In this document: positions 1 to 64,000 of the stretch, piece by piece | Position numbering within the stretch: the first letter of the stretch is position 1 | How the letters are laid out: each line of letters starts with the position of its first letter | The notes under the pieces: model-generated | Seen by the model: the letters and a program-made list of their open reading frames with translations, nothing else | Told to the model about the DNA's origin: nothing | The model's database searches: none | Assembly (NCBI GenBank): GCA_035275405.1 | Contig: DATEMU010000013.1 | Location: 186,001 to 250,000, forward strand | Direction of reading: 5' to 3' | DNA: 64,000 nt | Source of the DNA: Phycisphaerae bacterium | Lineage (GTDB): Bacteria > Planctomycetota > Phycisphaerae > UBA1845 > UTPLA1 | Made by a program: the position numbers and the translations under genes

Positions 1-1
1 C

Positions 2-3000
2 GCCGATCTCCTCTATCCAACAGCGGTCTTCACCGATGACGCCAAGACCCAACAATCCGCCTTGCTGTCGCGCACCGAAAATGCCCAGCGTGCCCTCGGC
101 GCCATCGACCTCGGCATGGCCCGCATCCTTGAGCGATTCGGCCTCCGCCCGGACCTCGCCGCCGGTCACAGCTACGGCGAACTCGTCGCCCTGTGCGTCG
201 CGGGCTGCTACGACGCCGGCGCGCTCCATCGACTCAGTCGGCTTCGTGGACGACTCATGGCGGCAGGCGATGGCGATCGCGGCGCCATGTTGGCCGTACA
301 AGGGCCGTTGGAAAAAATCGAAAGGCTTATCGAGGAGGAAAAACTCGACGTCGTTCTCGCCAACCGCAACAGCCCGGCGCAGGGCGTGCTCTCCGGCCCG
401 CGTGAGCAAATCGCCAAGGCCGCCGCGGTGTGCAAGGAACGCGGCCTCGCCGGCAAGGTGCTCAACGTCTCCGGCGCTTTCCACACCTCATCGATGCAAT
501 CCGCCGTCACGCCCCTCCGCAACGCCCTCGAAGCCGTCGCGTTCAAGGATGGCCGCTGTCCCGTGTACGCCAACACCACCGGCGAGCCGTATCTGACACA
601 AGCCTCCGCAACGAAAGACCTCTTAGCGCATCAATTGGTCCGCCCCGTCGATTTCGTGAAACAAATCGAGGGACTGTATCATGCCGGTGCACGGACTTTC
701 GTGGAGGTCGGCCCGAAATCGGTGCTCACGAGTCTTGCGGGCGCGATCCTGGGCGAGCGGCCGCATGTCGCCATTGCGATGGACGCCGCGGCCGGTCGGG
801 AATCCGACGTGCTGGGCTTGGCGCGAGTGCTGAGCCACCTGGCCGCGATGGGCTACGCCGTCGAATTGACGCGCTGGGAACGCCCTGCCGCCGAACCGCG
901 CAAGCCGAAGATGGTCGTGCCACTGGTCGGCGCGAACTATCGCGCACCGGCATCAAAGAGGATTGCGGCCAAAATGCGAGTAAGCGGACACCTGGAACGA
1001 ATTGCTCTCAAGACGACAGCCGACGAAAAGCTGCCCCAAATCCCCCGCGGCGTGCCCGCCATGAAGGAGATTGATCGAAAGCTGGTTTCGACCCAGGTCC
1101 CGACCATCGCCCGCGATCTCCCGGACACGGGGACTCCGATCTCGCCACGCACTGTGCCGCCTGCTCCAAAGGAAAACAACGCACACGCTGCGCCGCCGAC
1201 ACCCGCGACGATTCCCGCCGCGCCGAATCAAAACCCGATGCTGGCAGACGCCCTGCGGCTGGTCCAGGACGGCTTGCGATCGATGCAGGCCCTGCAACAG
1301 CAGACCGCCGCCGCGCACGAACGATTTCTCCAAAGCCAGGAGCAGGCCCACCGCGCCATCCAATCCATGCTCGAAGGCCAACAACGCCTTGTCGCGCAAT
1401 CGATGGGCTGGGCTATCCCGACGCCAACAGCGACTATTACGGAACCGCCTCCTCAATCCGCAATTCCACTTATGCCGACGAAGCTCGATCTACCCCCGGC
1501 ACCCATTGCACCCGCAGTAGCAAAGATTGTCCCCGCCGATCATTCCGCATTCCACATTCCGCATTCCGCATTCTCTTCCATCGACTCCCTCGTCCTCGAC
1601 GTCGTCTGCGAAAAGACCGGCTATCCCCGCGAAATGATCAATCTCGACATGGATATCGAGGCCGATCTGGGCATCGACTCCATCAAGCGCGTCGAGATCA
1701 TCGCCGCCATTGAGGAAAAAATGCCGGGCCTGCCAAGCGTGAAACCCGATCAGATGGGCGGTCTCCGTACACTCCGCCAGATCGTCGATTTCATGTCCCC
1801 GTCCGGTGAAGTGGCGAGCGCCGACGCGGCCTTCGTCCTTGCACCCGTTCCTCAACCCGCATCAACTCCAGTCGCCGCCGGTCGAATCGACTTCGCGGGC
1901 ACGCTTCTCGAAGTCGTCGCCCAACTGACGGGCTACCCCCGTGAAATGCTCAACCTCGACATGGACCTCGAGGCCGACCTCGGCATCGACTCCATCAAGC
2001 GCGTCGAAATCCTCGCCGGCGTCGAGGCCAAAATCCCCAACCTTCCGCCGGTCAAACCCGAGAACATGGGCGCCCTGCGGACGCTGAGTCAGATTGTCGA
2101 ATACTACGCGTCGTCGTCGCCAACTCCCGCACATGCCGTGGTCGCCACGGCGCCGGCATCGCCGGCGACAAGATCGATTGCAACGAAAAAACCGGTACAA
2201 CGATCCGTTCTCGAAATCATCGAACTTTCCCCTGGAGAGGACGTTAGGCTTACGCTGGCCCCCGGCCGCGAGATTTGGATCACCGACGACGGCTCGCCGC
2301 TCGCGCAGAGCATCCAAACGGCTATTCAAAATCGCGGAATTAGGGCCTTGCTGCTGCCTGCCGACGACATAGTCCACCGCGCCGGCGACGAGCGCGTTGG
2401 CGGACTGATTCTTCTTGCCCCTCCGTGTCCCACCAAAGACGGCCGATGGACGCGGGAATCCGAAATAGCCCTGCGTCGCGCCTTCCTCGCCGCGAAGTCC
2501 GCCGCTGACGGATTGCGATCCGCCGCGAAGGACGGTGGTGCGATCTTCGCCACGATCAGCCGCATGGACGGCGCCTTCGGCCTCATCGGCGGCGATTTCG
2601 ATCCGACGCAGGGCGGCCTCGCCGGTCTGGCGAAGACCGCCGCCCATGAGTGGCCGGACGTCGCCTGTCGCGCGATTGACATCGCCCTTGACTGGGACGT
2701 GGACGCCGCCGCCGCCGCGATCATTCAAGAGTTGGTATCTGACGGCCCGATCGAAGTCGGCCTCGCGCCGGGCCACCGACGCGGTCTCGAACTCGTTCCG
2801 GCGACGATCACCACGGAACAAGTCACTACCAATCCCGGCGATGTATTCATCATCACCGGCGGGGCGCGCGGCGTCACCGCCGAAACGGCCGTGGAGCTGG
2901 CCCGAACATGCCGACCCACGCTCGTCATCCTCGGTCGCTCGCCCCAGCCCACCGACGAACCGGCCTGGTTGAAACCGCTTGCCAACGAAACGGAGATCAA

Positions 3001-4585
3001 ACAAGCGATCCTTCGCCACGAATTCGCCGGACGACCGAATCCCACCCCCGCCGAGCTGAAATCCGTCTTCAATCGGTACATCGCCGCCCGCGAAATCCGC
3101 ACCAATCTCGCGCGGATTGCCGAGACCGGCGCGGACGTCCAATACGAATGCGTCGATGTCCGCGACAACGACGCGGTTAAGACGACCATCGATCGCATTC
3201 GCCGGCAACGCGGCTCCATCCGAGGCCTGATCCACGCCGCCGGCGTCCTGGAAGACCGGCTCATCGCGGACAAGACCGCCGAACAGTTCGACCGCGTGTT
3301 TGACACGAAGGTAGCCGGGCTCCGCAACCTTCTCGATAGCCTCGATCAAACCGAGCTACGGCATGTCATCCTCTTCTCCTCTGTCAGCGCACGCTTCGGC
3401 AACGCCGGTCAGGCCGACTACGCGATGGCCAACGAAGTGCTGAACAAAGCCGCGCGACAACTCGCCCGCCGCCTTCCGAATTGCCGCGTGACGTCAATCA
3501 ACTGGGGCCCCTGGGACGGCGGCATGGTCAACACGTCGTTGAAGCGCGAATTCGCCAAACGCGGCGTGGAGCTGATTCCGCTCGACGCCGGCGCGCGTTG
3601 CCTGATCAACGAACTCGCCTGCACCGGTCGGCCCGTCGAAGTTATCGTCGGCGGTGGACTGACCCCAACCAACGTAACGACATCGCTCCGCCAAAGTGCA
3701 GTCGCGCCGCCGGCCGAGGCCGAAATCCACGTCGCCTTCGAGCGCCGCCTCGACCTGACGCGCCATGAGTTTCTGCGTTCCCACGTGATCGGCGGAAACC
3801 CTGTCCTCCCCGCCGCAATGATGATGGAATGGCTCGCCCATGCCGCCTTGCACGCCAACCCCGGACTGCTGCTCCACGGCATCGACGACTTTCACGTGCT
3901 CAAAGGCGTCATCCTGCACGACCAATCGGTCACACTTCGCTTCTTCGCCTCGAGGGCCCGGCGAAGCGGCGACTTATTCGAGATAGACGTGGCAATGCGA
4001 AGCGTTGATGCACAGCGTGAAGTCCCTCACGCCAAGGCGACGGTCGTTCTGGCGACGCGGTTGCCCGCTGCGCCGTTGGCAACCATCGATCCGACACTCG
4101 CCGAGCGGGCCTATGGCCGTACCAAGGACGAAATCTACGCCGACGTGCTTTTCCATGGTGAGCGCCTCGAAGGCATCGCCGCCATCCGCGGCTGCGGTCC
4201 GCGCGGCCTGATCGCCGACCTGGTGACCGCGCTGGCGCCGCGCGAATGGATGGCCGATCCGTTGCGCAGCGTCTGGCTGACCGACCCGCTTGCGCTTGAC
4301 GCCGCGTTTCAGGCCGCGATTGTGTGGTGTCGCGAGGAGATGGGCGCGCCGTCGCTGCCCAGCCGTTGCAGTCGCTATCGCCAATACCGCGGCGCGTTTC
4401 CCGCCGATGGCGTCACCCTCGCACTGGAAATCCGCCGCGCGTCGGCGCACAGCGTCGCCGCCGACCTCGGTTTCTTCGACGCCGCCGGTCGCCTCGTCGC
4501 GAAGATCGACGGCTACGAATGCACTGTCGATCTCTCGCTCATCCCCGCTTTCCAGCGCCGCTCGTTCGCCGGCGCCGTGTCGTAG
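2..4585 (+). CDS. PUFA-synthase-like polyketide synthase, PfaA-type (5' end outside window)
   Basis: The frame is open to the left edge, so an N-terminal ketosynthase is presumably missing. Residue numbers count from the TTG at 62. The order is acyltransferase (about 1-270; GHSYGE nucleophile Ser37 and a downstream FHTSSM His), Ala/Pro-rich linker, two acyl carrier proteins with DLGIDSIKRVEI phosphopantetheine sites (Ser540 and Ser644), ketoreductase (about 920-1180; nucleotide-binding GGARGV near 932 and catalytic Tyr1120 in DYAMAN), and a C-terminal hot-dog dehydratase with a perfect HxxxGxxxxP motif (His1241). This order is that of PfaA/Pfa2 of polyunsaturated or secondary-lipid synthases, and tandem ACPs are typical of the family. 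The next gene starts 9 bases downstream and supplies KS, CLF, AT and DH domains, so the two probably form one operon. The product is inferred to be a long-chain or unsaturated acyl chain, but its structure cannot be read from sequence. Confidence 0.9.
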   Translation, partial: ADLLYPTAVFTDDAKTQQSALLSRTENAQRALGAIDLGMARILERFGLRPDLAAGHSYGELVALCVAGCYDAGALHRLSRLRGRLMAAGDGDRGAMLAVQGPLEKIERLIEEEKLDVVLANRNSPAQGVLSGPREQIAKAAAVCKERGLAGKVLNVSGAFHTSSMQSAVTPLRNALEAVAFKDGRCPVYANTTGEPYLTQASATKDLLAHQLVRPVDFVKQIEGLYHAGARTFVEVGPKSVLTSLAGAILGERPHVAIAMDAAAGRESDVLGLARVLSHLAAMGYAVELTRWERPAAEPRKPKMVVPLVGANYRAPASKRIAAKMRVSGHLERIALKTTADEKLPQIPRGVPAMKEIDRKLVSTQVPTIARDLPDTGTPISPRTVPPAPKENNAHAAPPTPATIPAAPNQNPMLADALRLVQDGLRSMQALQQQTAAAHERFLQSQEQAHRAIQSMLEGQQRLVAQSMGWAIPTPTATITEPPPQSAIPLMPTKLDLPPAPIAPAVAKIVPADHSAFHIPHSAFSSIDSLVLDVVCEKTGYPREMINLDMDIEADLGIDSIKRVEIIAAIEEKMPGLPSVKPDQMGGLRTLRQIVDFMSPSGEVASADAAFVLAPVPQPASTPVAAGRIDFAGTLLEVVAQLTGYPREMLNLDMDLEADLGIDSIKRVEILAGVEAKIPNLPPVKPENMGALRTLSQIVEYYASSSPTPAHAVVATAPASPATRSIATKKPVQRSVLEIIELSPGEDVRLTLAPGREIWITDDGSPLAQSIQTAIQNRGIRALLLPADDIVHRAGDERVGGLILLAPPCPTKDGRWTRESEIALRRAFLAAKSAADGLRSAAKDGGAIFATISRMDGAFGLIGGDFDPTQGGLAGLAKTAAHEWPDVACRAIDIALDWDVDAAAAAIIQELVSDGPIEVGLAPGHRRGLELVPATITTEQVTTNPGDVFIITGGARGVTAETAVELARTCRPTLVILGRSPQPTDEPAWLKPLANETEIKQAILRHEFAGRPNPTPAELKSVFNRYIAAREIRTNLARIAETGADVQYECVDVRDNDAVKTTIDRIRRQRGSIRGLIHAAGVLEDRLIADKTAEQFDRVFDTKVAGLRNLLDSLDQTELRHVILFSSVSARFGNAGQADYAMANEVLNKAARQLARRLPNCRVTSINWGPWDGGMVNTSLKREFAKRGVELIPLDAGARCLINELACTGRPVEVIVGGGLTPTNVTTSLRQSAVAPPAEAEIHVAFERRLDLTRHEFLRSHVIGGNPVLPAAMMMEWLAHAALHANPGLLLHGIDDFHVLKGVILHDQSVTLRFFASRARRSGDLFEIDVAMRSVDAQREVPHAKATVVLATRLPAAPLATIDPTLAERAYGRTKDEIYADVLFHGERLEGIAAIRGCGPRGLIADLVTALAPREWMADPLRSVWLTDPLALDAAFQAAIVWCREEMGAPSLPSRCSRYRQYRGAFPADGVTLALEIRRASAHSVAADLGFFDAAGRLVAKIDGYECTVDLSLIPAFQRRSFAGAVS
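1541..1575. repeat. Heptamer tandem array inside pfaA-like linker
   Basis: Five 7-base units are seen (CATTCCG, CATTCCA, CATTCCG, CATTCCG, CATTCTC). Their total of 35 bases is not a multiple of three, but the frame stays open. The array codes for an HSAF-type stretch in the linker just before the first ACP. It resembles the short tandemly repeated repetitive (STRR) heptamers known from cyanobacteria. Confidence 0.85.
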
Positions 4586-4594
4586 GACCGCCGA

Positions 4595-7500
4595 ATGCAC
4601 CATCAACCGGCCATTGCCGTCGTCGGCATGGGAGGAATCTTCCCCGGCGCTACTGATTTGGCCGCGTTCTGGCGGAACATCGTCGCCGGTCTCGACACAA
4701 CACGCGACGTTCCTCCAAACCGATGGATTTTGCACCCTTCCCGGGCACTGGCCGACGGCCCCAAACCCGACCGCGTGTATTCGCTTCGCGGATGCTTTGT
4801 TGACAACTTCGAGTGCGATCCAGCCGGACTGGCGATCGATCCGGGCCTGCTCCAATTGCTCGATCCCCTTTATCACCTCGTCCTCCATGCCGGCCGCGCC
4901 GCATTCAACGACGCCATAACGAGTTCCCTCGATCGCCGACGCGTAGGAGTCATCCTCGCCGCCATCGCCCTGCCGACGGACGACTCCTCAGCCATCACCC
5001 GCGAGATCCTCGGGCAGGCGTTCGAGGATCGACTGTTCGCCCAACAGGGCGACCACCGCGAGGCACCGACTCAACTCCGCACCCATCCGCTCAACAGCCG
5101 CGTCACTGGCCTGCCCGCGGCCTTGCTTGCACAGGCCCTCCAACTCGGCGGCGGAAGCTACACGCTCGACGCCGCCTGCGCGTCATCGCTCTATGCCCTC
5201 AAGCTCGCCTGCGATGAACTCCGCGAAGGCCGCGCCGACGCCATGCTCGCCGGCGGCGTCTCGCGACCCGAATGTCTCTACACGCAGATGGGCTTCTCGC
5301 AGCTCCTCGCCCTGTCCAAGTCCGGCCGCTGCGCCCCCTTCGACGACTCCTGCGACGGTCTCATCGTCGGCGAGGGTGCTGGCATCGTTGTGCTCAAGCG
5401 GCTCGACGACGCGATGCGCGACGGTGACCGCATCTACGGCGTCATCCGTGGCATCGGCCTCTCCAACGACATCGGCGGCAGCCTCCTCGCCCCCGACTCC
5501 GAGGGGCAGCTCCGCGCCATGCGCGCCGCCTACGAACAAGCCGGCTGGTCTCCCGATGTCGTCGATCTCATCGAGTGCCACGGCACCGGCACCCCCACCG
5601 GTGACGCCGTCGAGATCGCTAGCCTGCGAACGCTCTGGCAAGGCCTCGAAGACCCGCCCGCCCGCTGCCCGATCGGCTCAGTCAAATCCATGATCGGTCA
5701 CCTCCTGACGGGTGCGGGAGCCGCCGGGTTCATCAAAGTCCTCCTGGCCATGCGCGAAGGCACACTACCGCCTTCCGCCAACTATAGTGACAGCGGCCGC
5801 GTGATCCCGCTCGCGGACAGCCCTTTCCGGGTGCAGACGCAATCGGAGTCCTGGCCGCACCACCGTGACCGCCCGCGTCGCGCCGCCATCAGCGCCTTCG
5901 GCTTCGGCGGCATCAACGCCCACGTGCTCGTCGAAGAATGCATCGACCACATGGCCCATCAGAACCGCTCCCGCAAGGGAGCGCCGCGCGATTCGTCGAA
6001 GGCCAGCAGTCCTAATAACGCGAGCCAGCCGATCGCCATCGTCGGCGTGGCCGCACACTTCGGCGCCGCCAACTCCCTCCGACACTTCGAACAAAAAATA
6101 CTCAACAACCGCGCGGGGTTCCATGCGCGCCCCACCGACCGCTGGGAAGGCGGCGACAACCTCGCGCGGCAGTGGATCGGTGGGGATGGCGCGCGCGGCG
6201 CCTACCTGGAACGCCTGGCGATCCCCATCGGAAAATACCGCCTGCCCCCGACGGAAATCCCCGAAGTCCTGCCCCAGCAACTCCTGCTGCTCGATGTCTG
6301 CGCCGCCGCGCTCGAAAACGCGCGACTCCCCCTCCGCGAGAAGCGCCCGCGCGTCAGCGCAATCATCGGCATGGCCCTCGATTTCGGGACCACGAACTTT
6401 CACCTCCGCTGGTGGATCGAAGGCCAGGCCCGCCAATGGGCGGAGCGGTTGGGACTCGATCTCGATGACGACGAATTTGAGCAATGGATCACGGCACTCA
6501 AGGATGCGGCCGGTCCGGCCCTGAACGCCGCGCGGACCCTCGGCGCGCTCGGCGGCATGATCGCCAGCCGCATCGCCCGCGAATTCCAACTCGGCGGACC
6601 CAGCTACGCGGTCTCCTGCGACGAGGCCTCCGGTCTCAAGGCGGTCGAGATCGCGGCCCGCGCGCTGGCCCGCGGCGAGATCGATGCAGCCGTCGTCGGG
6701 GCCGTCGATCTGGCCGGCGATGTTCGGAACGTCGTCACATCGGCGATGCTCCGCGACCGAACTGATCGCGGAGACGCGGATTTCATCGGCGAAGGCGCCG
6801 GCGCCGCCGTGTTGAAGCGCCTCGATGACGCCCAGGCGGCGGGCGATCGCATCTACGCGGTCCTAAACCCCACAGAGGATACAGCCCGCGCTGAGGCCAC
6901 CAGGATCTCGGCGCGGGAATTCGTCGGTCGCACCGGCGCGGCCGACGGAATGGCCTCGCTCGTTATGGCTGCCCTGTGCCTCCACCACGAAATATTGCTC
7001 CCATGCGACGACTCCGATTTACCAACCTATTGGTGGCACGATCGCGCCGACGGCCCCCGCCGCGCCGCCGTGGAAGCCAAGTCCATCGACGGTGCCGACG
7101 TTTGCATCGTTCTTGAGGGATTCGAGCAATCCTCGATCCCAGCGAAGCCGATTCCAATGCCCCGTCTCTACCGCGACGCGCTCTTCGCCATCGAAGCTGA
7201 CAATGTAATAGGACTCCTAGCCGGTCTGGGCGACCTCGCTTCCCATCGCAGTGAAGACCTCTCCAATCTCGCCCGACAATGGCACGATCAGCATCGCCCG
7301 GCGCGCGATCGCCGCCTCGCCGTCTCCATCGTCGCGTCCTCGCACGAAGAACTGACCGACGCCCTTTCCACCGCGCGATCGGCCCTATCGAACGATCCCG
7401 ACCAACCGCTCGACGGCCGCAAGGGTGCGTTCTACAACCCGACGCCGCTCGGCCCGACCGGCCAACTCGCCTTCGTCTTCCCCGGCTCCGGCAACCACTT

Positions 7501-10500
7501 CCCTGACATGGGCAAGGGCATCGCCCTTCGTTGGCCCGACATCCCCCGTGCCCTTGACCATGTTACGCAGCGGCTGCGTAGCCACTTAATCCTCGGCGCA
7601 TCGCCCGACGACCCGTCTGCCGATGACAGTGTCCATCGCAACATCTTCCGCCAAGTCTCTTATTGCGTTTTGATGAGCGATCTCCTCCGCCGCTTCGGAC
7701 TCCAGCCCGACGCCGTGATCGGCTACAGCCTCGGCGAATCCGCCAGTCTCTTCGCCCTCCGGGCCTGGCCCGACCGCGACGAGATGTTCCAACGCATGAC
7801 CCGCAGCCCGCTCTTCAAATCCGATCTCGCCGGCCAGTGCCGCGCCATCCGCGCTGCCTGGAACATCCCCGACGATTGTCCGGTCGATTGGACCGTCGCC
7901 GTCGTTGGCCGACCGGTCGAACAGGTCCGCGAGGCGCTCCGAGGAGTAGAACACGCGCGGCTGCTGATGGTCAACTCGCCCCGGGAATGCGTCATCGGGG
8001 GCCTTCGTCCGGACATGGCCGAAGTCACCCGTCGCCTGAAGTCGCGGGCAGTTCTGCTCGAAGGCATTCCCACGGTCCATTTCGAGGCCGTGCGCGAGGT
8101 CGAAGAGGCGTATCGCGACTTGCACCTATTGGAAACCAAGCCGCCCGCCGGCGTCCGTTTCTACAGTGCCGCCGCGGCCCGCGCCTACGACGTCACCCGC
8201 GCCAGCGCCGCCGAATCGATCACGGCCCAGGCCCTGCACGGTTTTGACTTCCCCGCATTGATCGAGCAGGCCTACGCCGACGGCGTCCGCCTCTTCGTCG
8301 AAGTCGGCCCACAGGCCTCCTGCACGCGGATGATCGGCCGAATCCTCGCCGGCCGCCCACATTTTGCCCGCTCTGCGTCGTCAAGCGGGGACAACGAAGT
8401 GCGCGACGTCTTCCAACTCGCCGCCGCGATGATCGCCGAGCGCATCCCGGTCGACATGGACCTCCTGCTGGGGGAAGCCACCTCTGAAGCCGAAGATCTG
8501 TCGCCTGAGAAGCCCGCCAAGACCGTTACCGTCGAAATCGGGCGGAAGCTGTCCGTGCCGCCGCTCCCCGTTAAACGATCGCGACCGCCGCAGCGCGGAG
8601 CCGCACCGCCTGCCCGTACCGTTGAACCCGTACCTGTAGCGGCAGGCGAATACTCCGATAACACTGTCGTCGCCGAATGGTCGCGCACGGCCGCAGCCTG
8701 CGCCTCCGCCCATCGCGCGTATCTGCAATTCTCCGAAGCGGCCGCCGGGGGAATGGCCTCGGCTCTCGCCTTTCAGTCGCAAATCCTCGAATCCATGGTC
8801 GGCGCGGGTGACGGAACAATTGCACTGGCCGATCTGATCCCCGATCAGAGCCCCTCGCGCAAGGGAGCGCCGAGTGGGCCTTCGGATGTCGCGCGGCGCT
8901 CCTTTACAGTCACGGCTCTGAACAAGCCGGTTCTTTCACGAGACCTCTGCCTCGAATTCGCCCGCGGATCCGTCGCCAAAGTTCTCGGCCCCGAATTCGC
9001 CGAAGTGGACCGCCACGCCACCCGCGTCCGCCTGCCCGATGAGCCACTCATGCTCGTCGACCGCATCATGGAGATCGACGGCGTCAAAGGCTCGATGACC
9101 AGCGGTCGCGTCGTCACTGAGCACGACGTCCTCGCCGATGCCTGGTACCTCGACGGCGGTCGCGCCCCGATCTGCATCACCGTCGAGGCCGGTCAGGCCG
9201 ACCTCTTTCTCTCCGCCTACCTCGGCATCGACCGAATTACGAAGGGCCTGCGGACCTATCGCCTCCTCGACGCGACGGTCACCTTCCACCGCGGCCTGCC
9301 CCGACCCGGCGAGACGATCCGCTACGACATCCGCATCGAAAAATTCGTCCGCCAGGGCGAGACGTATCTTTTCTTCTTCCAATTCGACGGTACGGTAAAC
9401 GACGTGCCGGTGCTGACCATGCGAAATGGCTGCGCCGGCTTCTTTACGGCCGATGAAATCCGCAACTCGCGAGGGATCGTGTTAACGCCGGAAGAATTGG
9501 CCCCGACAACGGGCACACTCCCCGCCGACTGGCGACCGCTTGTTTCCATGTCGGCCGAATCCTACGACGAGGCGAATTTGACGGCCCTGCGCGGCGGCGA
9601 CCTCGCCGGTTGCTTCGGCCCGGTCTTCACAAACCTTCCCATTGCCGACCCGCTCAAGCTCCCCGGCGGTCGTATGAAGTTGATTGATCGCGTCACACAG
9701 CTCGATCCGACCGGCGGTCGCTACGGTCTGGGCGTCATCCGCGCGGAGGCCGACATCCACTCCGACGACTGGTTCCTGACGTGCCATTTCGTCGACGACA
9801 TGGTCATGCCCGGCACGCTCATGTACGAATGCTGCGCCCATACCCTGCGGATGTTCCTCCTGCGCATGGGCTGGGTCGGCGAGCACGCCGAAATCTGTTA
9901 CGAGCCTGTACCCGGCGTGGCCAGTTCCCTTCGCTGCCGTGGCCCCGTGACGCCGAAAACAAAGATTGTCACCTACCAGGTGGAAATCAAGGAGATTGGC
10001 TACCGACCGGAGCCCTACGTTCTTGCCGACGCCATGATGTACGCCGACGGCGAGGCCATCGTCCGCATGACAAACATGTCCCTGCAAATGTCCGGCACAA
10101 ACCGCGAGCGAATTGAACAAATCTGGCGGCTGCGCGAGGGGAGGACCCGTGGCAAGCTTGCCACGGGCTTTACCACGAAAACATCCTCCGCGCCCCTTTT
10201 CACCCGCGATCAGATCCTCGCCTTCTGCATCGGCAATCCGTCCGACTGTTTCGGCGAACCCTTTCGCATCTTCGACCGCCATCGAAAATGTGCCCGCCTC
10301 CCCGGCCCGCCGTACTGCTTTTTGGATCGCGTGGTGTCTGCGGAACCCGAACCCTTCGCCCTCGAGCCCGGCGGCTGGATCGAGTGCGAATACGACGTGC
10401 CGCGCGATGCCTGGTACTTCGCGGCGAACCGCCAAACGTCAATGCCTTTCGCCGTGCTGCTGGAAATCGCCCTGCAACCCTGTGGCTTCCTTGCGGCGTA

Positions 10501-11350
10501 CGCCGGCTCGGCATTGACGAGCGAGACGGACCTCTCCTTCCGCAACCTCGGCGGCACGGCGACGCTGCACGAAGAACTCTTCGCCGACTGCGGCACGCTC
10601 CGGGTCCGCGTGCGCATGACCGACGTCTCCAGCGCCGGTGGCATGATCATTGAGCAGTTCGACATGCAGGTCTGGCGCGGCCACCGGCTCGTTTACGACG
10701 GAAAGACGTCGTTCGGCTTTTTCTCAAAGGCCTCGCTCGCCCAGCAAGTCGGCATCCGCGACGCCAAAGACCGCATCTACGTCCCACCTCACGCAGAGGC
10801 GCAGAGGCGCAGAGATCGATTCAGCCTGCCGAACGATCCGCCATTCACACCCGACGATGCGACAGCTTCGCCTCAAGCCTCAAGCCTCAGGCCTCAGGCC
10901 TTTCTGCCCGCCCGCGCCTTCCGCATGATCGACCAGATCGACGTGCTCCTCCCCGACGGCGGCCCGCACGGTCTCGGCTTCATCCAGGGCTCGACCCGCG
11001 TCGATCCGGCGGCGTGGTTCTTCAAGGCCCACTTCTACCAGGACCCCGTCTGGCCCGGTTCGCTGGGGCTGGAGTCCTTCCTGCAACTCCTCAAGGTCTT
11101 CGCCCTCGACCGTTGGCCGGATTTGGCGGCGACCCACCGCTTCGAACCCATTGCCGCCGGCACGCCCCACACCTGGGCCTACCGCGGCCAGATCATCCCT
11201 TCCAACCGCCGCGTGGAGGTTCAGGCCGTCATCACCCGCCACGACGATGGCCCGACGCCGACTGTAATGGCAGACGGGTTTTTGTCCGTCGATGGGATTA
11301 CCATCTACGAAATGAAGAACTTCGGATCTAGGTTGACCTTTCTGAGATAA
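4595..11350 (+). CDS. PUFA-synthase-like megasynthase, PfaC/Pfa3-type: KS-CLF-AT-DH-DH
   Basis: A 2251-residue protein. Domain 1 is an active ketosynthase (about 4-450) with Cys195 in DAACASS, His329 in CHGTGTPTGD and His369 in IGHLLTGAG. Domain 2 (about 475-900) is a KS-fold chain-length factor: the nucleophile position is Glu677 (SCDEASG) and the GH motif is replaced by VGRTGAADG, so it cannot condense. Domain 3 (about 955-1270) is an acyltransferase with GYSLGES (Ser1045). After a Pro/Ala linker come two FabA-like double hot-dog dehydratases. Their catalytic halves carry HFVDDMVMPG (His1731) and HFYQDPVWPG (His2146). The order matches myxobacterial Pfa3 without its terminal AGPAT domain. 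It is co-directional with the PfaA-type gene and probably co-translated. Five short repeats of different families lie in frame in its inter-domain linkers. No enoyl reductase gene follows. Confidence 0.92.
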   Translation: MHHQPAIAVVGMGGIFPGATDLAAFWRNIVAGLDTTRDVPPNRWILHPSRALADGPKPDRVYSLRGCFVDNFECDPAGLAIDPGLLQLLDPLYHLVLHAGRAAFNDAITSSLDRRRVGVILAAIALPTDDSSAITREILGQAFEDRLFAQQGDHREAPTQLRTHPLNSRVTGLPAALLAQALQLGGGSYTLDAACASSLYALKLACDELREGRADAMLAGGVSRPECLYTQMGFSQLLALSKSGRCAPFDDSCDGLIVGEGAGIVVLKRLDDAMRDGDRIYGVIRGIGLSNDIGGSLLAPDSEGQLRAMRAAYEQAGWSPDVVDLIECHGTGTPTGDAVEIASLRTLWQGLEDPPARCPIGSVKSMIGHLLTGAGAAGFIKVLLAMREGTLPPSANYSDSGRVIPLADSPFRVQTQSESWPHHRDRPRRAAISAFGFGGINAHVLVEECIDHMAHQNRSRKGAPRDSSKASSPNNASQPIAIVGVAAHFGAANSLRHFEQKILNNRAGFHARPTDRWEGGDNLARQWIGGDGARGAYLERLAIPIGKYRLPPTEIPEVLPQQLLLLDVCAAALENARLPLREKRPRVSAIIGMALDFGTTNFHLRWWIEGQARQWAERLGLDLDDDEFEQWITALKDAAGPALNAARTLGALGGMIASRIAREFQLGGPSYAVSCDEASGLKAVEIAARALARGEIDAAVVGAVDLAGDVRNVVTSAMLRDRTDRGDADFIGEGAGAAVLKRLDDAQAAGDRIYAVLNPTEDTARAEATRISAREFVGRTGAADGMASLVMAALCLHHEILLPCDDSDLPTYWWHDRADGPRRAAVEAKSIDGADVCIVLEGFEQSSIPAKPIPMPRLYRDALFAIEADNVIGLLAGLGDLASHRSEDLSNLARQWHDQHRPARDRRLAVSIVASSHEELTDALSTARSALSNDPDQPLDGRKGAFYNPTPLGPTGQLAFVFPGSGNHFPDMGKGIALRWPDIPRALDHVTQRLRSHLILGASPDDPSADDSVHRNIFRQVSYCVLMSDLLRRFGLQPDAVIGYSLGESASLFALRAWPDRDEMFQRMTRSPLFKSDLAGQCRAIRAAWNIPDDCPVDWTVAVVGRPVEQVREALRGVEHARLLMVNSPRECVIGGLRPDMAEVTRRLKSRAVLLEGIPTVHFEAVREVEEAYRDLHLLETKPPAGVRFYSAAAARAYDVTRASAAESITAQALHGFDFPALIEQAYADGVRLFVEVGPQASCTRMIGRILAGRPHFARSASSSGDNEVRDVFQLAAAMIAERIPVDMDLLLGEATSEAEDLSPEKPAKTVTVEIGRKLSVPPLPVKRSRPPQRGAAPPARTVEPVPVAAGEYSDNTVVAEWSRTAAACASAHRAYLQFSEAAAGGMASALAFQSQILESMVGAGDGTIALADLIPDQSPSRKGAPSGPSDVARRSFTVTALNKPVLSRDLCLEFARGSVAKVLGPEFAEVDRHATRVRLPDEPLMLVDRIMEIDGVKGSMTSGRVVTEHDVLADAWYLDGGRAPICITVEAGQADLFLSAYLGIDRITKGLRTYRLLDATVTFHRGLPRPGETIRYDIRIEKFVRQGETYLFFFQFDGTVNDVPVLTMRNGCAGFFTADEIRNSRGIVLTPEELAPTTGTLPADWRPLVSMSAESYDEANLTALRGGDLAGCFGPVFTNLPIADPLKLPGGRMKLIDRVTQLDPTGGRYGLGVIRAEADIHSDDWFLTCHFVDDMVMPGTLMYECCAHTLRMFLLRMGWVGEHAEICYEPVPGVASSLRCRGPVTPKTKIVTYQVEIKEIGYRPEPYVLADAMMYADGEAIVRMTNMSLQMSGTNRERIEQIWRLREGRTRGKLATGFTTKTSSAPLFTRDQILAFCIGNPSDCFGEPFRIFDRHRKCARLPGPPYCFLDRVVSAEPEPFALEPGGWIECEYDVPRDAWYFAANRQTSMPFAVLLEIALQPCGFLAAYAGSALTSETDLSFRNLGGTATLHEELFADCGTLRVRVRMTDVSSAGGMIIEQFDMQVWRGHRLVYDGKTSFGFFSKASLAQQVGIRDAKDRIYVPPHAEAQRRRDRFSLPNDPPFTPDDATASPQASSLRPQAFLPARAFRMIDQIDVLLPDGGPHGLGFIQGSTRVDPAAWFFKAHFYQDPVWPGSLGLESFLQLLKVFALDRWPDLAATHRFEPIAAGTPHTWAYRGQIIPSNRRVEVQAVITRHDDGPTPTVMADGFLSVDGITIYEMKNFGSRLTFLR
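5966..5983. repeat. Small hairpin repeat in the KS-CLF linker
   Basis: CGCTCCC and GGGAGCG arms (7 bp) surround a GCAA loop. The segment GCAAGGGAGCGCCG recurs at 8859-8872, in the AT-DH linker of the same gene. Both copies are read in the same frame as SRKGAP. Confidence 0.75.
8861..8905. repeat. Second copy of the SRKGAP repeat, with inverted arm, in the AT-DH linker
   Basis: AAGGGAGCGCCG at 8861-8872 is followed after 21 bases by CGGCGCTCCTTT at 8894-8905, an 11-of-12 inverted match. The start of the element is shared with the copy near 5973. It lies where the linker meets the first dehydratase. Confidence 0.65.
10146..10167. repeat. Perfect 22-bp palindrome between the two dehydratases
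   Basis: CCCGTGGCAAG is followed directly by its exact reverse complement. It is translated as RGKLATG in the linker between DH1 and DH2 of the PfaC-type protein. It resembles REP-type palindromes and serves no obvious coding need. Confidence 0.8.
10792..10815. repeat. Octamer tandem repeat (CGCAGAGG) in frame within DH2
   Basis: Three consecutive 8-base units are seen (CGCAGAGG, CGCAGAGG, CGCAGAGA) between the two hot-dog halves of the second dehydratase. They encode AEAQRRR. Similar CGCAGAGGCGCAGAGG-type repeats are, from memory, common in cyanobacteria and other large genomes. Confidence 0.75.
10871..10898. repeat. Heptamer tandem array (CCTCAAG/CCTCAGG) within DH2 linker
   Basis: Four 7-base units (CCTCAAG twice, then CCTCAGG twice) are translated as part of QASSLRPQA between the hot-dog halves. 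The same family recurs inside dapF at 12074-12108. Confidence 0.85.
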
Positions 11351-11355
11351 CGCTC

Positions 11356-11766
11356 ATGGCTGTGCGGAGATTTCATCCAAATCATTTATATGCCTGCTTC
11401 ACGCATCTGATCTCTTATAATTTGATCGGTTGTTCACTTAGCGATCCCAATCGGAACGAAAAAGTTCGTTACATAATGGCCTATGAGCATGCTCAAAGTG
11501 CCCTACACGAGTCTGGATGGACTCTCGACCCCTATAAGGATTACGATCTAGAGATTTTCCGGAGAAGATTCGCCGAGAGAGTAGAACAAGAATATCGTCA
11601 CCATGATCTCGAGCTGTATGATTTCCTAAAGAAGGCTTCGAGTCCCGGCCCCGATCGCTTCGTCATCGCGTACGATAACGTTACGAAAGCTACCTATCTC
11701 CGCCAGGACCTGAGATCCAATGAGAACCTTGCAAATCTCCCTCGAGCTACCATATTAGGAAATTAA
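11356..11766 (+). CDS. Hypothetical protein of lower GC
   Basis: A 136-residue open frame lies between the megasynthase and dapF. It has no motif I recognise; the C-terminal two thirds is charged and probably mostly helical. Base composition is clearly less GC-rich than in the flanking genes, which suggests a later arrival or weak selection. The start is uncertain: ATG 11356 lies only 5 bases after the synthase stop, while an internal ATG at 11476 would leave a 97-residue protein. It ends 4 bases before the dapF start, so it may be translated within the same transcript. Confidence 0.5.
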   Translation: MAVRRFHPNHLYACFTHLISYNLIGCSLSDPNRNEKVRYIMAYEHAQSALHESGWTLDPYKDYDLEIFRRRFAERVEQEYRHHDLELYDFLKKASSPGPDRFVIAYDNVTKATYLRQDLRSNENLANLPRATILGN

Positions 11767-11770
11767 TATC

Positions 11771-12676
11771 TTGGCCTCTCATCCAACCAGCCTGAAATTC
11801 ACCAAAATGCACGGGCTCGGCAACGACTACATCTACGTCGAAGGCTTCACCCAGCCCCTCGACGACCTCGACGCCCCCGCCCTCTGCCGCAGGATGAGCG
11901 ACCGCCACAAGGGCATCGGCGCCGACGGTCTCATCCTCATCCGCCCGCCCTCGCCCGGCGCCGCCGCCGACGTCCGCATGGAGATGTACAACGCTGACGG
12001 CTCGCGCGGCGAGATGTGCGGCAACGGCATCCGCTGCGTCGCCAAATACGTCCTCGAACGCGGCTTGGCGAAACCTCAAGCCTCAGGCCTCAAGCCTCAA
12101 GCCTCACTCCGCGTCGAAACCGACCGCGGCGTCCTCGACCTAACCTGCCATCGCAGTCCCGACGGCAAGATCGACCGCGTCCGCGTCAACATGGGCGAGC
12201 CGATCCTGAAGCCCACCGACATCCCCGTGACGATGGACGGCCCGCGCTGCGTCCGCCAGCCGCTCTCTGTCGGCGAGGAACAGTACGAAATGACCTGCGT
12301 CTCCATGGGCAACCCCCACGCCGTCTTCTATTTGCCGTCCCTTGAGGCGATGGACCTCGCCCGACTCGGCCCGATCATCGAACGCCACCCCGTCTTTCCC
12401 AACCGCATCAACGTCCACGTCGCGGAGGCCGTCTCGCGCTGCGAAGTCACGATGCGAACCTGGGAACGCGGCACGGGTCTCACCCAGGCCTGCGGGACCG
12501 GGGCCTGCTCCGTCCTCGTCGCCGGGGTCCTCGAGGGCCGGCTCGAACGCTCCGCGCTCATCCACCTGCCCGGTGGGGATCTCGAAATCGAGTGGGACGA
12601 AGCGACGAACAGCGTCTTCAAGACGGGCCCGGCAACCGAGGTATTCAATGGTGAATGGCGAATCCAAGAAGTATGA
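11771..12676 (+). CDS. dapF: Diaminopimelate epimerase
   Basis: Interconverts LL- and meso-diaminopimelate for lysine and peptidoglycan synthesis in the cytoplasm. The N-terminus reads FTKMHGLGNDYIYV. The two catalytic cysteines lie in EMCGNGIRC and TQACGTGACS. The start is a TTG at 11771, placed to include the conserved N-terminal strand. At 301 residues it is longer than the usual 270-280. Part of the excess is an Ala/Gln/Lys/Pro segment (KPQASGLKPQAS) after VLERGLA, coded by a heptamer array. The array falls at a surface loop between conserved blocks, so the enzyme is probably active. Neighbours are housekeeping genes in the same direction. Confidence 0.95.
   Translation: MASHPTSLKFTKMHGLGNDYIYVEGFTQPLDDLDAPALCRRMSDRHKGIGADGLILIRPPSPGAAADVRMEMYNADGSRGEMCGNGIRCVAKYVLERGLAKPQASGLKPQASLRVETDRGVLDLTCHRSPDGKIDRVRVNMGEPILKPTDIPVTMDGPRCVRQPLSVGEEQYEMTCVSMGNPHAVFYLPSLEAMDLARLGPIIERHPVFPNRINVHVAEAVSRCEVTMRTWERGTGLTQACGTGACSVLVAGVLEGRLERSALIHLPGGDLEIEWDEATNSVFKTGPATEVFNGEWRIQEV
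12074..12108. repeat. Heptamer tandem array inserted in frame in dapF
   Basis: Units CCTCAAG, CCTCAGG, CCTCAAG, CCTCAAG and CCTCACT span 35 bases. This is the same family as 10871-10898. The array codes for the KPQASGLKPQAS insertion that is not part of the usual DapF sequence. Confidence 0.85.
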
Positions 12677-12679
12677 GAA

Positions 12680-13132
12680 ATGAAAAAGCGCCGGCCATTT
12701 CTCCGATTCTCGAAATGGTTCGCGTTGTCAATGTTAATCGCCACTATCGGTGCCTGCACGGTGTCTGTCGATACCGCCTATGTCTTGGATACACCTTGTG
12801 GTCGGATCCGCCTTATCTATTCGGCACTTGAGTTTTCAAAAGAAGGACCCGAACAATTTGGCTGGTCTACCGAGGATGACCTTTCGTCAAAGGAGAATGG
12901 CTTACTTTATTGGGGATTTCACAAATTGCGCAGTCGCGTAATCGTTCCGCTCTCCTTTCCGGGGGCCCTCTTGCTCATCGCAACGCCTCTTTTGTGGTGG
13001 ATTGACCGAAAGCGTAAGCACAAAGTCGATACTTGCGAGTTTTGCGGATATGACATCTCAGCTCAGACTCTGCCTCGTTGTCCGGAATGTGGAAATTCAT
13101 TCGACCCAAGCCTGCTTAAGGTCAACAATTAG
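12680..13132 (+). CDS. Membrane protein with C-terminal zinc ribbon
   Basis: A 150-residue protein. It has an N-terminal hydrophobic helix (about 11-29, with a Cys at 26 in IGACTV), an extracytoplasmic stretch of about 55 residues, a second membrane helix (about 88-107) followed by a basic stop (DRKRKHK), and a C-terminal four-Cys ribbon, CEFCGYD..PRCPECG. This layout of two helices plus a GYD-type ribbon is frequent in planctomycetes, but its function is unknown. It begins 3 bases after the dapF stop. Composition is less GC-rich than its neighbours. Confidence 0.75.
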   Translation: MKKRRPFLRFSKWFALSMLIATIGACTVSVDTAYVLDTPCGRIRLIYSALEFSKEGPEQFGWSTEDDLSSKENGLLYWGFHKLRSRVIVPLSFPGALLLIATPLLWWIDRKRKHKVDTCEFCGYDISAQTLPRCPECGNSFDPSLLKVNN

Positions 13133-13144
13133 TGAGAATTCGGA

Positions 13145-13648
13145 TTGTCCGAACTAAGCATCCATCGCATCGGCCTCGGCACTGACCTCCATCGCCTGGA
13201 GCCCGGCGGCCCTCTGCGGATCGGAGGTGTCGACATACCCTTCGACAAGCACGCTGCCGGTCACAGCGACGGCGATGTGGTCCTGCACGCCGTCACCGAC
13301 GCCCTGCTCGGGGCCTTCGGTCTTCCGGACATCGGCGAGCGCTTTCCCGACACTGACTTGGCGTATAAGGGGGCAGACAGCCGCGGGCTGCTCAAACTGG
13401 TGCTGGACGACGTCCGCACCCGCGGTCACGCCGTCGCGCAGGTCGATCTCGTCATCCACGCCGAGCGTCCCAAGCTGACCGGCTTCAAGGACGCCATCCG
13501 CATGTGCCTCGCCGACATCCTCGACCTGCCGCCCGATCGCGTCGGCATAAAGGCCAAGACCGGCGAGGGGCTGGACGCCGTCGGCCGCGGCGAGGCCATC
13601 GCCTGCACCGCCATAGTTGGCCTGACGGCCGGATCGCCAGTAAAGTAG
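13145..13648 (+). CDS. ispF: 2-C-methyl-D-erythritol 2,4-cyclodiphosphate synthase
   Basis: Fifth enzyme of the MEP isoprenoid pathway, cyclising CDP-ME 2-phosphate with release of CMP. Visible features are the metal site GTDLHRL near the N-terminus, HSDGDVVLHAVTDALLGA, DIGERFPDTD and the C-terminal KTGEGLDAVGRGEA block that corresponds to the usual TTEGLGFTGRGEG. At 167 residues it is slightly longer than the typical 155-160. The start is taken as TTG 13145, because no ATG lies ahead of the conserved strand. Confidence 0.95.
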   Translation: MSELSIHRIGLGTDLHRLEPGGPLRIGGVDIPFDKHAAGHSDGDVVLHAVTDALLGAFGLPDIGERFPDTDLAYKGADSRGLLKLVLDDVRTRGHAVAQVDLVIHAERPKLTGFKDAIRMCLADILDLPPDRVGIKAKTGEGLDAVGRGEAIACTAIVGLTAGSPVK

Positions 13649-13665
13649 CAACATCACAAGGAGCA

Positions 13666-13680
13666 GCGGGCAGAGCCCGC
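13666..13680. repeat. Hairpin repeat between ispF and cysS
   Basis: GCGGGC, AGA, GCCCGC form a perfect 6-bp stem, followed by CTTACG just before the cysS start. I recall this GGGCAGAGCCCGCC type as a dispersed repeat in planctomycete genomes. No T-run follows, so a terminator role is unlikely. Confidence 0.6.
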
Positions 13681-13687
13681 CTTACGT

Positions 13688-15196
13688 ATGGCGCTGCGCG
13701 TTTACAACACCCTTTCCGGCGAGAAGGAACTGTTCCAACCGGTCCAGCCCGGCAAGGTCGGTATCTATCTCTGCGGCCCCACGGTCTATAAGCCGGCGCA
13801 CATCGGCCACGCTGTCGGACCGGTCATCTTCGACGTCATCAAGCGATATCTCACCTTCAAGGGCTTTCAGGTCACCTGGGTCGTAAACGTCACGGACGTC
13901 GAAGACAAGCTGATCGCCGCGGCGGCCGAGGCGGGCACAAGCGTCCTCAAGCTCGCGCGGGAATTGGAAAACCGCTACGTGGAAGCCATGGCCGCGCTGG
14001 GCGTCCGCTCGATCGACCACATGCCGCGGGCCAGCGAAAACATCAAAGAGATCATCGAACATATCCAGCGCCTGATCGGCAAGGGCGTGGCCTATGCGGC
14101 CGGCGGCGATGTCTACTTCGATGTCACCAAGGACGCCGACTACGGCAAGCTTGCCCATCGCAAGCCGGAGGAGCAATTCGCGGGAACGCGCGAAGGGCTC
14201 GTCCAATCCGCCAAGCGCAATCCCGGCGACTTCGCGCTGTGGAAGGCCGCCAAACCTGACGAGCCGCCGGAAGTGCAGTACGACTCGCCGTGGGGCAAGG
14301 GCCGCCCCGGCTGGCACATCGAATGCTCGGCGATGGCCATGAAATTGCTCGGCGAGACCTTTGACATCCACGGCGGCGGCATGGACCTCAAATTCCCCCA
14401 CCACGAAAACGAAATCGCCCAGGCCGAATCCGACACGGGCAAGCCCTTCGCCAAGTTCTGGCTGCACAACGGTCTCACCCGCTTCAACACCAAGAAGATC
14501 TCCAAGTCCGATCCCGAGTTCGAGAAGGTGATGGGCTCGCTGCAAATCTCCAATTTGCTCGCGAACTATCCGGCCGAGCTTCTCCGCTTTCTCATCCTCC
14601 AGTCGCAATACCGCTCACCAATCGACTTTTCCGAACAGGCGCTGGCCGCCTCCAAGACCGCGCTCGATACTTTCTACCGCCTGATGGAGCGACTCGGCCG
14701 CGCGCTGACTCTGGACCCGTACGCACTGACCTTGTCGATCGAGAAAACCCGCGACACTCCACATGACGCGGCCGCCCAGGAATTCGTCAAAAAGATCATG
14801 GACGAGCAGGTCCGCTTCCTCGAGGCCATGGACGACGACTTCAACACCGCCGGGGCCATCGGCGTCCTCTTCGACATGGCCAATCACCTCAATCGCTTCA
14901 TCGACGCCAGTCGCGTGGAGTCCAATCCGAGCGATCAGGTCCGCAACGTGGTCCACGCCGGCGGCGGCACATTTGTTGGACTGGCCCGCCTGCTCGGTTT
15001 ACTCGTCGAAAAACCCCGCGCCGCGGCCGGTCAGGATGGCGATTGCGGCAAGCTGATGGACTTATTGATCGAAGTTCGCAAGATGGCCAGGGACGCCAAG
15101 CAGTTCCAGATCGCCGACCGCATCCGCGGGCAGCTCGCCGATCTGGGCTTCCAGCTTGAAGACCGCCAGGATGGCACGCTATGGCGACGAGCCTGA
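13688..15196 (+). CDS. cysS: Cysteinyl-tRNA synthetase
   Basis: Charges tRNA-Cys in the cytoplasm. Seen are the zinc-binding IYLCGPTVY, the class I HIGH signature (AHIGHAVGP), zinc ligands in GWHIECSAM and HHENEIAQAE, and the second signature as KKISKSDPE. Family members usually read KMSKSLGN there, so the LGN part is replaced. Length (502) is normal and a C-terminal helical domain is present. It overlaps the ruvC start by 16 bases. Confidence 0.95.
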   Translation: MALRVYNTLSGEKELFQPVQPGKVGIYLCGPTVYKPAHIGHAVGPVIFDVIKRYLTFKGFQVTWVVNVTDVEDKLIAAAAEAGTSVLKLARELENRYVEAMAALGVRSIDHMPRASENIKEIIEHIQRLIGKGVAYAAGGDVYFDVTKDADYGKLAHRKPEEQFAGTREGLVQSAKRNPGDFALWKAAKPDEPPEVQYDSPWGKGRPGWHIECSAMAMKLLGETFDIHGGGMDLKFPHHENEIAQAESDTGKPFAKFWLHNGLTRFNTKKISKSDPEFEKVMGSLQISNLLANYPAELLRFLILQSQYRSPIDFSEQALAASKTALDTFYRLMERLGRALTLDPYALTLSIEKTRDTPHDAAAQEFVKKIMDEQVRFLEAMDDDFNTAGAIGVLFDMANHLNRFIDASRVESNPSDQVRNVVHAGGGTFVGLARLLGLLVEKPRAAAGQDGDCGKLMDLLIEVRKMARDAKQFQIADRIRGQLADLGFQLEDRQDGTLWRRA

Positions 15197-15753
15197 CACC
15201 GTTGAAAACTCGGGCGGCTCGTGGAGTTTCGACGCCGCGTCCCCGCGTCATCTCCGCGTCGGCCCGCTCCACAATCATCCTTGGCATCGACCCCGGCCTG
15301 GAACGAACTGGCTACGGCGTCATCGTCGCACCCCAGGGCCGCGTGCTCGACGCGGGGTTGTTTCGTTCGTCGACCAAGGCACCGCTGCCCGAACGGCTGA
15401 CCGAACTGGCCTCCGGATTGGAAGAAGTCATCGCCGAGCATCGACCCGGCCTCGTCGCCGTCGAAGACCTTTATGCTCATTACAAGCATCCGCGTACGGC
15501 GATCCTGATGGGCCACGTCCGCGGAGTTCTTCTGTACCTCGCCGCCAAAAACAGAATCGACGTGCTCAATCTACCATCGACCCGAGTGAAGCGCTTCCTG
15601 ACCGGCAACGGCCATGCGAGCAAGGACCAAATGCAACGCGCCATCATGACGACGCTTTCTCTTCCGCGCCTTCCGGAGCCCTCGGACGTCGCCGATGCAT
15701 TAGCCGTCGCCTGGTGCGCAACTAGTGAAATAAGAAAGTCGAACCGGTCATGA
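15181..15753 (+). CDS. ruvC: Holliday junction resolvase RuvC
   Basis: Endonuclease that resolves Holliday junctions together with RuvAB. The catalytic acidic residues are visible in ILGIDPGLERTGYG, VAVEDLY and the C-terminal SDVADALAVAWC. With ATG 15181 the protein has about 30 extra basic and Ser-rich residues ahead of the usual first strand, and this start lies inside cysS. A GTG near 15223 would shorten that extension. The stop overlaps the ruvA start (ATGA), indicating translational coupling. Confidence 0.93.
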   Translation: MATSLTPLKTRAARGVSTPRPRVISASARSTIILGIDPGLERTGYGVIVAPQGRVLDAGLFRSSTKAPLPERLTELASGLEEVIAEHRPGLVAVEDLYAHYKHPRTAILMGHVRGVLLYLAAKNRIDVLNLPSTRVKRFLTGNGHASKDQMQRAIMTTLSLPRLPEPSDVADALAVAWCATSEIRKSNRS

Positions 15754-16382
15754 TCGTCCGTCTGCAAGGCACACTCAGTGAGATCGACGAGGACTCTGCC
15801 GTCCTCGACCGTGACGGTTTGGCTTACGAGGTCCTCGTCCCTGCCTATGCATTGACAGAACTCTCGGCCTGTCGCGGCTCGTCCGTCACGCTCCACACTT
15901 TGCAATACCTCGAAGGCAACGCCGCCGGCGGCAACATGACGCCGCGCACCGTGGGCTTCCTTCACTCCGAGGATCGCGCCTTTTTCAGGCAATTCCTGAC
16001 CGTCAAAGGTGTCGGGGTCCGCAAGGCGCTCCGCGCCCTGGCCGCGCCGGTCGCGCGGATTGCCGCCGACATCGAAGCGGGCGACGCGGTCGCCCTGGCG
16101 CGCCTTCCCGGCATCGGCCGTCGCATGGCCGATCAGATCATCGCCGAGCTGCGCGGCAAGGTGAAAGAGCACGCCTTTGCGGCATCCACGCCCCCGCCCG
16201 CCGCCCAGAGCGGCTGGTCCGCCGAGCAGCGCGACGCGATCGAGATCCTCGTCGCCTGGGGCGATCATCGCGCCGACGCCGAGCGCTGGATCGCGCGCGC
16301 CGGCCAACTCCACGATAACATCACCGCGGCGGAGGCCTGGGTCCGGGCGGCGTATCGAATCAAGAGCGGAGCAGAAGCATGA
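15750..16382 (+). CDS. ruvA: Holliday junction DNA helicase subunit RuvA
   Basis: Binds four-way junctions as a tetramer and loads RuvB. The N-terminal OB-like domain starts MIVRLQGTL. It is followed by two helix-hairpin-helix motifs (VKGVGVRKALRAL and LPGIGRRMADQII) and a flexible linker to the C-terminal RuvB-contact domain. Length (210) is normal. Start ATG 15750 overlaps the ruvC stop by 4 bases. ruvB follows after a gap of about 110 bases filled by a repeat array. Confidence 0.95.
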   Translation: MIVRLQGTLSEIDEDSAVLDRDGLAYEVLVPAYALTELSACRGSSVTLHTLQYLEGNAAGGNMTPRTVGFLHSEDRAFFRQFLTVKGVGVRKALRALAAPVARIAADIEAGDAVALARLPGIGRRMADQIIAELRGKVKEHAFAASTPPPAAQSGWSAEQRDAIEILVAWGDHRADAERWIARAGQLHDNITAAEAWVRAAYRIKSGAEA

Positions 16383-16383
16383 G

Positions 16384-16478
16384 GAATGACGAATTGCGAA
16401 TAGCGAATAGCGAAAGAAGAGCAAGCCAACGCCGCCTCCCGCGCCATTCGCTATTCGCCATTCGCTATTCGCTATTTG
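16384..16478. repeat. Inverted pair of heptamer arrays between ruvA and ruvB
   Basis: The left arm (16384-16411) has units GAATGAC, GAATTGC, GAATAGC and GAATAGC. The right arm (16444-16478) has CCATTCG, CTATTCG, CCATTCG, CTATTCG and CTATTTG. The right arm is the reverse complement of the left-arm type, so the transcript could fold into a long hairpin ahead of the ruvB ribosome site. Confidence 0.8.
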
Positions 16479-16494
16479 CCCTTGGGGGGATTCC

Positions 16495-17541
16495 ATGAGC
16501 CGCGAGCGAATGATCTCCACCGAGCCCGCCTCCGAGCGCGAGGAGCAGACCAACTGGGCCCTCCGCCCCAAGCGACTCGCTGACTGCATCGGCCAGCGCC
16601 AGGTCATCGAGCAGCTTCGCATCGCCCTCGACGCCGCGAAGAAGCGCAAGGAACCCTTGGAGCACGTCCTCCTCGACGGCCCGCCCGGCCTGGGCAAGAC
16701 CACGCTCGCCCACGTCATCGCCGAGGAAATGGGCGTCGCCGACCGCATCCGCGTCACCAGCGGCCCGGCCATCGTCAAGCAGGCCGACCTGATGAGCACG
16801 CTGACCAACCTCGAAACCGGCGATGTCCTCTTTATCGATGAAGTCCATCGCCTCAACACCGTCGTCGAGGAGTTCCTGTATCCGGCCATGGAGGACTTTC
16901 GCGTCGACTACACGATCGAAGGCGGCCTTTCCGGTCGCACCGTTAATTTCCAGCTCAAGCGTTTCACGCTGATCGGCGCGACGACGCGCGCCGGAATGTT
17001 GACGGCGGCGATCCGCGATCGGTTCGGACTGCGCTATCACCTCGATTTCTACGAATCTGACGACCTGCTCGAAATCCTCCGCCGCTCGGCGCATCGACTC
17101 GAAGTAAAGGCCGAGGAAGACGCCCTGCGCATGATCGCCGAACGCTCGCGCGGCACGCCGCGCGTCGCCAACCGCCTCCTCCGCCGCGTTCGCGACTACG
17201 CCCAGGTCCGCGCCGACGGCAAGCTCGGCGTCGGCGTCGTCGAAAAAGCCCTGGCCATCGAGGAAATCGACGGCGTCGGCCTCGACCGGCTCGACCGCGC
17301 GTTCCTCACCGCACTGATTGACGTCTACCACGGCGGCCCGGCGGGCATCGAGGCCCTTGCCGCCACGATGGGCCAATCCCGCGACACGCTCGAAGACATG
17401 GTCGAACCCTTCCTCCTCCAGCGCGCCTTCGTCACCCGCACGCGCCAGGGCCGCTGCGCGACGAGCAAAGCCTACGAGCACCTCGGGATTACGCCGTCTG
17501 CCGATTGCAATGCGATGAACGCCAGCCTTTTCAACTCATAA
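16495..17541 (+). CDS. ruvB: Holliday junction branch migration ATPase RuvB
   Basis: AAA+ motor that drives branch migration with RuvA. Seen are Walker A GPPGLGKTTL, Walker B FIDEVHRL, the sensor region IGATTRAGMLTAAIRDRFGL and the C-terminal winged-helix domain ending in FVTRTRQGR. Length (348) is typical. Start ATG 16495 follows a GGGGGGA stretch that can serve as ribosome site. It completes a ruvC-ruvA-ruvB run. Confidence 0.95.
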   Translation: MSRERMISTEPASEREEQTNWALRPKRLADCIGQRQVIEQLRIALDAAKKRKEPLEHVLLDGPPGLGKTTLAHVIAEEMGVADRIRVTSGPAIVKQADLMSTLTNLETGDVLFIDEVHRLNTVVEEFLYPAMEDFRVDYTIEGGLSGRTVNFQLKRFTLIGATTRAGMLTAAIRDRFGLRYHLDFYESDDLLEILRRSAHRLEVKAEEDALRMIAERSRGTPRVANRLLRRVRDYAQVRADGKLGVGVVEKALAIEEIDGVGLDRLDRAFLTALIDVYHGGPAGIEALAATMGQSRDTLEDMVEPFLLQRAFVTRTRQGRCATSKAYEHLGITPSADCNAMNASLFNS

Positions 17542-17676
17542 CATCTGCCATCGTGTGGGCCGGTGAGGCGTATGCAGGCTCGACGAACCGGAACCTACTG
17601 TGGTTTAACGAATTGCGGGTTTTGCGACACTCGGGGACGCCGAATAATCAACTGGCAGGCTTTTAGTGGTTTGGCT

Positions 17677-17692
17677 TGGCACGCTTTTTGCT
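17677..17692 (+). promoter_or_regulatory. Sigma-54 (-24/-12) promoter
   Basis: TGGCACG, four bases, TTGCT is a full match to the sigma-54 consensus with the correct GG-GC spacing. It lies about 150 bases before the PEP-CTERM protein gene on the same strand and after the ruvB stop. Confidence 0.7.
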
Positions 17693-17715
17693 AGGGAGCT
17701 CTCATAAGTTCTTTC

Positions 17716-17765
17716 TGACTAGCCAAGCAAGAGTCAAAACTGACTAGCCAAGCAAGAGTCAAAAC
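17716..17765. repeat. 25-bp perfect tandem duplication in the leader of the PEP-CTERM gene
   Basis: Two exact adjacent copies (17716-17740 and 17741-17765), each beginning TGACTAGCCAAGCAAG, lie just after the sigma-54 promoter. The copies would fall in the 5' untranslated leader. Confidence 0.9.
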
Positions 17766-17827
17766 AAAGGAGAGCTTAGAGATAGGCGCTCGGCCGAGAG
17801 AAGCCGGAAACATCGGGAGCGTGGTCT

Positions 17828-19021
17828 ATGAGCATGGCAATTTGCACATTTTTCGTCGTAGCATCACTTTGCCCAGCGATGTCGGCAGACGATTTCAAAA
17901 TATCGCCGGACGAGACGAATCCCTACTTTGGGGCCGCCCGTGCCGCTGCTGGTTCACCATCCTTCATGGGCCTGGGCTCCCTGCCCGGTGGCTACTCCAG
18001 TTCGGCGCTCGGTATCTCCGGCGACGGCTCTACCGTTGTTGGGTACGGTAGGTTCGCATCAGATGGTTTCGAAGCTTTCCGATGGACGAGCGACGGGGGC
18101 ATGCTGGGCTTGGGCGACTTACCGGGTGGTGAATTTAGCAGTGTGGCATACAGCACCTCCAGCGACGGCCTCGCGATTGTTGGAGAAAGCAGATCCGCGA
18201 CAGGTTCCGAAGCGTTCCTATGGACCAGCGGTACCGGCATGATAGGTCTTGGCGATGTGCCGGGTGGAGCCACTTCAAGTGATGCATACGGCATTTCCGC
18301 GGATGGTCTCGTGGTTGTTGGTAAATGTACTTCGGCGTCCGGTGGCGAAGCCTTTCGCTGGACCAGCGGCGGCGGCATGATTGGCCTGGGTGATTTGCCG
18401 GGTGGTCGGGTCTCCGCTACCGCACACGCTGTCTCGGGCGACGGTGCAGTGGTCGTTGGAACTGGTGACTCTGCACTCGGCCTGGAGGCTTTTCGTTGGA
18501 CGAACGACGGCGGAATGGCGGGTCTGGGCGATCTGCCGGGCGCTGGCTTTAACAGTGTGGCGTTTGATACCTCAGGCGATGGCTCCGTCGTTGTTGGATG
18601 GGGTTCCTCTGCATTCGCTTTCACGGCCGAGGCCTTTCGCTGGACCAGCGGCGATGGCATGGTTGCCTTGGGTGAATTGCCGGGTGGTACCGCCCTAAGT
18701 AAAGCCTACGGCACATCCGGCGATGGCTCAGTTGTTGTTGGAGAGAGTATTTCGGCGGCCGGTCAGGAGGCATTTATCTGGGACAGTACAAACGGAATGC
18801 GCAGCCTTCGCTCCGTGTTGACAAATGACTTCGGATTGGACCTCACCGGGTGGATTCTGGCGGAGGCGCGAGACGTGTCGGCCGATGGTTTGACGATCGT
18901 CGGGTGGGGGACCGATCCGGCCGGCGCTACTGACGCGTGGGTGGCGCACATCCCCGAGCCGGCCACGGCGCTGCTGCTCCTGCTCGCCGCCTCGCTGGCA
19001 CGACGCACACGCCGACATTAA
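17828..19021 (+). CDS. HAF-repeat exported protein with PEP-CTERM anchor
   Basis: A 397-residue protein with an N-terminal signal peptide (MSMAICTFFVVASL to about residue 20). It has a series of about 48-residue repeats built on AFRWT..GGM.GLGDLPGG...S.A...S.DG..VVG, i.e. HAF-type repeats predicted to form a beta-propeller. The C-terminus IPEPATALLLLLAASLARR..RRH is a PEP-CTERM sorting signal (PEP motif, hydrophobic helix, basic tail), normally processed by an exosortase, which is not in this window. Expression is probably driven by the sigma-54 promoter upstream. Its role at the cell surface or in extracellular matrix is inferred only. Confidence 0.88.
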   Translation: MSMAICTFFVVASLCPAMSADDFKISPDETNPYFGAARAAAGSPSFMGLGSLPGGYSSSALGISGDGSTVVGYGRFASDGFEAFRWTSDGGMLGLGDLPGGEFSSVAYSTSSDGLAIVGESRSATGSEAFLWTSGTGMIGLGDVPGGATSSDAYGISADGLVVVGKCTSASGGEAFRWTSGGGMIGLGDLPGGRVSATAHAVSGDGAVVVGTGDSALGLEAFRWTNDGGMAGLGDLPGAGFNSVAFDTSGDGSVVVGWGSSAFAFTAEAFRWTSGDGMVALGELPGGTALSKAYGTSGDGSVVVGESISAAGQEAFIWDSTNGMRSLRSVLTNDFGLDLTGWILAEARDVSADGLTIVGWGTDPAGATDAWVAHIPEPATALLLLLAASLARRTRRH

Positions 19022-19087
19022 TCTCTGCCTGCTAATCAGTCCGCGATCGAACGACAGAGTGCCGTTTACTCAATTGGAGACCTTCCA

Positions 19088-20050
19088 ATGAATAATCGTC
19101 TTTCCCGTCGAGACGTTCTCAAGACCATCGCCGGGGCCGCCGCAGCTTCTTTCTTCGACCTGCCTACCCTGCAAGCCGCGCCCAAGGAGACCCCGCAATC
19201 CTTCCGCTTCGTCCACCTCACCGACATTCACGTCCAGCGCGAGCGCCATGGTCACGAAGGTTTCGCCAAGGCCCTCAAGGCCGTCGAAGCGTTGAAGCCT
19301 CGCCCCGATTTCATCCTCACCGGCGGCGACCTCGTCTTCGACGTTCTCGAAGTTCCGCACGAACGCGCCACGATGCTCTTCGACCTCTACCAGAAAGTCA
19401 TCGCCGACAACACCTCGCTCAAAGTCTACAACACCATCGGCAACCACGACGTTTTCGGCTGGCATCCCCAATCCGGCATCTCCCCCAAAACCGCCGGCTA
19501 CGGCAAGGCCCTCGTCAAGGACAAATTGCAGCTGAACGAAATCTACCACGCCTTCGAGCACAAAGGCTGGCGATTCTTCTGCCTCGACAACATCCTGCCC
19601 GGCGGTGACGAACGCTACCCCTACCTTGGCGGGCTCGACCCCGTGCAGTTCGACTGGTTCAAAGCAGAATTGCAGAAGACCGACCCCAAAACGCCGATCG
19701 TCACCTGCGAACACATCCCGCTGATCACCGTTACCGGCTTCGGCCACGATGACCTGCACGAGGACAAACACTGGCGATTCAACGACGCCCTCGTCTGCGG
19801 CGATACCGCCCAGCGCCTCCCGCTCCTGCGCACGCGCAACGTTTGCCTCGCCCTCTCTGGCCACATTCACGAACGCGACCGCGTCGACTATTGGGGCACG
19901 ACCTTCATCAACGACGGCGCTGTTTGCGGCGGATGGTGGAAGGGCCCGCACCGCGGCATCCCCGAAGGCTTCGGCATCTTCGACCTCCGCGCTGACGGCA
20001 CGTTCGATTACCGCTACCACGAATACGGTTGGAAACCCCAGCCCGACTGA
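19088..20050 (+). CDS. Tat-exported metallophosphoesterase
   Basis: The N-terminus MNNRLSRRDVLKTIAGAAAA is a twin-arginine signal. The calcineurin-like core shows the metal ligands in order: HLTDIHV, GGDLVFD, GNHDVF, CEHIPL and LSGHIHERD. Length is 320. The substrate cannot be told from sequence; relatives act on phosphodiesters, phosphomonoesters or nucleotides in the periplasm. It is co-directional with the PEP-CTERM gene, 66 bases downstream, with no clear terminator between. Confidence 0.88.
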   Translation: MNNRLSRRDVLKTIAGAAAASFFDLPTLQAAPKETPQSFRFVHLTDIHVQRERHGHEGFAKALKAVEALKPRPDFILTGGDLVFDVLEVPHERATMLFDLYQKVIADNTSLKVYNTIGNHDVFGWHPQSGISPKTAGYGKALVKDKLQLNEIYHAFEHKGWRFFCLDNILPGGDERYPYLGGLDPVQFDWFKAELQKTDPKTPIVTCEHIPLITVTGFGHDDLHEDKHWRFNDALVCGDTAQRLPLLRTRNVCLALSGHIHERDRVDYWGTTFINDGAVCGGWWKGPHRGIPEGFGIFDLRADGTFDYRYHEYGWKPQPD

Positions 20051-20097
20051 ATAGGGTGGCACAGTCTCGCAGCAGCAGGCCGGGCATCCGCGGGAAT

Positions 20098-21327
20098 CTA
20101 GACTGGCTCTGGCAGAAACTCCGCCATCACCCGGTTCGCCACCAGCATCCCCCGCCGCGTCAATCGAATCGTCCGCTCATCCGCAGCCAACAATCCGAGC
20201 GATGAAAACTCTTTAATCCGCTCTGCGAACAACTCCCCCGCATCCAACCCTGTCTGCTCCCGAAACCGCGCCCGATCGATCCCCTCCGTCAGCCGCAGCA
20301 TCTGCACCGCCGTCTCGCCCGCACGGCCCTGCGGCGAAAGCGCCTCGCACTCCGCCACAACCGCCGCCGGGTCACTCCGCATCCCCTCCACATACCTCCG
20401 CACATCCGCCACATTTTTCTGCCGCACGCCATCCAGATACGACACCGCCGACGGCCCGATCCCCAGATACTCCCGGTTCTCCCAGTAGATCATGTTCGCC
20501 CGGCACCGCCGCCCGGCCCGCGCGAAGTTGCTCACCTCGTAATGCTCGAACCCCGCCGCCGTCAACAACTCGATCGTGCAATCAAACATGTCGGCCTCAA
20601 CGTCCTCGTCGCTTGGAATGACCCGCCCCTCATTCCTTAACTTCGTTAGAGACGTTCCCGGCTCGTACATGAGGGCATAACATGACAGGTGCTCCGTGCC
20701 CACGTCGATCGCCCGCGCCAGCGTCGCCTTCCAGGACGCCATCGTCTGTCCGGGAATCGCGTAGATCAGATCAAGATTGATGTTGTCGAAACCGCTGGCC
20801 CGCGCCGCCGCCACGGACTCGAAGATATGCCGCGGATCATGGATCCGCTCCAGCACCTTCAACTCGTCCGGATTAAACGACTGCGCCCCAAACGACACCC
20901 GCGTTACCCCGTGGCGCTTCAACAGCCCCAGCTTCAACTCATCCGTGCTCGACGGGTTCGCTTCCACCGTAAATTCCGCGACGCCCCCGGCCCGGCGCGA
21001 TATTTCTGAAAGGAGCCGCTCCAACGCCGGTCCCGGCAGTACCGTCGGCGTCCCCCCTCCGATAAACACCGTCTCCACCGTCCGCCCAGGATCGCGCCGC
21101 CGCAGCTCGTCGACCACGGCCCCCACCAGATCGTCGATCAGCCCCGGGATCGTCGGCAGCGAATAGAAATCACAATACCCGCACTTCGTCGTGCAAAAAG
21201 GCAGATGGACATACCACCCAATCGGCCGGTCGGTCGGGCTGTTGCCGCCCTCGGCGGATTTACCTGTTGGAGAGCAGCCGCCTTCGGCTGCTGGCTCGGC
21301 GGGTCGTTGCATCGCTGGACCGGACAT
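20098..21327 (-). CDS. hemW: Radical SAM protein HemW (heme chaperone, coproporphyrinogen oxidase-like)
   Basis: The radical SAM cluster motif is CTTKCGYC, within YVHLPFCTTKCGYCDFYS. The SAM-binding FIGGGTPTVL, the ANPSS strand and the C-terminal HemN-like domain follow. CxxxCxYC followed directly by D and F is the HemW rather than HemN pattern, so a role in heme trafficking is more likely than oxidation of coproporphyrinogen. The first 36 or so residues are a low-complexity extension coded by hairpin repeats (a doubled SAEGG.SPT pattern); the true start may be downstream. It is convergent with the phosphoesterase gene and divergent from the FHA gene. Confidence 0.88.
   Translation of the reverse strand: MSGPAMQRPAEPAAEGGCSPTGKSAEGGNSPTDRPIGWYVHLPFCTTKCGYCDFYSLPTIPGLIDDLVGAVVDELRRRDPGRTVETVFIGGGTPTVLPGPALERLLSEISRRAGGVAEFTVEANPSSTDELKLGLLKRHGVTRVSFGAQSFNPDELKVLERIHDPRHIFESVAAARASGFDNINLDLIYAIPGQTMASWKATLARAIDVGTEHLSCYALMYEPGTSLTKLRNEGRVIPSDEDVEADMFDCTIELLTAAGFEHYEVSNFARAGRRCRANMIYWENREYLGIGPSAVSYLDGVRQKNVADVRRYVEGMRSDPAAVVAECEALSPQGRAGETAVQMLRLTEGIDRARFREQTGLDAGELFAERIKEFSSLGLLAADERTIRLTRRGMLVANRVMAEFLPEPV
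21273..21292. repeat. Hairpin repeat in the 5' end of hemW
   Basis: AGCAGCCG, CCTT, CGGCTGCT form a perfect 8-bp stem. A related but shorter hairpin (CCGCC, CTC, GGCGG) lies at 21245-21257. Together they code for the doubled SAEGG.SPT segment in the HemW N-terminal extension. Confidence 0.7.
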
Positions 21328-21348
21328 GGTGAAATGTTACCGGCCCCG

Positions 21349-21368
21349 CCGCACTCGCGGGAGTGCGG
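21349..21368. repeat. Hairpin in the divergent hemW-FHA gap
   Basis: CCGCACTC, GCGG, GAGTGCGG form an 8-bp perfect stem between two divergently read genes. A terminator is not expected there, so it is most likely another REP-like element. Confidence 0.6.
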
Positions 21369-21486
21369 GGAAGGCGGTCGGCTTGATAATCCGGCGGTTT
21401 TCCGTTAGATTTGAGGCATGGCGGCCAGCGCAAAGGAACATTCAGCCTCCGTACGGCTGCCCTCCTCGCCGTTTCAAGAGACGCAC

Positions 21487-22050
21487 ATGAAGGTCGCCCT
21501 CGTCACGTTCACTCGTAAAGGCGCGCTCAAGGAATTCGCCATCGGCGACCGTTCGCAGGTCATCGGTCGAAGCCCCGAGACCGACATCCGCATCCCCGTC
21601 AGCGACGTCTCCCGCTCGCATTGCCAAATCTCCGTCAGCGGCAAGAAGGTCATGGTTCGTGACCTGGGCAGCAGCAACGGAACCTTTGTCAACGACCAGA
21701 AAGTCTCCGATGCCGTCCTGAAGCCGGGTGATCGCATCCGCGTCGGACCGGTTCAGTTCACGGTGCAGATCGACGGGGTGCCCGCAAAGATCGCTCCGCC
21801 TCCCCCCGGCGCCTCGGTTGCCAAGGCTCCGCCCGAAGCGACCACGCGTATCGGCGCGCCCGCCGCGGCCGACACCGGCTCCGAAGAACTCGACCTCGAC
21901 CAGCTCGAGGAACTCGACTCAGAGGACCTCAGTGATTTCGACATCGACGACATCGCCGGCTCCTCCGGCGTCATCGACGAAATCGAGAACCTCGAAGAGA
22001 TCGCCGAAGACGATCTCATCCCCGACGACGACTCCAAGAACACAAAGTAG
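21487..22050 (+). CDS. FHA-domain protein with acidic C-terminus
   Basis: The forkhead-associated fold (about 20-95) has the phosphothreonine-binding residues in GRSPETDIRI, SRSHCQI and LGSSNGTFVN. After a Pro-rich linker the last 60 residues are strongly acidic (DLDQLEELDSEDLSDFD) and probably unstructured. Start ATG 21487 is preferred over an upstream ATG at 21418: the FHA strand begins right after it (MKVALVTF) and an AAGAG ribosome site lies 8 bases ahead. It probably reads phosphorylation by Hanks-type kinases such as the one at 49519; that partner is inferred. Confidence 0.85.
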   Translation: MKVALVTFTRKGALKEFAIGDRSQVIGRSPETDIRIPVSDVSRSHCQISVSGKKVMVRDLGSSNGTFVNDQKVSDAVLKPGDRIRVGPVQFTVQIDGVPAKIAPPPPGASVAKAPPEATTRIGAPAAADTGSEELDLDQLEELDSEDLSDFDIDDIAGSSGVIDEIENLEEIAEDDLIPDDDSKNTK

Positions 22051-22059
22051 GCGACGGAC

Positions 22060-22395
22060 TTAGTGGCGAGCATGATTCAGCGCTCCCATTCGTTTGCGCA
22101 GTGCGTGATTGCCGTGGTGCGCGCCCGCCAGCCGGCGCGATCGCCGCCCAACCCTTCTGGTCCGGCGCCCCACATTTCGCGACGAGCTGCCCGCGATCAG
22201 CGGCCGGCTGCGGAACAGTTGCACCAGTATCGGCACCGTCGACGCCGCGCCCACCAGGAACAGCGACCACCCCGCGGCACGCCGCTTGTCCGCCACAATA
22301 CGATCACCCAACAGCAGCCCCAGTCCCGCCCCCAACGCGGCTCGCGTCCCTGAGATGATCGCCAATTCCGGGATGGACAATGGATAGCGACGCAT
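22060..22395 (-). CDS. Small conserved membrane protein
   Basis: The start at 22395 gives MRRYPLSIPELAIISGTRAA, followed by a Gly/Ala/Leu-rich helix (GAGLGLLLGDRI) and a second helix (AAGWSLFLVGAASTVPILVQ). The tail is basic. The PELALIAGTR-type opening is one I recall from small uncharacterised membrane proteins. Upstream in-frame codons to 22476 look non-conserved. The last 45 residues are Arg-rich and may be poorly conserved. Confidence 0.55.
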   Translation of the reverse strand: MRRYPLSIPELAIISGTRAALGAGLGLLLGDRIVADKRRAAGWSLFLVGAASTVPILVQLFRSRPLIAGSSSRNVGRRTRRVGRRSRRLAGAHHGNHALRKRMGALNHARH

Positions 22396-22447
22396 GTGTG
22401 TATCCTCACTTTCCGTACGGCCACAAATTCTTCGAACACCTGTTTCT

Positions 22448-22954
22448 TCACCGTCTACGTTCGTACGTCCCCACATAATCCGCCTCGGTCAGAACATGCC
22501 CGCGCATCGCCCGTTGCAACTCGTCCGCCCGGCACCCCGCGCCGATGTTCAGCTTGGTATCCAGTGCGTAAAGGCGGAAGTGATAGTGATGGACACCGTG
22601 CCCCCTCGGCGGCGCCGGTCCCCCGTATCCCAACTTCCCGAAATCGTTGCGACCCTGCATCATCCCCGCCGGCGATTCCACCCGCGCCGTCGGCAACAAT
22701 GCCTCCTTTAGTCCATCCGCGTCGGTCGGTATCTTGTACGCCAGCCAATGCACGAACGGCCGGTCCCGCGGCGCATCCGGGTCTTCGACGATGATCACCA
22801 ATTCCGCGGCAATCTCCGGAACTCCCGTCCATTTCAGCGCCGGCGACACGTCGAGACCGTCCGCCGTGAATCGATCCGGAATCGCCCCGCCATCTGCGAA
22901 TCCGGCGACTTCAAAGCCCATGTGCTTTTCCGTCAGCGTCCCTTTCATGCCCAC
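22448..22954 (-). CDS. YbhB/YbcL-type PEBP (Raf kinase inhibitor-like) protein
   Basis: A 168-residue protein with the phosphatidylethanolamine-binding motifs: DVSPALKW, VEDPDAPR..PFVHW and GYGGPAPPRGHGVHHYHFRL. No signal peptide, so probably cytoplasmic. Ligands of bacterial members are mostly unknown. Start ATG 22954 is the only good one. Confidence 0.9.
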   Translation of the reverse strand: MGMKGTLTEKHMGFEVAGFADGGAIPDRFTADGLDVSPALKWTGVPEIAAELVIIVEDPDAPRDRPFVHWLAYKIPTDADGLKEALLPTARVESPAGMMQGRNDFGKLGYGGPAPPRGHGVHHYHFRLYALDTKLNIGAGCRADELQRAMRGHVLTEADYVGTYERRR

Positions 22955-23250
22955 ACCTCGTCCGACGAGGGGATGCTAGGGACGCACCGATGACGCCGAA
23001 CTTAATCCCGTATTAAAAATCGCTCATAGTGCCTCCCCTTTGCTGCGCCGTGGGGCCGAGGTCATTGTCCGGCGCCGCGAGAAGCCTCGGCGAATTTACG
23101 ACTTTGAGACTCGCAACGAACCGTCCAAGCTCCGTTTTTGATCGCCGGGGCGCGCCTTGTTTGCGAGCGCGAGCCGTCCAAAGCCGGTCGGCGACTTCCG
23201 CCGATAGTCCCATTAGAGCCTGGGTCTTTTCCCTTCGCGGGTATAAGCGG
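22955..23250. other. Leader region before the pseudopilin gene
   Basis: About 300 bases without a convincing gene. Several GC-rich inverted segments are present (for example GGTCGGCGACTTCCGCC near 23190) and could form a structured leader. I could not match it to a known riboswitch. Confidence 0.3.
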
Positions 23251-23709
23251 ATGCTTACGCACGGCGCACGTCGAGAGGTACGCCATCATGCCGTTTGGCG
23301 GGCGCGGTCATTCACGCTCGTTGAGCTGCTGATTGTCGTGGTGATCCTGGGCATTCTCGCCGCGCTCGTCATCCCCCAATTCTCCGACGCCACCGCCGAT
23401 ACCAAGCTCAGCACGCTCATCAGCCAACTGGAAATAGTACGTAAGCAGATCGAGACCTATCGACTCCAGCACAATGGCGCCGTTCCGACCTTCGCCCAGT
23501 TTGAAGCGCAGATGACCGGCATGACCAACCCGGACGGCAGCCTGGGCGGCTCACCCACACTGGGTCCTTTTCTCAACAAGATCCCGATCAACCCCTTCAC
23601 CGACGCCGATGACCTGGGCACCGGTTCATGCGGATCGAGTTCGTGGTTCTACGATGAAATCACGGGCGAATTCAGGGCTAATTGCCACGGCCCGCACTGC
23701 CCGCTGTAG
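23251..23709 (+). CDS. Type II secretion/type IV pilus-like pseudopilin
   Basis: The class III signal is SFTLVELLIVVVILGILAAL with the essential Glu at +5; the -1 residue is Ser rather than the common Gly. The following IPQFSDATADTKLSTLISQL and short GspG-like beta region end at residue 152. ATG 23251 gives a leader of about 20 basic residues, the usual form; the frame is open further upstream, but that part looks non-coding. Prepilin peptidase would be encoded elsewhere. Confidence 0.8.
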   Translation: MLTHGARREVRHHAVWRARSFTLVELLIVVVILGILAALVIPQFSDATADTKLSTLISQLEIVRKQIETYRLQHNGAVPTFAQFEAQMTGMTNPDGSLGGSPTLGPFLNKIPINPFTDADDLGTGSCGSSSWFYDEITGEFRANCHGPHCPL

Positions 23710-23821
23710 CGCGGCTTCTGCCTCAATTGATATAGGACTCCGCTGATATTCGCGGCGCCGCCATCTCAAGATCGCTCGCCAATCGCTCGATGTTCCTGAC
23801 GGACCTTATAAGGAACTGCCC

Positions 23822-24178
23822 ATGTCCGCCGCGATGCCCGATCCACAACCCGCCGGCGACGAGCCGCTTTTCTCGACGCTCCTCGCCCAGAGCCCGCAGC
23901 TTGGGGACGTGGTCGAAGACTTTGTCCGCATTCTGCCGATCCGCATGGCTGCGATTGAGAACGCCATGCGGTCTGGCGCCTACGACCAGGTCCGCGCCAT
24001 CGCCCGCGACCTCGGCGATCGCGGCGACTCCTGCGGTTACGTCGCCCTCCGCGACCACTCCGCCCAGATCGAACAGGCCGCCAATGACCACGTCGCCGAC
24101 GCCCTCTCCGCCAAGCTCGACGAACTCCGCGACCTCGTCACCCGCATCCAGGCCGGTCTCCAACGCACCGACGAGTAG
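23822..24178 (+). CDS. Degenerate HPt-like helical protein
   Basis: A 118-residue four-helix protein whose middle, VRAIARDLGDRGDSCGY, aligns by eye with the HPt phosphoacceptor helix (consensus LAHxLKGxxxxxG). The phosphorylated His is Arg and the following Lys is Asp. It is therefore predicted not to accept phosphate and may be a scaffold or a sequestering partner of a receiver domain. The assignment rests on spacing and helix pattern, so another helical fold is possible. Start ATG 23822. Confidence 0.6.
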   Translation: MSAAMPDPQPAGDEPLFSTLLAQSPQLGDVVEDFVRILPIRMAAIENAMRSGAYDQVRAIARDLGDRGDSCGYVALRDHSAQIEQAANDHVADALSAKLDELRDLVTRIQAGLQRTDE

Positions 24179-24191
24179 CCGACTTCCTTCT

Positions 24192-24212
24192 CTGTCCCCT
24201 GTTCCCTTTCTG
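24192..24212. repeat. Short degenerate heptamer run before the prenyltransferase gene
   Basis: CTGTCCC, CTGTTCC, CTTTCTG: three imperfect 7-base units in the 48-base gap. Weak on its own; noted because the period matches the other arrays. Confidence 0.4.
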
Positions 24213-24226
24213 CTTAGAATCCCCGC

Positions 24227-25126
<900 letters not shown>

Positions 25127-25139
25127 TAGGGGGTTGGCA

Positions 25140-25265
25140 CGGTCTGGCAGCAGCCAGGCCGTGGTTACTGCGTTCGCAATCATGGCATCGCTCCGTCCCG
25201 GCTCGGCGGGACGCCACATTCGGGGCTGCGTTGCGGCGTCACGGTCTGGCAGCAGCCAGACCGTG
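25140..25265. repeat. Two REP-like hairpins after the prenyltransferase gene
   Basis: CACGGTCTGG, CAGCAG, CCAGACCGTG (25240-25265) is a perfect 10-bp stem. A copy with one changed base lies at 25140-25165, and a degenerate one lies near 20058. Between the first two is a further hairpin, CGTCCCG/CGGGACG. The pair fills the gap before the next gene. Confidence 0.8.
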
Positions 25266-25338
25266 CCACCCGCTACCTCGCGTTGCCCCTTTCCCCTGGC
25301 CCGGTTAGACTTCGTGGCTCGGAATTGCGGCAAAGATC

Positions 25339-25761
25339 ATGACGAGTAAACTGCCCTACACCACGATCTCCGTCCTCGCCTCGCTGGCCCTCGCCGGCGG
25401 ACCGGCCGCCTGGGCCGCGCAGGCCGAGTCGATGGAGCGCCTCGCCCGCAAAGACGCCGAATCAAAGAAACGCACCCGCGCGGCGACGCCGGACGCCTCT
25501 CCCGATGGCCGCCCGGACCAAAAGTCGCCCGACGAAAAGCCGGATGCCTCGTCCGCCGGTCTCGTCGCCCCCAGTGCTGCCAAGCCCGCCGATACCGATT
25601 CCTCCAGCCTCAACTTGTGCCTCTCCTCGAATAACGTCGACATTCCGGCCGCCGCGCTGCGGCCGTCGGGCGACGCGCCGCCGCCTTGCGAATTGAAGGC
25701 ATCGCTGCATCGCCCATCCTATCAAGCGCACGCCCCGCCCCTTCAATCGAATTCGTTTTGA
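25339..25761 (+). CDS. Hypothetical exported low-complexity protein
   Basis: A signal peptide (MTSKLPYTTISVLASLALAGGPAAWA) precedes a charged, Pro/Ser/Asp-rich chain with two Cys. There is no recognisable domain. It ends about 115 bases before secDF. It could be a genuine small exported protein or a poorly conserved frame; composition matches its neighbours. Confidence 0.5.
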   Translation: MTSKLPYTTISVLASLALAGGPAAWAAQAESMERLARKDAESKKRTRAATPDASPDGRPDQKSPDEKPDASSAGLVAPSAAKPADTDSSSLNLCLSSNNVDIPAAALRPSGDAPPPCELKASLHRPSYQAHAPPLQSNSF

Positions 25762-25877
25762 GTGGCCGGACCCCAGCGATCCGCGCCGTCCGTACTGGCA
25801 GGGGCAAGAATCTCGAAAATGGCAATCGGACTTTCCGCCGTGGGCGGATCGTCTTCTGATACAAACGCAGGTGACTT

Positions 25878-28800
25878 ATGCACGAACGCGACTTGTGGTG
25901 GAAAATTGTGATCGTCGGGGCGCTCGCCGCCCTCGGCTTCGCCAGCATCTGGCCGCTGGACCAGAAGCTCAAATACGGCATCGATCTGTACGGCGGCTAC
26001 AGCCTCCTCTATGAAATTGACGACACCGGCCTCGAAGGCTTCGAAAAGCAGGGGCTGGCCGAAGAGGTCATGAAAGTCCTCCGCGAACGCGTCGACCCCA
26101 AGGGCGTCTTCAACCTCGTCTGGCGGCCGGTCGGTCACAACCGGCTGGAAATCCAGATGCCCCGGCCCAGCAAAGAGATCGTCGAGGGGCGCCAGAAATA
26201 CGAGCAGCTTCAGGAGGAGATCCAGAACACGATCGTGCGCCGCACGGATGTCCTGCGCGCCGTCGCCAAGCCCGCCGATCAGCGCCCGGCCGCGTTTGAC
26301 GCCCTTGTCCACGGCGTGGAAACGCGCCGACCGCTCCTGACCGCCGCGGCAACGAACTACGACGCCTACCAGAACCTGCAAAAGGAATATGACGCCCGCG
26401 TGGCCTCGATCAGCAAGGACAATCTCTCGCGGGAAGACGTCCTCGCGGCCGTGAAAAAACCCGCTGCGGAGCGCTCCGCCGCCTTTGAGTCTCTCATCCG
26501 CGGTATCCCCGCGCGCCGCGCCCTCTTGGAAGAAGCCGCGAAGGCCGCCGACGCGCTCGCCGCCGCCGAGTCCACCACTCGCCCCGCCGACGGCAAAGAG
26601 CCTGCCGCCGAAGTCGTCCAGGCCTATGGCGAAAAAACGACCGCCTTCGAAACCGCGATCGCCAAGGTCCTCGACGCCAACGTCGATCCCAACAAGCTGA
26701 GCGAAGGCGTCACGATTAACCAGGTCGTGCAAAAGGAGGAAGAGTTCGACAAGGCCGTTGCCGACGTGCTGGCCACCAACCTCGACATCGGAAAGCTCCA
26801 GACCGTCCTCGAAGCCAAGCCCGGCGACGCGTTTCGCGAGCAGGAGCTCAAAAAGCTCACCACACAGCACCCGAGCATGGCCGGCATGATCGACGGCATG
26901 GTCAAGGCGACGGACCAGCTTCGCACGCAGCGCCGCGGCGAAGGCCGCCTCGAGGATCCGGCGGACCTGCAGCGCCTCCTCAAAGGCGCGGGCGTGCTGG
27001 AGTTCCGCATCCTTGCCGAGCGCGATGACAGCAATCCGGATTTTTACAACAGCTATCGCGAGGCCATGAAAAACCGCGGCCCGCGCAAGGCCCCCGGCGA
27101 AGACGAATATCAATGGTTCGAGATTGAGGACCCGGCGGATTTTCTGAAGATCGACAAACTCGACCGGGACTTCGAGGCGCAGAAGGCGGCCCTGCGAGTC
27201 ATCGCCGAGCGCTTCGGAAACAAGTACTACGTGCTCGCGCGAATCGGCGACAAATACGCCCTCACCCGCCGCCTGGGAGAGGACTGGTCGCTTAAGGGCG
27301 CCCGCTTTGATCGCGATGACATGGGCCGCCCCGCCATCGGCTTCACGCTCGACGAACGCGGCGGCGACAAGTTCGCCCAGCTTACCCGCACCAATCTCAA
27401 AAAGCCGTTGTGCATCTTCCTCGACGATCAGGCCATCTCCTCCGCCACCATCGAGTCGGTCATCCGCACCAGCGGCATCATCCACGGCAGCTTCACGCCG
27501 CAGGAAGTCCACGACATGGTCAAGAAGCTCAACGCCGGCAGCCTGCCGCGCAAGCTCAAGGACCCGCCGATCAGCGTCCGCTCGATCGGCCCGTCGCTCG
27601 GCGAGGCCAACCGCGCCGCGGGGCTTACGTCCGCCAAGTATGGCGCGATCGCCGTCGCCGTCTTCATGATCGGCTACTACTTCTACGCCGGCGGCGTGGC
27701 GGTCATCGCGGTCGCCCTCAACTTGCTTTTCACGATGGCGATGATGGCCCTCATGGGCGCTACGCTGACGCTGCCCGGCATCGCCGGTCTCGTCCTGTCG
27801 ATGGCCATGGCCGTGGACGCCAACGTACTCATCAACGAGCGCATGCGCGAGGAACTCGCCAAGGGCACGGCCATGCGCATGGCGATCCGCCTCGGCTACG
27901 AACGCGCGTTCAGCGCCATCCTCGACTCCAACGTCTCCACCATGCTCACCTGCGTCATCCTCTATTTCCTCGGCAGCGAGGAGATCAAGGGGTTCGGCCT
28001 CACGCTCGGCATCGGCGTGGCCATCAACCTCTTCACCGCCTACTTCGTCACCCGCATGTTCTTCGAGATGATGTCGATGATCTCGATCCCCAAGGAGATC
28101 AAGCGCTATCCGGCCCTCTTCGGCATCGGCGTCGCCGCATTCGGCGGCCTGCTTTACGGGCTGGGCTACTGGTGGAACGCCGGGCCGGCGCGCGAACATT
28201 CCGTGCTGATCGCCTTCGGCTGGGCGCTCATCTACGTCGGACCAGGAATCATCGGCCTCTTCGCGCTCATGTGGATCGGCCGAGCCATACACGCCGCCTT
28301 CCAAAAAGGCGAGCGGCCTCGAATGCCCATGATGCGCATCATCGGCGCCCCAGCCATCAACTGGGTCGGCCTGCGCCCCGTCTTCTTTACCTTCTCGCTC
28401 GTCATCTCCATCGCCGGCCTCTTCATGTTCTTCAACATCAAGAAGGAAGACCTCTACGACATTGAGTTTCTCGGCGGAACCGCCGCACAGATCGACCTGA
28501 AGACCCCCGGCTCGCTCAACCAGACGCAGATCTCCGAACGCCTTGCCAAAAGCGGCGAGACCCTGCGCCAATACGGCCAGGGGCTTTCCACCGCCACCGT
28601 CGCTGGAACCGCCGGGACCTTTACCCTCAACACCCCCGGCGTACCCGCCGCACGGCTCGAACCGGTCATCAAATCCGTGATGGACACTCCGGACCATAAA
28701 CGGCTCAGCGACCTCAATCCCGTCCGCTACAGCGACCCCGACGCAACCGAGGTGGTGATCACCACGCGGGCAGAGGAAAACATCGATCTCGAAAGGATGA

Positions 28801-30032
28801 AGGGCTATGTAAAGGAATTCGCCGAGCGCTTCACGCGCGCCGGCGAGGCGATGGAAAAGGCCCAGGTTCAGGGCGTCCAGACCGTCGGCCGGGGCGATGT
28901 CGCCGGTCGCTCCTTTGAAATCGTCACCCTCGAAAACAACAAGGAGATCGTGGTCGGCGCGATCATGGATAACTTGCAGGGAGAACTCGACGTTCAGCCC
29001 GCTCTCTCCTTCCACCTCGTCGACGATCGCAGCGCCGGCGGCGTGCCTTATTTCGCGCTCCGCACCGACGACCCCAAACAGCTTGGCGTTTCCCTGGACA
29101 GCGCCGAACTGGCGAACATTGACCTGCAAGGCTGGCGCGGCGGCGTGGCCCTCGTCCTCGAACAGATTCAACCGCCCCAGAGCCTGACGGCGCTGAAAAA
29201 CCGCCTGCGCTCCATGCGCCTCCAGCCCGGTTTTGAATCCCACGGCTGGCGCGAGTCCGACGTCTTCGGCCTCACGCCCTCGTCGCCCGGTGCCGACACC
29301 TTCAGCAAGGCCATGGTCGTTGTGGCCGACGAGAACTACCCGCTGCTCGACGAGCAGGGCGCCCTTTCCTCGGCCTGGGTCACCGATCTCGCCGAACCTG
29401 AAGTGCGGCTCCTCCAGGCCGCCCTCCAGCGCCAGACCTCCCTCAGCCAGATCACCCAGTTTGACCAACAGGTTTCCGGCGAGGCACAGACCGACGCCTA
29501 CATCGCCATCGCCTTGAGCTGGTTGGTCATCATTGTTTACGTCTGGTTCCGCTTCGGGAACATCCGCTGGGGCCTCGCGGCCGTCGTGGCCCTGATCCAC
29601 GACGTCATCGTCGCCATCGGCGCCATCGCCGCCAGCCACTACCTCTTCGACACCGCCATCGGCAAGGCCCTCCTCCTCGACAAGTTCCGCGTGGACCTCG
29701 CCCTCGTCGCGGCGCTCATGACGGTCATCGGCTACTCTGTCAACGACACCATCGTCGTCTTCGACCGTATCCGCGAGAACCGCGGCCGGCTGTCCGACGT
29801 CAGTACCACCATGCTCAACCAGTCCATCAGTCAAACGCTGGCCCGGACGCTCTTGACGGGCTTGACGACCTTCTTCACCATCTTGATCATGTACATCTTC
29901 GGCGGGCCCGGTATCCATGGCTTCAACTTCGCCATGTTCATCGGTATCCTGACCGGAACCTACAGCTCGTTCGCCATCGCCAGCCAGTTCCTGGTCAAGA
30001 AGAAGCTGGTGGCCATGGTCGGTGCCCGGTAG
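25878..30032 (+). CDS. secDF: SecD-SecF fusion protein translocase subunit
   Basis: Uses the proton gradient to complete export through SecYEG. SecD part: helix 1 (about 9-28), the GIDLYGGYSLLYEID strand, then the P1 domain and five helices with GLVLSMAMAVDANVLINER (near 635-655). SecF part: from about residue 830, with YDIEFLGGTAAQI, and the second proton-path motif VNDTIVVFDRIREN (near 1288). Length (1384) far exceeds that of usual SecDF (750-900). The excess includes a helical insert (about 95-340) containing two similar 75-residue units (R.DVL.AV.KPA..R.AAF) and a long SecF periplasmic domain. Followed by a LysM protein gene. Confidence 0.95.
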   Translation: MHERDLWWKIVIVGALAALGFASIWPLDQKLKYGIDLYGGYSLLYEIDDTGLEGFEKQGLAEEVMKVLRERVDPKGVFNLVWRPVGHNRLEIQMPRPSKEIVEGRQKYEQLQEEIQNTIVRRTDVLRAVAKPADQRPAAFDALVHGVETRRPLLTAAATNYDAYQNLQKEYDARVASISKDNLSREDVLAAVKKPAAERSAAFESLIRGIPARRALLEEAAKAADALAAAESTTRPADGKEPAAEVVQAYGEKTTAFETAIAKVLDANVDPNKLSEGVTINQVVQKEEEFDKAVADVLATNLDIGKLQTVLEAKPGDAFREQELKKLTTQHPSMAGMIDGMVKATDQLRTQRRGEGRLEDPADLQRLLKGAGVLEFRILAERDDSNPDFYNSYREAMKNRGPRKAPGEDEYQWFEIEDPADFLKIDKLDRDFEAQKAALRVIAERFGNKYYVLARIGDKYALTRRLGEDWSLKGARFDRDDMGRPAIGFTLDERGGDKFAQLTRTNLKKPLCIFLDDQAISSATIESVIRTSGIIHGSFTPQEVHDMVKKLNAGSLPRKLKDPPISVRSIGPSLGEANRAAGLTSAKYGAIAVAVFMIGYYFYAGGVAVIAVALNLLFTMAMMALMGATLTLPGIAGLVLSMAMAVDANVLINERMREELAKGTAMRMAIRLGYERAFSAILDSNVSTMLTCVILYFLGSEEIKGFGLTLGIGVAINLFTAYFVTRMFFEMMSMISIPKEIKRYPALFGIGVAAFGGLLYGLGYWWNAGPAREHSVLIAFGWALIYVGPGIIGLFALMWIGRAIHAAFQKGERPRMPMMRIIGAPAINWVGLRPVFFTFSLVISIAGLFMFFNIKKEDLYDIEFLGGTAAQIDLKTPGSLNQTQISERLAKSGETLRQYGQGLSTATVAGTAGTFTLNTPGVPAARLEPVIKSVMDTPDHKRLSDLNPVRYSDPDATEVVITTRAEENIDLERMKGYVKEFAERFTRAGEAMEKAQVQGVQTVGRGDVAGRSFEIVTLENNKEIVVGAIMDNLQGELDVQPALSFHLVDDRSAGGVPYFALRTDDPKQLGVSLDSAELANIDLQGWRGGVALVLEQIQPPQSLTALKNRLRSMRLQPGFESHGWRESDVFGLTPSSPGADTFSKAMVVVADENYPLLDEQGALSSAWVTDLAEPEVRLLQAALQRQTSLSQITQFDQQVSGEAQTDAYIAIALSWLVIIVYVWFRFGNIRWGLAAVVALIHDVIVAIGAIAASHYLFDTAIGKALLLDKFRVDLALVAALMTVIGYSVNDTIVVFDRIRENRGRLSDVSTTMLNQSISQTLARTLLTGLTTFFTILIMYIFGGPGIHGFNFAMFIGILTGTYSSFAIASQFLVKKKLVAMVGAR

Positions 30033-30042
30033 CCCTTGTGGC

Positions 30043-30061
30043 ACCGGCTAATAGCCGGTGC
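30043..30061. repeat. Hairpin after secDF
   Basis: CACCGGCT, AAT, AGCCGGTG (8-bp stem) lies 10 bases past the secDF stop. No T-run follows. It could damp read-through, but more likely belongs to the REP-like palindromes of this genome. Confidence 0.6.
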
Positions 30062-30124
30062 AATTACAAGGCGTAGGCCATAGAGCGCGAGGATGCGCTC
30101 CTAGCGAATGTCACGGAGGACATC

Positions 30125-31195
30125 ATGACGACCGAAACGCGGGTTGGAATCGTCGCCGGGCTGATGATCGTCGTCTCGGCGAGCGTCTATTTCTTTTACG
30201 GCAGCGACACCAGCGACGACAGCATCCTCGTCTCCACGCCGACGCGCGTCAGCCTCCCGCCGAAGATTCCTCCCGCCGCCGACCGCCCGCCCAAGGTCGC
30301 GGACAAAACGCCTGCCGCGCCGCAGCGCGTGGCGCGTTCGCCGCGCCGCACCCCCACCGCCCAGTCAACCGATCAACTCGCGCAGTCGACCCCGCCGATG
30401 CGGCCCATTCGGCCGACCGCCCAACCGACGCAGCCGGCGGTCGAAATCGCGTCGGCCGCAAAGGCCTCCGATTCCCCCATTGTTTTGCGGACTGCCCCTT
30501 CGTTGGAACTGGTCGAGGCCACAAGGGAAAACCTTCGCGAAAACGATATCCCCAATAGCGATGATCCTCCGGCCAATCCGAAGGCGACCCCTATCTCGAC
30601 CGTGCCGCAACCCCTCCCGCGCGGCGCGCCGATGGTCGTCTCTCGTACTCCAGAGGTGGTCAACATATCGCCGACACCGGCCTCCGATTCGTCCAGTTCT
30701 TCCAGGAGGCCCAGCCTGAGGGAGATGCCCGAGTCGATGTGGAGCAGCCGGACGCATACGGTCTCCGAAGGTGACACCCTGTCGGATATCTCCAAGCAGC
30801 ATTTCGGCGACACCTCGCGCGTGGACGACATCCTCGCCGCCAACCCGCACGTGAAGAGCGCGCGGCATCTCAAGATCGGCGACGTGCTGACGCTCCCGGC
30901 GTCAACCGGTTCAACCGCGCGCGCCGCATCGCCCGCCGCCGCTCTCGACAAAACTTCCGTGTCCCGGGCCGCCGCACCGGACCCCAACGTGCGCGTCACC
31001 AGCGTCGCGACCATGGTCGCGCCCCCGCCCAGCCGAACCTACATCGTGCAAACCGGCGATACGCTCTACTCCATCGCCCGAAAGCAATACGGCAGCAGCA
31101 AGCGCTGGGAAGACATCTTCCGCCTCAATAAAGCCGCCCTCAAAAACAACCCCGCCCGCCTGTCCTCCGGAATGGCCCTGAAGCTGCCGGAGTAG
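30125..31195 (+). CDS. Membrane-anchored protein with two LysM domains
   Basis: An N-terminal membrane helix (about 8-25, VGIVAGLMIVVSASVYFFYG) is followed by about 190 residues of Pro/Ala/Thr-rich linker and two LysM peptidoglycan-binding domains: HTVSEGDTLSDISKQHFGD (near 213) and YIVQTGDTLYSIARKQYG (near 303). It probably tethers the inner membrane to the cell wall. ATG 30125 follows an ACGGAGG ribosome site. Confidence 0.88.
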   Translation: MTTETRVGIVAGLMIVVSASVYFFYGSDTSDDSILVSTPTRVSLPPKIPPAADRPPKVADKTPAAPQRVARSPRRTPTAQSTDQLAQSTPPMRPIRPTAQPTQPAVEIASAAKASDSPIVLRTAPSLELVEATRENLRENDIPNSDDPPANPKATPISTVPQPLPRGAPMVVSRTPEVVNISPTPASDSSSSSRRPSLREMPESMWSSRTHTVSEGDTLSDISKQHFGDTSRVDDILAANPHVKSARHLKIGDVLTLPASTGSTARAASPAAALDKTSVSRAAAPDPNVRVTSVATMVAPPPSRTYIVQTGDTLYSIARKQYGSSKRWEDIFRLNKAALKNNPARLSSGMALKLPE

Positions 31196-31198
31196 CCA

Positions 31199-31408
31199 AA
31201 TCAATCGTCATCACTGCGGCAGGGCGGCAAGCTGATCGCGTATCTTCGCGATATTCGGATGACCAAGCAGAGACTGTGGTCCAGCCCGGCGGGCAAGACA
31301 CCATCGGCCACGCATTACAGCGCTCTACTCCGAGAGATCGTTAAGAAGGGTCGGAACTCGCGATTCACGAGGATCGAGCGAGGAAAATCCGCGGCCAGTA
31401 AAGTTTGA
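31199..31408 (+). pseudogene. C-terminal fragment of a HARE-HTH protein
   Basis: The frame ending at TGA 31406-31408 reads [20 protein letters not shown], then [20 protein letters not shown]. From family knowledge this is the typical end of HB1/ASXL/restriction-endonuclease HTH (HARE-HTH) small proteins. The N-terminal part is absent: the frame meets the LysM gene just upstream, and the only ATG (about 31259) leaves 49 residues. It is therefore probably a decayed remnant. Confidence 0.6.
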
Positions 31409-33417
31409 GTACAATGTCGGTTCACGCGGGCGGAGATCTTGCGATTCCGCATCGCCGACAGACGTCACATCGGCCGATTCATATTCCTCGAAAATCACAC
31501 TCCATGATCAGGCGGGAGGGCCATCACCATTATGGACCCTCGCCCATAGACCCGCGCGACGCGTCACACGGATTATCCCTGGTTCGAGTTGATGGCGACA
31601 TCTTGGTCATTCCAGGTGTGGCCAGTTATGATCAGATTGTGACATCGCTCTGTGTCGGTTTCTATCGATTACCCGCCCTCCGAACAGTCGGCTGGGTTGC
31701 AAGTTTCGCCCTTTGGGTCGGGATTGGACGCCCATCTCCATCGCTCGGCGATGACCCGTCCGACGTACCCCAAGTCGCGAAATTCGTAGACCCCGCTCGC
31801 GATGATTGGCAGTCCGAAGTTCAGGCGGACCAGGCCAAACACCGCTTGTCCGAATTGGCGGATTCGCTGATCAAGGACCATACGCTCACGGATGAAGCCG
31901 CCGGGGCATTCTTCGCCCCCGGATGCAGCATCGGCTCCTTGCGGCCGAGCTCTTTGAAGGAAGCAATCATCGGCGATTGGCGCGTTTGCCGCCCAGCGGA
32001 CACTTCGAAAAAGCTCCGCCCGCCCGCAATAGCCTTCGATGATTTTCTGCGACCTCACCACGAGGGTCAGGGGCTGCGGATGGAGATGAAGATCGTTGGC
32101 GTCGAGGCCGGCAAGGAGGGATCGTTCACGACGACCGTCATGGTCCACACGTTTTCCCATACCGCGCAGCGCCGACTCCAACAGAACGCCCGCTGGCACG
32201 TGGAGTGGCGCAAGGGCGATCGCGAGGACCGGCCCGTTATCGCGGGGATAAGCTCCGTCGATTTTTCTGAAATCGTCGTTCCCAAGGCCGCCTTTACCGA
32301 TTGCACGCGCGCGGTGATCACCCGCGACGAGACCTGGTCCCCGATCCTGTCCCATGGCTGCGACTATTGGTATGGCCGTATCGACGCCGTCGGTGAGACG
32401 AATTTCATGGGACACCAGGGCATCGCCGTCGGCGATGTGAACGGAGACGACCTGGACGACCTGTATATCGCGATGGGGACCGGACTGCCCAACAAGCTGC
32501 TCGTTCAGCAGCCGGACGGCACGGTTCAAGAAACGTCGGCGCAGGCCGCCGTCGACTGGCTCGATGACACGAAAGGCGTTTTGCTCATCGACTTCGACAA
32601 TGACGGCGATCAGGACCTCGTCAGTGCGATGGGCCCCAGCATCCTCTTCTCGATCAACGACGGCCGAGGGCGATTCACGCCCGCCGGTGCCGCGCGGGCG
32701 TCCACGAACGGCGCATTTTTCTCGCTCGCGGCCGCGGACTACGACCTGGACGGCGACCTGGACATTTACGGTTGCCGTTATGTGGAAGTGCAATACGGGG
32801 TCAGTATCCCGGTGCCCTTCGAAGATGCGAACAATGGGCCTCCGAACATCCTCCTGCGCAACGACGGTCCCCGCGGATTCGCCGACATCACCTTGTCATC
32901 CGGTATCGACCAGAATAACCGGCGCTTCAGCACCGCGGCCGCCTGGGCGGATTACGACGATGACGGCGATCCCGATCTGTACGTATCCAACGACTTCGGC
33001 CGCAACAATCTTTATCGCAACGACGGCGGCCGCTTTGTCGATGTCGCGGCCGAGGCCGGCGTCGATGACCAGGCCGCCGGCATGGGCGTCAGCTGGTCGG
33101 ACTACGATCGCGATGGCGACCTCGACCTTTATGTCAGCAACATGTATTCCGGCGCCGGCAACCGGATCGCTTATCAACCGCGCTTTCACGAGAAGGCCGC
33201 GCCCTCGACGCTTCAAGGGATTCAAAGGCACACGCGCGGTAACACGCTGCTCATCAACCAGGGAAATGGACGGTTCAAAACGGCCAGCGACGGGGCCGGC
33301 GCCGCCATGGGGCGATGGGCTTGGGGGGCGAAATTCGTAGATATCAACAATGACGGATGGGATGATATCGTTTGCCCCAACGGGTTTCTAACCGGTCCGC
33401 GACCGGACGACCTGTGA
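31405..33417 (+). CDS. FG-GAP/VCBS repeat protein, 5' part of a gene interrupted by TGA
   Basis: A 670-codon frame with a hydrophobic segment at about 85-113 ([14 protein letters not shown]), probably the real signal peptide, so the true start is likely near GTG 31639 rather than at 31405. From about 345 there are several FG-GAP/VCBS units with Ca-binding loops ([71 protein letters not shown]), i.e. a beta-propeller of the CRTAC1 type. It stops at TGA 33415-33417 after PRPDDL. The same frame continues directly into the ASPIC/UnbV and TlpA part, so this is one gene split by a single stop codon. Confidence 0.75.
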
Positions 33418-34725
33418 AGTTTTTTCTGGCGGCGCGTCGCGTCGCGGAAGTCCAGTGGATTTGGCTCGCGCCGGTCCCCCGCCGAGCAGCCCTACTTCAC
33501 CAGTTGGGCCGACATGAGTCGCTTGATGTTGTGCGGCTTTTCCTGGAGCGGGCGGGAGCGCAAATGCGTGTTCCTCAATCTGCGGGACGGCAGCTTCGCG
33601 GATGTGTCAGCGCTATCGGGAATTGATTATGTGGAAGACGGCCGCGCCGTTGCGACGACCGACTGGGACGGTGACGGTGACCTTGATCTATGGATGAAGT
33701 TCCGCTCCGGACCGCAGATTCGCTTTTTGCGAAACGATCAACCCCCCGCTAGCCGCTGGGTCGCATTTCAACTGGTTGGAAAGTCGTGCAACCGCGACGC
33801 CATCGGCGGAAAGGTGTTGTTGGAAATCGGCGGTCAACGCGCCATACGCGCGGTCGCCGCCGGTGATGGTTATTTATCGCAGTCCAGCAAGTGGCTGCAG
33901 TTCGGTCTGCCGGAGACGGGTGACATCCAACGGGTCACTGTAAAGTGGCCCGGCGGTCCGTCCAGCGAATTCACCGGACTTGAGGCGAACGCCCGCTACC
34001 GCATCACGCAAGGCTCGGATCGTCCGGAGCGCCTTCCGGACCGCCGTTCGCGACTGGAAGATCGGCCGATCGAGCCGGCGGAGCCGCCGGCCTCAGCGAG
34101 GTTGGTTTTGAAAGTTCCATTCTCATTGCCGCCGGGGTTGCTCGCCGAAACTGGTGCGTCGCGGGACTCCAATCGTGCTTCCCTGATTGCGCTCTGGGCA
34201 AGTTGGTGCGCGCCATGCCTCTCCGAGCTGCAGGAACTCGCTCGCGAAAAAACGAGGCTCGCGGAAGTCGGGCTCCGCGTCTGCCCGCTGAACGTCGACA
34301 AGCCGGAGGATCGCACGAAAGCAGCGGCTGTGTTTGAGCGCGCCATAAAGACGGGGAAGGATTCCGCCGACTGGCAATCGTTGGAGGCCGCGCCGGGTAC
34401 GATCGAAGCGCTTGATGCCGTCCTTAAGCACGTGCGCGACCGAGAGGGCCTGGCATCTTTGCCGCTTAGTTTGCTGGTGGATTCGGCCGGGAAGCTCCAA
34501 GTCATCTACATCGGAAAAGTGGGTTTGGACGATCTGGTATCGGATGCGTCTACTTACGGGGGCGACCGTGTGCCACCGCACAAGCGAAGCGTCTTTCCCG
34601 GTCGCTGGTATTTTGACGTACCGAGGAATCTCGCGGACCTGGCGCGCGACCTTCGATCGCGAGCACGCCCGGACGACGCGGCGTTCATGGAACGCTTGAA
34701 TGCCCAGCGCCCCGACGCGCGGTGA
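33418..34725 (+). CDS. ASPIC/UnbV plus TlpA-like thioredoxin part of the interrupted gene
   Basis: In the same frame as the preceding part, directly after its TGA (SFFWRRVAS..). A conventional annotation would begin it at the TTG/ATG codons near 33514. It holds the last FG-GAP unit (DWDGDGDLDLW), an ASPIC/UnbV domain (RDAIGGKVLLEIGGQR..VKWPGG) and a C-terminal thioredoxin fold with ALWASWCAPCLSEL (CxxC) of the TlpA type. TlpA domains reduce disulfides outside the cytoplasm. It would lack its own signal peptide if expressed separately. Confidence 0.75.
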   Translation, partial: SFFWRRVASRKSSGFGSRRSPAEQPYFTSWADMSRLMLCGFSWSGRERKCVFLNLRDGSFADVSALSGIDYVEDGRAVATTDWDGDGDLDLWMKFRSGPQIRFLRNDQPPASRWVAFQLVGKSCNRDAIGGKVLLEIGGQRAIRAVAAGDGYLSQSSKWLQFGLPETGDIQRVTVKWPGGPSSEFTGLEANARYRITQGSDRPERLPDRRSRLEDRPIEPAEPPASARLVLKVPFSLPPGLLAETGASRDSNRASLIALWASWCAPCLSELQELAREKTRLAEVGLRVCPLNVDKPEDRTKAAAVFERAIKTGKDSADWQSLEAAPGTIEALDAVLKHVRDREGLASLPLSLLVDSAGKLQVIYIGKVGLDDLVSDASTYGGDRVPPHKRSVFPGRWYFDVPRNLADLARDLRSRARPDDAAFMERLNAQRPDAR

Positions 34726-34823
34726 GCGCTTTATCGGCGCATTGAAATAACGCCGGGTAAACGTTAAACTGAGGCTCGGATCGGACTTTTTGAAACTCCA
34801 TAGCCAGCGTCGGGGCAACCAGA

Positions 34824-37316
34824 ATGGTTCGATTGAATTCACGGTCTTTCTTCTTCGCCCCCATAGTCATTTTCTTATTTTGCTATCCGGCGCAGGGACA
34901 ATGGGTCCGTTTCAACAACGAGTCCGCCACCCGGCTCTCGGCCGTTCCGGCCAACGGCACGAATGACGTGGATGAGAAGGATTACGCGTGGGGCGACGTC
35001 GATAAAGACGGGGACATCGACCTGGTGAGTGTGCGGAAGGAACCCTTCACGTCGGCCGGCAAACGGACGAACGTACTCTACATGAACGAAGGCGGGGTGC
35101 TGACCGATCGCACCTCGCTGTATGCGACTGAAGCGGATGTCGTCGGGGACATGGGGTTTCTGACGCCGACGAACGATCGCGACGTCCTGCTCGTGGACGT
35201 CAATCTCGACACCTGGCTCGACATCGTCACGGCGACGACGATCAGCGACGGGGACCCGAAGCACATCGGCCATCCCCGCATTTACATCAACAAGACCGAA
35301 TCCGGCGGCGTCTGGCAGGGTTTCCGCTTCGAGAATTCGAGAATTCCGACAATGACGAGCCTGACGGGCGGCAGCTTCAACCCGCGTTTTTGCAGCGTGG
35401 CCGCTGGGGACCTGACCGGGGACGGCGCGCCGGAACTTTGGTTCGGCGATTACGACAGCAGCGGCGCCGGCGGTGTCTCCGAACCCGCGGGCGCTGATTT
35501 TGACGACCGATTGCTGATCAACAACGGTAACGGGTTCTTCACGGATGAAACCCCGACGCGGTTCTCCGGCACCATTACCGTCGGCGGCACGCCCTATCCG
35601 TTCCGGCGATCGGCCTTCGGCGCCGCGGCGGCCATCGTCGACATGAACAACGACGGAAAACTGGACATCGTCAAGCAAACTTCGCTGAACCCTCCGCAAT
35701 ACATTGGAATCGCCTACAACAAGCTGGCGACGCCCGGTTTCTTTGACACTTACCAGAGCGTCTACACCTCGGCGCCGTACTTTGTGACGCCCGCGGATTT
35801 GAACAATGACAATCGGATGGACCTCATCGTAACGGATGACGCGACCGATCGTTACCTTCTCAACAACGGCAACAACGTCCAGGGCCTGGCCACGTTCAGC
35901 ACGTTCACCTTTCCCGCCGCCACAGGCGGTTTCGGCAGCCAGTCCGTCGCCGCCGACTTGGACCGCGACAACTGGAAAGACGTCCTTATCTCCGACGTGG
36001 ACGTGGATATAGGTCCGTGCGGATCGCGTCAGGGCGACATCCTTCGCAACAATGGAAACGCGCCCAGTGTTACCTTCGTCGCCGATCCCGGAGATATCCC
36101 GTCCAACATGCTGGTCGGCGTGCACAACTTCGCCGTCTTCGACATCAACGGCGACAACTGGCTCGATCTCGTGATCGGGCGTTGCAACACCACCGAGGTC
36201 TGGATCAACGTACCTCCGACCGGCGTCCTCTTCACGTATCCAGAAGGGTTGCCTTCCAATGTCCCGCCTGGAATGATCTCCACGTTTCAAGTTCAGGCGA
36301 CCGGCGTCGAAGGCACCATCTTCGACGAAGAGAGCGTGGCCGTTTTTTACCGAATCAACGGCGGCGCCTGGAGTTCGCAACGACTGACCGCGCTCGGACC
36401 GCCCGGTCTCTATGAGGCGGTCTTGCCTTCCGCGCCCTGTCCGCAGCGCATCGATTATTATTTCAGCGCGGATGCCGTTGGCGGCGGGGCCTTTACCGGG
36501 CCGCCGGGGGCACCGGGATCGCACCATTCCGCCGTCGCCGCGATTGGCCTCGAATCCACGGTTGAAGATTTCGAAAGCGGAGCCGGTGGTTGGACAGTCT
36601 TGAATGAAAACGGGATTACTCTGGGAATCTGGGAACGCGCGGACCCCAACGGGACGTTGAATTCCACCGCCCCGGCCGCTCCCGAGGATGATGCCCAGGC
36701 GGGCACCGACAAAGTTTATTGCTTTGTCTCGGACGACGGTCCGGTTGGCGGCGCCGCCGGCGCTAACGACGTCGACGGGGGCCCGACCCACCTGATCTCG
36801 CCACTCATCGACCTGACGGACTCGGACGCGATCATTTCCTATGCGCGCTGGGTTTACAGCTCGACGGGCGGAGCGTCAACGCCGGATTCACTGATCGTCT
36901 CCGTCTCAAACAACGATGGCGCCAACTGGACCCAGGTCGAGGCCTTCACCACTGATTCAGCAAATTGGCAGACGAATAGCTTCCAAGTCGGCGATTTCTT
37001 TCCCGGGCAGCCGCTGTCGGCCAATGTCCGGGTGCGATTCTCGATTCAGGATACACCGAATAACTCGGTCACGGAGGCGGCGATCGACGTCGTCGAAATA
37101 TCCAAATATGTCTGCGCATCCCCGTGCGCCTGCCCTGCCGATTTGAATGGCGACCAACAGCGCTCCGGGTTGGACATTCAGGAGTTCCTTGCGTGCTTTT
37201 TGGGCGGGGGATCCAACTGCGCTTGCGGAAACCTCGACGGGACGGTGGGTATGCAGGACGCCGATATTCCACTATTTGTTGATACGCTTCTCGTCGGCGA
37301 CGAATGTCCACCTTGA
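34824..37316 (+). CDS. Large exported FG-GAP/VCBS protein with C-terminal dockerin-like module
   Basis: A signal peptide (FFFAPIVIFLFCYPAQG) precedes a propeller of VCBS/FG-GAP units (DVDKDGDIDLV, DLTGDGAPELW, DMNNDGKLDIV, DLNNDNRMDLIV, DINGDNWLDLV). A beta-sandwich region follows, and the last 60 residues form a Cys-containing double EF-hand-like module (CACPADLNGDQQ..GLDIQEF and CACGNLDGTVGMQDADI) of dockerin type. Such modules are common in planctomycetes without known cohesin partners. ATG 34824 is used. It sits between two other exported-protein genes on the same strand. Confidence 0.85.
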   Translation: MVRLNSRSFFFAPIVIFLFCYPAQGQWVRFNNESATRLSAVPANGTNDVDEKDYAWGDVDKDGDIDLVSVRKEPFTSAGKRTNVLYMNEGGVLTDRTSLYATEADVVGDMGFLTPTNDRDVLLVDVNLDTWLDIVTATTISDGDPKHIGHPRIYINKTESGGVWQGFRFENSRIPTMTSLTGGSFNPRFCSVAAGDLTGDGAPELWFGDYDSSGAGGVSEPAGADFDDRLLINNGNGFFTDETPTRFSGTITVGGTPYPFRRSAFGAAAAIVDMNNDGKLDIVKQTSLNPPQYIGIAYNKLATPGFFDTYQSVYTSAPYFVTPADLNNDNRMDLIVTDDATDRYLLNNGNNVQGLATFSTFTFPAATGGFGSQSVAADLDRDNWKDVLISDVDVDIGPCGSRQGDILRNNGNAPSVTFVADPGDIPSNMLVGVHNFAVFDINGDNWLDLVIGRCNTTEVWINVPPTGVLFTYPEGLPSNVPPGMISTFQVQATGVEGTIFDEESVAVFYRINGGAWSSQRLTALGPPGLYEAVLPSAPCPQRIDYYFSADAVGGGAFTGPPGAPGSHHSAVAAIGLESTVEDFESGAGGWTVLNENGITLGIWERADPNGTLNSTAPAAPEDDAQAGTDKVYCFVSDDGPVGGAAGANDVDGGPTHLISPLIDLTDSDAIISYARWVYSSTGGASTPDSLIVSVSNNDGANWTQVEAFTTDSANWQTNSFQVGDFFPGQPLSANVRVRFSIQDTPNNSVTEAAIDVVEISKYVCASPCACPADLNGDQQRSGLDIQEFLACFLGGGSNCACGNLDGTVGMQDADIPLFVDTLLVGDECPP

Positions 37317-37342
37317 TGATTCCGGAGGGGACAATTTTCACC

Positions 37343-38992
37343 ATGCGTGGGAGACACATCGCGATTCGAGTGTCGGCCATCCTGGCGACACTGATCTACG
37401 CCGGTGCGCTTTGGGCCGTCGACCCTCAGCCGCGCATGGGGCAACCACTCGCCGGAATGTCGCCCGTCGAACTGGCTCGCTTCAACACCGGCAAGACGGC
37501 ATTCGAAAAGACGTTCACGATCGAAGAGGGGCTCGGCCCGATCATGAACCAGCAGAGTTGCGCGAGTTGCCACAACAACCCGGTGGGCGGCTCCGGGTCC
37601 ATTGCCGTTACGCGCTTTGGCTTGTTCGACGAAAAAGGCGGCGGCTTCTTTCCGATGGAATCGCAAGGCGGATCGCTTCTCCAGAATCTCGCCATCAACG
37701 AAACCTGCGCCGAAGTCATTCCCCCCGGGGCCAACGTCACGACGCTTCGAATCACCACCTCTTCCCTCGGCATCGGCTTGCTCGAGGCCATCCCGGACGC
37801 GGACCTTCTCGCGAATGAAAGTCCCGGACCAACGATCAGCGGCCGCGCGCACATGGTGACCGCCTTTGAGGATCCGCCGGGTAGCCCGCTTCGCGTCGGC
37901 CGGTTCGGCTGGAAGGCCCAGGTCGCCACGGTGCTGACCTTTTCCGCTGACGCCGCGCTAAACGAAATGGGGATTACCAACCGCTTTGTGTTGGCCGAAA
38001 ACGATCCCAATGGCGTCGATCCACCCACGCTCGGCGAATGTGACACGGTCGCGGATCCGGAGGACGGACCCGATGGCGAAGGCTTTGATTTCATCGATCG
38101 CGTAACCGATTTTCAGCGGTTTCTCGCCTCACCGCCCCAAACCCCGAAGTCGGGCATGGCCGGAGAAGCATTGTTCGTTTCGGTCGGATGCGCTCAATGC
38201 CACATTCCCTCCTTTGTGACGTCGAACAGCCCGTCGCTGGAAACGGCGATCCGCAACAAAACGATCCGGCCCTACTCTGATTTTCTTCTTCACGACATGG
38301 GCGCCCTCGGCGACGGCATCGGTCAGGGCGACGCCGAAGTTCGGGAGATGCGAACGCCGCCGTTGTGGGGAATTCGCGCACGCGACCCCATGTTGCACGA
38401 CGGCCGGGCCGCCGCCGGTACCTTTGCCTCGCGCATCACGACCGCGATTACCGAGCACGGCGGCTTCGGCAGCGAAGCCCTCCCCTCTGCGACCGCGTAC
38501 GCAGCCCTGTTGCCGGCCCAGAAGCAGCAGGTGATTGCCTTCCTGGATTCGCTCGGCCGCGCCGAGTTCGACGCCGACGGCGACAACGACATCGACGCCG
38601 CCGATCTGATCGCAATGGCTGATTGTTACGACGGATCCGGGGGCTATACGCCCGACGACCCCTGCGCGATCATGGACATTGATCAGGATGGCGATGTTGA
38701 CGACAACGATTTCACGGCTTTTCTGACGGTCTATGCCGGTCCCCAGGGAGACTGCAACGGCAATTCGGTGAATGACGCACGCGACCTTTTTCTCGGGACG
38801 AGCACCGACTGCAACCTCAATGCCCTGCCGGATGAGTGCGATCCTGAATCGGAAGATCTGGCCATCTTCGTCGCCCTGCTCCTTGACCAGATTACGGACC
38901 CGGTCCTGATCTGCATGCTCGATAAGAACCATGACACCGTCGTCAACGGGGCGGACATCGCTCCGTTCGTGGTCGCCTATCTCGCTCCTTAG
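37343..38992 (+). CDS. Di-heme cytochrome (DUF1111-type thiol oxidoreductase-like) with dockerin-like tail
   Basis: ATG 37343 is preferred: it follows a GGAGGGG ribosome site and starts a clear signal peptide (MRGRHIAIRVSAILATLIYA). An ATG at 37304 would overlap the previous gene. Two c-type heme sites are seen, CASCH (73) and CAQCH (283), plus MLHDGRA and FLDSLG. These are typical of DUF1111 di-heme proteins, often annotated as thiol oxidoreductase or di-heme oxidoreductase. The last 130 residues have EF-hand-like segments (DADGDNDIDAADLI, DIDQDGDVDDNDF). It is probably an extracytoplasmic redox protein; its partner is unknown. Confidence 0.88.
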   Translation: MRGRHIAIRVSAILATLIYAGALWAVDPQPRMGQPLAGMSPVELARFNTGKTAFEKTFTIEEGLGPIMNQQSCASCHNNPVGGSGSIAVTRFGLFDEKGGGFFPMESQGGSLLQNLAINETCAEVIPPGANVTTLRITTSSLGIGLLEAIPDADLLANESPGPTISGRAHMVTAFEDPPGSPLRVGRFGWKAQVATVLTFSADAALNEMGITNRFVLAENDPNGVDPPTLGECDTVADPEDGPDGEGFDFIDRVTDFQRFLASPPQTPKSGMAGEALFVSVGCAQCHIPSFVTSNSPSLETAIRNKTIRPYSDFLLHDMGALGDGIGQGDAEVREMRTPPLWGIRARDPMLHDGRAAAGTFASRITTAITEHGGFGSEALPSATAYAALLPAQKQQVIAFLDSLGRAEFDADGDNDIDAADLIAMADCYDGSGGYTPDDPCAIMDIDQDGDVDDNDFTAFLTVYAGPQGDCNGNSVNDARDLFLGTSTDCNLNALPDECDPESEDLAIFVALLLDQITDPVLICMLDKNHDTVVNGADIAPFVVAYLAP

Positions 38993-39153
38993 CCGGGTGA
39001 TTGGCAAATCATTCGAGATTCGCCGCGAAGACGTGATGAACTTCACACAACAGCGAACCGGCGGATCACAAAGACCCTCCGGGTTATGAGTGCCTTAATG
39101 CCGGTTTTCGCAACGTCCGTTGCTTCGCGCTGGATTAGCACAGCCTAAGCCGG

Positions 39154-39201
39154 AGAAGGGGATAGGTTCACGTTTGGGAATATCGAACCTATCCCCTTCT
39201 C
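39154..39201. repeat. 17-bp perfect inverted repeat between convergent genes
   Basis: GAGAAGGGGATAGGTTC (39154-39170) and its reverse complement (39185-39201) surround a 14-base loop. Placed between the convergent di-heme and protease genes, it could act as a bidirectional terminator. A GGGGATAGGTTC core also recalls REP elements mobilised by Y1 REP-transposases in other bacteria. Confidence 0.75.
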
Positions 39202-39213
39202 GTTGCTCGTTCG

Positions 39214-42200
39214 CTATCTCACTTTGACTGTCGCGTACGCGGACCAGGCCGAGTTGCCGTTGCCGTTGAACGCCCGCACGCGGTACCGGAACTGGCCGGC
39301 GCCCGGCGCGTCGGTGTACGTCGTCACATTGGCCCCGACGTTGAACGTCGTCGTATTCGTCCAGTTGCTGCCCACGCGCTTCTGCCGCTCAATCTGGAAG
39401 CCGGTCTCATTGCCGGAATTATCCTGCCACGTTACGCGCGCCTGGCCGCCGCCGAGGTCCGTCGCGGTCACGTTGCTCGGCGCGTTGGGTGGCACGTTCA
39501 GAAAAACCGCCGTCACCGTCTTGTTGGAGTTCATCAGCAGCGTCGTCGGGTTCGTCGAGCCGGTCAGCGCGCCTTCCCAACGATCGAAGGTCCAGCCGGC
39601 CACCGGCGTCGCCGTCAGCGTCACCGTCGTGCCCGACAGATAGCTGCCACCCGGGGGATTGAGCGCCACGCTGCCCTGACCGGTGATGTTGACCGTCAGC
39701 GTGTAGGTGTCCTGCACGAACACCGCCGTCACGGTCTTGTTGGAGTTCATCAGCAGCGTTGTCGGGTTCGTCGAGCCGGTCAGCGCGCCTTCCCAATGAT
39801 CGAAGTGCCAGCCGGCGACCGGCGTCGCCGTCAGCGTCACCGTCGTGCCCGACAGATAGCTCCCACCCGGGGGATTGAGCGCGACGCTGCCCTGGCCGGT
39901 AGTGTTCACCGTCAGCGTGAAGGTGTCCTGCACGAACACGGCCGTCACGGTGTAGTCGACGATCATCCACAGCGTCCTCGGGTTCGTCGAGCCGGTCAGC
40001 GCGCCTTCCCAATGATCGAAGCGCCAGCCCGGGGCGGCATTTGCCGTCAGCGTCACCGACGTCCCGTACGGGTAGGTCCCGCCCGGCGGGTTGAGCGCAA
40101 CCGTACCCTGACCGGTGACGTTGACCGTCAGCGTGCGCGTGTCCGCTGCGAACACCGCCGTCACGTTCTTGTCGGCGTCCATGACGAGCGTGGCCGGGTT
40201 GGTCGTACCGGTGACATCGCCCGTCCAATGATCAAAGTGCCAGTTCGCGGCCGGATTCGCGGTCAGCGTCACTGTGGTGCCATCGGGGTAGATCGGGCCG
40301 GTCGGGTTCAGCGCCACGCTGCCCTGACCGACCGCGCCAACGTTGAGCGTGTGCGTGGACTCCTGCGACCCAACGCCCCAGATCTGGATGTCGTCGATGT
40401 TCCAGCCGGAATACGGGACCGCCCCGAAGTTTTCCACGCCGTGGCCCCAGCGGATGTACACGTTCGGCTGGTTGTCGGCGACGGAGCTGATGTCGTACGA
40501 CTGGAGCGACCAGGCGTCCTCCGTGATCTCGCTCTCGCCGATCGACCAGACCTGTGTCCAGTTCGTGCCGTTGTTCGAGACTTCGACGGTGCAATTCACG
40601 TACGGTTCAAAGTCGCTGTTGAGCCAACGACGGAATTTCAGATTGACCAGGGCAATGCCGCTCAGGTTGATCGGCCCCGCGGTCAGGTAGTTCATGCCGA
40701 CGAGTTCGTAGACCCAGTAATTGCCATTCAGATTGATGCCATACACGTTCGTGCCGCTATATCCGCTCGTCGGATCAGGGAAACCGTAGCCGCCACCCTG
40801 GCCGGTGGGCTGGCCGAACCCCCACTCACCTTGCATGCTCCAGCCGGGACTGGTGTCGAGGTTCCACTCTATCTGGAGGCTGGGGGCGCCGACTGCCAGC
40901 GCCACCGGACGTGTCGTGTTGCCGACCTGGTCCGTAAGGTTCGTGAAGCTCACCGTGTCGGTGTACGCACCGGTCGCCAGGCCGTCGGCGCTGGAATTGA
41001 TCGACACGATCACGGTCGTCGTGGCATGTCCGGCCAGCGTACCCGACATGTTCGACAAATCGAGCCAAGCCGCGGTCTTGGACACGCTATAGTCGATCGG
41101 CGTGTCGTACAGGTTTTCCAGGGTGTAGGTCACGCTGTCGGGCGAGAATGGTCCGCCCACGGGTCCGGCCGAGTCCAGGCCCGTCGCCGGAATGACGCTC
41201 AGCCCGACCGGCAGCGGCGGGCAGTCCATGTTGTGGGCGCCAAAGCCGGCGCAGATTTCCGTCCGGTGCGGCGTGCCATTGTTGATGTTGCCGTCGTCGT
41301 CGTCGAGCGTCAGGAAGTCAATGGTGATCTGCGGGGTGATCTGGGTCCCGCCGTGGAGCAGAATCGAGTTCACCGTCAGGTTGGAGAGAATCTGGAGGTA
41401 GGTAGCGGGGTTGGTGGCGAGGAGTTCGTTCCGCGTGCTCCAGACGCAGCCGGAAATAAGCTGGCCGCAGTCGTGAATCTCGCCCGAGCACGGGTATTGA
41501 ATCGTGTTGTCCGCATTCCGCAGCCCCGAATTGCAGTCGCCGAAGAAGCCGAAGCCGCACACCGGGTCGTCGGCGATGAGCAGGCCAATGCAGTCGGACA
41601 TGCCTTCGCCGTACTGTCCCTGCCCGCTGCCGCCTGAGGTGACCATGTGGTGGCCGTACTCGTGGTGGACGATGTTGCTCCAGGCTGTGTTGGGATAGCT
41701 GCCGCTCGAGAGGCAGAAGTTGATGGAGCTGTAGTCATACCACGCGTTGCCGGGGCAATAGCCATCAGTGCGGTTGACGTAGATCGGGAAGTCCGTCTGC
41801 GTGCTGATCGTCGGGTAGCTGGGGTTGTACGTCAGACAGAAATCGCGGACGACGTTCGCCTGGACATAGGCGTTGATTTGCGCCCGGACCTGCTCGTCAG
41901 TATTCGCGGCATTGTGCATGAAGTCCGCCGGGCCGGGCGGCGTCACCGCCAGAGACAGCGTCTCCTCGGCCCCTTGCACGTTGTCGACGAAGAAGTACTG
42001 CCCGCTCATCGGCGACTGCACCGTGACCTGAGCGCTGCCGCCGTTGGGAATCGTGAAGTTGCCGTCGGCGTCGGCAAACGTGCTGTTGCCACCCACGACG
42101 CTTACGATGGCCCAGGGCAGGGCGGTGGCCTGCTCCGCCGCGCAGAAGTCCGCTTTGGGGCCGGTCGTCGCCATTCCGCTCACGTTGCCGGTGAGGTCGG

Positions 42201-42924
42201 TGAAGATTATCTGGTTCTCGCGATAGAGGATCTTGCCGTTGGCCGCGTCGACGACATACAGCCACCTCTCGTAGTCCCCGTCCCCGGAAGACCCCTTTTC
42301 CGCGACGAATGCGTACGCCAGCTCCGGCGTCGTGACGGAATCATCGACGCCGGCCCAGATCACGACTTGCGGGTTTGAAAACGACTCCAGCGGCCGATCG
42401 ACATGGGCGGCGGGCTGAAACGGGTTCCGTAGGGTGGTCTGGTCCGGGACAAAACCGCCCAGGTTTCGCAGGGCTGACGCAGCAAGTACGAGCGGAAAAC
42501 CCGGCTCGTTGCGCGACAACAAACGCAGGTCGGACCGGAAGACGGGAATCCCGTCTTTCTGCTGTCCGAAACGCACCAACATGAATTTGTAGTCGCCCCG
42601 CTCCGGCTCGTACATGACCGGCTGAACGAACCGGCCGCCCTCCGTAACGGGTGCTGCTACAAGGTCCTCCACACCGACCCCAAAAACATCCGCGTGTACT
42701 TGTCGAAACTGCTCAGCGGCCTCCTCGGGTGTGGCGCCGAAGGCGAGCGGCTGGCCGCCGACACGCGTGATTCGGGAGCCTTCCTGGTGGATGATCGCCT
42801 GGGGAGCGGCGGCCTTGAGTTTCGCCACCGCTTCTCGACTAGCGTCTGGTTCTGCCGCCCACGCGGTGCCAACCCCGCCGGCCAATACTAGAAGTACGCT
42901 GATTGACTTAGTAAGTCGCTTCAT
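39214..42924 (-). CDS. M36 (fungalysin-type) metalloprotease with InlB-like repeats and fibronectin III domain
   Basis: Start 42924 gives MKRLTKSISVLLVLAGGVGT, a signal peptide, preceded by AGGAGACGCAC. A FTP/PepSY-type propeptide follows. The zinc site is HEYGHH (His near 421) with GEGMSD supplying the third ligand. After this come a beta-sandwich region, four copies of a 70-residue module (ALNPPGG.Y..GT.VTLTA.P..GW.FDHWEG.LTGS.NP), and a C-terminal Fn3 domain (PSNVTATDLGGGQARVTW). The protein is secreted and probably self-processed. Two of the modules are almost identical in DNA with a 216-bp period, a sign of recent duplication. Confidence 0.9.
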   Translation of the reverse strand: MKRLTKSISVLLVLAGGVGTAWAAEPDASREAVAKLKAAAPQAIIHQEGSRITRVGGQPLAFGATPEEAAEQFRQVHADVFGVGVEDLVAAPVTEGGRFVQPVMYEPERGDYKFMLVRFGQQKDGIPVFRSDLRLLSRNEPGFPLVLAASALRNLGGFVPDQTTLRNPFQPAAHVDRPLESFSNPQVVIWAGVDDSVTTPELAYAFVAEKGSSGDGDYERWLYVVDAANGKILYRENQIIFTDLTGNVSGMATTGPKADFCAAEQATALPWAIVSVVGGNSTFADADGNFTIPNGGSAQVTVQSPMSGQYFFVDNVQGAEETLSLAVTPPGPADFMHNAANTDEQVRAQINAYVQANVVRDFCLTYNPSYPTISTQTDFPIYVNRTDGYCPGNAWYDYSSINFCLSSGSYPNTAWSNIVHHEYGHHMVTSGGSGQGQYGEGMSDCIGLLIADDPVCGFGFFGDCNSGLRNADNTIQYPCSGEIHDCGQLISGCVWSTRNELLATNPATYLQILSNLTVNSILLHGGTQITPQITIDFLTLDDDDGNINNGTPHRTEICAGFGAHNMDCPPLPVGLSVIPATGLDSAGPVGGPFSPDSVTYTLENLYDTPIDYSVSKTAAWLDLSNMSGTLAGHATTTVIVSINSSADGLATGAYTDTVSFTNLTDQVGNTTRPVALAVGAPSLQIEWNLDTSPGWSMQGEWGFGQPTGQGGGYGFPDPTSGYSGTNVYGINLNGNYWVYELVGMNYLTAGPINLSGIALVNLKFRRWLNSDFEPYVNCTVEVSNNGTNWTQVWSIGESEITEDAWSLQSYDISSVADNQPNVYIRWGHGVENFGAVPYSGWNIDDIQIWGVGSQESTHTLNVGAVGQGSVALNPTGPIYPDGTTVTLTANPAANWHFDHWTGDVTGTTNPATLVMDADKNVTAVFAADTRTLTVNVTGQGTVALNPPGGTYPYGTSVTLTANAAPGWRFDHWEGALTGSTNPRTLWMIVDYTVTAVFVQDTFTLTVNTTGQGSVALNPPGGSYLSGTTVTLTATPVAGWHFDHWEGALTGSTNPTTLLMNSNKTVTAVFVQDTYTLTVNITGQGSVALNPPGGSYLSGTTVTLTATPVAGWTFDRWEGALTGSTNPTTLLMNSNKTVTAVFLNVPPNAPSNVTATDLGGGQARVTWQDNSGNETGFQIERQKRVGSNWTNTTTFNVGANVTTYTDAPGAGQFRYRVRAFNGNGNSAWSAYATVKVR

Positions 42925-43281
42925 GTGCGTCTCCTGAACCTGCATTTCCCAGATGACCTGGCGCGGCTCCGCTGCCGTGCCGTGCGGAGCCATTGTACCG
43001 CGCCTCCAGGTAATGGCATGGCGGAAGCTGATTTTCACAACTTCCGGCTGAACCGGGATTTAGCACTAAGCTCGGTGATGTCCGAGGCTTTACTCAGACC
43101 AGCATAGTTTTCATGGATCACCATGGTCAAGCGAACACCACTGGATTTCCATTGCAGTCGCATACGGCCCGTCGTTTGATTCTTCATCACCGAGAGTTGT
43201 TCGGGCACCAGCGCGGGTCCAAAATGTCGAGAGCCCCTCATTGTTGCGTGATTGCCGGTTTTCAATCCAGGTTCACAAGAC
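42925..43281. other. Intergenic stretch, no gene seen
   Basis: About 360 bases upstream of the protease gene. No open frame with recognisable protein and no strong repeat. It must hold the protease promoter on the - strand. Confidence 0.4.
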
Positions 43282-43632
43282 ATGTTCCGCTGGCTCTACA
43301 TCCTTCCGCATCTCCTCGTTGAAGCGAATGCGGCTCATCGGGATGCCCGCATCCGGTTCCTCAAGGCCGAGGTCGAGATTCTCCGCCGCAAGCTCGGCGG
43401 CAATCGCGTCATCCCCAGTCCGGATAACCGTGCCCGGCTGTTGGCGCTCGGTGCTGAATTAAACCATAGCGTGGGAGGCATCGTCACGCCTCAAACCTAT
43501 TCTCGGTGGGTCGTGGAGCAAAGGGAAGGGCGCTAGCCCCGGCGCGTCGGCCGACCGAGGATTGTCAGGAACGTCCGGGCGCTGATCAGGCGGCTGGCCA
43601 GGGAGAATGCCGGCTGGGGCTATTCCCGTCGC
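43282..43632 (+). pseudogene. N-terminal remnant of an IS-type integrase/transposase
   Basis: ATG 43282 starts MFRWLYILPHLLVEANAAH..FLKAEVEILRRKLGGNRVIP, then ALGAELNHSVGGIVTPQTYS, the helical N-terminus of a planctomycete rve-type integrase. It stops at 43536. A shifted frame continues with RRVGRPRIVRNVRALIRRLARENAGWGYSRR, the next conserved block. Beyond 43632 the homology ends. It thus carries one frameshift and lacks the DDE core. Confidence 0.7.
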
Positions 43633-43800
43633 TCAGCACGCAATCGACGTAGCCTTGCACGTCTTGGCCGATTCCCTAGTCGTCGAAGTTCAGATCGCCG
43701 ACGCAACTACACGGCGCGGCGGGCCAGAAGCCGCCGACGAGGGAGTAGGTTCCGCCCGTCAGGGGCTTAAGTTCCAGCCCGTACAAGTTCCTTGGGCCTA
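43621..43800 (-). pseudogene. C-terminal dockerin remnant of a lost exported protein
   Basis: Read on the - strand: LKPLTGGTYSLVGGFWP, then CSCVGDLNFDD, a TAG stop, GIGQDVQGYVDCVLSDGNS. This is the typical end of a planctomycete exported protein (GGFWP then a dockerin-like EF-hand) with a stop inside the Ca loop. No N-terminal part is present; it abuts the integrase remnant and the end of the SBBP/HYR gene. Confidence 0.6.
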
Positions 43801-43808
43801 GTTCGCCA

Positions 43809-46800
43809 TCACCTCGCGCTGCCTTGGCCGTTGCCCGACTCAGTGCGGTTTGGCCTTAAAGACCGGTCCACGATCAAGCCGCGCCGACGCAGTTCGCCTA
43901 CGTCGAAGCCGCGGGATCGGGCGTAAGTCGGCGTTAGCATGATCCCGACGTCACTCGACACTGTACGGCTTCGCCCATTGTGCATAACCTGGAACTCGGT
44001 CCTGGTCGGCACCAGGTCGCTGCCCACTTCGGTAATCGTGAACTGCACGGCGCCAAGCTGGTTGTTCACCGTCGCGGATAGCGCCGAATAGTCCGCAATG
44101 AAACCCTCCGGCGGCGCAACCGAGGCCGTGATGCACCAGTCACCGATACTCTCGAGAACGAATGGATACAACTGCACGGTGTTGTCCCACACGACGTACT
44201 CTGGCTCAATGATGAGTAGCTCCGACCCGGTCAGGCGCGTGGTCTTGCCTGGCTTCTTGACACCCTGGGCATCCACCAGCATTTGCAGGTGCTTTTTCAT
44301 CGTCTGGCCGCATGCCAGGTCGCTGGCCGAGACGCCAATGTACTGGTCGCGCACACCGTCGGGCGGCGCGTCGCTGTCGAAGTGGCTGATGACGACATAG
44401 TCGCCGGCAGGCAGCGAAAAGGAGGCGATGCCCTCGCTGTTCGTAGGCTGAGAGGCCACCGGGGCGCAATTGGCCACGATCGCCGGATACTTCTGCCAAG
44501 TGATGCCGTCGCCGGGTCCTGGCTGCGAGCGAGCACAGCTTCCCTCGGACTTGTCGTACACGCCGACAAGGATTCCCACGAGCGGAGACTTGCTCGCGGT
44601 CGGATGCGGGCCGCTGCCGGTCGAGTGCCGCGCGGCCTCGACAACGAGCGTCGCGCAGGGGCCCGGCCCACCCGGCTGCACTGTGACCTCAACTGTCTCA
44701 GTGGACTCGTTGCCGCAGGCGTCGCGGGCGGCGACCGTTACGAGCGTCGTGCCGACCGGAAAGGTGCTTAGCGCCGGGGCGTAGGTGATCGCCGGATTGG
44801 GATCGCAGGTATCGGCGGCGGAAGCGGCCGGCAGAGTCACCGGCTCGCTGCCGTTGTTGTCCATGTCGATCACCGTCACCGAGGTGGTGGCAAGCGAGAG
44901 CGTCGGGGCCGTGTTGTCCACCACCGTGATGGTCTGCGCGTAGGGCGCTGTTGCATTACCGCAGCCGTCGCTGGCAGACCAGCTTCGGGTAAGAATCTGC
45001 GGGCACGCGCCGCTGACGCTGTCAGATGATGACACAGCCGGGCTGGCATCGCAGCTGTCCACTGCCGTCGCCGGACCCGTGGCCGAAACATCCGTAGACT
45101 GGCCGCACTCGACGGTTACGTCCGCGGGGGGGGAGACTTCGGGGGCCGTGTTGTCGACCACCGTAATGTGCTGCTCCGCAAAGCTGGCGTTGCCGCACGC
45201 ATCCGTAGCCGTCCAACTCCGCGTGAGGATGTAATTCCCGGCACAGTCGCCGGGCGTAACGTCCTCACCGGACGCCACACTCGGCGCCGGATCGCAATTG
45301 TCGTTGGCCGTTACGCCGGCTGCGGCGGGTACCGCGTCGCACTCCGCCGTTGCGTCGGAAGGCACGCCCGCCAGCACCGGCGCCATCGAGTCGATTACGT
45401 CGATGATCTGATCATCAGAGGCCGAGTTACCTGTCGCGTCCAGCACATTCCACGTGCGGACAATGGTGTACTCGCCGGGGCAGTCGCCCGGCACAATCTC
45501 ATCGCTGGACGACACGGCCGGCGCGGCATCGCAATTGTCAACAGCCGTGGCCGAGCCCATTGCGCCGGCATCGTTGGACTGGTCGCATTGCACCGTCGCA
45601 TTCGCGGGCAGGGCGAGAACGGGCGAAGTGTCGTCGGTGACCTCGAATTGAACGACGCACACGGATGCGTTGCCTGCCGCGTCGGTCACAGTCAGCAGGA
45701 CCTCGTTCAGTCCGAGCGTGACCACGGCGCCCGGCACGGGGTCCTGCTGGATGGTTAGGGCTGCCGCCGCGGAGCAGTTATCGGTTGCCAACACGCCCCC
45801 GGTGTAGTCGGGGACGATCGCCTGGCAGGCCGCGTCGGCGGAGGCACTGCCGCCCGATGGACAATCGACAACCTGCGGTCCGGTCGTATCCGATACGACG
45901 AACGAGACGTTGCACGTGCTGCTATTGTTCGAGCCGTCAGTGGCGCTAACGGTGATCGAGTGCGTGCCCAGGCCGACCAGCGTACCGGCGGCGGGGCTCT
46001 GCGTGACGGTGATCGAACCGGTCGGGGTGCAGTCGTCGTTGACGTTGACCTCGCCGGTCACGTCGGGAATGGCCGCCTGGCAGAACTCATCCGCCGACTC
46101 AGCCTCCAATTCGACCGGGCAGACCACCGTCGGCCCCTCGGTATCGACGATCATGACGTGCAGTTCGTGGCACTCGGCCGGGACGGCGCCGGAATCGACG
46201 GCAATCACTTCGACCGTGTGATTGCCCAGTGTAAACGTCTGCGTAAGCGTAAGCGTTGCCGTCGTGATCGCCCCACCGGATGGAACGTTGTCGGTCTGCA
46301 CGACAACGCTGTCCACCTTCCAGATGACGGTCAGGGCATCACCGTCAGCGTCGCCGACGGTCGTGCTGAGCGTTACGGTATTGCCACCGGGCGAGGCACA
46401 CTCCTGCGCGATCGGCGCCGGGCATGTGGCCGTTGGCGGACGATTGCAGGACAGGATGTTCATGCGGGTGACGAACGCGTCCCCCGCGGTGCCGCTGGTC
46501 CCCGCCCCCCCAAACGTGCCGTCAAACGCGTTGGCCAGCGGAAAATTGGAGGACAACGTCCTGCCGACGACCCATACATCGCAATCGAGGACGGCGAGGT
46601 CGTTGCCGAATTCGCTGTTGGTGGAGCCGCCCAGGAACGACGAGTACGCCAATGAGGTTCCACTGGACTCGAAGATGGACAAAAACGCGTCCGAAGGGCC
46701 GGTTCCCGGCTTAATCGGCTTAAGCGCGCCGCTGGTGGTCGGAAAACTGCTCGGATTGCTCGTGCCTCCGGTCGTGTTACCGGAACTCGTCGTTCCGGCG

Positions 46801-48704
46801 ACGTACACTCTTCCGAGCACGTCCAGCGCGATCGCATTAGTCTCATCGCTGCTGCTGCCACCTAGATAGGAGCAGAATGTGACCTCGGTCGCTGTGCTGT
46901 TTAGTTTGGCTACGAACGCGTCATTGCCGGCTCTGGTCTTATCGAAGCCGGGGCTGCCCAGAAAGAGATCGGTTGAGTTCGTCAATCCACAGATGTAAGC
47001 GTTCTCTCCACCGTCCACTTGCAAGGCGTTGCACTCATCGAGGTTGCCGCTACCGCCAAAGTAAGTTGAGTAGACCAGGGATGAGCCCGTCGGATTAAAC
47101 TTGGTGACAAATGCGTCCCCTGAACCGCCGATGGTTGATTGGACTACACCGGCGGTGACAGGGAAGTTGCTCGAATGGGTACTTCCCGTCACATAGACCG
47201 CACCCGCGGAATCCAAGGCGACGCCTTGGGCCTCATCCGCGCCCGATCCGCCCAGGAATGTCGAGAAGACGAGCGCGGACCCGGCTGCGTTGAGCTTGGC
47301 CACGAATGCGTCACCCGTGCCGCCAAGAGTCGTGTCAAATGCACCCGGCGTCGTCGGAAAGCCGGAGCTTGGGGCGCCCACAACGTGCGCCTCGCCGGAC
47401 GAATTGACGACGATGTCGTTTCCTTGATCGCCGTTGGGACCCCCGAGAAACGTCGAGTACACCAGCGCCGAACCGGAAGGGCTGAGCTTGGTAACAAATA
47501 CGTCCGTCGAGCCGTTGTGCGACGTATCAAAAGCGCCGGCCGTCGCGGGGAAACCACCGAAGGTACTCCCAGTCATATAGGCGCTTCCCGAGGAATCCAC
47601 GGCAATCGCATACCCTTGGTCGGATGCGCTCGAGAAGGTGCCGCCGAGGTAGGTCGAATAGACCAGCGTACCGGTCGCGCTGAACTTGGTTACAAACGCG
47701 TCGCCCGGTCCGCTAACGGTGTTGTCGAATGCGCCGAGCGTCGGAAAATCGGTGCAGTGCGTTGTCCCGACGACGTAGGCCGCGCCCGTACTATCTACCG
47801 CAACGCCGAACGCCTCGTCGTACGTGGCGGCGCCTGTGTTCGACGGAGCCGCCCCGCCCAGGTACGTTGAATATACTACGACCGGATCAATTACGAGCGC
47901 CAACGTCGGCTCGTACCTGTCGACATGGAACGCAACGCATTGATTGTCGCGCAGCACGAAGCCGCCGGCGATCGCCCGGCGCTGCCCGTCGATCTCCTGG
48001 TAGATCAGCGGCTTGCGGACGACCACCTCGCCCGAGGCGACGGTCACTTGCAGGGCCCCGTCTACATCGATATTCAATCTATCCGCGCCGTTGAATCGCA
48101 TCTCAATGGCGCTCGGATCGACACCGGGCGCGACCACGAAGTCGAACTCGAGCTGGCGCTGATTACCGTAGTACTCCACGTCGATGCCCGGCCAGACGCC
48201 TTCGCAGCGCACACGCGCGTACGTCGGGATTTCCGTCCGCCAGTTGGCAGGGTCGTTACCGATGAAGTAGTTGACCTTGCCCGGAAGCTCATCGACTCCG
48301 GTGAGTTCCGCAGTGGAGCGCGATCCGACGAACTTCATGTGAACGGCGGCGCCATCTGCGTTTCTCTGAAGGCCGAGGACGACCTCGGTCGGCGATAGAA
48401 GCATGGTGTAGCCGCGGCCGCGCGCTCGAAACGGATAGCCCTCCGGCGCCTGTCCGCGGTTCTCTTCAAAACGCATGGGCTGGCCGTCGAACAGGTGCGC
48501 GGTCGGAGTCTTGTTTGATTCAAAGGCGTGTGACGGATCACGCTCGATGCGGGCGGTTTTCACGGGAGACTCAGCCTGAAGCTCCTGTGACCGACGCGCA
48601 TTGCAGGCCGCCAGCACCGCCAGGATCATCGTTGCCGCCGATCCCAACACGATGGGTACAACCGCTCGGTGCATAATTGACAGGTTGTTTCGTCGCGATT
48701 GCAT
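43809..48704 (-). CDS. Giant lipoprotein with SBBP propeller repeats and HYR domains
   Basis: Start 48704 (MQSRRNNLS) follows AAGGAGATAGAAAC. The signal ends in ILAVLAAC, a lipobox, so lipid anchoring is likely. Next come a conserved N-terminal domain (RFEENRGQAPEGYPFRARG.. to about residue 280; the type often found ahead of SBBP repeats), about eight SBBP repeats with YSTYLGG and AV.VDS.G.AYV.G.T, and then at least five HYR/Ig-like domains (CP..., VTVVDNTAP). A C-terminal region of about 300 residues is of unknown type. The total is about 1630 residues. It is predicted to be a cell-surface protein, perhaps for adhesion. It is divergent from the ECF sigma gene, about 200 bases away. Confidence 0.88.
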   Translation of the reverse strand: MQSRRNNLSIMHRAVVPIVLGSAATMILAVLAACNARRSQELQAESPVKTARIERDPSHAFESNKTPTAHLFDGQPMRFEENRGQAPEGYPFRARGRGYTMLLSPTEVVLGLQRNADGAAVHMKFVGSRSTAELTGVDELPGKVNYFIGNDPANWRTEIPTYARVRCEGVWPGIDVEYYGNQRQLEFDFVVAPGVDPSAIEMRFNGADRLNIDVDGALQVTVASGEVVVRKPLIYQEIDGQRRAIAGGFVLRDNQCVAFHVDRYEPTLALVIDPVVVYSTYLGGAAPSNTGAATYDEAFGVAVDSTGAAYVVGTTHCTDFPTLGAFDNTVSGPGDAFVTKFSATGTLVYSTYLGGTFSSASDQGYAIAVDSSGSAYMTGSTFGGFPATAGAFDTSHNGSTDVFVTKLSPSGSALVYSTFLGGPNGDQGNDIVVNSSGEAHVVGAPSSGFPTTPGAFDTTLGGTGDAFVAKLNAAGSALVFSTFLGGSGADEAQGVALDSAGAVYVTGSTHSSNFPVTAGVVQSTIGGSGDAFVTKFNPTGSSLVYSTYFGGSGNLDECNALQVDGGENAYICGLTNSTDLFLGSPGFDKTRAGNDAFVAKLNSTATEVTFCSYLGGSSSDETNAIALDVLGRVYVAGTTSSGNTTGGTSNPSSFPTTSGALKPIKPGTGPSDAFLSIFESSGTSLAYSSFLGGSTNSEFGNDLAVLDCDVWVVGRTLSSNFPLANAFDGTFGGAGTSGTAGDAFVTRMNILSCNRPPTATCPAPIAQECASPGGNTVTLSTTVGDADGDALTVIWKVDSVVVQTDNVPSGGAITTATLTLTQTFTLGNHTVEVIAVDSGAVPAECHELHVMIVDTEGPTVVCPVELEAESADEFCQAAIPDVTGEVNVNDDCTPTGSITVTQSPAAGTLVGLGTHSITVSATDGSNNSSTCNVSFVVSDTTGPQVVDCPSGGSASADAACQAIVPDYTGGVLATDNCSAAAALTIQQDPVPGAVVTLGLNEVLLTVTDAAGNASVCVVQFEVTDDTSPVLALPANATVQCDQSNDAGAMGSATAVDNCDAAPAVSSSDEIVPGDCPGEYTIVRTWNVLDATGNSASDDQIIDVIDSMAPVLAGVPSDATAECDAVPAAAGVTANDNCDPAPSVASGEDVTPGDCAGNYILTRSWTATDACGNASFAEQHITVVDNTAPEVSPPADVTVECGQSTDVSATGPATAVDSCDASPAVSSSDSVSGACPQILTRSWSASDGCGNATAPYAQTITVVDNTAPTLSLATTSVTVIDMDNNGSEPVTLPAASAADTCDPNPAITYAPALSTFPVGTTLVTVAARDACGNESTETVEVTVQPGGPGPCATLVVEAARHSTGSGPHPTASKSPLVGILVGVYDKSEGSCARSQPGPGDGITWQKYPAIVANCAPVASQPTNSEGIASFSLPAGDYVVISHFDSDAPPDGVRDQYIGVSASDLACGQTMKKHLQMLVDAQGVKKPGKTTRLTGSELLIIEPEYVVWDNTVQLYPFVLESIGDWCITASVAPPEGFIADYSALSATVNNQLGAVQFTITEVGSDLVPTRTEFQVMHNGRSRTVSSDVGIMLTPTYARSRGFDVGELRRRGLIVDRSLRPNRTESGNGQGSAR

Positions 48705-48901
48705 GTTTCTATCTCCTTGAAATGTCGGTACTTGCGGGCCGCCGCCCGTGGCGGAACTGACCGTTTTTCGGCACGAAGCGTGGCCCCCGCCCGGGGCCGA
48801 CGGAGTACGCCATCCCATTTGTGGTAGAATGGCGATTGTCTATTTCCACGGCTTCCGGACAGCGGGCCGCGCTCCATTAGGAAAGGTCCGTTTGAGAGCC
48901 G
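48705..48901. promoter_or_regulatory. Divergent promoter region of the SBBP/HYR and ECF-kinase genes
   Basis: A 197-base gap between two divergent genes that must hold both promoters. No clear sigma-70 or sigma-54 element was found, so an ECF-type promoter is possible. Confidence 0.4.
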
Positions 48902-49507
48902 ATGTCCGCAGCAAATTCTCAATATATTTGGATGGGTATCATGGATACCGGGCTGGAGTCGGACCTGACGCGGGTTCTGAACGACCTCGACACCGGTGAC
49001 CGTCAGGCCGTCGCCCAGCTTCTGCCCGCGGTTTATGCGGATCTACGCCGGCTTGCTGACAGCTTCTTCCACAACGAACGCCAGGATCACACGCTTCAAC
49101 CCACGGCCCTCGTGCATGAAGCTTATTTGAGATTGATGAAGGAAAGGCCGGGCGCGTTCGAGAATCGGGCGCATTTCTTCCGCGTCGCCGCCGTCGTCAT
49201 GCGCCATATCCTGGTCAAGCACGCCCGCGACCGAAACTCGATCAAGCGGGGAGGACAATTTGAAAAAATCGCGCTGTCGGACAACCTCCTGCAGGTTGCG
49301 AATACGGATGTCGATTTGGTCGCGTTGGACGAAGCCCTTCGAAAACTCACCACCAGTGATCCCTGGCAGAGTCAGATCGTGGAACTCAGGTTTTTTGCGG
49401 GCCTCTCCGTCGCCGAGGTCGCGGACGTCTTGAGTGTATCCAAACGCACGGTGGAAACGGATTGGGCGATGGCGCGGGCCTGGCTTTGGCGCGAAATGAA
49501 TCGTTGA
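48902..49507 (+). CDS. ECF RNA polymerase sigma factor
   Basis: Region 2 (LLPAVYADLRRLADSFF..LQPTALVHEAYLRLM..FENRAHFFRVAAVVMRHILVKHAR) and region 4 (VELRFFAGLSVAEVADVLSVSKRTVETDW) are complete. The pattern is that of the planctomycete/acidobacterial ECF group linked with Ser/Thr kinases rather than anti-sigma factors. The start is either ATG 48902 (with GAG upstream) or ATG 48941, which would remove 13 residues. The kinase gene follows after 11 bases, so phosphorylation probably replaces an anti-sigma factor as control. Confidence 0.92.
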   Translation: MSAANSQYIWMGIMDTGLESDLTRVLNDLDTGDRQAVAQLLPAVYADLRRLADSFFHNERQDHTLQPTALVHEAYLRLMKERPGAFENRAHFFRVAAVVMRHILVKHARDRNSIKRGGQFEKIALSDNLLQVANTDVDLVALDEALRKLTTSDPWQSQIVELRFFAGLSVAEVADVLSVSKRTVETDWAMARAWLWREMNR

Positions 49508-49518
49508 AAAGATCTTCG

Positions 49519-52029
49519 ATGACGCCGGAACGCCAACATCGCGTGAAGGACTTGTTCGAAACGGCTCGTGCCCGGCCACCGCGCGAACAGGTGCAATTTC
49601 TGGAGGCCTCCTGCGCGGATGATCCGTCGATCCACCAGGAAGTGTCGTCGCTCCTCTCGGCCTATCAAAAGAGTCAGTCCCTCGAGCCCCCCGCTCCCGA
49701 TTCATCAGGTGCCGGTCTGCCCGTCGACGACCCGCTGATCGGCAGACAAATCGGGCCTTACCGACTCGTGCGCATCCTCGGCTACGGCGGAATGGGCACG
49801 GTCTACGAGGCCATGCAGGATGAACCGAAGCGACAGGTCGCGATCAAGGTCGTTCGCGGACAGGGCTATGTCGATCAAAGCGTCATTCGACTGTTCCGCC
49901 GCGAAGTGCAGGCCCTGGCAATGCTCAATCATCCCCATATCGCATCGCTCTACGAATCGGGTCGCACCGAGGACGACCGCCACTATTTCGCCATGGAGCT
50001 GGTGCCGGGCAAGGCGCTCATTGATTTCGCGCGAAAGAACGGGTTGTCCACGGAGCGCAAGCTTGAATTGTTCGTCACTATTTGCGACGCGATTGCCTAT
50101 GCGCACCAGCGAGGCGTAATTCACCGCGACATCAAGCCGTCGAATTTGTTGGTCACGGAGAACGGGCTGGCCAAGGTTTTGGACTTCGGCCTGGCAAAGA
50201 TCACGGATTCGGACGTCGCGCTCACCACATTGAGCACGGACGCCGCCAAAATCCAAGGCACACTTGCGTATATGAGTCCCGAGCAGGCGCGCGGTGCAAG
50301 CGATCAAATCGACTTGCGCAGTGACATCTACTCCTTGGGCGTCGTCTTATACGAGCTGCTGACCGACCAGTTGCCCTACGAGGTGCGGACGGCGCCCCTG
50401 CCGCACGCCGTCCGCCTCATTTGCGAGGAGGCCCCGCGCCGGCCGAGTACGATTCACCGCGCCCTCCGGGGTGATTTGGAGACCATCGTTCTCAAGGCCC
50501 TCGAAAAAGAGCCGGCGCAGCGTTATCAATCGGTCAACGAATTGAAGGAAGATATTCGACGCTTCACCACAGGTCAGCCCGTCCTCGCACATCCACCGAG
50601 CGGACTCTACCAGCTGCGAAAACTTGTGATTCGCCATCCGCTTCCCGCCGCACTCACAACGGTCATCTTCCTGTTGCTGGGTGGTTTCGGCATTTCGATG
50701 AGTCTGCTCTACGGTCGTTCGCAAAAAAACCTGGTGCGTGCGCTGGATGCCGAAAAACACGCCGCCGAGAAGGCGAAAACCGCTCAACGTGTATCTTCAT
50801 TTCTCGTCGCCCTTTTTGAATCCGCCAACCCCGAAATCGGAAAGGGGAAAGACTACACGGTGCGTGAAATGTTGGACAAGGCTGCCGCAAGGATACGAAG
50901 CGAGTTGAAGGATGAAAAGCTCGTCCAGGCCGACCTCATGAACACGATCGGCATAGCCTACACCGCTCTGGATCTCTGGGATTCCGCTTTGCCGCTTCTG
51001 AATGAAGCACTTGCGACGGAGCGATCCCTCCACGGCGATGACCATCCGGATATCGCGTGGACCCTGCGGAATATTGCATGGACCCGGTTTCTGCGGACGG
51101 CAAATGCCACCGAGGCCGAACCCATGATGATGCAGGCGGTGGAGATGTATCGCCGTACGCGAACTGGGGACACTCCTGAATTCGCGTTCGCGCTGGCCGA
51201 TCTTGGATGGATCCTCGTCCTTCAAAAGAAACATGAGATGGCCGAGCCGCTTCTTCGACAATCTCTGGCCATTCGCCGAAAAGTTTTCGGCGAAAAGCAC
51301 AGCGAAACGCTTGCCAGCATGGGGGCCTTGTCGGGACTGCTCTTTTACAAAAAGGATTATGAGGGAGCTGAGCATTTGGCGAGGAAAGTGGCGGAAGCCT
51401 CCGCGGAGATCGACGGACCCGATCACCCCAAACATGGTATCTACTTGCTCAATCTGGGTTCGGTGCTGATGAAAATGGAAAACTATCAGAAAGCCGAATC
51501 GGAATTCCACGACGCACTTAGGATCGCTCGCAATTCCTATGGCCGACAGGTGCGAGTCGCCAGCTACCTTGCAAGCCTTGGAATGGCAATTCTCCGGCAG
51601 GGGCGATTTGACGATTCCGAACCCTACTTCAGAGAGGCGCTGGAAATCGCGCCAGAAAGGTTTCCTGATCCGGCCCACGGCCTTGGCCTCGTCCGCATGT
51701 CCAAAGGCGATTATGCGGGCGGCGCTGAATGGCTTGAGAAGGCGATGGCATTAACTCGACCGAGTATCGGGGATCGACTAGACATCACGCGTTCACTTAC
51801 CACTTGTCTCATCAAGCTCAATCGTTTTGAAAATGCCGAACGGATACTTCACGACTGTCTCGATCATTCCGTTGGGACGGGAACGGACAGCGATGCGGAG
51901 CGCGAGCGAATTGGTCTGCTGCTAGATGAGGTTTTCCGAGCCTGGGGCAAGCCCGAAAAGGCCGCCGAATGGCGCGCCAAGTTTGCAACATTGCAAACAA
52001 CCACGCAGCCGGCGTCTGCTCAACGATAG
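49519..52029 (+). CDS. Hanks-type Ser/Thr protein kinase with TPR repeats
   Basis: The cytoplasmic kinase domain has a glycine loop GYGGMGTVYEA (88-), VAIKV lysine, HRDIKPSN (catalytic Asp204), DFGLAK (222) and MSPEQARG. A membrane helix (about 373-395, TTVIFLLLGGFGISMSLLYG) follows. The outer or C-terminal half is built of tetratricopeptide repeats (LMNTIGIAYTALDLWDSALP, EPLLRQSLAIRRKVFGEKH). A short N-terminal segment (MTPERQHRVKDLFETA) is typical of kinases partnered with ECF factors. ATG 49519 is preferred, as upstream codons overlap the sigma gene. It forms an operon with the ECF gene. Confidence 0.93.
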   Translation: MTPERQHRVKDLFETARARPPREQVQFLEASCADDPSIHQEVSSLLSAYQKSQSLEPPAPDSSGAGLPVDDPLIGRQIGPYRLVRILGYGGMGTVYEAMQDEPKRQVAIKVVRGQGYVDQSVIRLFRREVQALAMLNHPHIASLYESGRTEDDRHYFAMELVPGKALIDFARKNGLSTERKLELFVTICDAIAYAHQRGVIHRDIKPSNLLVTENGLAKVLDFGLAKITDSDVALTTLSTDAAKIQGTLAYMSPEQARGASDQIDLRSDIYSLGVVLYELLTDQLPYEVRTAPLPHAVRLICEEAPRRPSTIHRALRGDLETIVLKALEKEPAQRYQSVNELKEDIRRFTTGQPVLAHPPSGLYQLRKLVIRHPLPAALTTVIFLLLGGFGISMSLLYGRSQKNLVRALDAEKHAAEKAKTAQRVSSFLVALFESANPEIGKGKDYTVREMLDKAAARIRSELKDEKLVQADLMNTIGIAYTALDLWDSALPLLNEALATERSLHGDDHPDIAWTLRNIAWTRFLRTANATEAEPMMMQAVEMYRRTRTGDTPEFAFALADLGWILVLQKKHEMAEPLLRQSLAIRRKVFGEKHSETLASMGALSGLLFYKKDYEGAEHLARKVAEASAEIDGPDHPKHGIYLLNLGSVLMKMENYQKAESEFHDALRIARNSYGRQVRVASYLASLGMAILRQGRFDDSEPYFREALEIAPERFPDPAHGLGLVRMSKGDYAGGAEWLEKAMALTRPSIGDRLDITRSLTTCLIKLNRFENAERILHDCLDHSVGTGTDSDAERERIGLLLDEVFRAWGKPEKAAEWRAKFATLQTTTQPASAQR

Positions 52030-52093
52030 TCCATGGAGCACAATACCGGAAATCCGTTTGCACCAAGGCGGTGGTCACACGCTTGGAGTCCGG

Positions 52094-52618
52094 CTGGCCC
52101 GCTGCCTCGTCTTCATCCAAATAGGCACAAGAAAGGTATTCCTTTCGCCGGCCACGTATCACCCCCATGGACCATGGGTCGAGCGGCGGGCCCGAAACGT
52201 CATGATGTAGCTCGACGATCACCAGATTGAGGCGAAATTCATACTTCGCGACCGCGACACGAAGTTCTCTTCTGCGTTTGATCAGGTGTTTCGCAACGCA
52301 GGCATTCGGCCTCTGCGGACGCCCCTATTGGCGCCGGACGCCAACGCGTTTGCCGAAGCTTGGATCGGAGCGGTCAAGCGGGAGTGCTTGAGTCATTTCC
52401 TGTGTTTCAGCCTTGGTCATCTCGATCATATCGCTCGAGAATACGCTCAATTCTTCAATACCCATCGCCCGCATCAAGGACTCGGAAATCGAACCGTCGC
52501 GCACGCCGCAACCGGACCACCCGACGACAACGTAACAATGGCTACTCCTGACCTTGGATCAACTCGCTGCCAACGATTTCTGGGCGGGCTGCTGCGACAC
52601 TATTACCACGCCGCCTGA
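52094..52618 (+). pseudogene. C-terminal remnant of an IS-type integrase/transposase
   Basis: The reading is LARCLVFIQIGTRKVF..YHPHGPWVERRARNVMM, TAG (52208-52210), LDDHQIEAKFILRDRDTKFS..RTPLLAPDANAFAEAWIG..ECLSHFL..RPHQGLGNR. This is the second half of the rve catalytic domain, with D and E positions still visible. A stop interrupts it and the first half is missing. It is on the same strand as the N-terminal remnant at 43282, and probably of the same family. Confidence 0.75.
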
Positions 52619-52939
52619 AGAATTCGTTGATCGAAACCCTCCAAGAGAGATCGCTGGACGTGAATCGAGTAGGATATCGGTCCGCCCTCATGGCGATTTC
52701 GCCGCTCCGCACCAGCAACGACTTCCGAGTCGGCCAAATTCGGTTTCTTGGAAAAAGCATCCTTCGCAACAATACGGGAGGACCATTAACATCTTTGACC
52801 GTCACTCGCCAATGGTAAACTACCTCGCCAATTAACTTCGCCGCCATCTTGACTCCTCGCATATTGGGCTCGCCTGCAATCAGAATGAAGGGCGTTCGCC
52901 TCGTGTCTTTGTCCTCTGCTATGCATTGACCGTGACTAC
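52619..52939. other. Stretch with no convincing gene
   Basis: About 320 bases between the integrase remnant and the next gene. A - strand frame (start near 52850, MAAKLIGEVVYHWRVTVKDV, ending at 52542) is possible, but overlaps the remnant and has no recognised motif. Confidence 0.3.
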
Positions 52940-55186
52940 TCACGGCATGAGCATCTGGTGGACAAATATCTGCGCGTCGGCGCCGTTCGCTGTTCCGTCA
53001 CCCGTCAAGTCGCTACGCGCCAAATGCGTCGGATTCTTGTCGACGCCGAGTAAGACTGCTACGAAAATCGTCAGGTCTGCGTCGTTTACGACCCCGTCAC
53101 CATTGATGTCGCCGGGTGCTGGGACGGTGTTCAGAACGGTCAGGACGGCGAGTCCGCGACTCACGCAGCTCATCCACAATTCATATCCGCCGGGTATGAC
53201 TCGAACTTCCAGATCGTCGATTGCAGCGTGCGGCAGGCCGCCCCACTGCGGTTCGCCGCCGGGCGGCGCGGGGAAGACCCCGACGTTGGTGCCGTCGTAC
53301 CAGCACAAACCACGCTGGGCTGTCAGGTAATCGCTGTCGTATTGCATCCACAGCCGTCCGTCGGGCGTGACGGCCAATGGCTGCACGGCCTGACCCGGGA
53401 GCGGCCAGCCCTCCTCGAAACGCAGCATCTGGTAGGTACCGACATTGGAGTCGATGCGGATGAGCGCACTGCCTGTGCCATCACTGAACTGAACCCAGGC
53501 TCCGATCCATGCAATGCCGCCGGGAGCGGCGGCCAAGCCGGAGAACGTGGCGCTTGACGCGGGGAGCTCGGGGAATTCTTCGATGTTGCGGGAGAAGCGG
53601 TACACACCGTCGGTGCGGACGATCTCGTGTCCGGTCGCGGCCCAGACGGTACCCGGACGTTCGGGATCACGCTGGATTTTGCTGCCCCATGCTATGATCG
53701 GCACGGAGTTCCAGCCGCGCGTATCGAGGTAGCTGAGGCTGTAATACTCTCCAAGGGCCCACAGCCGGCCCTGCGAGTCCTCGCACATGCGCACCGCGCC
53801 GCCGGATGGGAGCAGCGGGTTGAACCCCGAGCCGGTCCACTCGTGAATTCCGTAAAGCCACTCGAGCGGAGAGACCGCAATCCGGCCGTTCGAGGGCTGA
53901 TAGGCGAGGGTCTCGCAATAGTCGTTGGGGAACGGCCAGTCGTACCCGATTCCGTACGTGAGCTGATTCCACGCGGTCCAGCGCGTCCCATCGAAGCGGA
54001 CCATTCCGCCGATGCCGGAGCCGGCATTGGCACCCGTATAAACGTAGTTGTTGACGGGGTCGATGGCGAGGTCGCGGTTGAAACTGTCAAAGTTTGCCGT
54101 GTTGGTAATGCGATAACGCTGCCACTGCCCGGTCTGCGCGTTCCGCCTTGCGGCGCCCCCGCTCCCGCACACCCACACGTTGCCCGCTGCATCGATGTCG
54201 GCGGAGTATGTGTAAGCACCGGGACGCCACTGCCCCAGGTTTCCCCAAGTTGAGCCGTCGAACTGCCAGACCGTTCCATTGCCGTCGACGAGCAGCGCCC
54301 GGCGATCCCCGTAGGCCTTGAAGGCCCAGATGTCGAACGTTACCCCGTAGAAAGGCTCAGGGGGCGTGACCCAAAAGCCGTCCGGCTGGCGGTAATCCAG
54401 GCTGTCAAAGTCGCCGGGGCTCGTGCTCCGCAGGGCCCAGAAGTTCCCGGTCTCGTCGACGCAATCCTTTCCCGGCATCCCAACCACTTCATTGGGCTTG
54501 TCGAAGGGGTACGCGACGGAAATTATGGTCCATTGCTCCGTGTCGCTGTCGAAAACGAAGGTGTAATCCCGGGTCGGCGCTCTTGACGAGGACCAGATCA
54601 AGTACCCGCCTGTCGGCTTGGGCTGCGCGGCGATGAACACGTTCCCCATGTTGTCCCAGCGCGTCCAGGTGTTGGTCGCCGGGTCGTATCGAGCACTTCC
54701 GTTGTTCGCGAACCACATCGTACCATCCGGAGCCCGGTCGATGTCCCAAACGAAATCGGCGCTGAGCCCGGAGTTGCCCGGACCATGGCGCATGAGCGAG
54801 GTCGCGCCGACGGTCGGGTCGAACGACAACGCTCCCCGCCAAGTCCCGATCCAGAGCCTTCCGCCCATTTCGGGGACGATGTCTCTCGCGCGCGTGCACC
54901 CTGTATCATCGGGATGGCCGATGATCGGATAGTCGACGTTGGAGTAGTTGACCCAACGGTTCTCCGCCTGGATGAACTTCGCAAACCCGCCTTCCTCGAA
55001 GGACGGATCGTAGCCGCCGATGTAGGGATCCCCGTCCGGCGCAATCCAGAGCGCTTCGTTGAAGTCTCCCTGGATGCCCGTGTTGCCCGGCCGGTAGTAT
55101 CGCCACGAATACTGAGGTTCGGCGCGACTGGTCCCGGCGGAGAGGGCTACGAAAACCCAGATCGTGCTGATAAATCGAACATGCAT
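52940..55186 (-). CDS. Exported propeller protein with dockerin C-terminus
   Basis: Start 55186 (MHVRFISTIWVFVALSAGTS, a signal peptide) follows AGGAGAAAGGAAC. The body consists of Trp/Gly-rich units (ALWIAPDGDPYIGGYD, RLWIGTWRGALSFD, TMWFANNGSARYD, GNVWVCGSGG) similar to two-component-regulator propeller repeats. The last 60 residues are a dockerin type I-like pair: GDINGDGVVNDADLTIFV and SDLTGDGTANGADAQIFV. Ligand and role are unknown. It shares direction and C-terminal module with the next gene upstream, which hints at common surface attachment. Confidence 0.85.
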   Translation of the reverse strand: MHVRFISTIWVFVALSAGTSRAEPQYSWRYYRPGNTGIQGDFNEALWIAPDGDPYIGGYDPSFEEGGFAKFIQAENRWVNYSNVDYPIIGHPDDTGCTRARDIVPEMGGRLWIGTWRGALSFDPTVGATSLMRHGPGNSGLSADFVWDIDRAPDGTMWFANNGSARYDPATNTWTRWDNMGNVFIAAQPKPTGGYLIWSSSRAPTRDYTFVFDSDTEQWTIISVAYPFDKPNEVVGMPGKDCVDETGNFWALRSTSPGDFDSLDYRQPDGFWVTPPEPFYGVTFDIWAFKAYGDRRALLVDGNGTVWQFDGSTWGNLGQWRPGAYTYSADIDAAGNVWVCGSGGAARRNAQTGQWQRYRITNTANFDSFNRDLAIDPVNNYVYTGANAGSGIGGMVRFDGTRWTAWNQLTYGIGYDWPFPNDYCETLAYQPSNGRIAVSPLEWLYGIHEWTGSGFNPLLPSGGAVRMCEDSQGRLWALGEYYSLSYLDTRGWNSVPIIAWGSKIQRDPERPGTVWAATGHEIVRTDGVYRFSRNIEEFPELPASSATFSGLAAAPGGIAWIGAWVQFSDGTGSALIRIDSNVGTYQMLRFEEGWPLPGQAVQPLAVTPDGRLWMQYDSDYLTAQRGLCWYDGTNVGVFPAPPGGEPQWGGLPHAAIDDLEVRVIPGGYELWMSCVSRGLAVLTVLNTVPAPGDINGDGVVNDADLTIFVAVLLGVDKNPTHLARSDLTGDGTANGADAQIFVHQMLMP

Positions 55187-55288
55187 GTTCCTTTCTCCTG
55201 AAACGGGCAATTGAAAAACAACCGGCGTCGATGAGGCTCCAGCCGTATACCCTGAATTTCGCAGTCTGGCTCCAGATGCATGCGTGTC

Positions 55289-58200
55289 TCACGGCATGAT
55301 CGCATCGACGAACGCTTGAGTATCGCCGCCGTCGGCCGCGCCGTCGCCGTTCAAATCTGAACGATTGAAATGAACAGGATCCAGGTTACTCCCCAACAGC
55401 ACGCCGACGAAGAAGTTCAGGTCGATCGAGTCCACCGTGCCGTCGCCGTCGATATCGCCGGGCGAGCCCGCGAAAGCACTTTGGCGATAGTCGAAGCCGG
55501 AGCTGGAGGAATACCCCGCGGCAGTTACCGGATTGCCTTGCGCGTCGCGGAGGTTCCTGATACCGCCCCAGTAACTGGAATTGCCGAGATCGATCACGGC
55601 GTCGAGTGTCCCGGCCACCTGCGAGGTTTGATTGTCGAAACTAACGTCGCACTGGAGAAACGTGTCCATAAAGATCGCCTGGCCGTAGATAAACTCGAAC
55701 GTGATCGTCTGCTGATAGGTATTGAGCGGATCGCCAGAATAATCGAGAGTTGCGGAACCATAGTCTTTGTACCAATCGCCCGCGTAGTAGCCCGACTGAA
55801 TGGGACCTCCAAATGGATCGGTCACGCCATCGACGGAGACATTGATTACCGCATGCCAGAAGGCGTCGAACTGGGTATCCGGAGACAGCAGATATGCATC
55901 GCTCATGTTGACGAACCCGGACCCTGCGACGTAAAGGGTCACGTCGAAGAAGCCGTGCGTGCCATTGAGCTGCGGATCGTCGAATTGGAAAGAATCCCAG
56001 TAACGCGAGGTGGCAAAGCCATATTCAAAGAACAGAGGATTGTTCTCGTTGGTTCCGGCCAGGTCCACCCGCGCCTTGTTCACGCCGAATCCGACATTCG
56101 CCACTCCCGCCACGCGACCGTATCCGGCGATGATGTCCTCATGGTCGATCGGCCCGACCGGCTGCTCCCCCTGCTCGTAATGCTCGATATAGTTCGGCCC
56201 GAGCGATAGGTTCACGCCGTATTCGACATGATGCGACGACACCGCGGTGATGTTGACGGTATCACTCTCGCTGGCGTTGTCGTCATCCCACACGGTGAGC
56301 GTGGCAATGTATGTACCGGAGTTGGCGTAGATATGCAGCGGGTTCGGCTCGTTGGAAATGGTGCCCGTCCCGTCGCCGAAGGCCCACTCATAAGTGACGA
56401 TGGTGCCGTCCGCGTCGTACGAGCCGGCCGAGTTGAATTGCACGGCGAGCGGTGTATGGCCGGAATTCGGTGTCGCGTTGGCGGCCGCGACTGGCGGCAA
56501 GTTGACGCCTGCGGCGTTTATGATCAGGCTTGTCGTGCCGACACCACCGCGCGCATCGTAACAATTCATCGTAACGGTCTGCGGACCCGGCGTGTCAAAC
56601 GTATGATATGCCGTTGCCCCCCAGTAACTGCCGCCATCGCTGAACAGCCATTCGATGTTTCCGATGAAGCCGTCGGGGTCGTACGAACCCGCTGCGGAGA
56701 GCACCACGTCGAGCGGGAGGACGCCGGCGTACCGGTCAGCGGTTGCGACGGCAACCGGCAACTGGTTGGGAGCAACGACCTTGACCAGGACCGTCTGTGT
56801 TGTCGACGCTCCGCCGTTGTCTGTCACAGTGAGCTTCGCCGCGTAGGGGCCTGCGACCAAATAGGTGTGCGTTGGGCTGGCCTGCGTGGACGACGCACCA
56901 TCGCCGAAATCCCAAAGGTACGAGGCAATCGCCCCGTCGGGATCGTCCGATCCCGCAGAGCTGAATGCGACGTCGATTGGCACATCGCCGCCGGTGGGGT
57001 TGGCCGTTGTCACAGCGACGGGCCACTTGTTTCCGCCGACTCCGAACTGTTCATAAATCACGCGGTAGTTTGCGTGGACTGAGTCATTGGTCACGACCGA
57101 GCCGGTAAGCAGGGACACGCCGTTGAGGGCGGCAATGTTCGGATCGGTTTCGCCTGTCGGTGACGCCGAGAAGACGAACCCTTGCGGGTCCAGAATTGCA
57201 CCGGTCGGGGTAATGCGCATGGCGAACAGGTCGCTTCGCGCATCGAGCTGATCCAGAGTCCAATCTGCAAGACGGTTCTTCTGGTCCTGATAGGCGACGA
57301 TGAAATTCGTGCCGTCCCATGCCGCACGCGGTTTGTATTGGTTCCCGACCCATGGGGTGAGATTAATCGTGGGCTGAACGGTGCCGTCGGCGTTGATCAG
57401 CCGCGCGAGCAAATCCGTTTCGACCCCCGACGATAGTTCCTGAGATTGCACCATCATGGCGACAGTTCCGCTGGAGGCCAGCGCCAGTTCGAAGATGCCG
57501 TTGCCTCCGGCTGTTGAAAAACTGGTGTGAATAGTGAACGCGGGCGTCGCCGAACCGTTCGAATCCACGAACGCGCCCATCGTGTTCGCATAGGGATTGT
57601 CGTGTGTGGAATTCTGATGCCAGGCCGCGAGCCAGCGCCCGCCAAGCGCGACAACGGCCGGCACCCGCCCCACATAAGAGCCGCCGAGCACCAGCGGCGC
57701 GGCATCAAGCACGGCGCCATCCGATCCGCGAACACGAGCGCCCACCGGAAAGATGTACTGAGCGTTGATTCCGATTTTTCGGCCCACGACGAGGAAGTCA
57801 CCGCCCAGCGCCGCGACATCCGCCGAACCAAACGCCTTGCTGGCCGCGCTCATGACGACAAACGGCGCTGCGTCGATTTTGGCCCCGTCGGGAAGCAGTC
57901 GTTGGCCCACGATGCCGCTCGGATTTCCCCAAGCCGCCAGATAGCAGGAGCCGTTCCATGCCACGTTTGCATAACTCGGACCACTGGCGGGACTGCCGGA
58001 ATCGAGTTGAATGGGCGCCGCGATCAGTGGTTCTCCATTGGCATCGAGCGGCTGGGCGAGGACGCGGTTCTGGTTTGCCGTCGCGCTGAAGTACACCAGC
58101 ATGAAGCCCGCTCCATTGGTGGCCATGTCGGAGCGCTGCTGCCGGGGAGTGCCGACCGAAAGCGTGCTGGCCGATCCGACCGTGCTGCTCGGGGTGATGG

Positions 58201-59377
58201 CGGCGCTGTAGACGTCGTTGTTGTTGTTCGCGTACTCCGTCCAGGCGAGTTGGACGCCGCCTTGTCCCGTTCCAGCGGTGGGTCCGGTCTGTATACCGGG
58301 AACCGCGACGCTTCCGGGGTCGAGCACCTGGCCGGCGGCATTCACGCGGGCCACCCAGGTGGTGCTGTACTCGCCCCACGTCACGCGCCAGTTGACGCCA
58401 TCCCACGCGACGGCCGTGGAAGCGTAGGCGTAGGGCTGTTTCGTCCCGGAGAGATTGACGCCGTTGCCATCGAGTGTCTGACCGGCCGTGCTGAGGCGCG
58501 AGCCGGCGACGATGACGGAGAAGTTCGGTTCCTGGCGATTCCAGACGATGTAGAAACCGGTGTCATTGGCGGCGATGTCGCTGAGCGGAGTCGACAGCAG
58601 CGGAATCATGGCACCATCCAGTTTATTGAGATTGCTATCGAACCGCACGGCCTTGGTGTTGTCGGTGCCGTTCACATATTCATCATTAAATGTCAGTATG
58701 AACACGCCGGATGAGTAGGCCAGCTTCAGGTTTGAGCGTCCATAATAAGTCGCCTCCACCAGGGTGTGCGTCGGTTGATCGAGCAACACGCCGGCCGGCG
58801 AGATGCGCACGGCAAAGATGTTTCCGCTGGAGGAGCTGCCTTGGTTCACGACGACCCAGTTTGTGCCATCGCTGGCCAGCGCCCAGTAACTACCGCCGCT
58901 GGGGGTCAGGCCGTAGAGTTTGATGGGTGTGGAATCCAGCACCTGTCCGGACGGCGCCACGCGGACGGCCTCCATTGATTTCTGGTAGTAGTATCCGGTG
59001 CCGTTGAGATCCCAACTCTCGAAGACCACGAGCCAGTGGGTCCCGTTCCAGGCGACTTTGGGGTTTTCCTGCGAAGACTTGCCCGCCGCGATGGCAATCG
59101 GCACGGTATCGAGGAGATTGCCGTCCGTGTCGAGGCGCGCACCATAGATGTCACGAGACGTTTCGCCTTCGTAACCGCCAGTGACGTTGGCGCGCGCATC
59201 CGACCATACCGCCAGGAGTACATCGCCTCCGCGAGCGATGGCGGGGGCGGATTGATCGCCTGCGGCTGCGCTCACTGCTGCATCCCCCGGAAGGGTCCCA
59301 GCGATCAAGCGCTTTTCGAGCGGCCCATACTCGCCCAGAAGAACCAGAGATGCTAAAAATAGTAGTTGCCTTGTCAT
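55289..59377 (-). CDS. Giant exported protein with PKD domains and dockerin C-terminus
   Basis: Start 59377 (MTRQLLFLASLVLLGEYG) follows GGAGGTCGCGTC; the frame extends further upstream without a signal. Residues about 25-800 form repeated blades (DIYGARLDTDGNLLDTVPIA, VAWNGTHWLVVFE) like those in secreted planctomycete and myxobacterial proteins. Three PKD domains follow (SYLWDFGDGASSTQASPTHT and relatives). A region of unknown type comes next, and the protein ends with the dockerin pair GDIDGDGTVDSIDLNFFV and SDLNGDGAADGGDTQAFV. The total is about 1360 residues. Confidence 0.87.
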   Translation of the reverse strand: MTRQLLFLASLVLLGEYGPLEKRLIAGTLPGDAAVSAAAGDQSAPAIARGGDVLLAVWSDARANVTGGYEGETSRDIYGARLDTDGNLLDTVPIAIAAGKSSQENPKVAWNGTHWLVVFESWDLNGTGYYYQKSMEAVRVAPSGQVLDSTPIKLYGLTPSGGSYWALASDGTNWVVVNQGSSSSGNIFAVRISPAGVLLDQPTHTLVEATYYGRSNLKLAYSSGVFILTFNDEYVNGTDNTKAVRFDSNLNKLDGAMIPLLSTPLSDIAANDTGFYIVWNRQEPNFSVIVAGSRLSTAGQTLDGNGVNLSGTKQPYAYASTAVAWDGVNWRVTWGEYSTTWVARVNAAGQVLDPGSVAVPGIQTGPTAGTGQGGVQLAWTEYANNNNDVYSAAITPSSTVGSASTLSVGTPRQQRSDMATNGAGFMLVYFSATANQNRVLAQPLDANGEPLIAAPIQLDSGSPASGPSYANVAWNGSCYLAAWGNPSGIVGQRLLPDGAKIDAAPFVVMSAASKAFGSADVAALGGDFLVVGRKIGINAQYIFPVGARVRGSDGAVLDAAPLVLGGSYVGRVPAVVALGGRWLAAWHQNSTHDNPYANTMGAFVDSNGSATPAFTIHTSFSTAGGNGIFELALASSGTVAMMVQSQELSSGVETDLLARLINADGTVQPTINLTPWVGNQYKPRAAWDGTNFIVAYQDQKNRLADWTLDQLDARSDLFAMRITPTGAILDPQGFVFSASPTGETDPNIAALNGVSLLTGSVVTNDSVHANYRVIYEQFGVGGNKWPVAVTTANPTGGDVPIDVAFSSAGSDDPDGAIASYLWDFGDGASSTQASPTHTYLVAGPYAAKLTVTDNGGASTTQTVLVKVVAPNQLPVAVATADRYAGVLPLDVVLSAAGSYDPDGFIGNIEWLFSDGGSYWGATAYHTFDTPGPQTVTMNCYDARGGVGTTSLIINAAGVNLPPVAAANATPNSGHTPLAVQFNSAGSYDADGTIVTYEWAFGDGTGTISNEPNPLHIYANSGTYIATLTVWDDDNASESDTVNITAVSSHHVEYGVNLSLGPNYIEHYEQGEQPVGPIDHEDIIAGYGRVAGVANVGFGVNKARVDLAGTNENNPLFFEYGFATSRYWDSFQFDDPQLNGTHGFFDVTLYVAGSGFVNMSDAYLLSPDTQFDAFWHAVINVSVDGVTDPFGGPIQSGYYAGDWYKDYGSATLDYSGDPLNTYQQTITFEFIYGQAIFMDTFLQCDVSFDNQTSQVAGTLDAVIDLGNSSYWGGIRNLRDAQGNPVTAAGYSSSSGFDYRQSAFAGSPGDIDGDGTVDSIDLNFFVGVLLGSNLDPVHFNRSDLNGDGAADGGDTQAFVDAIMP

Positions 59378-59946
59378 GACGCGACCTCCACTCAATTTGG
59401 AATGACAGGCAAGCTCGCCAAGATCGAATGCCGACCTCGATGAACAAGCCGCACTGTTCAGCCGCTCGCCTTCGGATACAAGTGTTGTCATGGCGATACC
59501 TCCGAGTACTCATCGCGCTGAATCTTTCCTGTAATGTGCGATTCAGCTCTATCACCGCCTGCGGCTCACGCGTCCGGCACCGATATCACAGCCTGAGACG
59601 GTGTAGTGATTTCCCCCCCCAAAAGTGTAAAACCACGCAACTTTGACGCATTGAGAGACATGCCGTTCTTGAATGGATGCGTGAGTATACGCACACCCGC
59701 AAGACCTACCATTTCGAGTTTCGGGCCTTCCTTACGATTCCGACTGACGGAAGGTCGCCATCTACTTGAGGCAGAAGCGTTCCACCTTGTCGACGATCTG
59801 CGACCTCTCAGCATGTTCCGTGCCAGTCCACACTTTTTTTTCCAGCGATGCTAATACTGGCGACATCCACTCAAGGAAGGATGTCACCTTCTCCTTGTCT
59901 TTATGCTCCGATTCATGGCAGGATATGTCAGGCGGGCGGGGCGACG
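59378..59946. other. Long gap upstream of the PKD-dockerin gene
   Basis: About 570 bases with a C-run near 59610 and no protein I recognise on either strand. It contains the promoter of the PKD-dockerin gene on the - strand and leads into the ECF remnant. Confidence 0.4.
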
Positions 59947-60290
59947 ATGATGCCGAATTCGCAACCCAAGACCAGCGGCAACGTTACGACGTTGCAGGTG
60001 AGAGCCCAGAAGGGCGATCGCTGGCATTGCAAGAACTTTTCCCGCTGATCTATGAAGAACTTCGAACATTGTCCGCGCGGCACTTCTCACAAGAGTCCGC
60101 CGCCCAAACCTTCAGCCGACCGCACTTGTTGACGAAGCGTTTATCCGCCTGTTCGGCCGGGACGAGACCACTTGGGAAAGCCGGCGGCACTCTTTCGGAG
60201 CGGCGGCCCATGCCACTTATTGACCATACGCGGGCCAAACGACGCCTTAAGGGAAGAAGGGAAGTTCGGCCCGCATTGCGGGGCGAGGGG
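59947..60290 (+). pseudogene. Decayed ECF sigma factor gene
   Basis: Fragments in changing frames together spell an ECF factor of the same type as 48902. MMPNSQPKTSGNVTTLQVRA is followed, after a shift, by LQELFPLIYEELRTLSARHF. After a second shift comes PTALVDEAFIRLFGRDETTW. After a third comes LIDHTRAKRRLK. Region 4 is not found. At least three frameshifts make it non-functional. Confidence 0.7.
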
Positions 60291-60562
60291 ACTTGGGGGT
60301 ATCAGAACGCTCGACGAGCTTCGTCATCGCACGAAAAAGCAGTGAACGCGAAGTTTCTCTGCTGACTTTGTACGCCGCAACCACCGCCGTTGATGTTGTT
60401 TCCAGGAGCCGACTGAACTTCGCCGTTAGCCATGGACTCCTGGTGATCTCGACCCTCACGCGCCCCCTGACGTCGAACACAATAGTGCCCGGGTGCCGGG
60501 ATAGCGACCATTTCAGGATCGGCGTATGTCAAAACGTCCTCGGCCTCCATGGACACTGGGGC
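60291..60562. other. Gap between the ECF remnant and the CDF gene
   Basis: No recognisable coding sequence; a - strand frame here has no known motif. Confidence 0.3.
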
Positions 60563-61513
60563 TCATGTCTTTGCTGGCGGGGACTCGTGCACCGTCGTAC
60601 AGGTTCGCGAAGGCAAGGTCGCGGGCTCCACGTGGATCAGTACATCGGTAATAGACGGATTGTCCAGCCGAATTCGGTCTTTCACGGCATGTGCGATGCG
60701 GTGCCCTTCCGCGACCGTGCTCATTGCATTTACCTCGACGTGGAGATCAACGAAAAGGTCGAACCCGAGCTTACGCACGCGACAATGGTGCGTACCGAGT
60801 ACGCCGTCTACGTTTGCCGCTGAATGAAGGACACCTCTTTCAAATTCCTTGGGTGGTGCGGTATCCAGCAGCTCTGCCAACGCGGGTCGCAACAACCTGA
60901 CGGCGTTGACAGCAATAATCCCCGATGCGACGAGCGCGGCGAAGTCGTCCGCGCTCTCATAGCCTGAGCCGCCGATCAGCGCGACAAGAATTCCAACAAA
61001 CGCCGCCGCGGATGTGATGGCGTCGCTGCGGTGGTGCCAAGCATCCGTTTTGACAGCCGTGCTTCTCACGTCCGCTCCCACCTTGACCACGAACCGGAAC
61101 AGCGTTTCCTTTGTTACTACGACCAACACGAGAACCGCCAGGGTAAAAGGAGCCGGGGCGTGATGCGGGGTGACAATCTCGTGAACGCTCTCGACCGCGA
61201 TGACTACTGCCGCGGCCAGAAGAGTCAGGGCGACGACAGCCGCAGCGATCGGCTCGAACTTTCCATGACCGTAGGGGTGGTTGTCATCGGGAGGCTTGCC
61301 CGCCATCCGCAAACCGATCCAGATTACCAGAGAGCTCAAGATGTCCGAGGCTGACTCGATGGCGTCGGCGATCAAGGCATACGAGTGACCGAAGTAACCC
61401 GCCGCGCCCTTGGTAAGGGCGAGGAGGGCGTTCACGCCAATGCCAATCAGGGTGGTGCGCATGCCCATTTGGCTGGCCAGGCGAGCGGTCGATTTCGATG
61501 GAAACGCTTGCAC
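60563..61513 (-). CDS. Cation diffusion facilitator (CDF) metal transporter
   Basis: A 316-residue protein with six predicted helices. The metal site residues are in SYALIADAIESASDILSS (helix 2) and DAWHHRSDAITS (helix 5). HPYGHGKFEP follows helix 2, and the C-terminal cytoplasmic domain contains HHCRVRKLGFDLFVDLHVEV. The family exports Zn, Fe, Co or Mn in exchange for protons. The exact ion cannot be assigned. A standalone gene. Confidence 0.92.
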   Translation of the reverse strand: MQAFPSKSTARLASQMGMRTTLIGIGVNALLALTKGAAGYFGHSYALIADAIESASDILSSLVIWIGLRMAGKPPDDNHPYGHGKFEPIAAAVVALTLLAAAVVIAVESVHEIVTPHHAPAPFTLAVLVLVVVTKETLFRFVVKVGADVRSTAVKTDAWHHRSDAITSAAAFVGILVALIGGSGYESADDFAALVASGIIAVNAVRLLRPALAELLDTAPPKEFERGVLHSAANVDGVLGTHHCRVRKLGFDLFVDLHVEVNAMSTVAEGHRIAHAVKDRIRLDNPSITDVLIHVEPATLPSRTCTTVHESPPAKT

Positions 61514-61694
61514 CAGAAATGCCGTCTGCCTTTGGTCTCGTGGAACGATGGCTTCGCAGCAGCATCGTTCGTTGATTCTGTGATTATTCTACCGTGCAGG
61601 GTCCGGTGCGGCAGTGCGTGGAAAAACGATCCTCAACCTCGGCGCAGCCGTTGCCCATAGCCAGATTAGCCGACGTCAGATTTGTAGCGTCCTT

Positions 61695-63104
61695 TTATTC
61701 CGCGGCGGGCTTAACCTCGGCCTTCGCCAGCCGGTAGCGTATCGCTTCGCGGCTGAGTCCGAGGATGCGCGCCGTCTTGCGCAGATTGCGGCCGGAATAT
61801 TCAAAAGCGGCGCGGATGATCTGCTGTTCGGCCTGTTCCAGTGTCGGGGTCCCGCCTTCAAAGTCCATTTCCATGACGAACCGCCCTGGTGATTTGAATT
61901 GTCCGGCGGAAGGAATTGACAGAGCGTCCAAGCGAAGGTGTTTTTCGCTGAGTTCAGTTTCGTCGCACGTCAAGATGGCGCTCTCAAGGGTGTGGGAGAG
62001 TTCGCGAACATTGCCCGGCCAATGGAACCGCTTGAGTGCCGCGGACGCGGCGCTGGAAAGGACGGGAGTCGGCTTGGAGAATCTCTTGGCGTGCTTTTTT
62101 GTGAACGTCTCCGCAATGGGGAGAATATCCTCGGGCCGTTGCCGGAGCGGAAGGACGTGAATCTCAAACACCCGGAGTCGGTGGAACAGGTCCGGGCGAA
62201 AGTCGTTCTTGTTAATCGCTTCTTGGAGGTCCCGATTCGTAGCCGCAATGATGTGGACGTTGATGAGCCTTTCGTCGGTCGCCCCAATGGGCCGTATGGT
62301 GCGTTTTTCAAGTGCGAGCAGCAGCTTGGCCTGCATGGCGGGGCCCATGTGACCGATTTCGTCGAGAAAAATCGTCCCTCCCTCGGCGACTTGAAACAAG
62401 CCCTTCTTGTTCGTTCGAGCGTCGGTGAAAGAGCCTTTAACGTGTCCGAACAGCTCGCTTTCGAAAAGCGTCTCGGAGATCGCCGTGCAGTTGACATGAA
62501 CGAACGGGCCGTTTTTGCGCGGACCTTCGTAGTGAATCGCGTGGGCGATGAGGTCCTTTCCACAGCCTGTTTCTCCGGTGATGAGGACCGTAGGAGGGTC
62601 TTGGAGGCCGACGGCTGGTGACGAGGCCAATTGACGGACCAGATTCTTAACGTCTCGGATATTCGCGGAGACGCCGATGAGCGCCGCGAGAGTTCCCTTT
62701 TGCCGCTCAGTCTCGCGAAGATACTCCAACCCGTCGAGCGCGCGGCAATGGCTGACGGCGCGCTCGATCAGTAATGCGAGCTCCTTCAGGTCGACGGGTT
62801 TGTGAAGGTAGTCGTAAGCGCCCTCACGCAAGGCGTCCACGGCGGATTTCTCCGACCCGTGAGCGGTCAGCATCACCACCATCGTTCGGGGATTGATTCG
62901 TTTCACGTCCCGTAGGACGCGTAAGCCGTCCATTCCGGGCAGGCGCAAATCCGTAAGGACGAGGTCGGGCGCCAACAGGGTAGCCAATTCGACGCCGGCT
63001 TCGCCCGTGCCCGTATCGACAACTTCATGCCCCTCGGCGCGCAACCGATCCGCAATGTTCTGCCGCAGAATCGGTTCGTCCTCAACGATCAGAATTCGGG
63101 CCAT
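61695..63104 (-). CDS. Sigma-54-dependent response regulator (NtrC family)
   Basis: The receiver domain has the phosphoacceptor Asp52 in LVLTDLRLPGMDG. The AAA+ domain has GETGCGKD (Walker A) and GGTIFLDEIG (Walker B). The sigma-54 contact loop reads GSFTDA in place of GAFTGA. The C-terminal Fis-type helix-turn-helix (LRKTARILGLSREAIRYRL) binds DNA. Length (469) is typical. It is divergent from the kinase gene at 63189, its likely partner. Targets should have -24/-12 promoters, such as the one at 17677; that link is only inferred. Confidence 0.93.
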   Translation of the reverse strand: MARILIVEDEPILRQNIADRLRAEGHEVVDTGTGEAGVELATLLAPDLVLTDLRLPGMDGLRVLRDVKRINPRTMVVMLTAHGSEKSAVDALREGAYDYLHKPVDLKELALLIERAVSHCRALDGLEYLRETERQKGTLAALIGVSANIRDVKNLVRQLASSPAVGLQDPPTVLITGETGCGKDLIAHAIHYEGPRKNGPFVHVNCTAISETLFESELFGHVKGSFTDARTNKKGLFQVAEGGTIFLDEIGHMGPAMQAKLLLALEKRTIRPIGATDERLINVHIIAATNRDLQEAINKNDFRPDLFHRLRVFEIHVLPLRQRPEDILPIAETFTKKHAKRFSKPTPVLSSAASAALKRFHWPGNVRELSHTLESAILTCDETELSEKHLRLDALSIPSAGQFKSPGRFVMEMDFEGGTPTLEQAEQQIIRAAFEYSGRNLRKTARILGLSREAIRYRLAKAEVKPAAE

Positions 63105-63188
63105 CGATTGAACATCCTGTTATCATGCGTCCCTACTGTCCTGCCCCGCCCCACCACGGCGCCGGCATCCGAATAGAAAAGAGAGACC
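63105..63188. promoter_or_regulatory. Divergent promoter region of regulator and kinase
   Basis: 84 bases separate the two divergent starts, so both promoters lie here and may be controlled together. GAAAAGAGAGACC gives a ribosome site for the kinase gene. Confidence 0.45.
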
Positions 63189-64000
63189 ATGGCACGGATT
63201 AAATGGTATCACTACTACATCGCTTTAGCGACTTTCGACGTTTTGGTGATCATTGGTAGTCTGTGGCTCCATCATCGCACCCTCGGACGTTTCGGCGAAC
63301 TTCTGAATCGGGCGGCTGTGTTGGATGCCCAACAGCGAGACCTGACGTCGTTGAGTCTTCGTCTGGTCTCGCTGAACGCGCCCGGAAACCGGGTCTTCGA
63401 GACGCGACAAGTCGAAGCGGAGCGCATTCGATATCGAAAGTTGCGGGGTGATATCGACATCCAACGAAGGACGGGGCACATCGAACCGAACGAGCTTGCC
63501 GATTTCTGGAATGAAGTGGATTCGATGTGCCGGGCCGAAGAGAAGATATTCGAATGGATGGAGCGAGCCGCCTCGACGGACGACCCGTCCGCCAAGGCGG
63601 AGGCGTTGGTCGAGGCCGGCAAGTCGATGGCGACGATGGATGCGCACCAGGCGAGCGCACTGAAGCTTGTGGGTCGCGAGCACGAAGCGACGATGAACCA
63701 CACGGCGTCGATGCTCTTGAGCCATCAACAAATCCTTCTTCAACAGGAACAGTATGAACTGGTATTCGTTGGCGCGCTCGTCCTCGTACTGGGCGGCATC
63801 TTCTGGTTCTTCATGAAGTTGCAGAAGACCGACGCGTCACTGGCGGCGGAGCGTCGCGAACGGCTGGCGACCATCGGTGAACTGTGCTCCAGTGTCGCGC
63901 ACGGCATCCAAAACCCACTCTCTGCGATCCGCAGTTCCGCCGAGTTGATCGTGGACCTCGGCCAGGTCGACGGCGACTCGCGCCGCCGCGCGGAAAACGT
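63189..64000 (+). CDS. Sensor histidine kinase (3' end outside window)
   Basis: ATG 63189 opens a frame that stays open to the right edge (270 codons). A first membrane helix (about 10-27, YIALATFDVLVIIGSLWLHH), a predicted periplasmic helical domain of about 160 residues, and a second helix (about 192-209, LVFVGALVLVLGGIFWFF) lead to a HisKA domain with phosphoacceptor His238 in SSVAHGIQNPLSAIRSSAEL. The ATPase domain lies beyond the window. It is paired with the divergent NtrC-type regulator. The signal it senses is unknown. Confidence 0.9.
   Translation, partial: MARIKWYHYYIALATFDVLVIIGSLWLHHRTLGRFGELLNRAAVLDAQQRDLTSLSLRLVSLNAPGNRVFETRQVEAERIRYRKLRGDIDIQRRTGHIEPNELADFWNEVDSMCRAEEKIFEWMERAASTDDPSAKAEALVEAGKSMATMDAHQASALKLVGREHEATMNHTASMLLSHQQILLQQEQYELVFVGALVLVLGGIFWFFMKLQKTDASLAAERRERLATIGELCSSVAHGIQNPLSAIRSSAELIVDLGQVDGDSRRRAEN

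Follow-up and report, generated by a model that had tools for sequence, protein, structure and literature searches.

A PfaC-type megasynthase gene of a Phycisphaerae bacterium carries five short repeat-like motifs within one reading frame, which raises the questions of whether these are true repeats, how such sequences would enter a coding region, and whether the gene is exceptional in holding them. The gene lies at 4595–11350 on the plus strand of the window (the whole 64,000-nucleotide stretch that was analysed, contig C13 from 186001, in a genome of 5.29 Mb and 19 contigs) and encodes 2,251 aa. ORF and Pfam analysis revealed two KS domains, an AT-like domain and FabA-like hot-dog domains (matches to ketoacyl-synt, to Acyl_transf_1 just below cut-off, and to FabA in three stretches). 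This KS-KS-AT-like arrangement with a FabA-like dehydratase is that of a PfaC-type PUFA synthase subunit, in agreement with an AlphaFold analysis that gave a confident predicted model of residues 1856–2251. All five motifs are present in the ORF and translation crosses each of them without a stop, as the original prediction had stated; its further claim of five different repeats held for two dispersed arrays (10792 and 10870) and was not supported for the other three motifs as dispersed families. Taken together, the results make it probable that numerous short tandemly repeated repetitive (STRR) families are present in the genome, dispersed and then filtered by tolerance of translation, with the PfaC linkers and a DapF loop serving as recurrent sites for the repeats of each lineage.

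Repeat motifs of the PfaC-type gene

Motif searches were performed over the genome with the reversed pattern as control. A hairpin with a 7-bp stem (CGCTCCCGCAAGGGAGCG, 5966–5983, no strand assigned) lies in the KS-KS linker, and a 15-mer (CGCAAGGGAGCGCCG, 8858–8872, plus strand) occurs again at 5972–5986, encoding SRKGAP at both places. A gene as long as PfaC is expected to contain 0.92 hairpins of the quality seen at 5966, and 13% of its codon-shuffled versions include a repeated 15-mer; therefore, neither the 5966 nor the 8861 motif stands above chance as a repeat. The genome contains one exact copy of the 5966 hairpin, its core GCAAGGGAGCG gave 6 matches versus 4 for the control, and relatives gave few matches to the 5966/8861 hairpin at 2 mismatches. 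A hairpin family at 5966/8861 was thus rejected as a genome repeat.

The motif at 10146–10167 (no strand assigned) is a perfect 22-bp palindrome, CCCGTGGCAAGCTTGCCACGGG, followed by CTTT, and is located in a linker whose length varied freely in an alignment of 20 homologues. The palindrome is unusually long, as only two with a half-site of at least 11 and no loop were found in 1.66 Mb. One exact genome copy and one with two mismatches were detected; in the 29-nt sister copy, GACCCGKGGCAAGCTTGCCMCGGGCTTTA, the two differences pair with each other, forming a compensatory change from T:A to G:C. A looser, terminator-like palindrome with the GGCAAGCTTGCC core ends in a T-run. The palindromes that share this core with the 10146 motif thus number two, both with the ending GGGCTTT(T), and one is intergenic with a T-run. 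As the genome contains no more than three palindromes of this kind, the motif was rejected as a widespread repeat, and it lacks the many in-frame copies in unrelated genes that mark rickettsial-type elements. An alternative is that the motifs act as DNA or RNA (as a terminator, a protein binding site or a structure) and occur in genes only incidentally, the 10146 palindrome in particular being an intrinsic terminator-like element. The GGGCTTT(T) endings would agree with such a role, as would the intergenic position of most 7- and 8-mer arrays and the association of four-unit heptamers elsewhere with quadruplexes (PMC4692102). This alternative is judged unlikely, considering that the low-copy palindrome is translated in its genic copy and that the other families in this genome seem to have no common G-tract design.

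The two remaining motifs lie between two hot-dog halves, as predicted, and both belong to dispersed families. The octamer array CGCAGAGG (10792–10814, plus strand, 2.9 copies) is translated as HAEAQRRRD. The CCTCAAG heptamer array (10870–10901, plus strand, 4.6 copies) consists of four units plus CCT, two of the units being CCTCAGG, and is translated as SPQASSLRPQAF. Each was characterized by Tandem Repeats Finder (TRF), alignment and a structural model, together with a genome search for the octamer and a genome census for the heptamer. At up to one mismatch, the octamer pattern CGCAGAGGCGCAGAG matched the genome 35 times and the heptamer pattern GCCTCAAGCCTCAA 82 times, each against 0 for the control, while the same search revealed no dispersed family for the hairpins or the palindrome.

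To what extent these arrays are insertions was judged from an alignment of 20 PfaC homologues of the same family and order and from a second alignment of 67 further sequences from genome contigs, covering the last 396 residues only. The octamer zone contains 31 residues here and 30 in 40 of the 67 homologues, with the extra residue also present in the best-matching relatives G002 and G013, giving a net length of 0 to +1 aa. An E..R.R pattern is kept in this zone of the homologues, and in the AlphaFold model the octamer peptide forms part of a well-folded helix turn (pLDDT ~96). The homologue length, the retained pattern and the helix-turn placement indicate that the octamer replaces sequence in place rather than inserting. 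The heptamer zone contains 23 residues, compared with a mode of 18 among the 67 homologues and ~21 in G002 and G013, corresponding to a net +2 to +5 aa; pLDDT falls to 71–76 exactly at the heptamer, in a loosely predicted loop between the hot-dog halves. Judged from alignment and model, neither array is a clean insertion in PfaC. The earlier description of the motifs as inserted was thus too strong for this gene, applying in part to the heptamer and hardly to the octamer, for which homologues lacking the DNA repeat retain the length and a similar Glu/Arg pattern, in part refuting the original reading. A CATTCCG heptamer array, overlooked at first, lies in the upstream megasynthase gene (2–4585) at 1541–1573 on the plus strand, in the linker that precedes the first of the carrier-protein domains (TRF and Pfam), where it encodes HSAFHIPHSAF with little or no net insertion.

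The fact that PfaC and the upstream gene differ little in net length from their homologues, together with the freedom of linkers to vary in length, would be compatible with genic arrays growing locally by replication slippage from a chance seed in fast-evolving linkers, with no dispersal of copies. Slippage is distinctly unlikely to be the explanation, as one heptamer recurs at ~40 unlinked sites, where its arrays begin alike and measure ~31 nt, controls showing none, and as the family is patchy, being abundant in some genera and absent from their sisters.

Distribution and orientation of the arrays in the genome

The array survey covered 1.66 Mb in stretches, many of which were picked for CCTCAAG or CGCAGAGG matches, so that its counts are not a genome-wide rate; genes were called with a home-made hexamer model, by which 87% of the 1.66 Mb is coding. 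TRF detected 79 period-7 and 33 period-8 arrays, versus 1 and 0 in a Markov-resampled control, and the families include CCTCAAG, CGAATAG, CATTCCG, AGGGAAC, CCCTCAAT and AAAAGTCA. The lengths of the period-7 arrays have a sharp mode at 31 nt, which for CCTCAAG corresponds to four units plus CCT. Other repeats observed in the window are opposed (CGAATAG)n and (CGCTATT)n arrays, which fill the ruvA-ruvB gap (16390–16476) and could form a long hairpin, a perfect tandem duplication of the 25-bp unit CTGACTAGCCAAGCAAGAGTCAAAA (17715–17765), and a 216-bp unit in 3.6 copies inside a large minus-strand gene (39506–40281).

A census of CCTCAAG comprised 42 clusters, representing nearly all genome matches, with two near contig ends left out. 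Twenty-four of the 42 clusters are inside genes, all in the sense orientation and none antisense (P ~1e-7); 16 are intergenic and two, both antisense, coincide exactly with the 3′ ends of genes. Among the 24 genic clusters, four are in weak or N-terminal contexts (three in L257 and one in L229), and without them the count becomes 20/20 sense. The two antisense arrays, L251 9268 and L255 9095, extend over the final codons of genes and seem to provide their stop codon. The CTTGAGG strand contains TGA in all three frames, whereas the CCTCAAG strand has no stop in any and encodes (PQASSLK)n. Since neither 7 nor 8 is divisible by 3, the same cyclic peptide results from every frame of an array, and therefore orientation and net length alone matter, not the frame of landing. 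The CCCTCAAT and AAAAGTCA families also have stops in one orientation only, and genes show just the readable peptide. The genic share of CCTCAAG (57%) is below the coding share of 87%, suggesting that copies are also purged from genes. In 0.54 Mb of stretches not picked for repeats, 11 of 12 seven- and eight-mer arrays were intergenic and one was genic, indicating that CCTCAAG is the family that enters genes most and that the other 7/8-mer families are mainly intergenic.

This distribution is probably accounted for by the presence of many STRR families, mostly with 7- or 8-nt units in ~4.4 copies, whose new arrays are placed around the genome by some copying process, and by selection that removes the arrays that break genes. 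The survivors in coding sequence would be those with a stop-free orientation, a frame-keeping net length and a site in a loop or an interdomain linker.

Consensus CCTCAAG units make up 65% in genic copies versus 39% in intergenic ones (P ~2e-4), and the higher purity suggests that the genic copies are younger. The genic copies are nearly pure and the intergenic ones bear CCTCAGG and TCTCAAG units; the mixed order CCTCAAG-CCTCAGG-TCTCAAG recurs in a genome of another family (G039). When copying of whole arrays was sought through recurring unit orders, 8 identical pairs were found versus 4.5 expected, which was not significant (P 0.07). CCTCAAG is present in 10 of the 61 genomes, namely its own and nine relatives with 2 to 65 matches, and gave zero matches elsewhere. 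A tentative reading regards CCTCAAG as a discrete ~31-nt unit engaged in active copying, with a pure and recent subfamily that prefers genes and gives the lineage steady loop insertions of 10–11 residues in essential enzymes; the fixed four-and-a-half-unit length across unrelated units would then point to one shared copying machinery. This reading is possible, if rather doubtful.

Host proteins and recurrent sites

The hosts identified by Pfam and PDB comprise MutS, a Ser/Thr kinase, a CofH/MqnC-like radical SAM protein, amidohydrolases, UbiD, GH31, MetH, DapF, RNase R and a dihydroorotate-dehydrogenase-like protein with a ferredoxin domain, and SMC hosts the CCCTCAAT family at its hinge. Several of the array sites are loops inside domains, besides interdomain linkers. 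Comparison with solved structures showed the array region of MutS to be longer by 8 aa, before EIIDGRHPV, that of the PknB-like Ser/Thr kinase by 15 aa, between NILV and the DFG motif, and that of RNase R by about 31 aa, between the DDA motif and LGVHIADVS. In the RNase R gene (L237 8603–10981), a hairpin, GCGAGAAGGGATTCTCGC, is located directly before the heptamer array within the 31-aa insertion. A second CCTCAAG host near the megasynthase genes is dapF (diaminopimelate epimerase; 11771–12676, plus strand; Pfam and PDB), whose array (12074–12106, plus strand; TRF), also overlooked at first, encodes PQASGLKPQAS between GIRCVAKY and LRVETDRG. The net addition in DapF is about +6 to +8 aa relative to PDB structures and +3 to +8 aa relative to family members. 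Most heptamer hosts gain less than the 10–11 aa encoded by the array, and an accompanying deletion or replacement is therefore needed. As regards absence at the orthologous site, net additions were seen in MutS, the kinase, RNase R and DapF, but only 0 to +5 aa in PfaC; the nearest genome in the comparison belongs to another genus.

The presence of several families in one gene had been regarded as special. Many genes bear arrays, and several (L244, L250, L276 and L230) hold two or three, often of different families; PfaC is therefore not exceptional in this respect. It is one host among many, and landing-site tolerance is general rather than peculiar to PfaC.

Selection of the repeat peptide itself (PQASSLK and the like) for a function, such as a flexible spacer or a recognition tag, is very improbable. 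The peptide is always identical regardless of frame and the genic copies are nearer to pure CCTCAAG, both of which such a function would explain, yet the younger age of the genic copies would explain the purity equally well. Moreover, the hosts (MutS, the kinase, RNase R, MetH, DapF, UbiD and GH31, with SMC for another family) are unrelated and their sites differ, homologues do without the peptide, and different peptides of other families occupy the same kinds of site.

Tolerance of the sites is supported by the repeats of related genera. In G006 and G014, two species of a single genus in the family to which this genome belongs, the search for a repeat of 29 bp, GTCCCCCAGCCCCAGAGGGGCAGGGGCAC, gave 113 and 120 matches (control 0); genome searches of G016 and G008 gave no matches to it. 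The 29-bp repeat occurs in two PfaC linkers of both G006 and G014, which are the linkers of the 8861 and 10146 motifs here, and PfaC of G008 has octamer arrays in those two linkers and in a third place. In DapF, the loop that bears the heptamer here holds the 29-bp repeat twice in G006, has a form of GTCCCCCAGCCCCAGAGGGGCAGGGGCAC in G014 and a long insert in G003, and is short in most relatives. These sequence comparisons support the predicted role of the PfaC linkers as tolerated landing sites, in that these PfaC linkers and this DapF loop appear to be reused by unrelated repeats, each proper to its lineage. Such reuse would provide a direct map of insertion-tolerant sites in enzymes. All six frames of the 29-bp repeat are free of stops, and its genic copies are found in both orientations (4 sense and 3 antisense), which fits the prediction of the tolerance model. 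A natural experiment is thereby provided, in which a stop-bearing orientation is never found within genes, a stop-free one is common, and a six-frame-open repeat of a relative occurs both ways.

Two further features were observed in these dapF genes. In G014 (L354), the reading frame shifts inside the 29-bp repeat insert and the gene is split into two frames, which may be a sequencing error in the G-rich repeat. The loops of G006 and G014 (L353 and L354) also share an insert encoding LTPALSLSKGEG, which resembles the translation of a CCCTCTCCC...GGGAGAGGG-type palindromic repeat.

Comparison with known repeat systems

The cyanobacterial STRR sequences are tandem heptanucleotide arrays dispersed in the genome, as are the arrays described here, although the units and the phylum differ; the ~31-nt length and the genic orientation bias are measurements on the present genome only. 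CCTCAAG shares with dispersed heptamer STRRs of the TAACTGA-like kind the occupation of many unlinked sites far above chance and a patchy distribution. Three STRRs in Calothrix are cited in PMC4692102. The GGGAATC/GGGGAYT heptamers of Xanthomonas and Nostoc mostly have about four units (Rehm et al. 2015, PMC4692102), and they are G-rich, quadruplex-forming and under-represented in ORFs. The present heptamers are likewise dispersed with a majority of about four units; in contrast, the G tracts of CCTCAAG reach no more than GG, on one strand, and no G-tract pattern is common to the other families.

The TAACTGA direct repeats are dispersed heptamers of Beggiatoaceae, Cyanobacteria and Bacteroidetes (MacGregor 2015, PMC4679880), found mostly in intergenic regions upstream of starts or at protein ends, with one orientation laden with stops (PMC4679880). 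In both systems, dispersed heptamers of a few units are patchy across taxa and encode one peptide whatever the frame; one of the two orientations is full of stops, some of the copies lie within ORFs, and stop-bearing copies are found at gene ends. Besides a different sequence and the presence of several families in one genome, CCTCAAG departs from the mainly intergenic pattern of TAACTGA-like repeats, in that 57% of its arrays (24/42) are genic and several are in loops within conserved enzyme domains.

The rickettsia palindromic elements and the intragenic GTAG/CGTC REPs are palindromic precedents that are translated in proteins (PMC3733652). Like these short repeats, which are in frame inside unrelated proteins and presumed to be tolerated, CCTCAAG has many copies, many of them in frame in unrelated genes; unlike them, it and the other families are tandem heptamers or octamers with no palindromic structure, only the low-copy 10146 motif being palindromic. 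A limited literature search found no published account of heptamer STRRs in planctomycetes. The mode of these arrays thus resembles that of known repeats, and the new features are the share of copies in conserved enzymes and the number of families present at once: tandem heptamers, besides palindromic elements, colonise protein-coding sequence on a genome scale.
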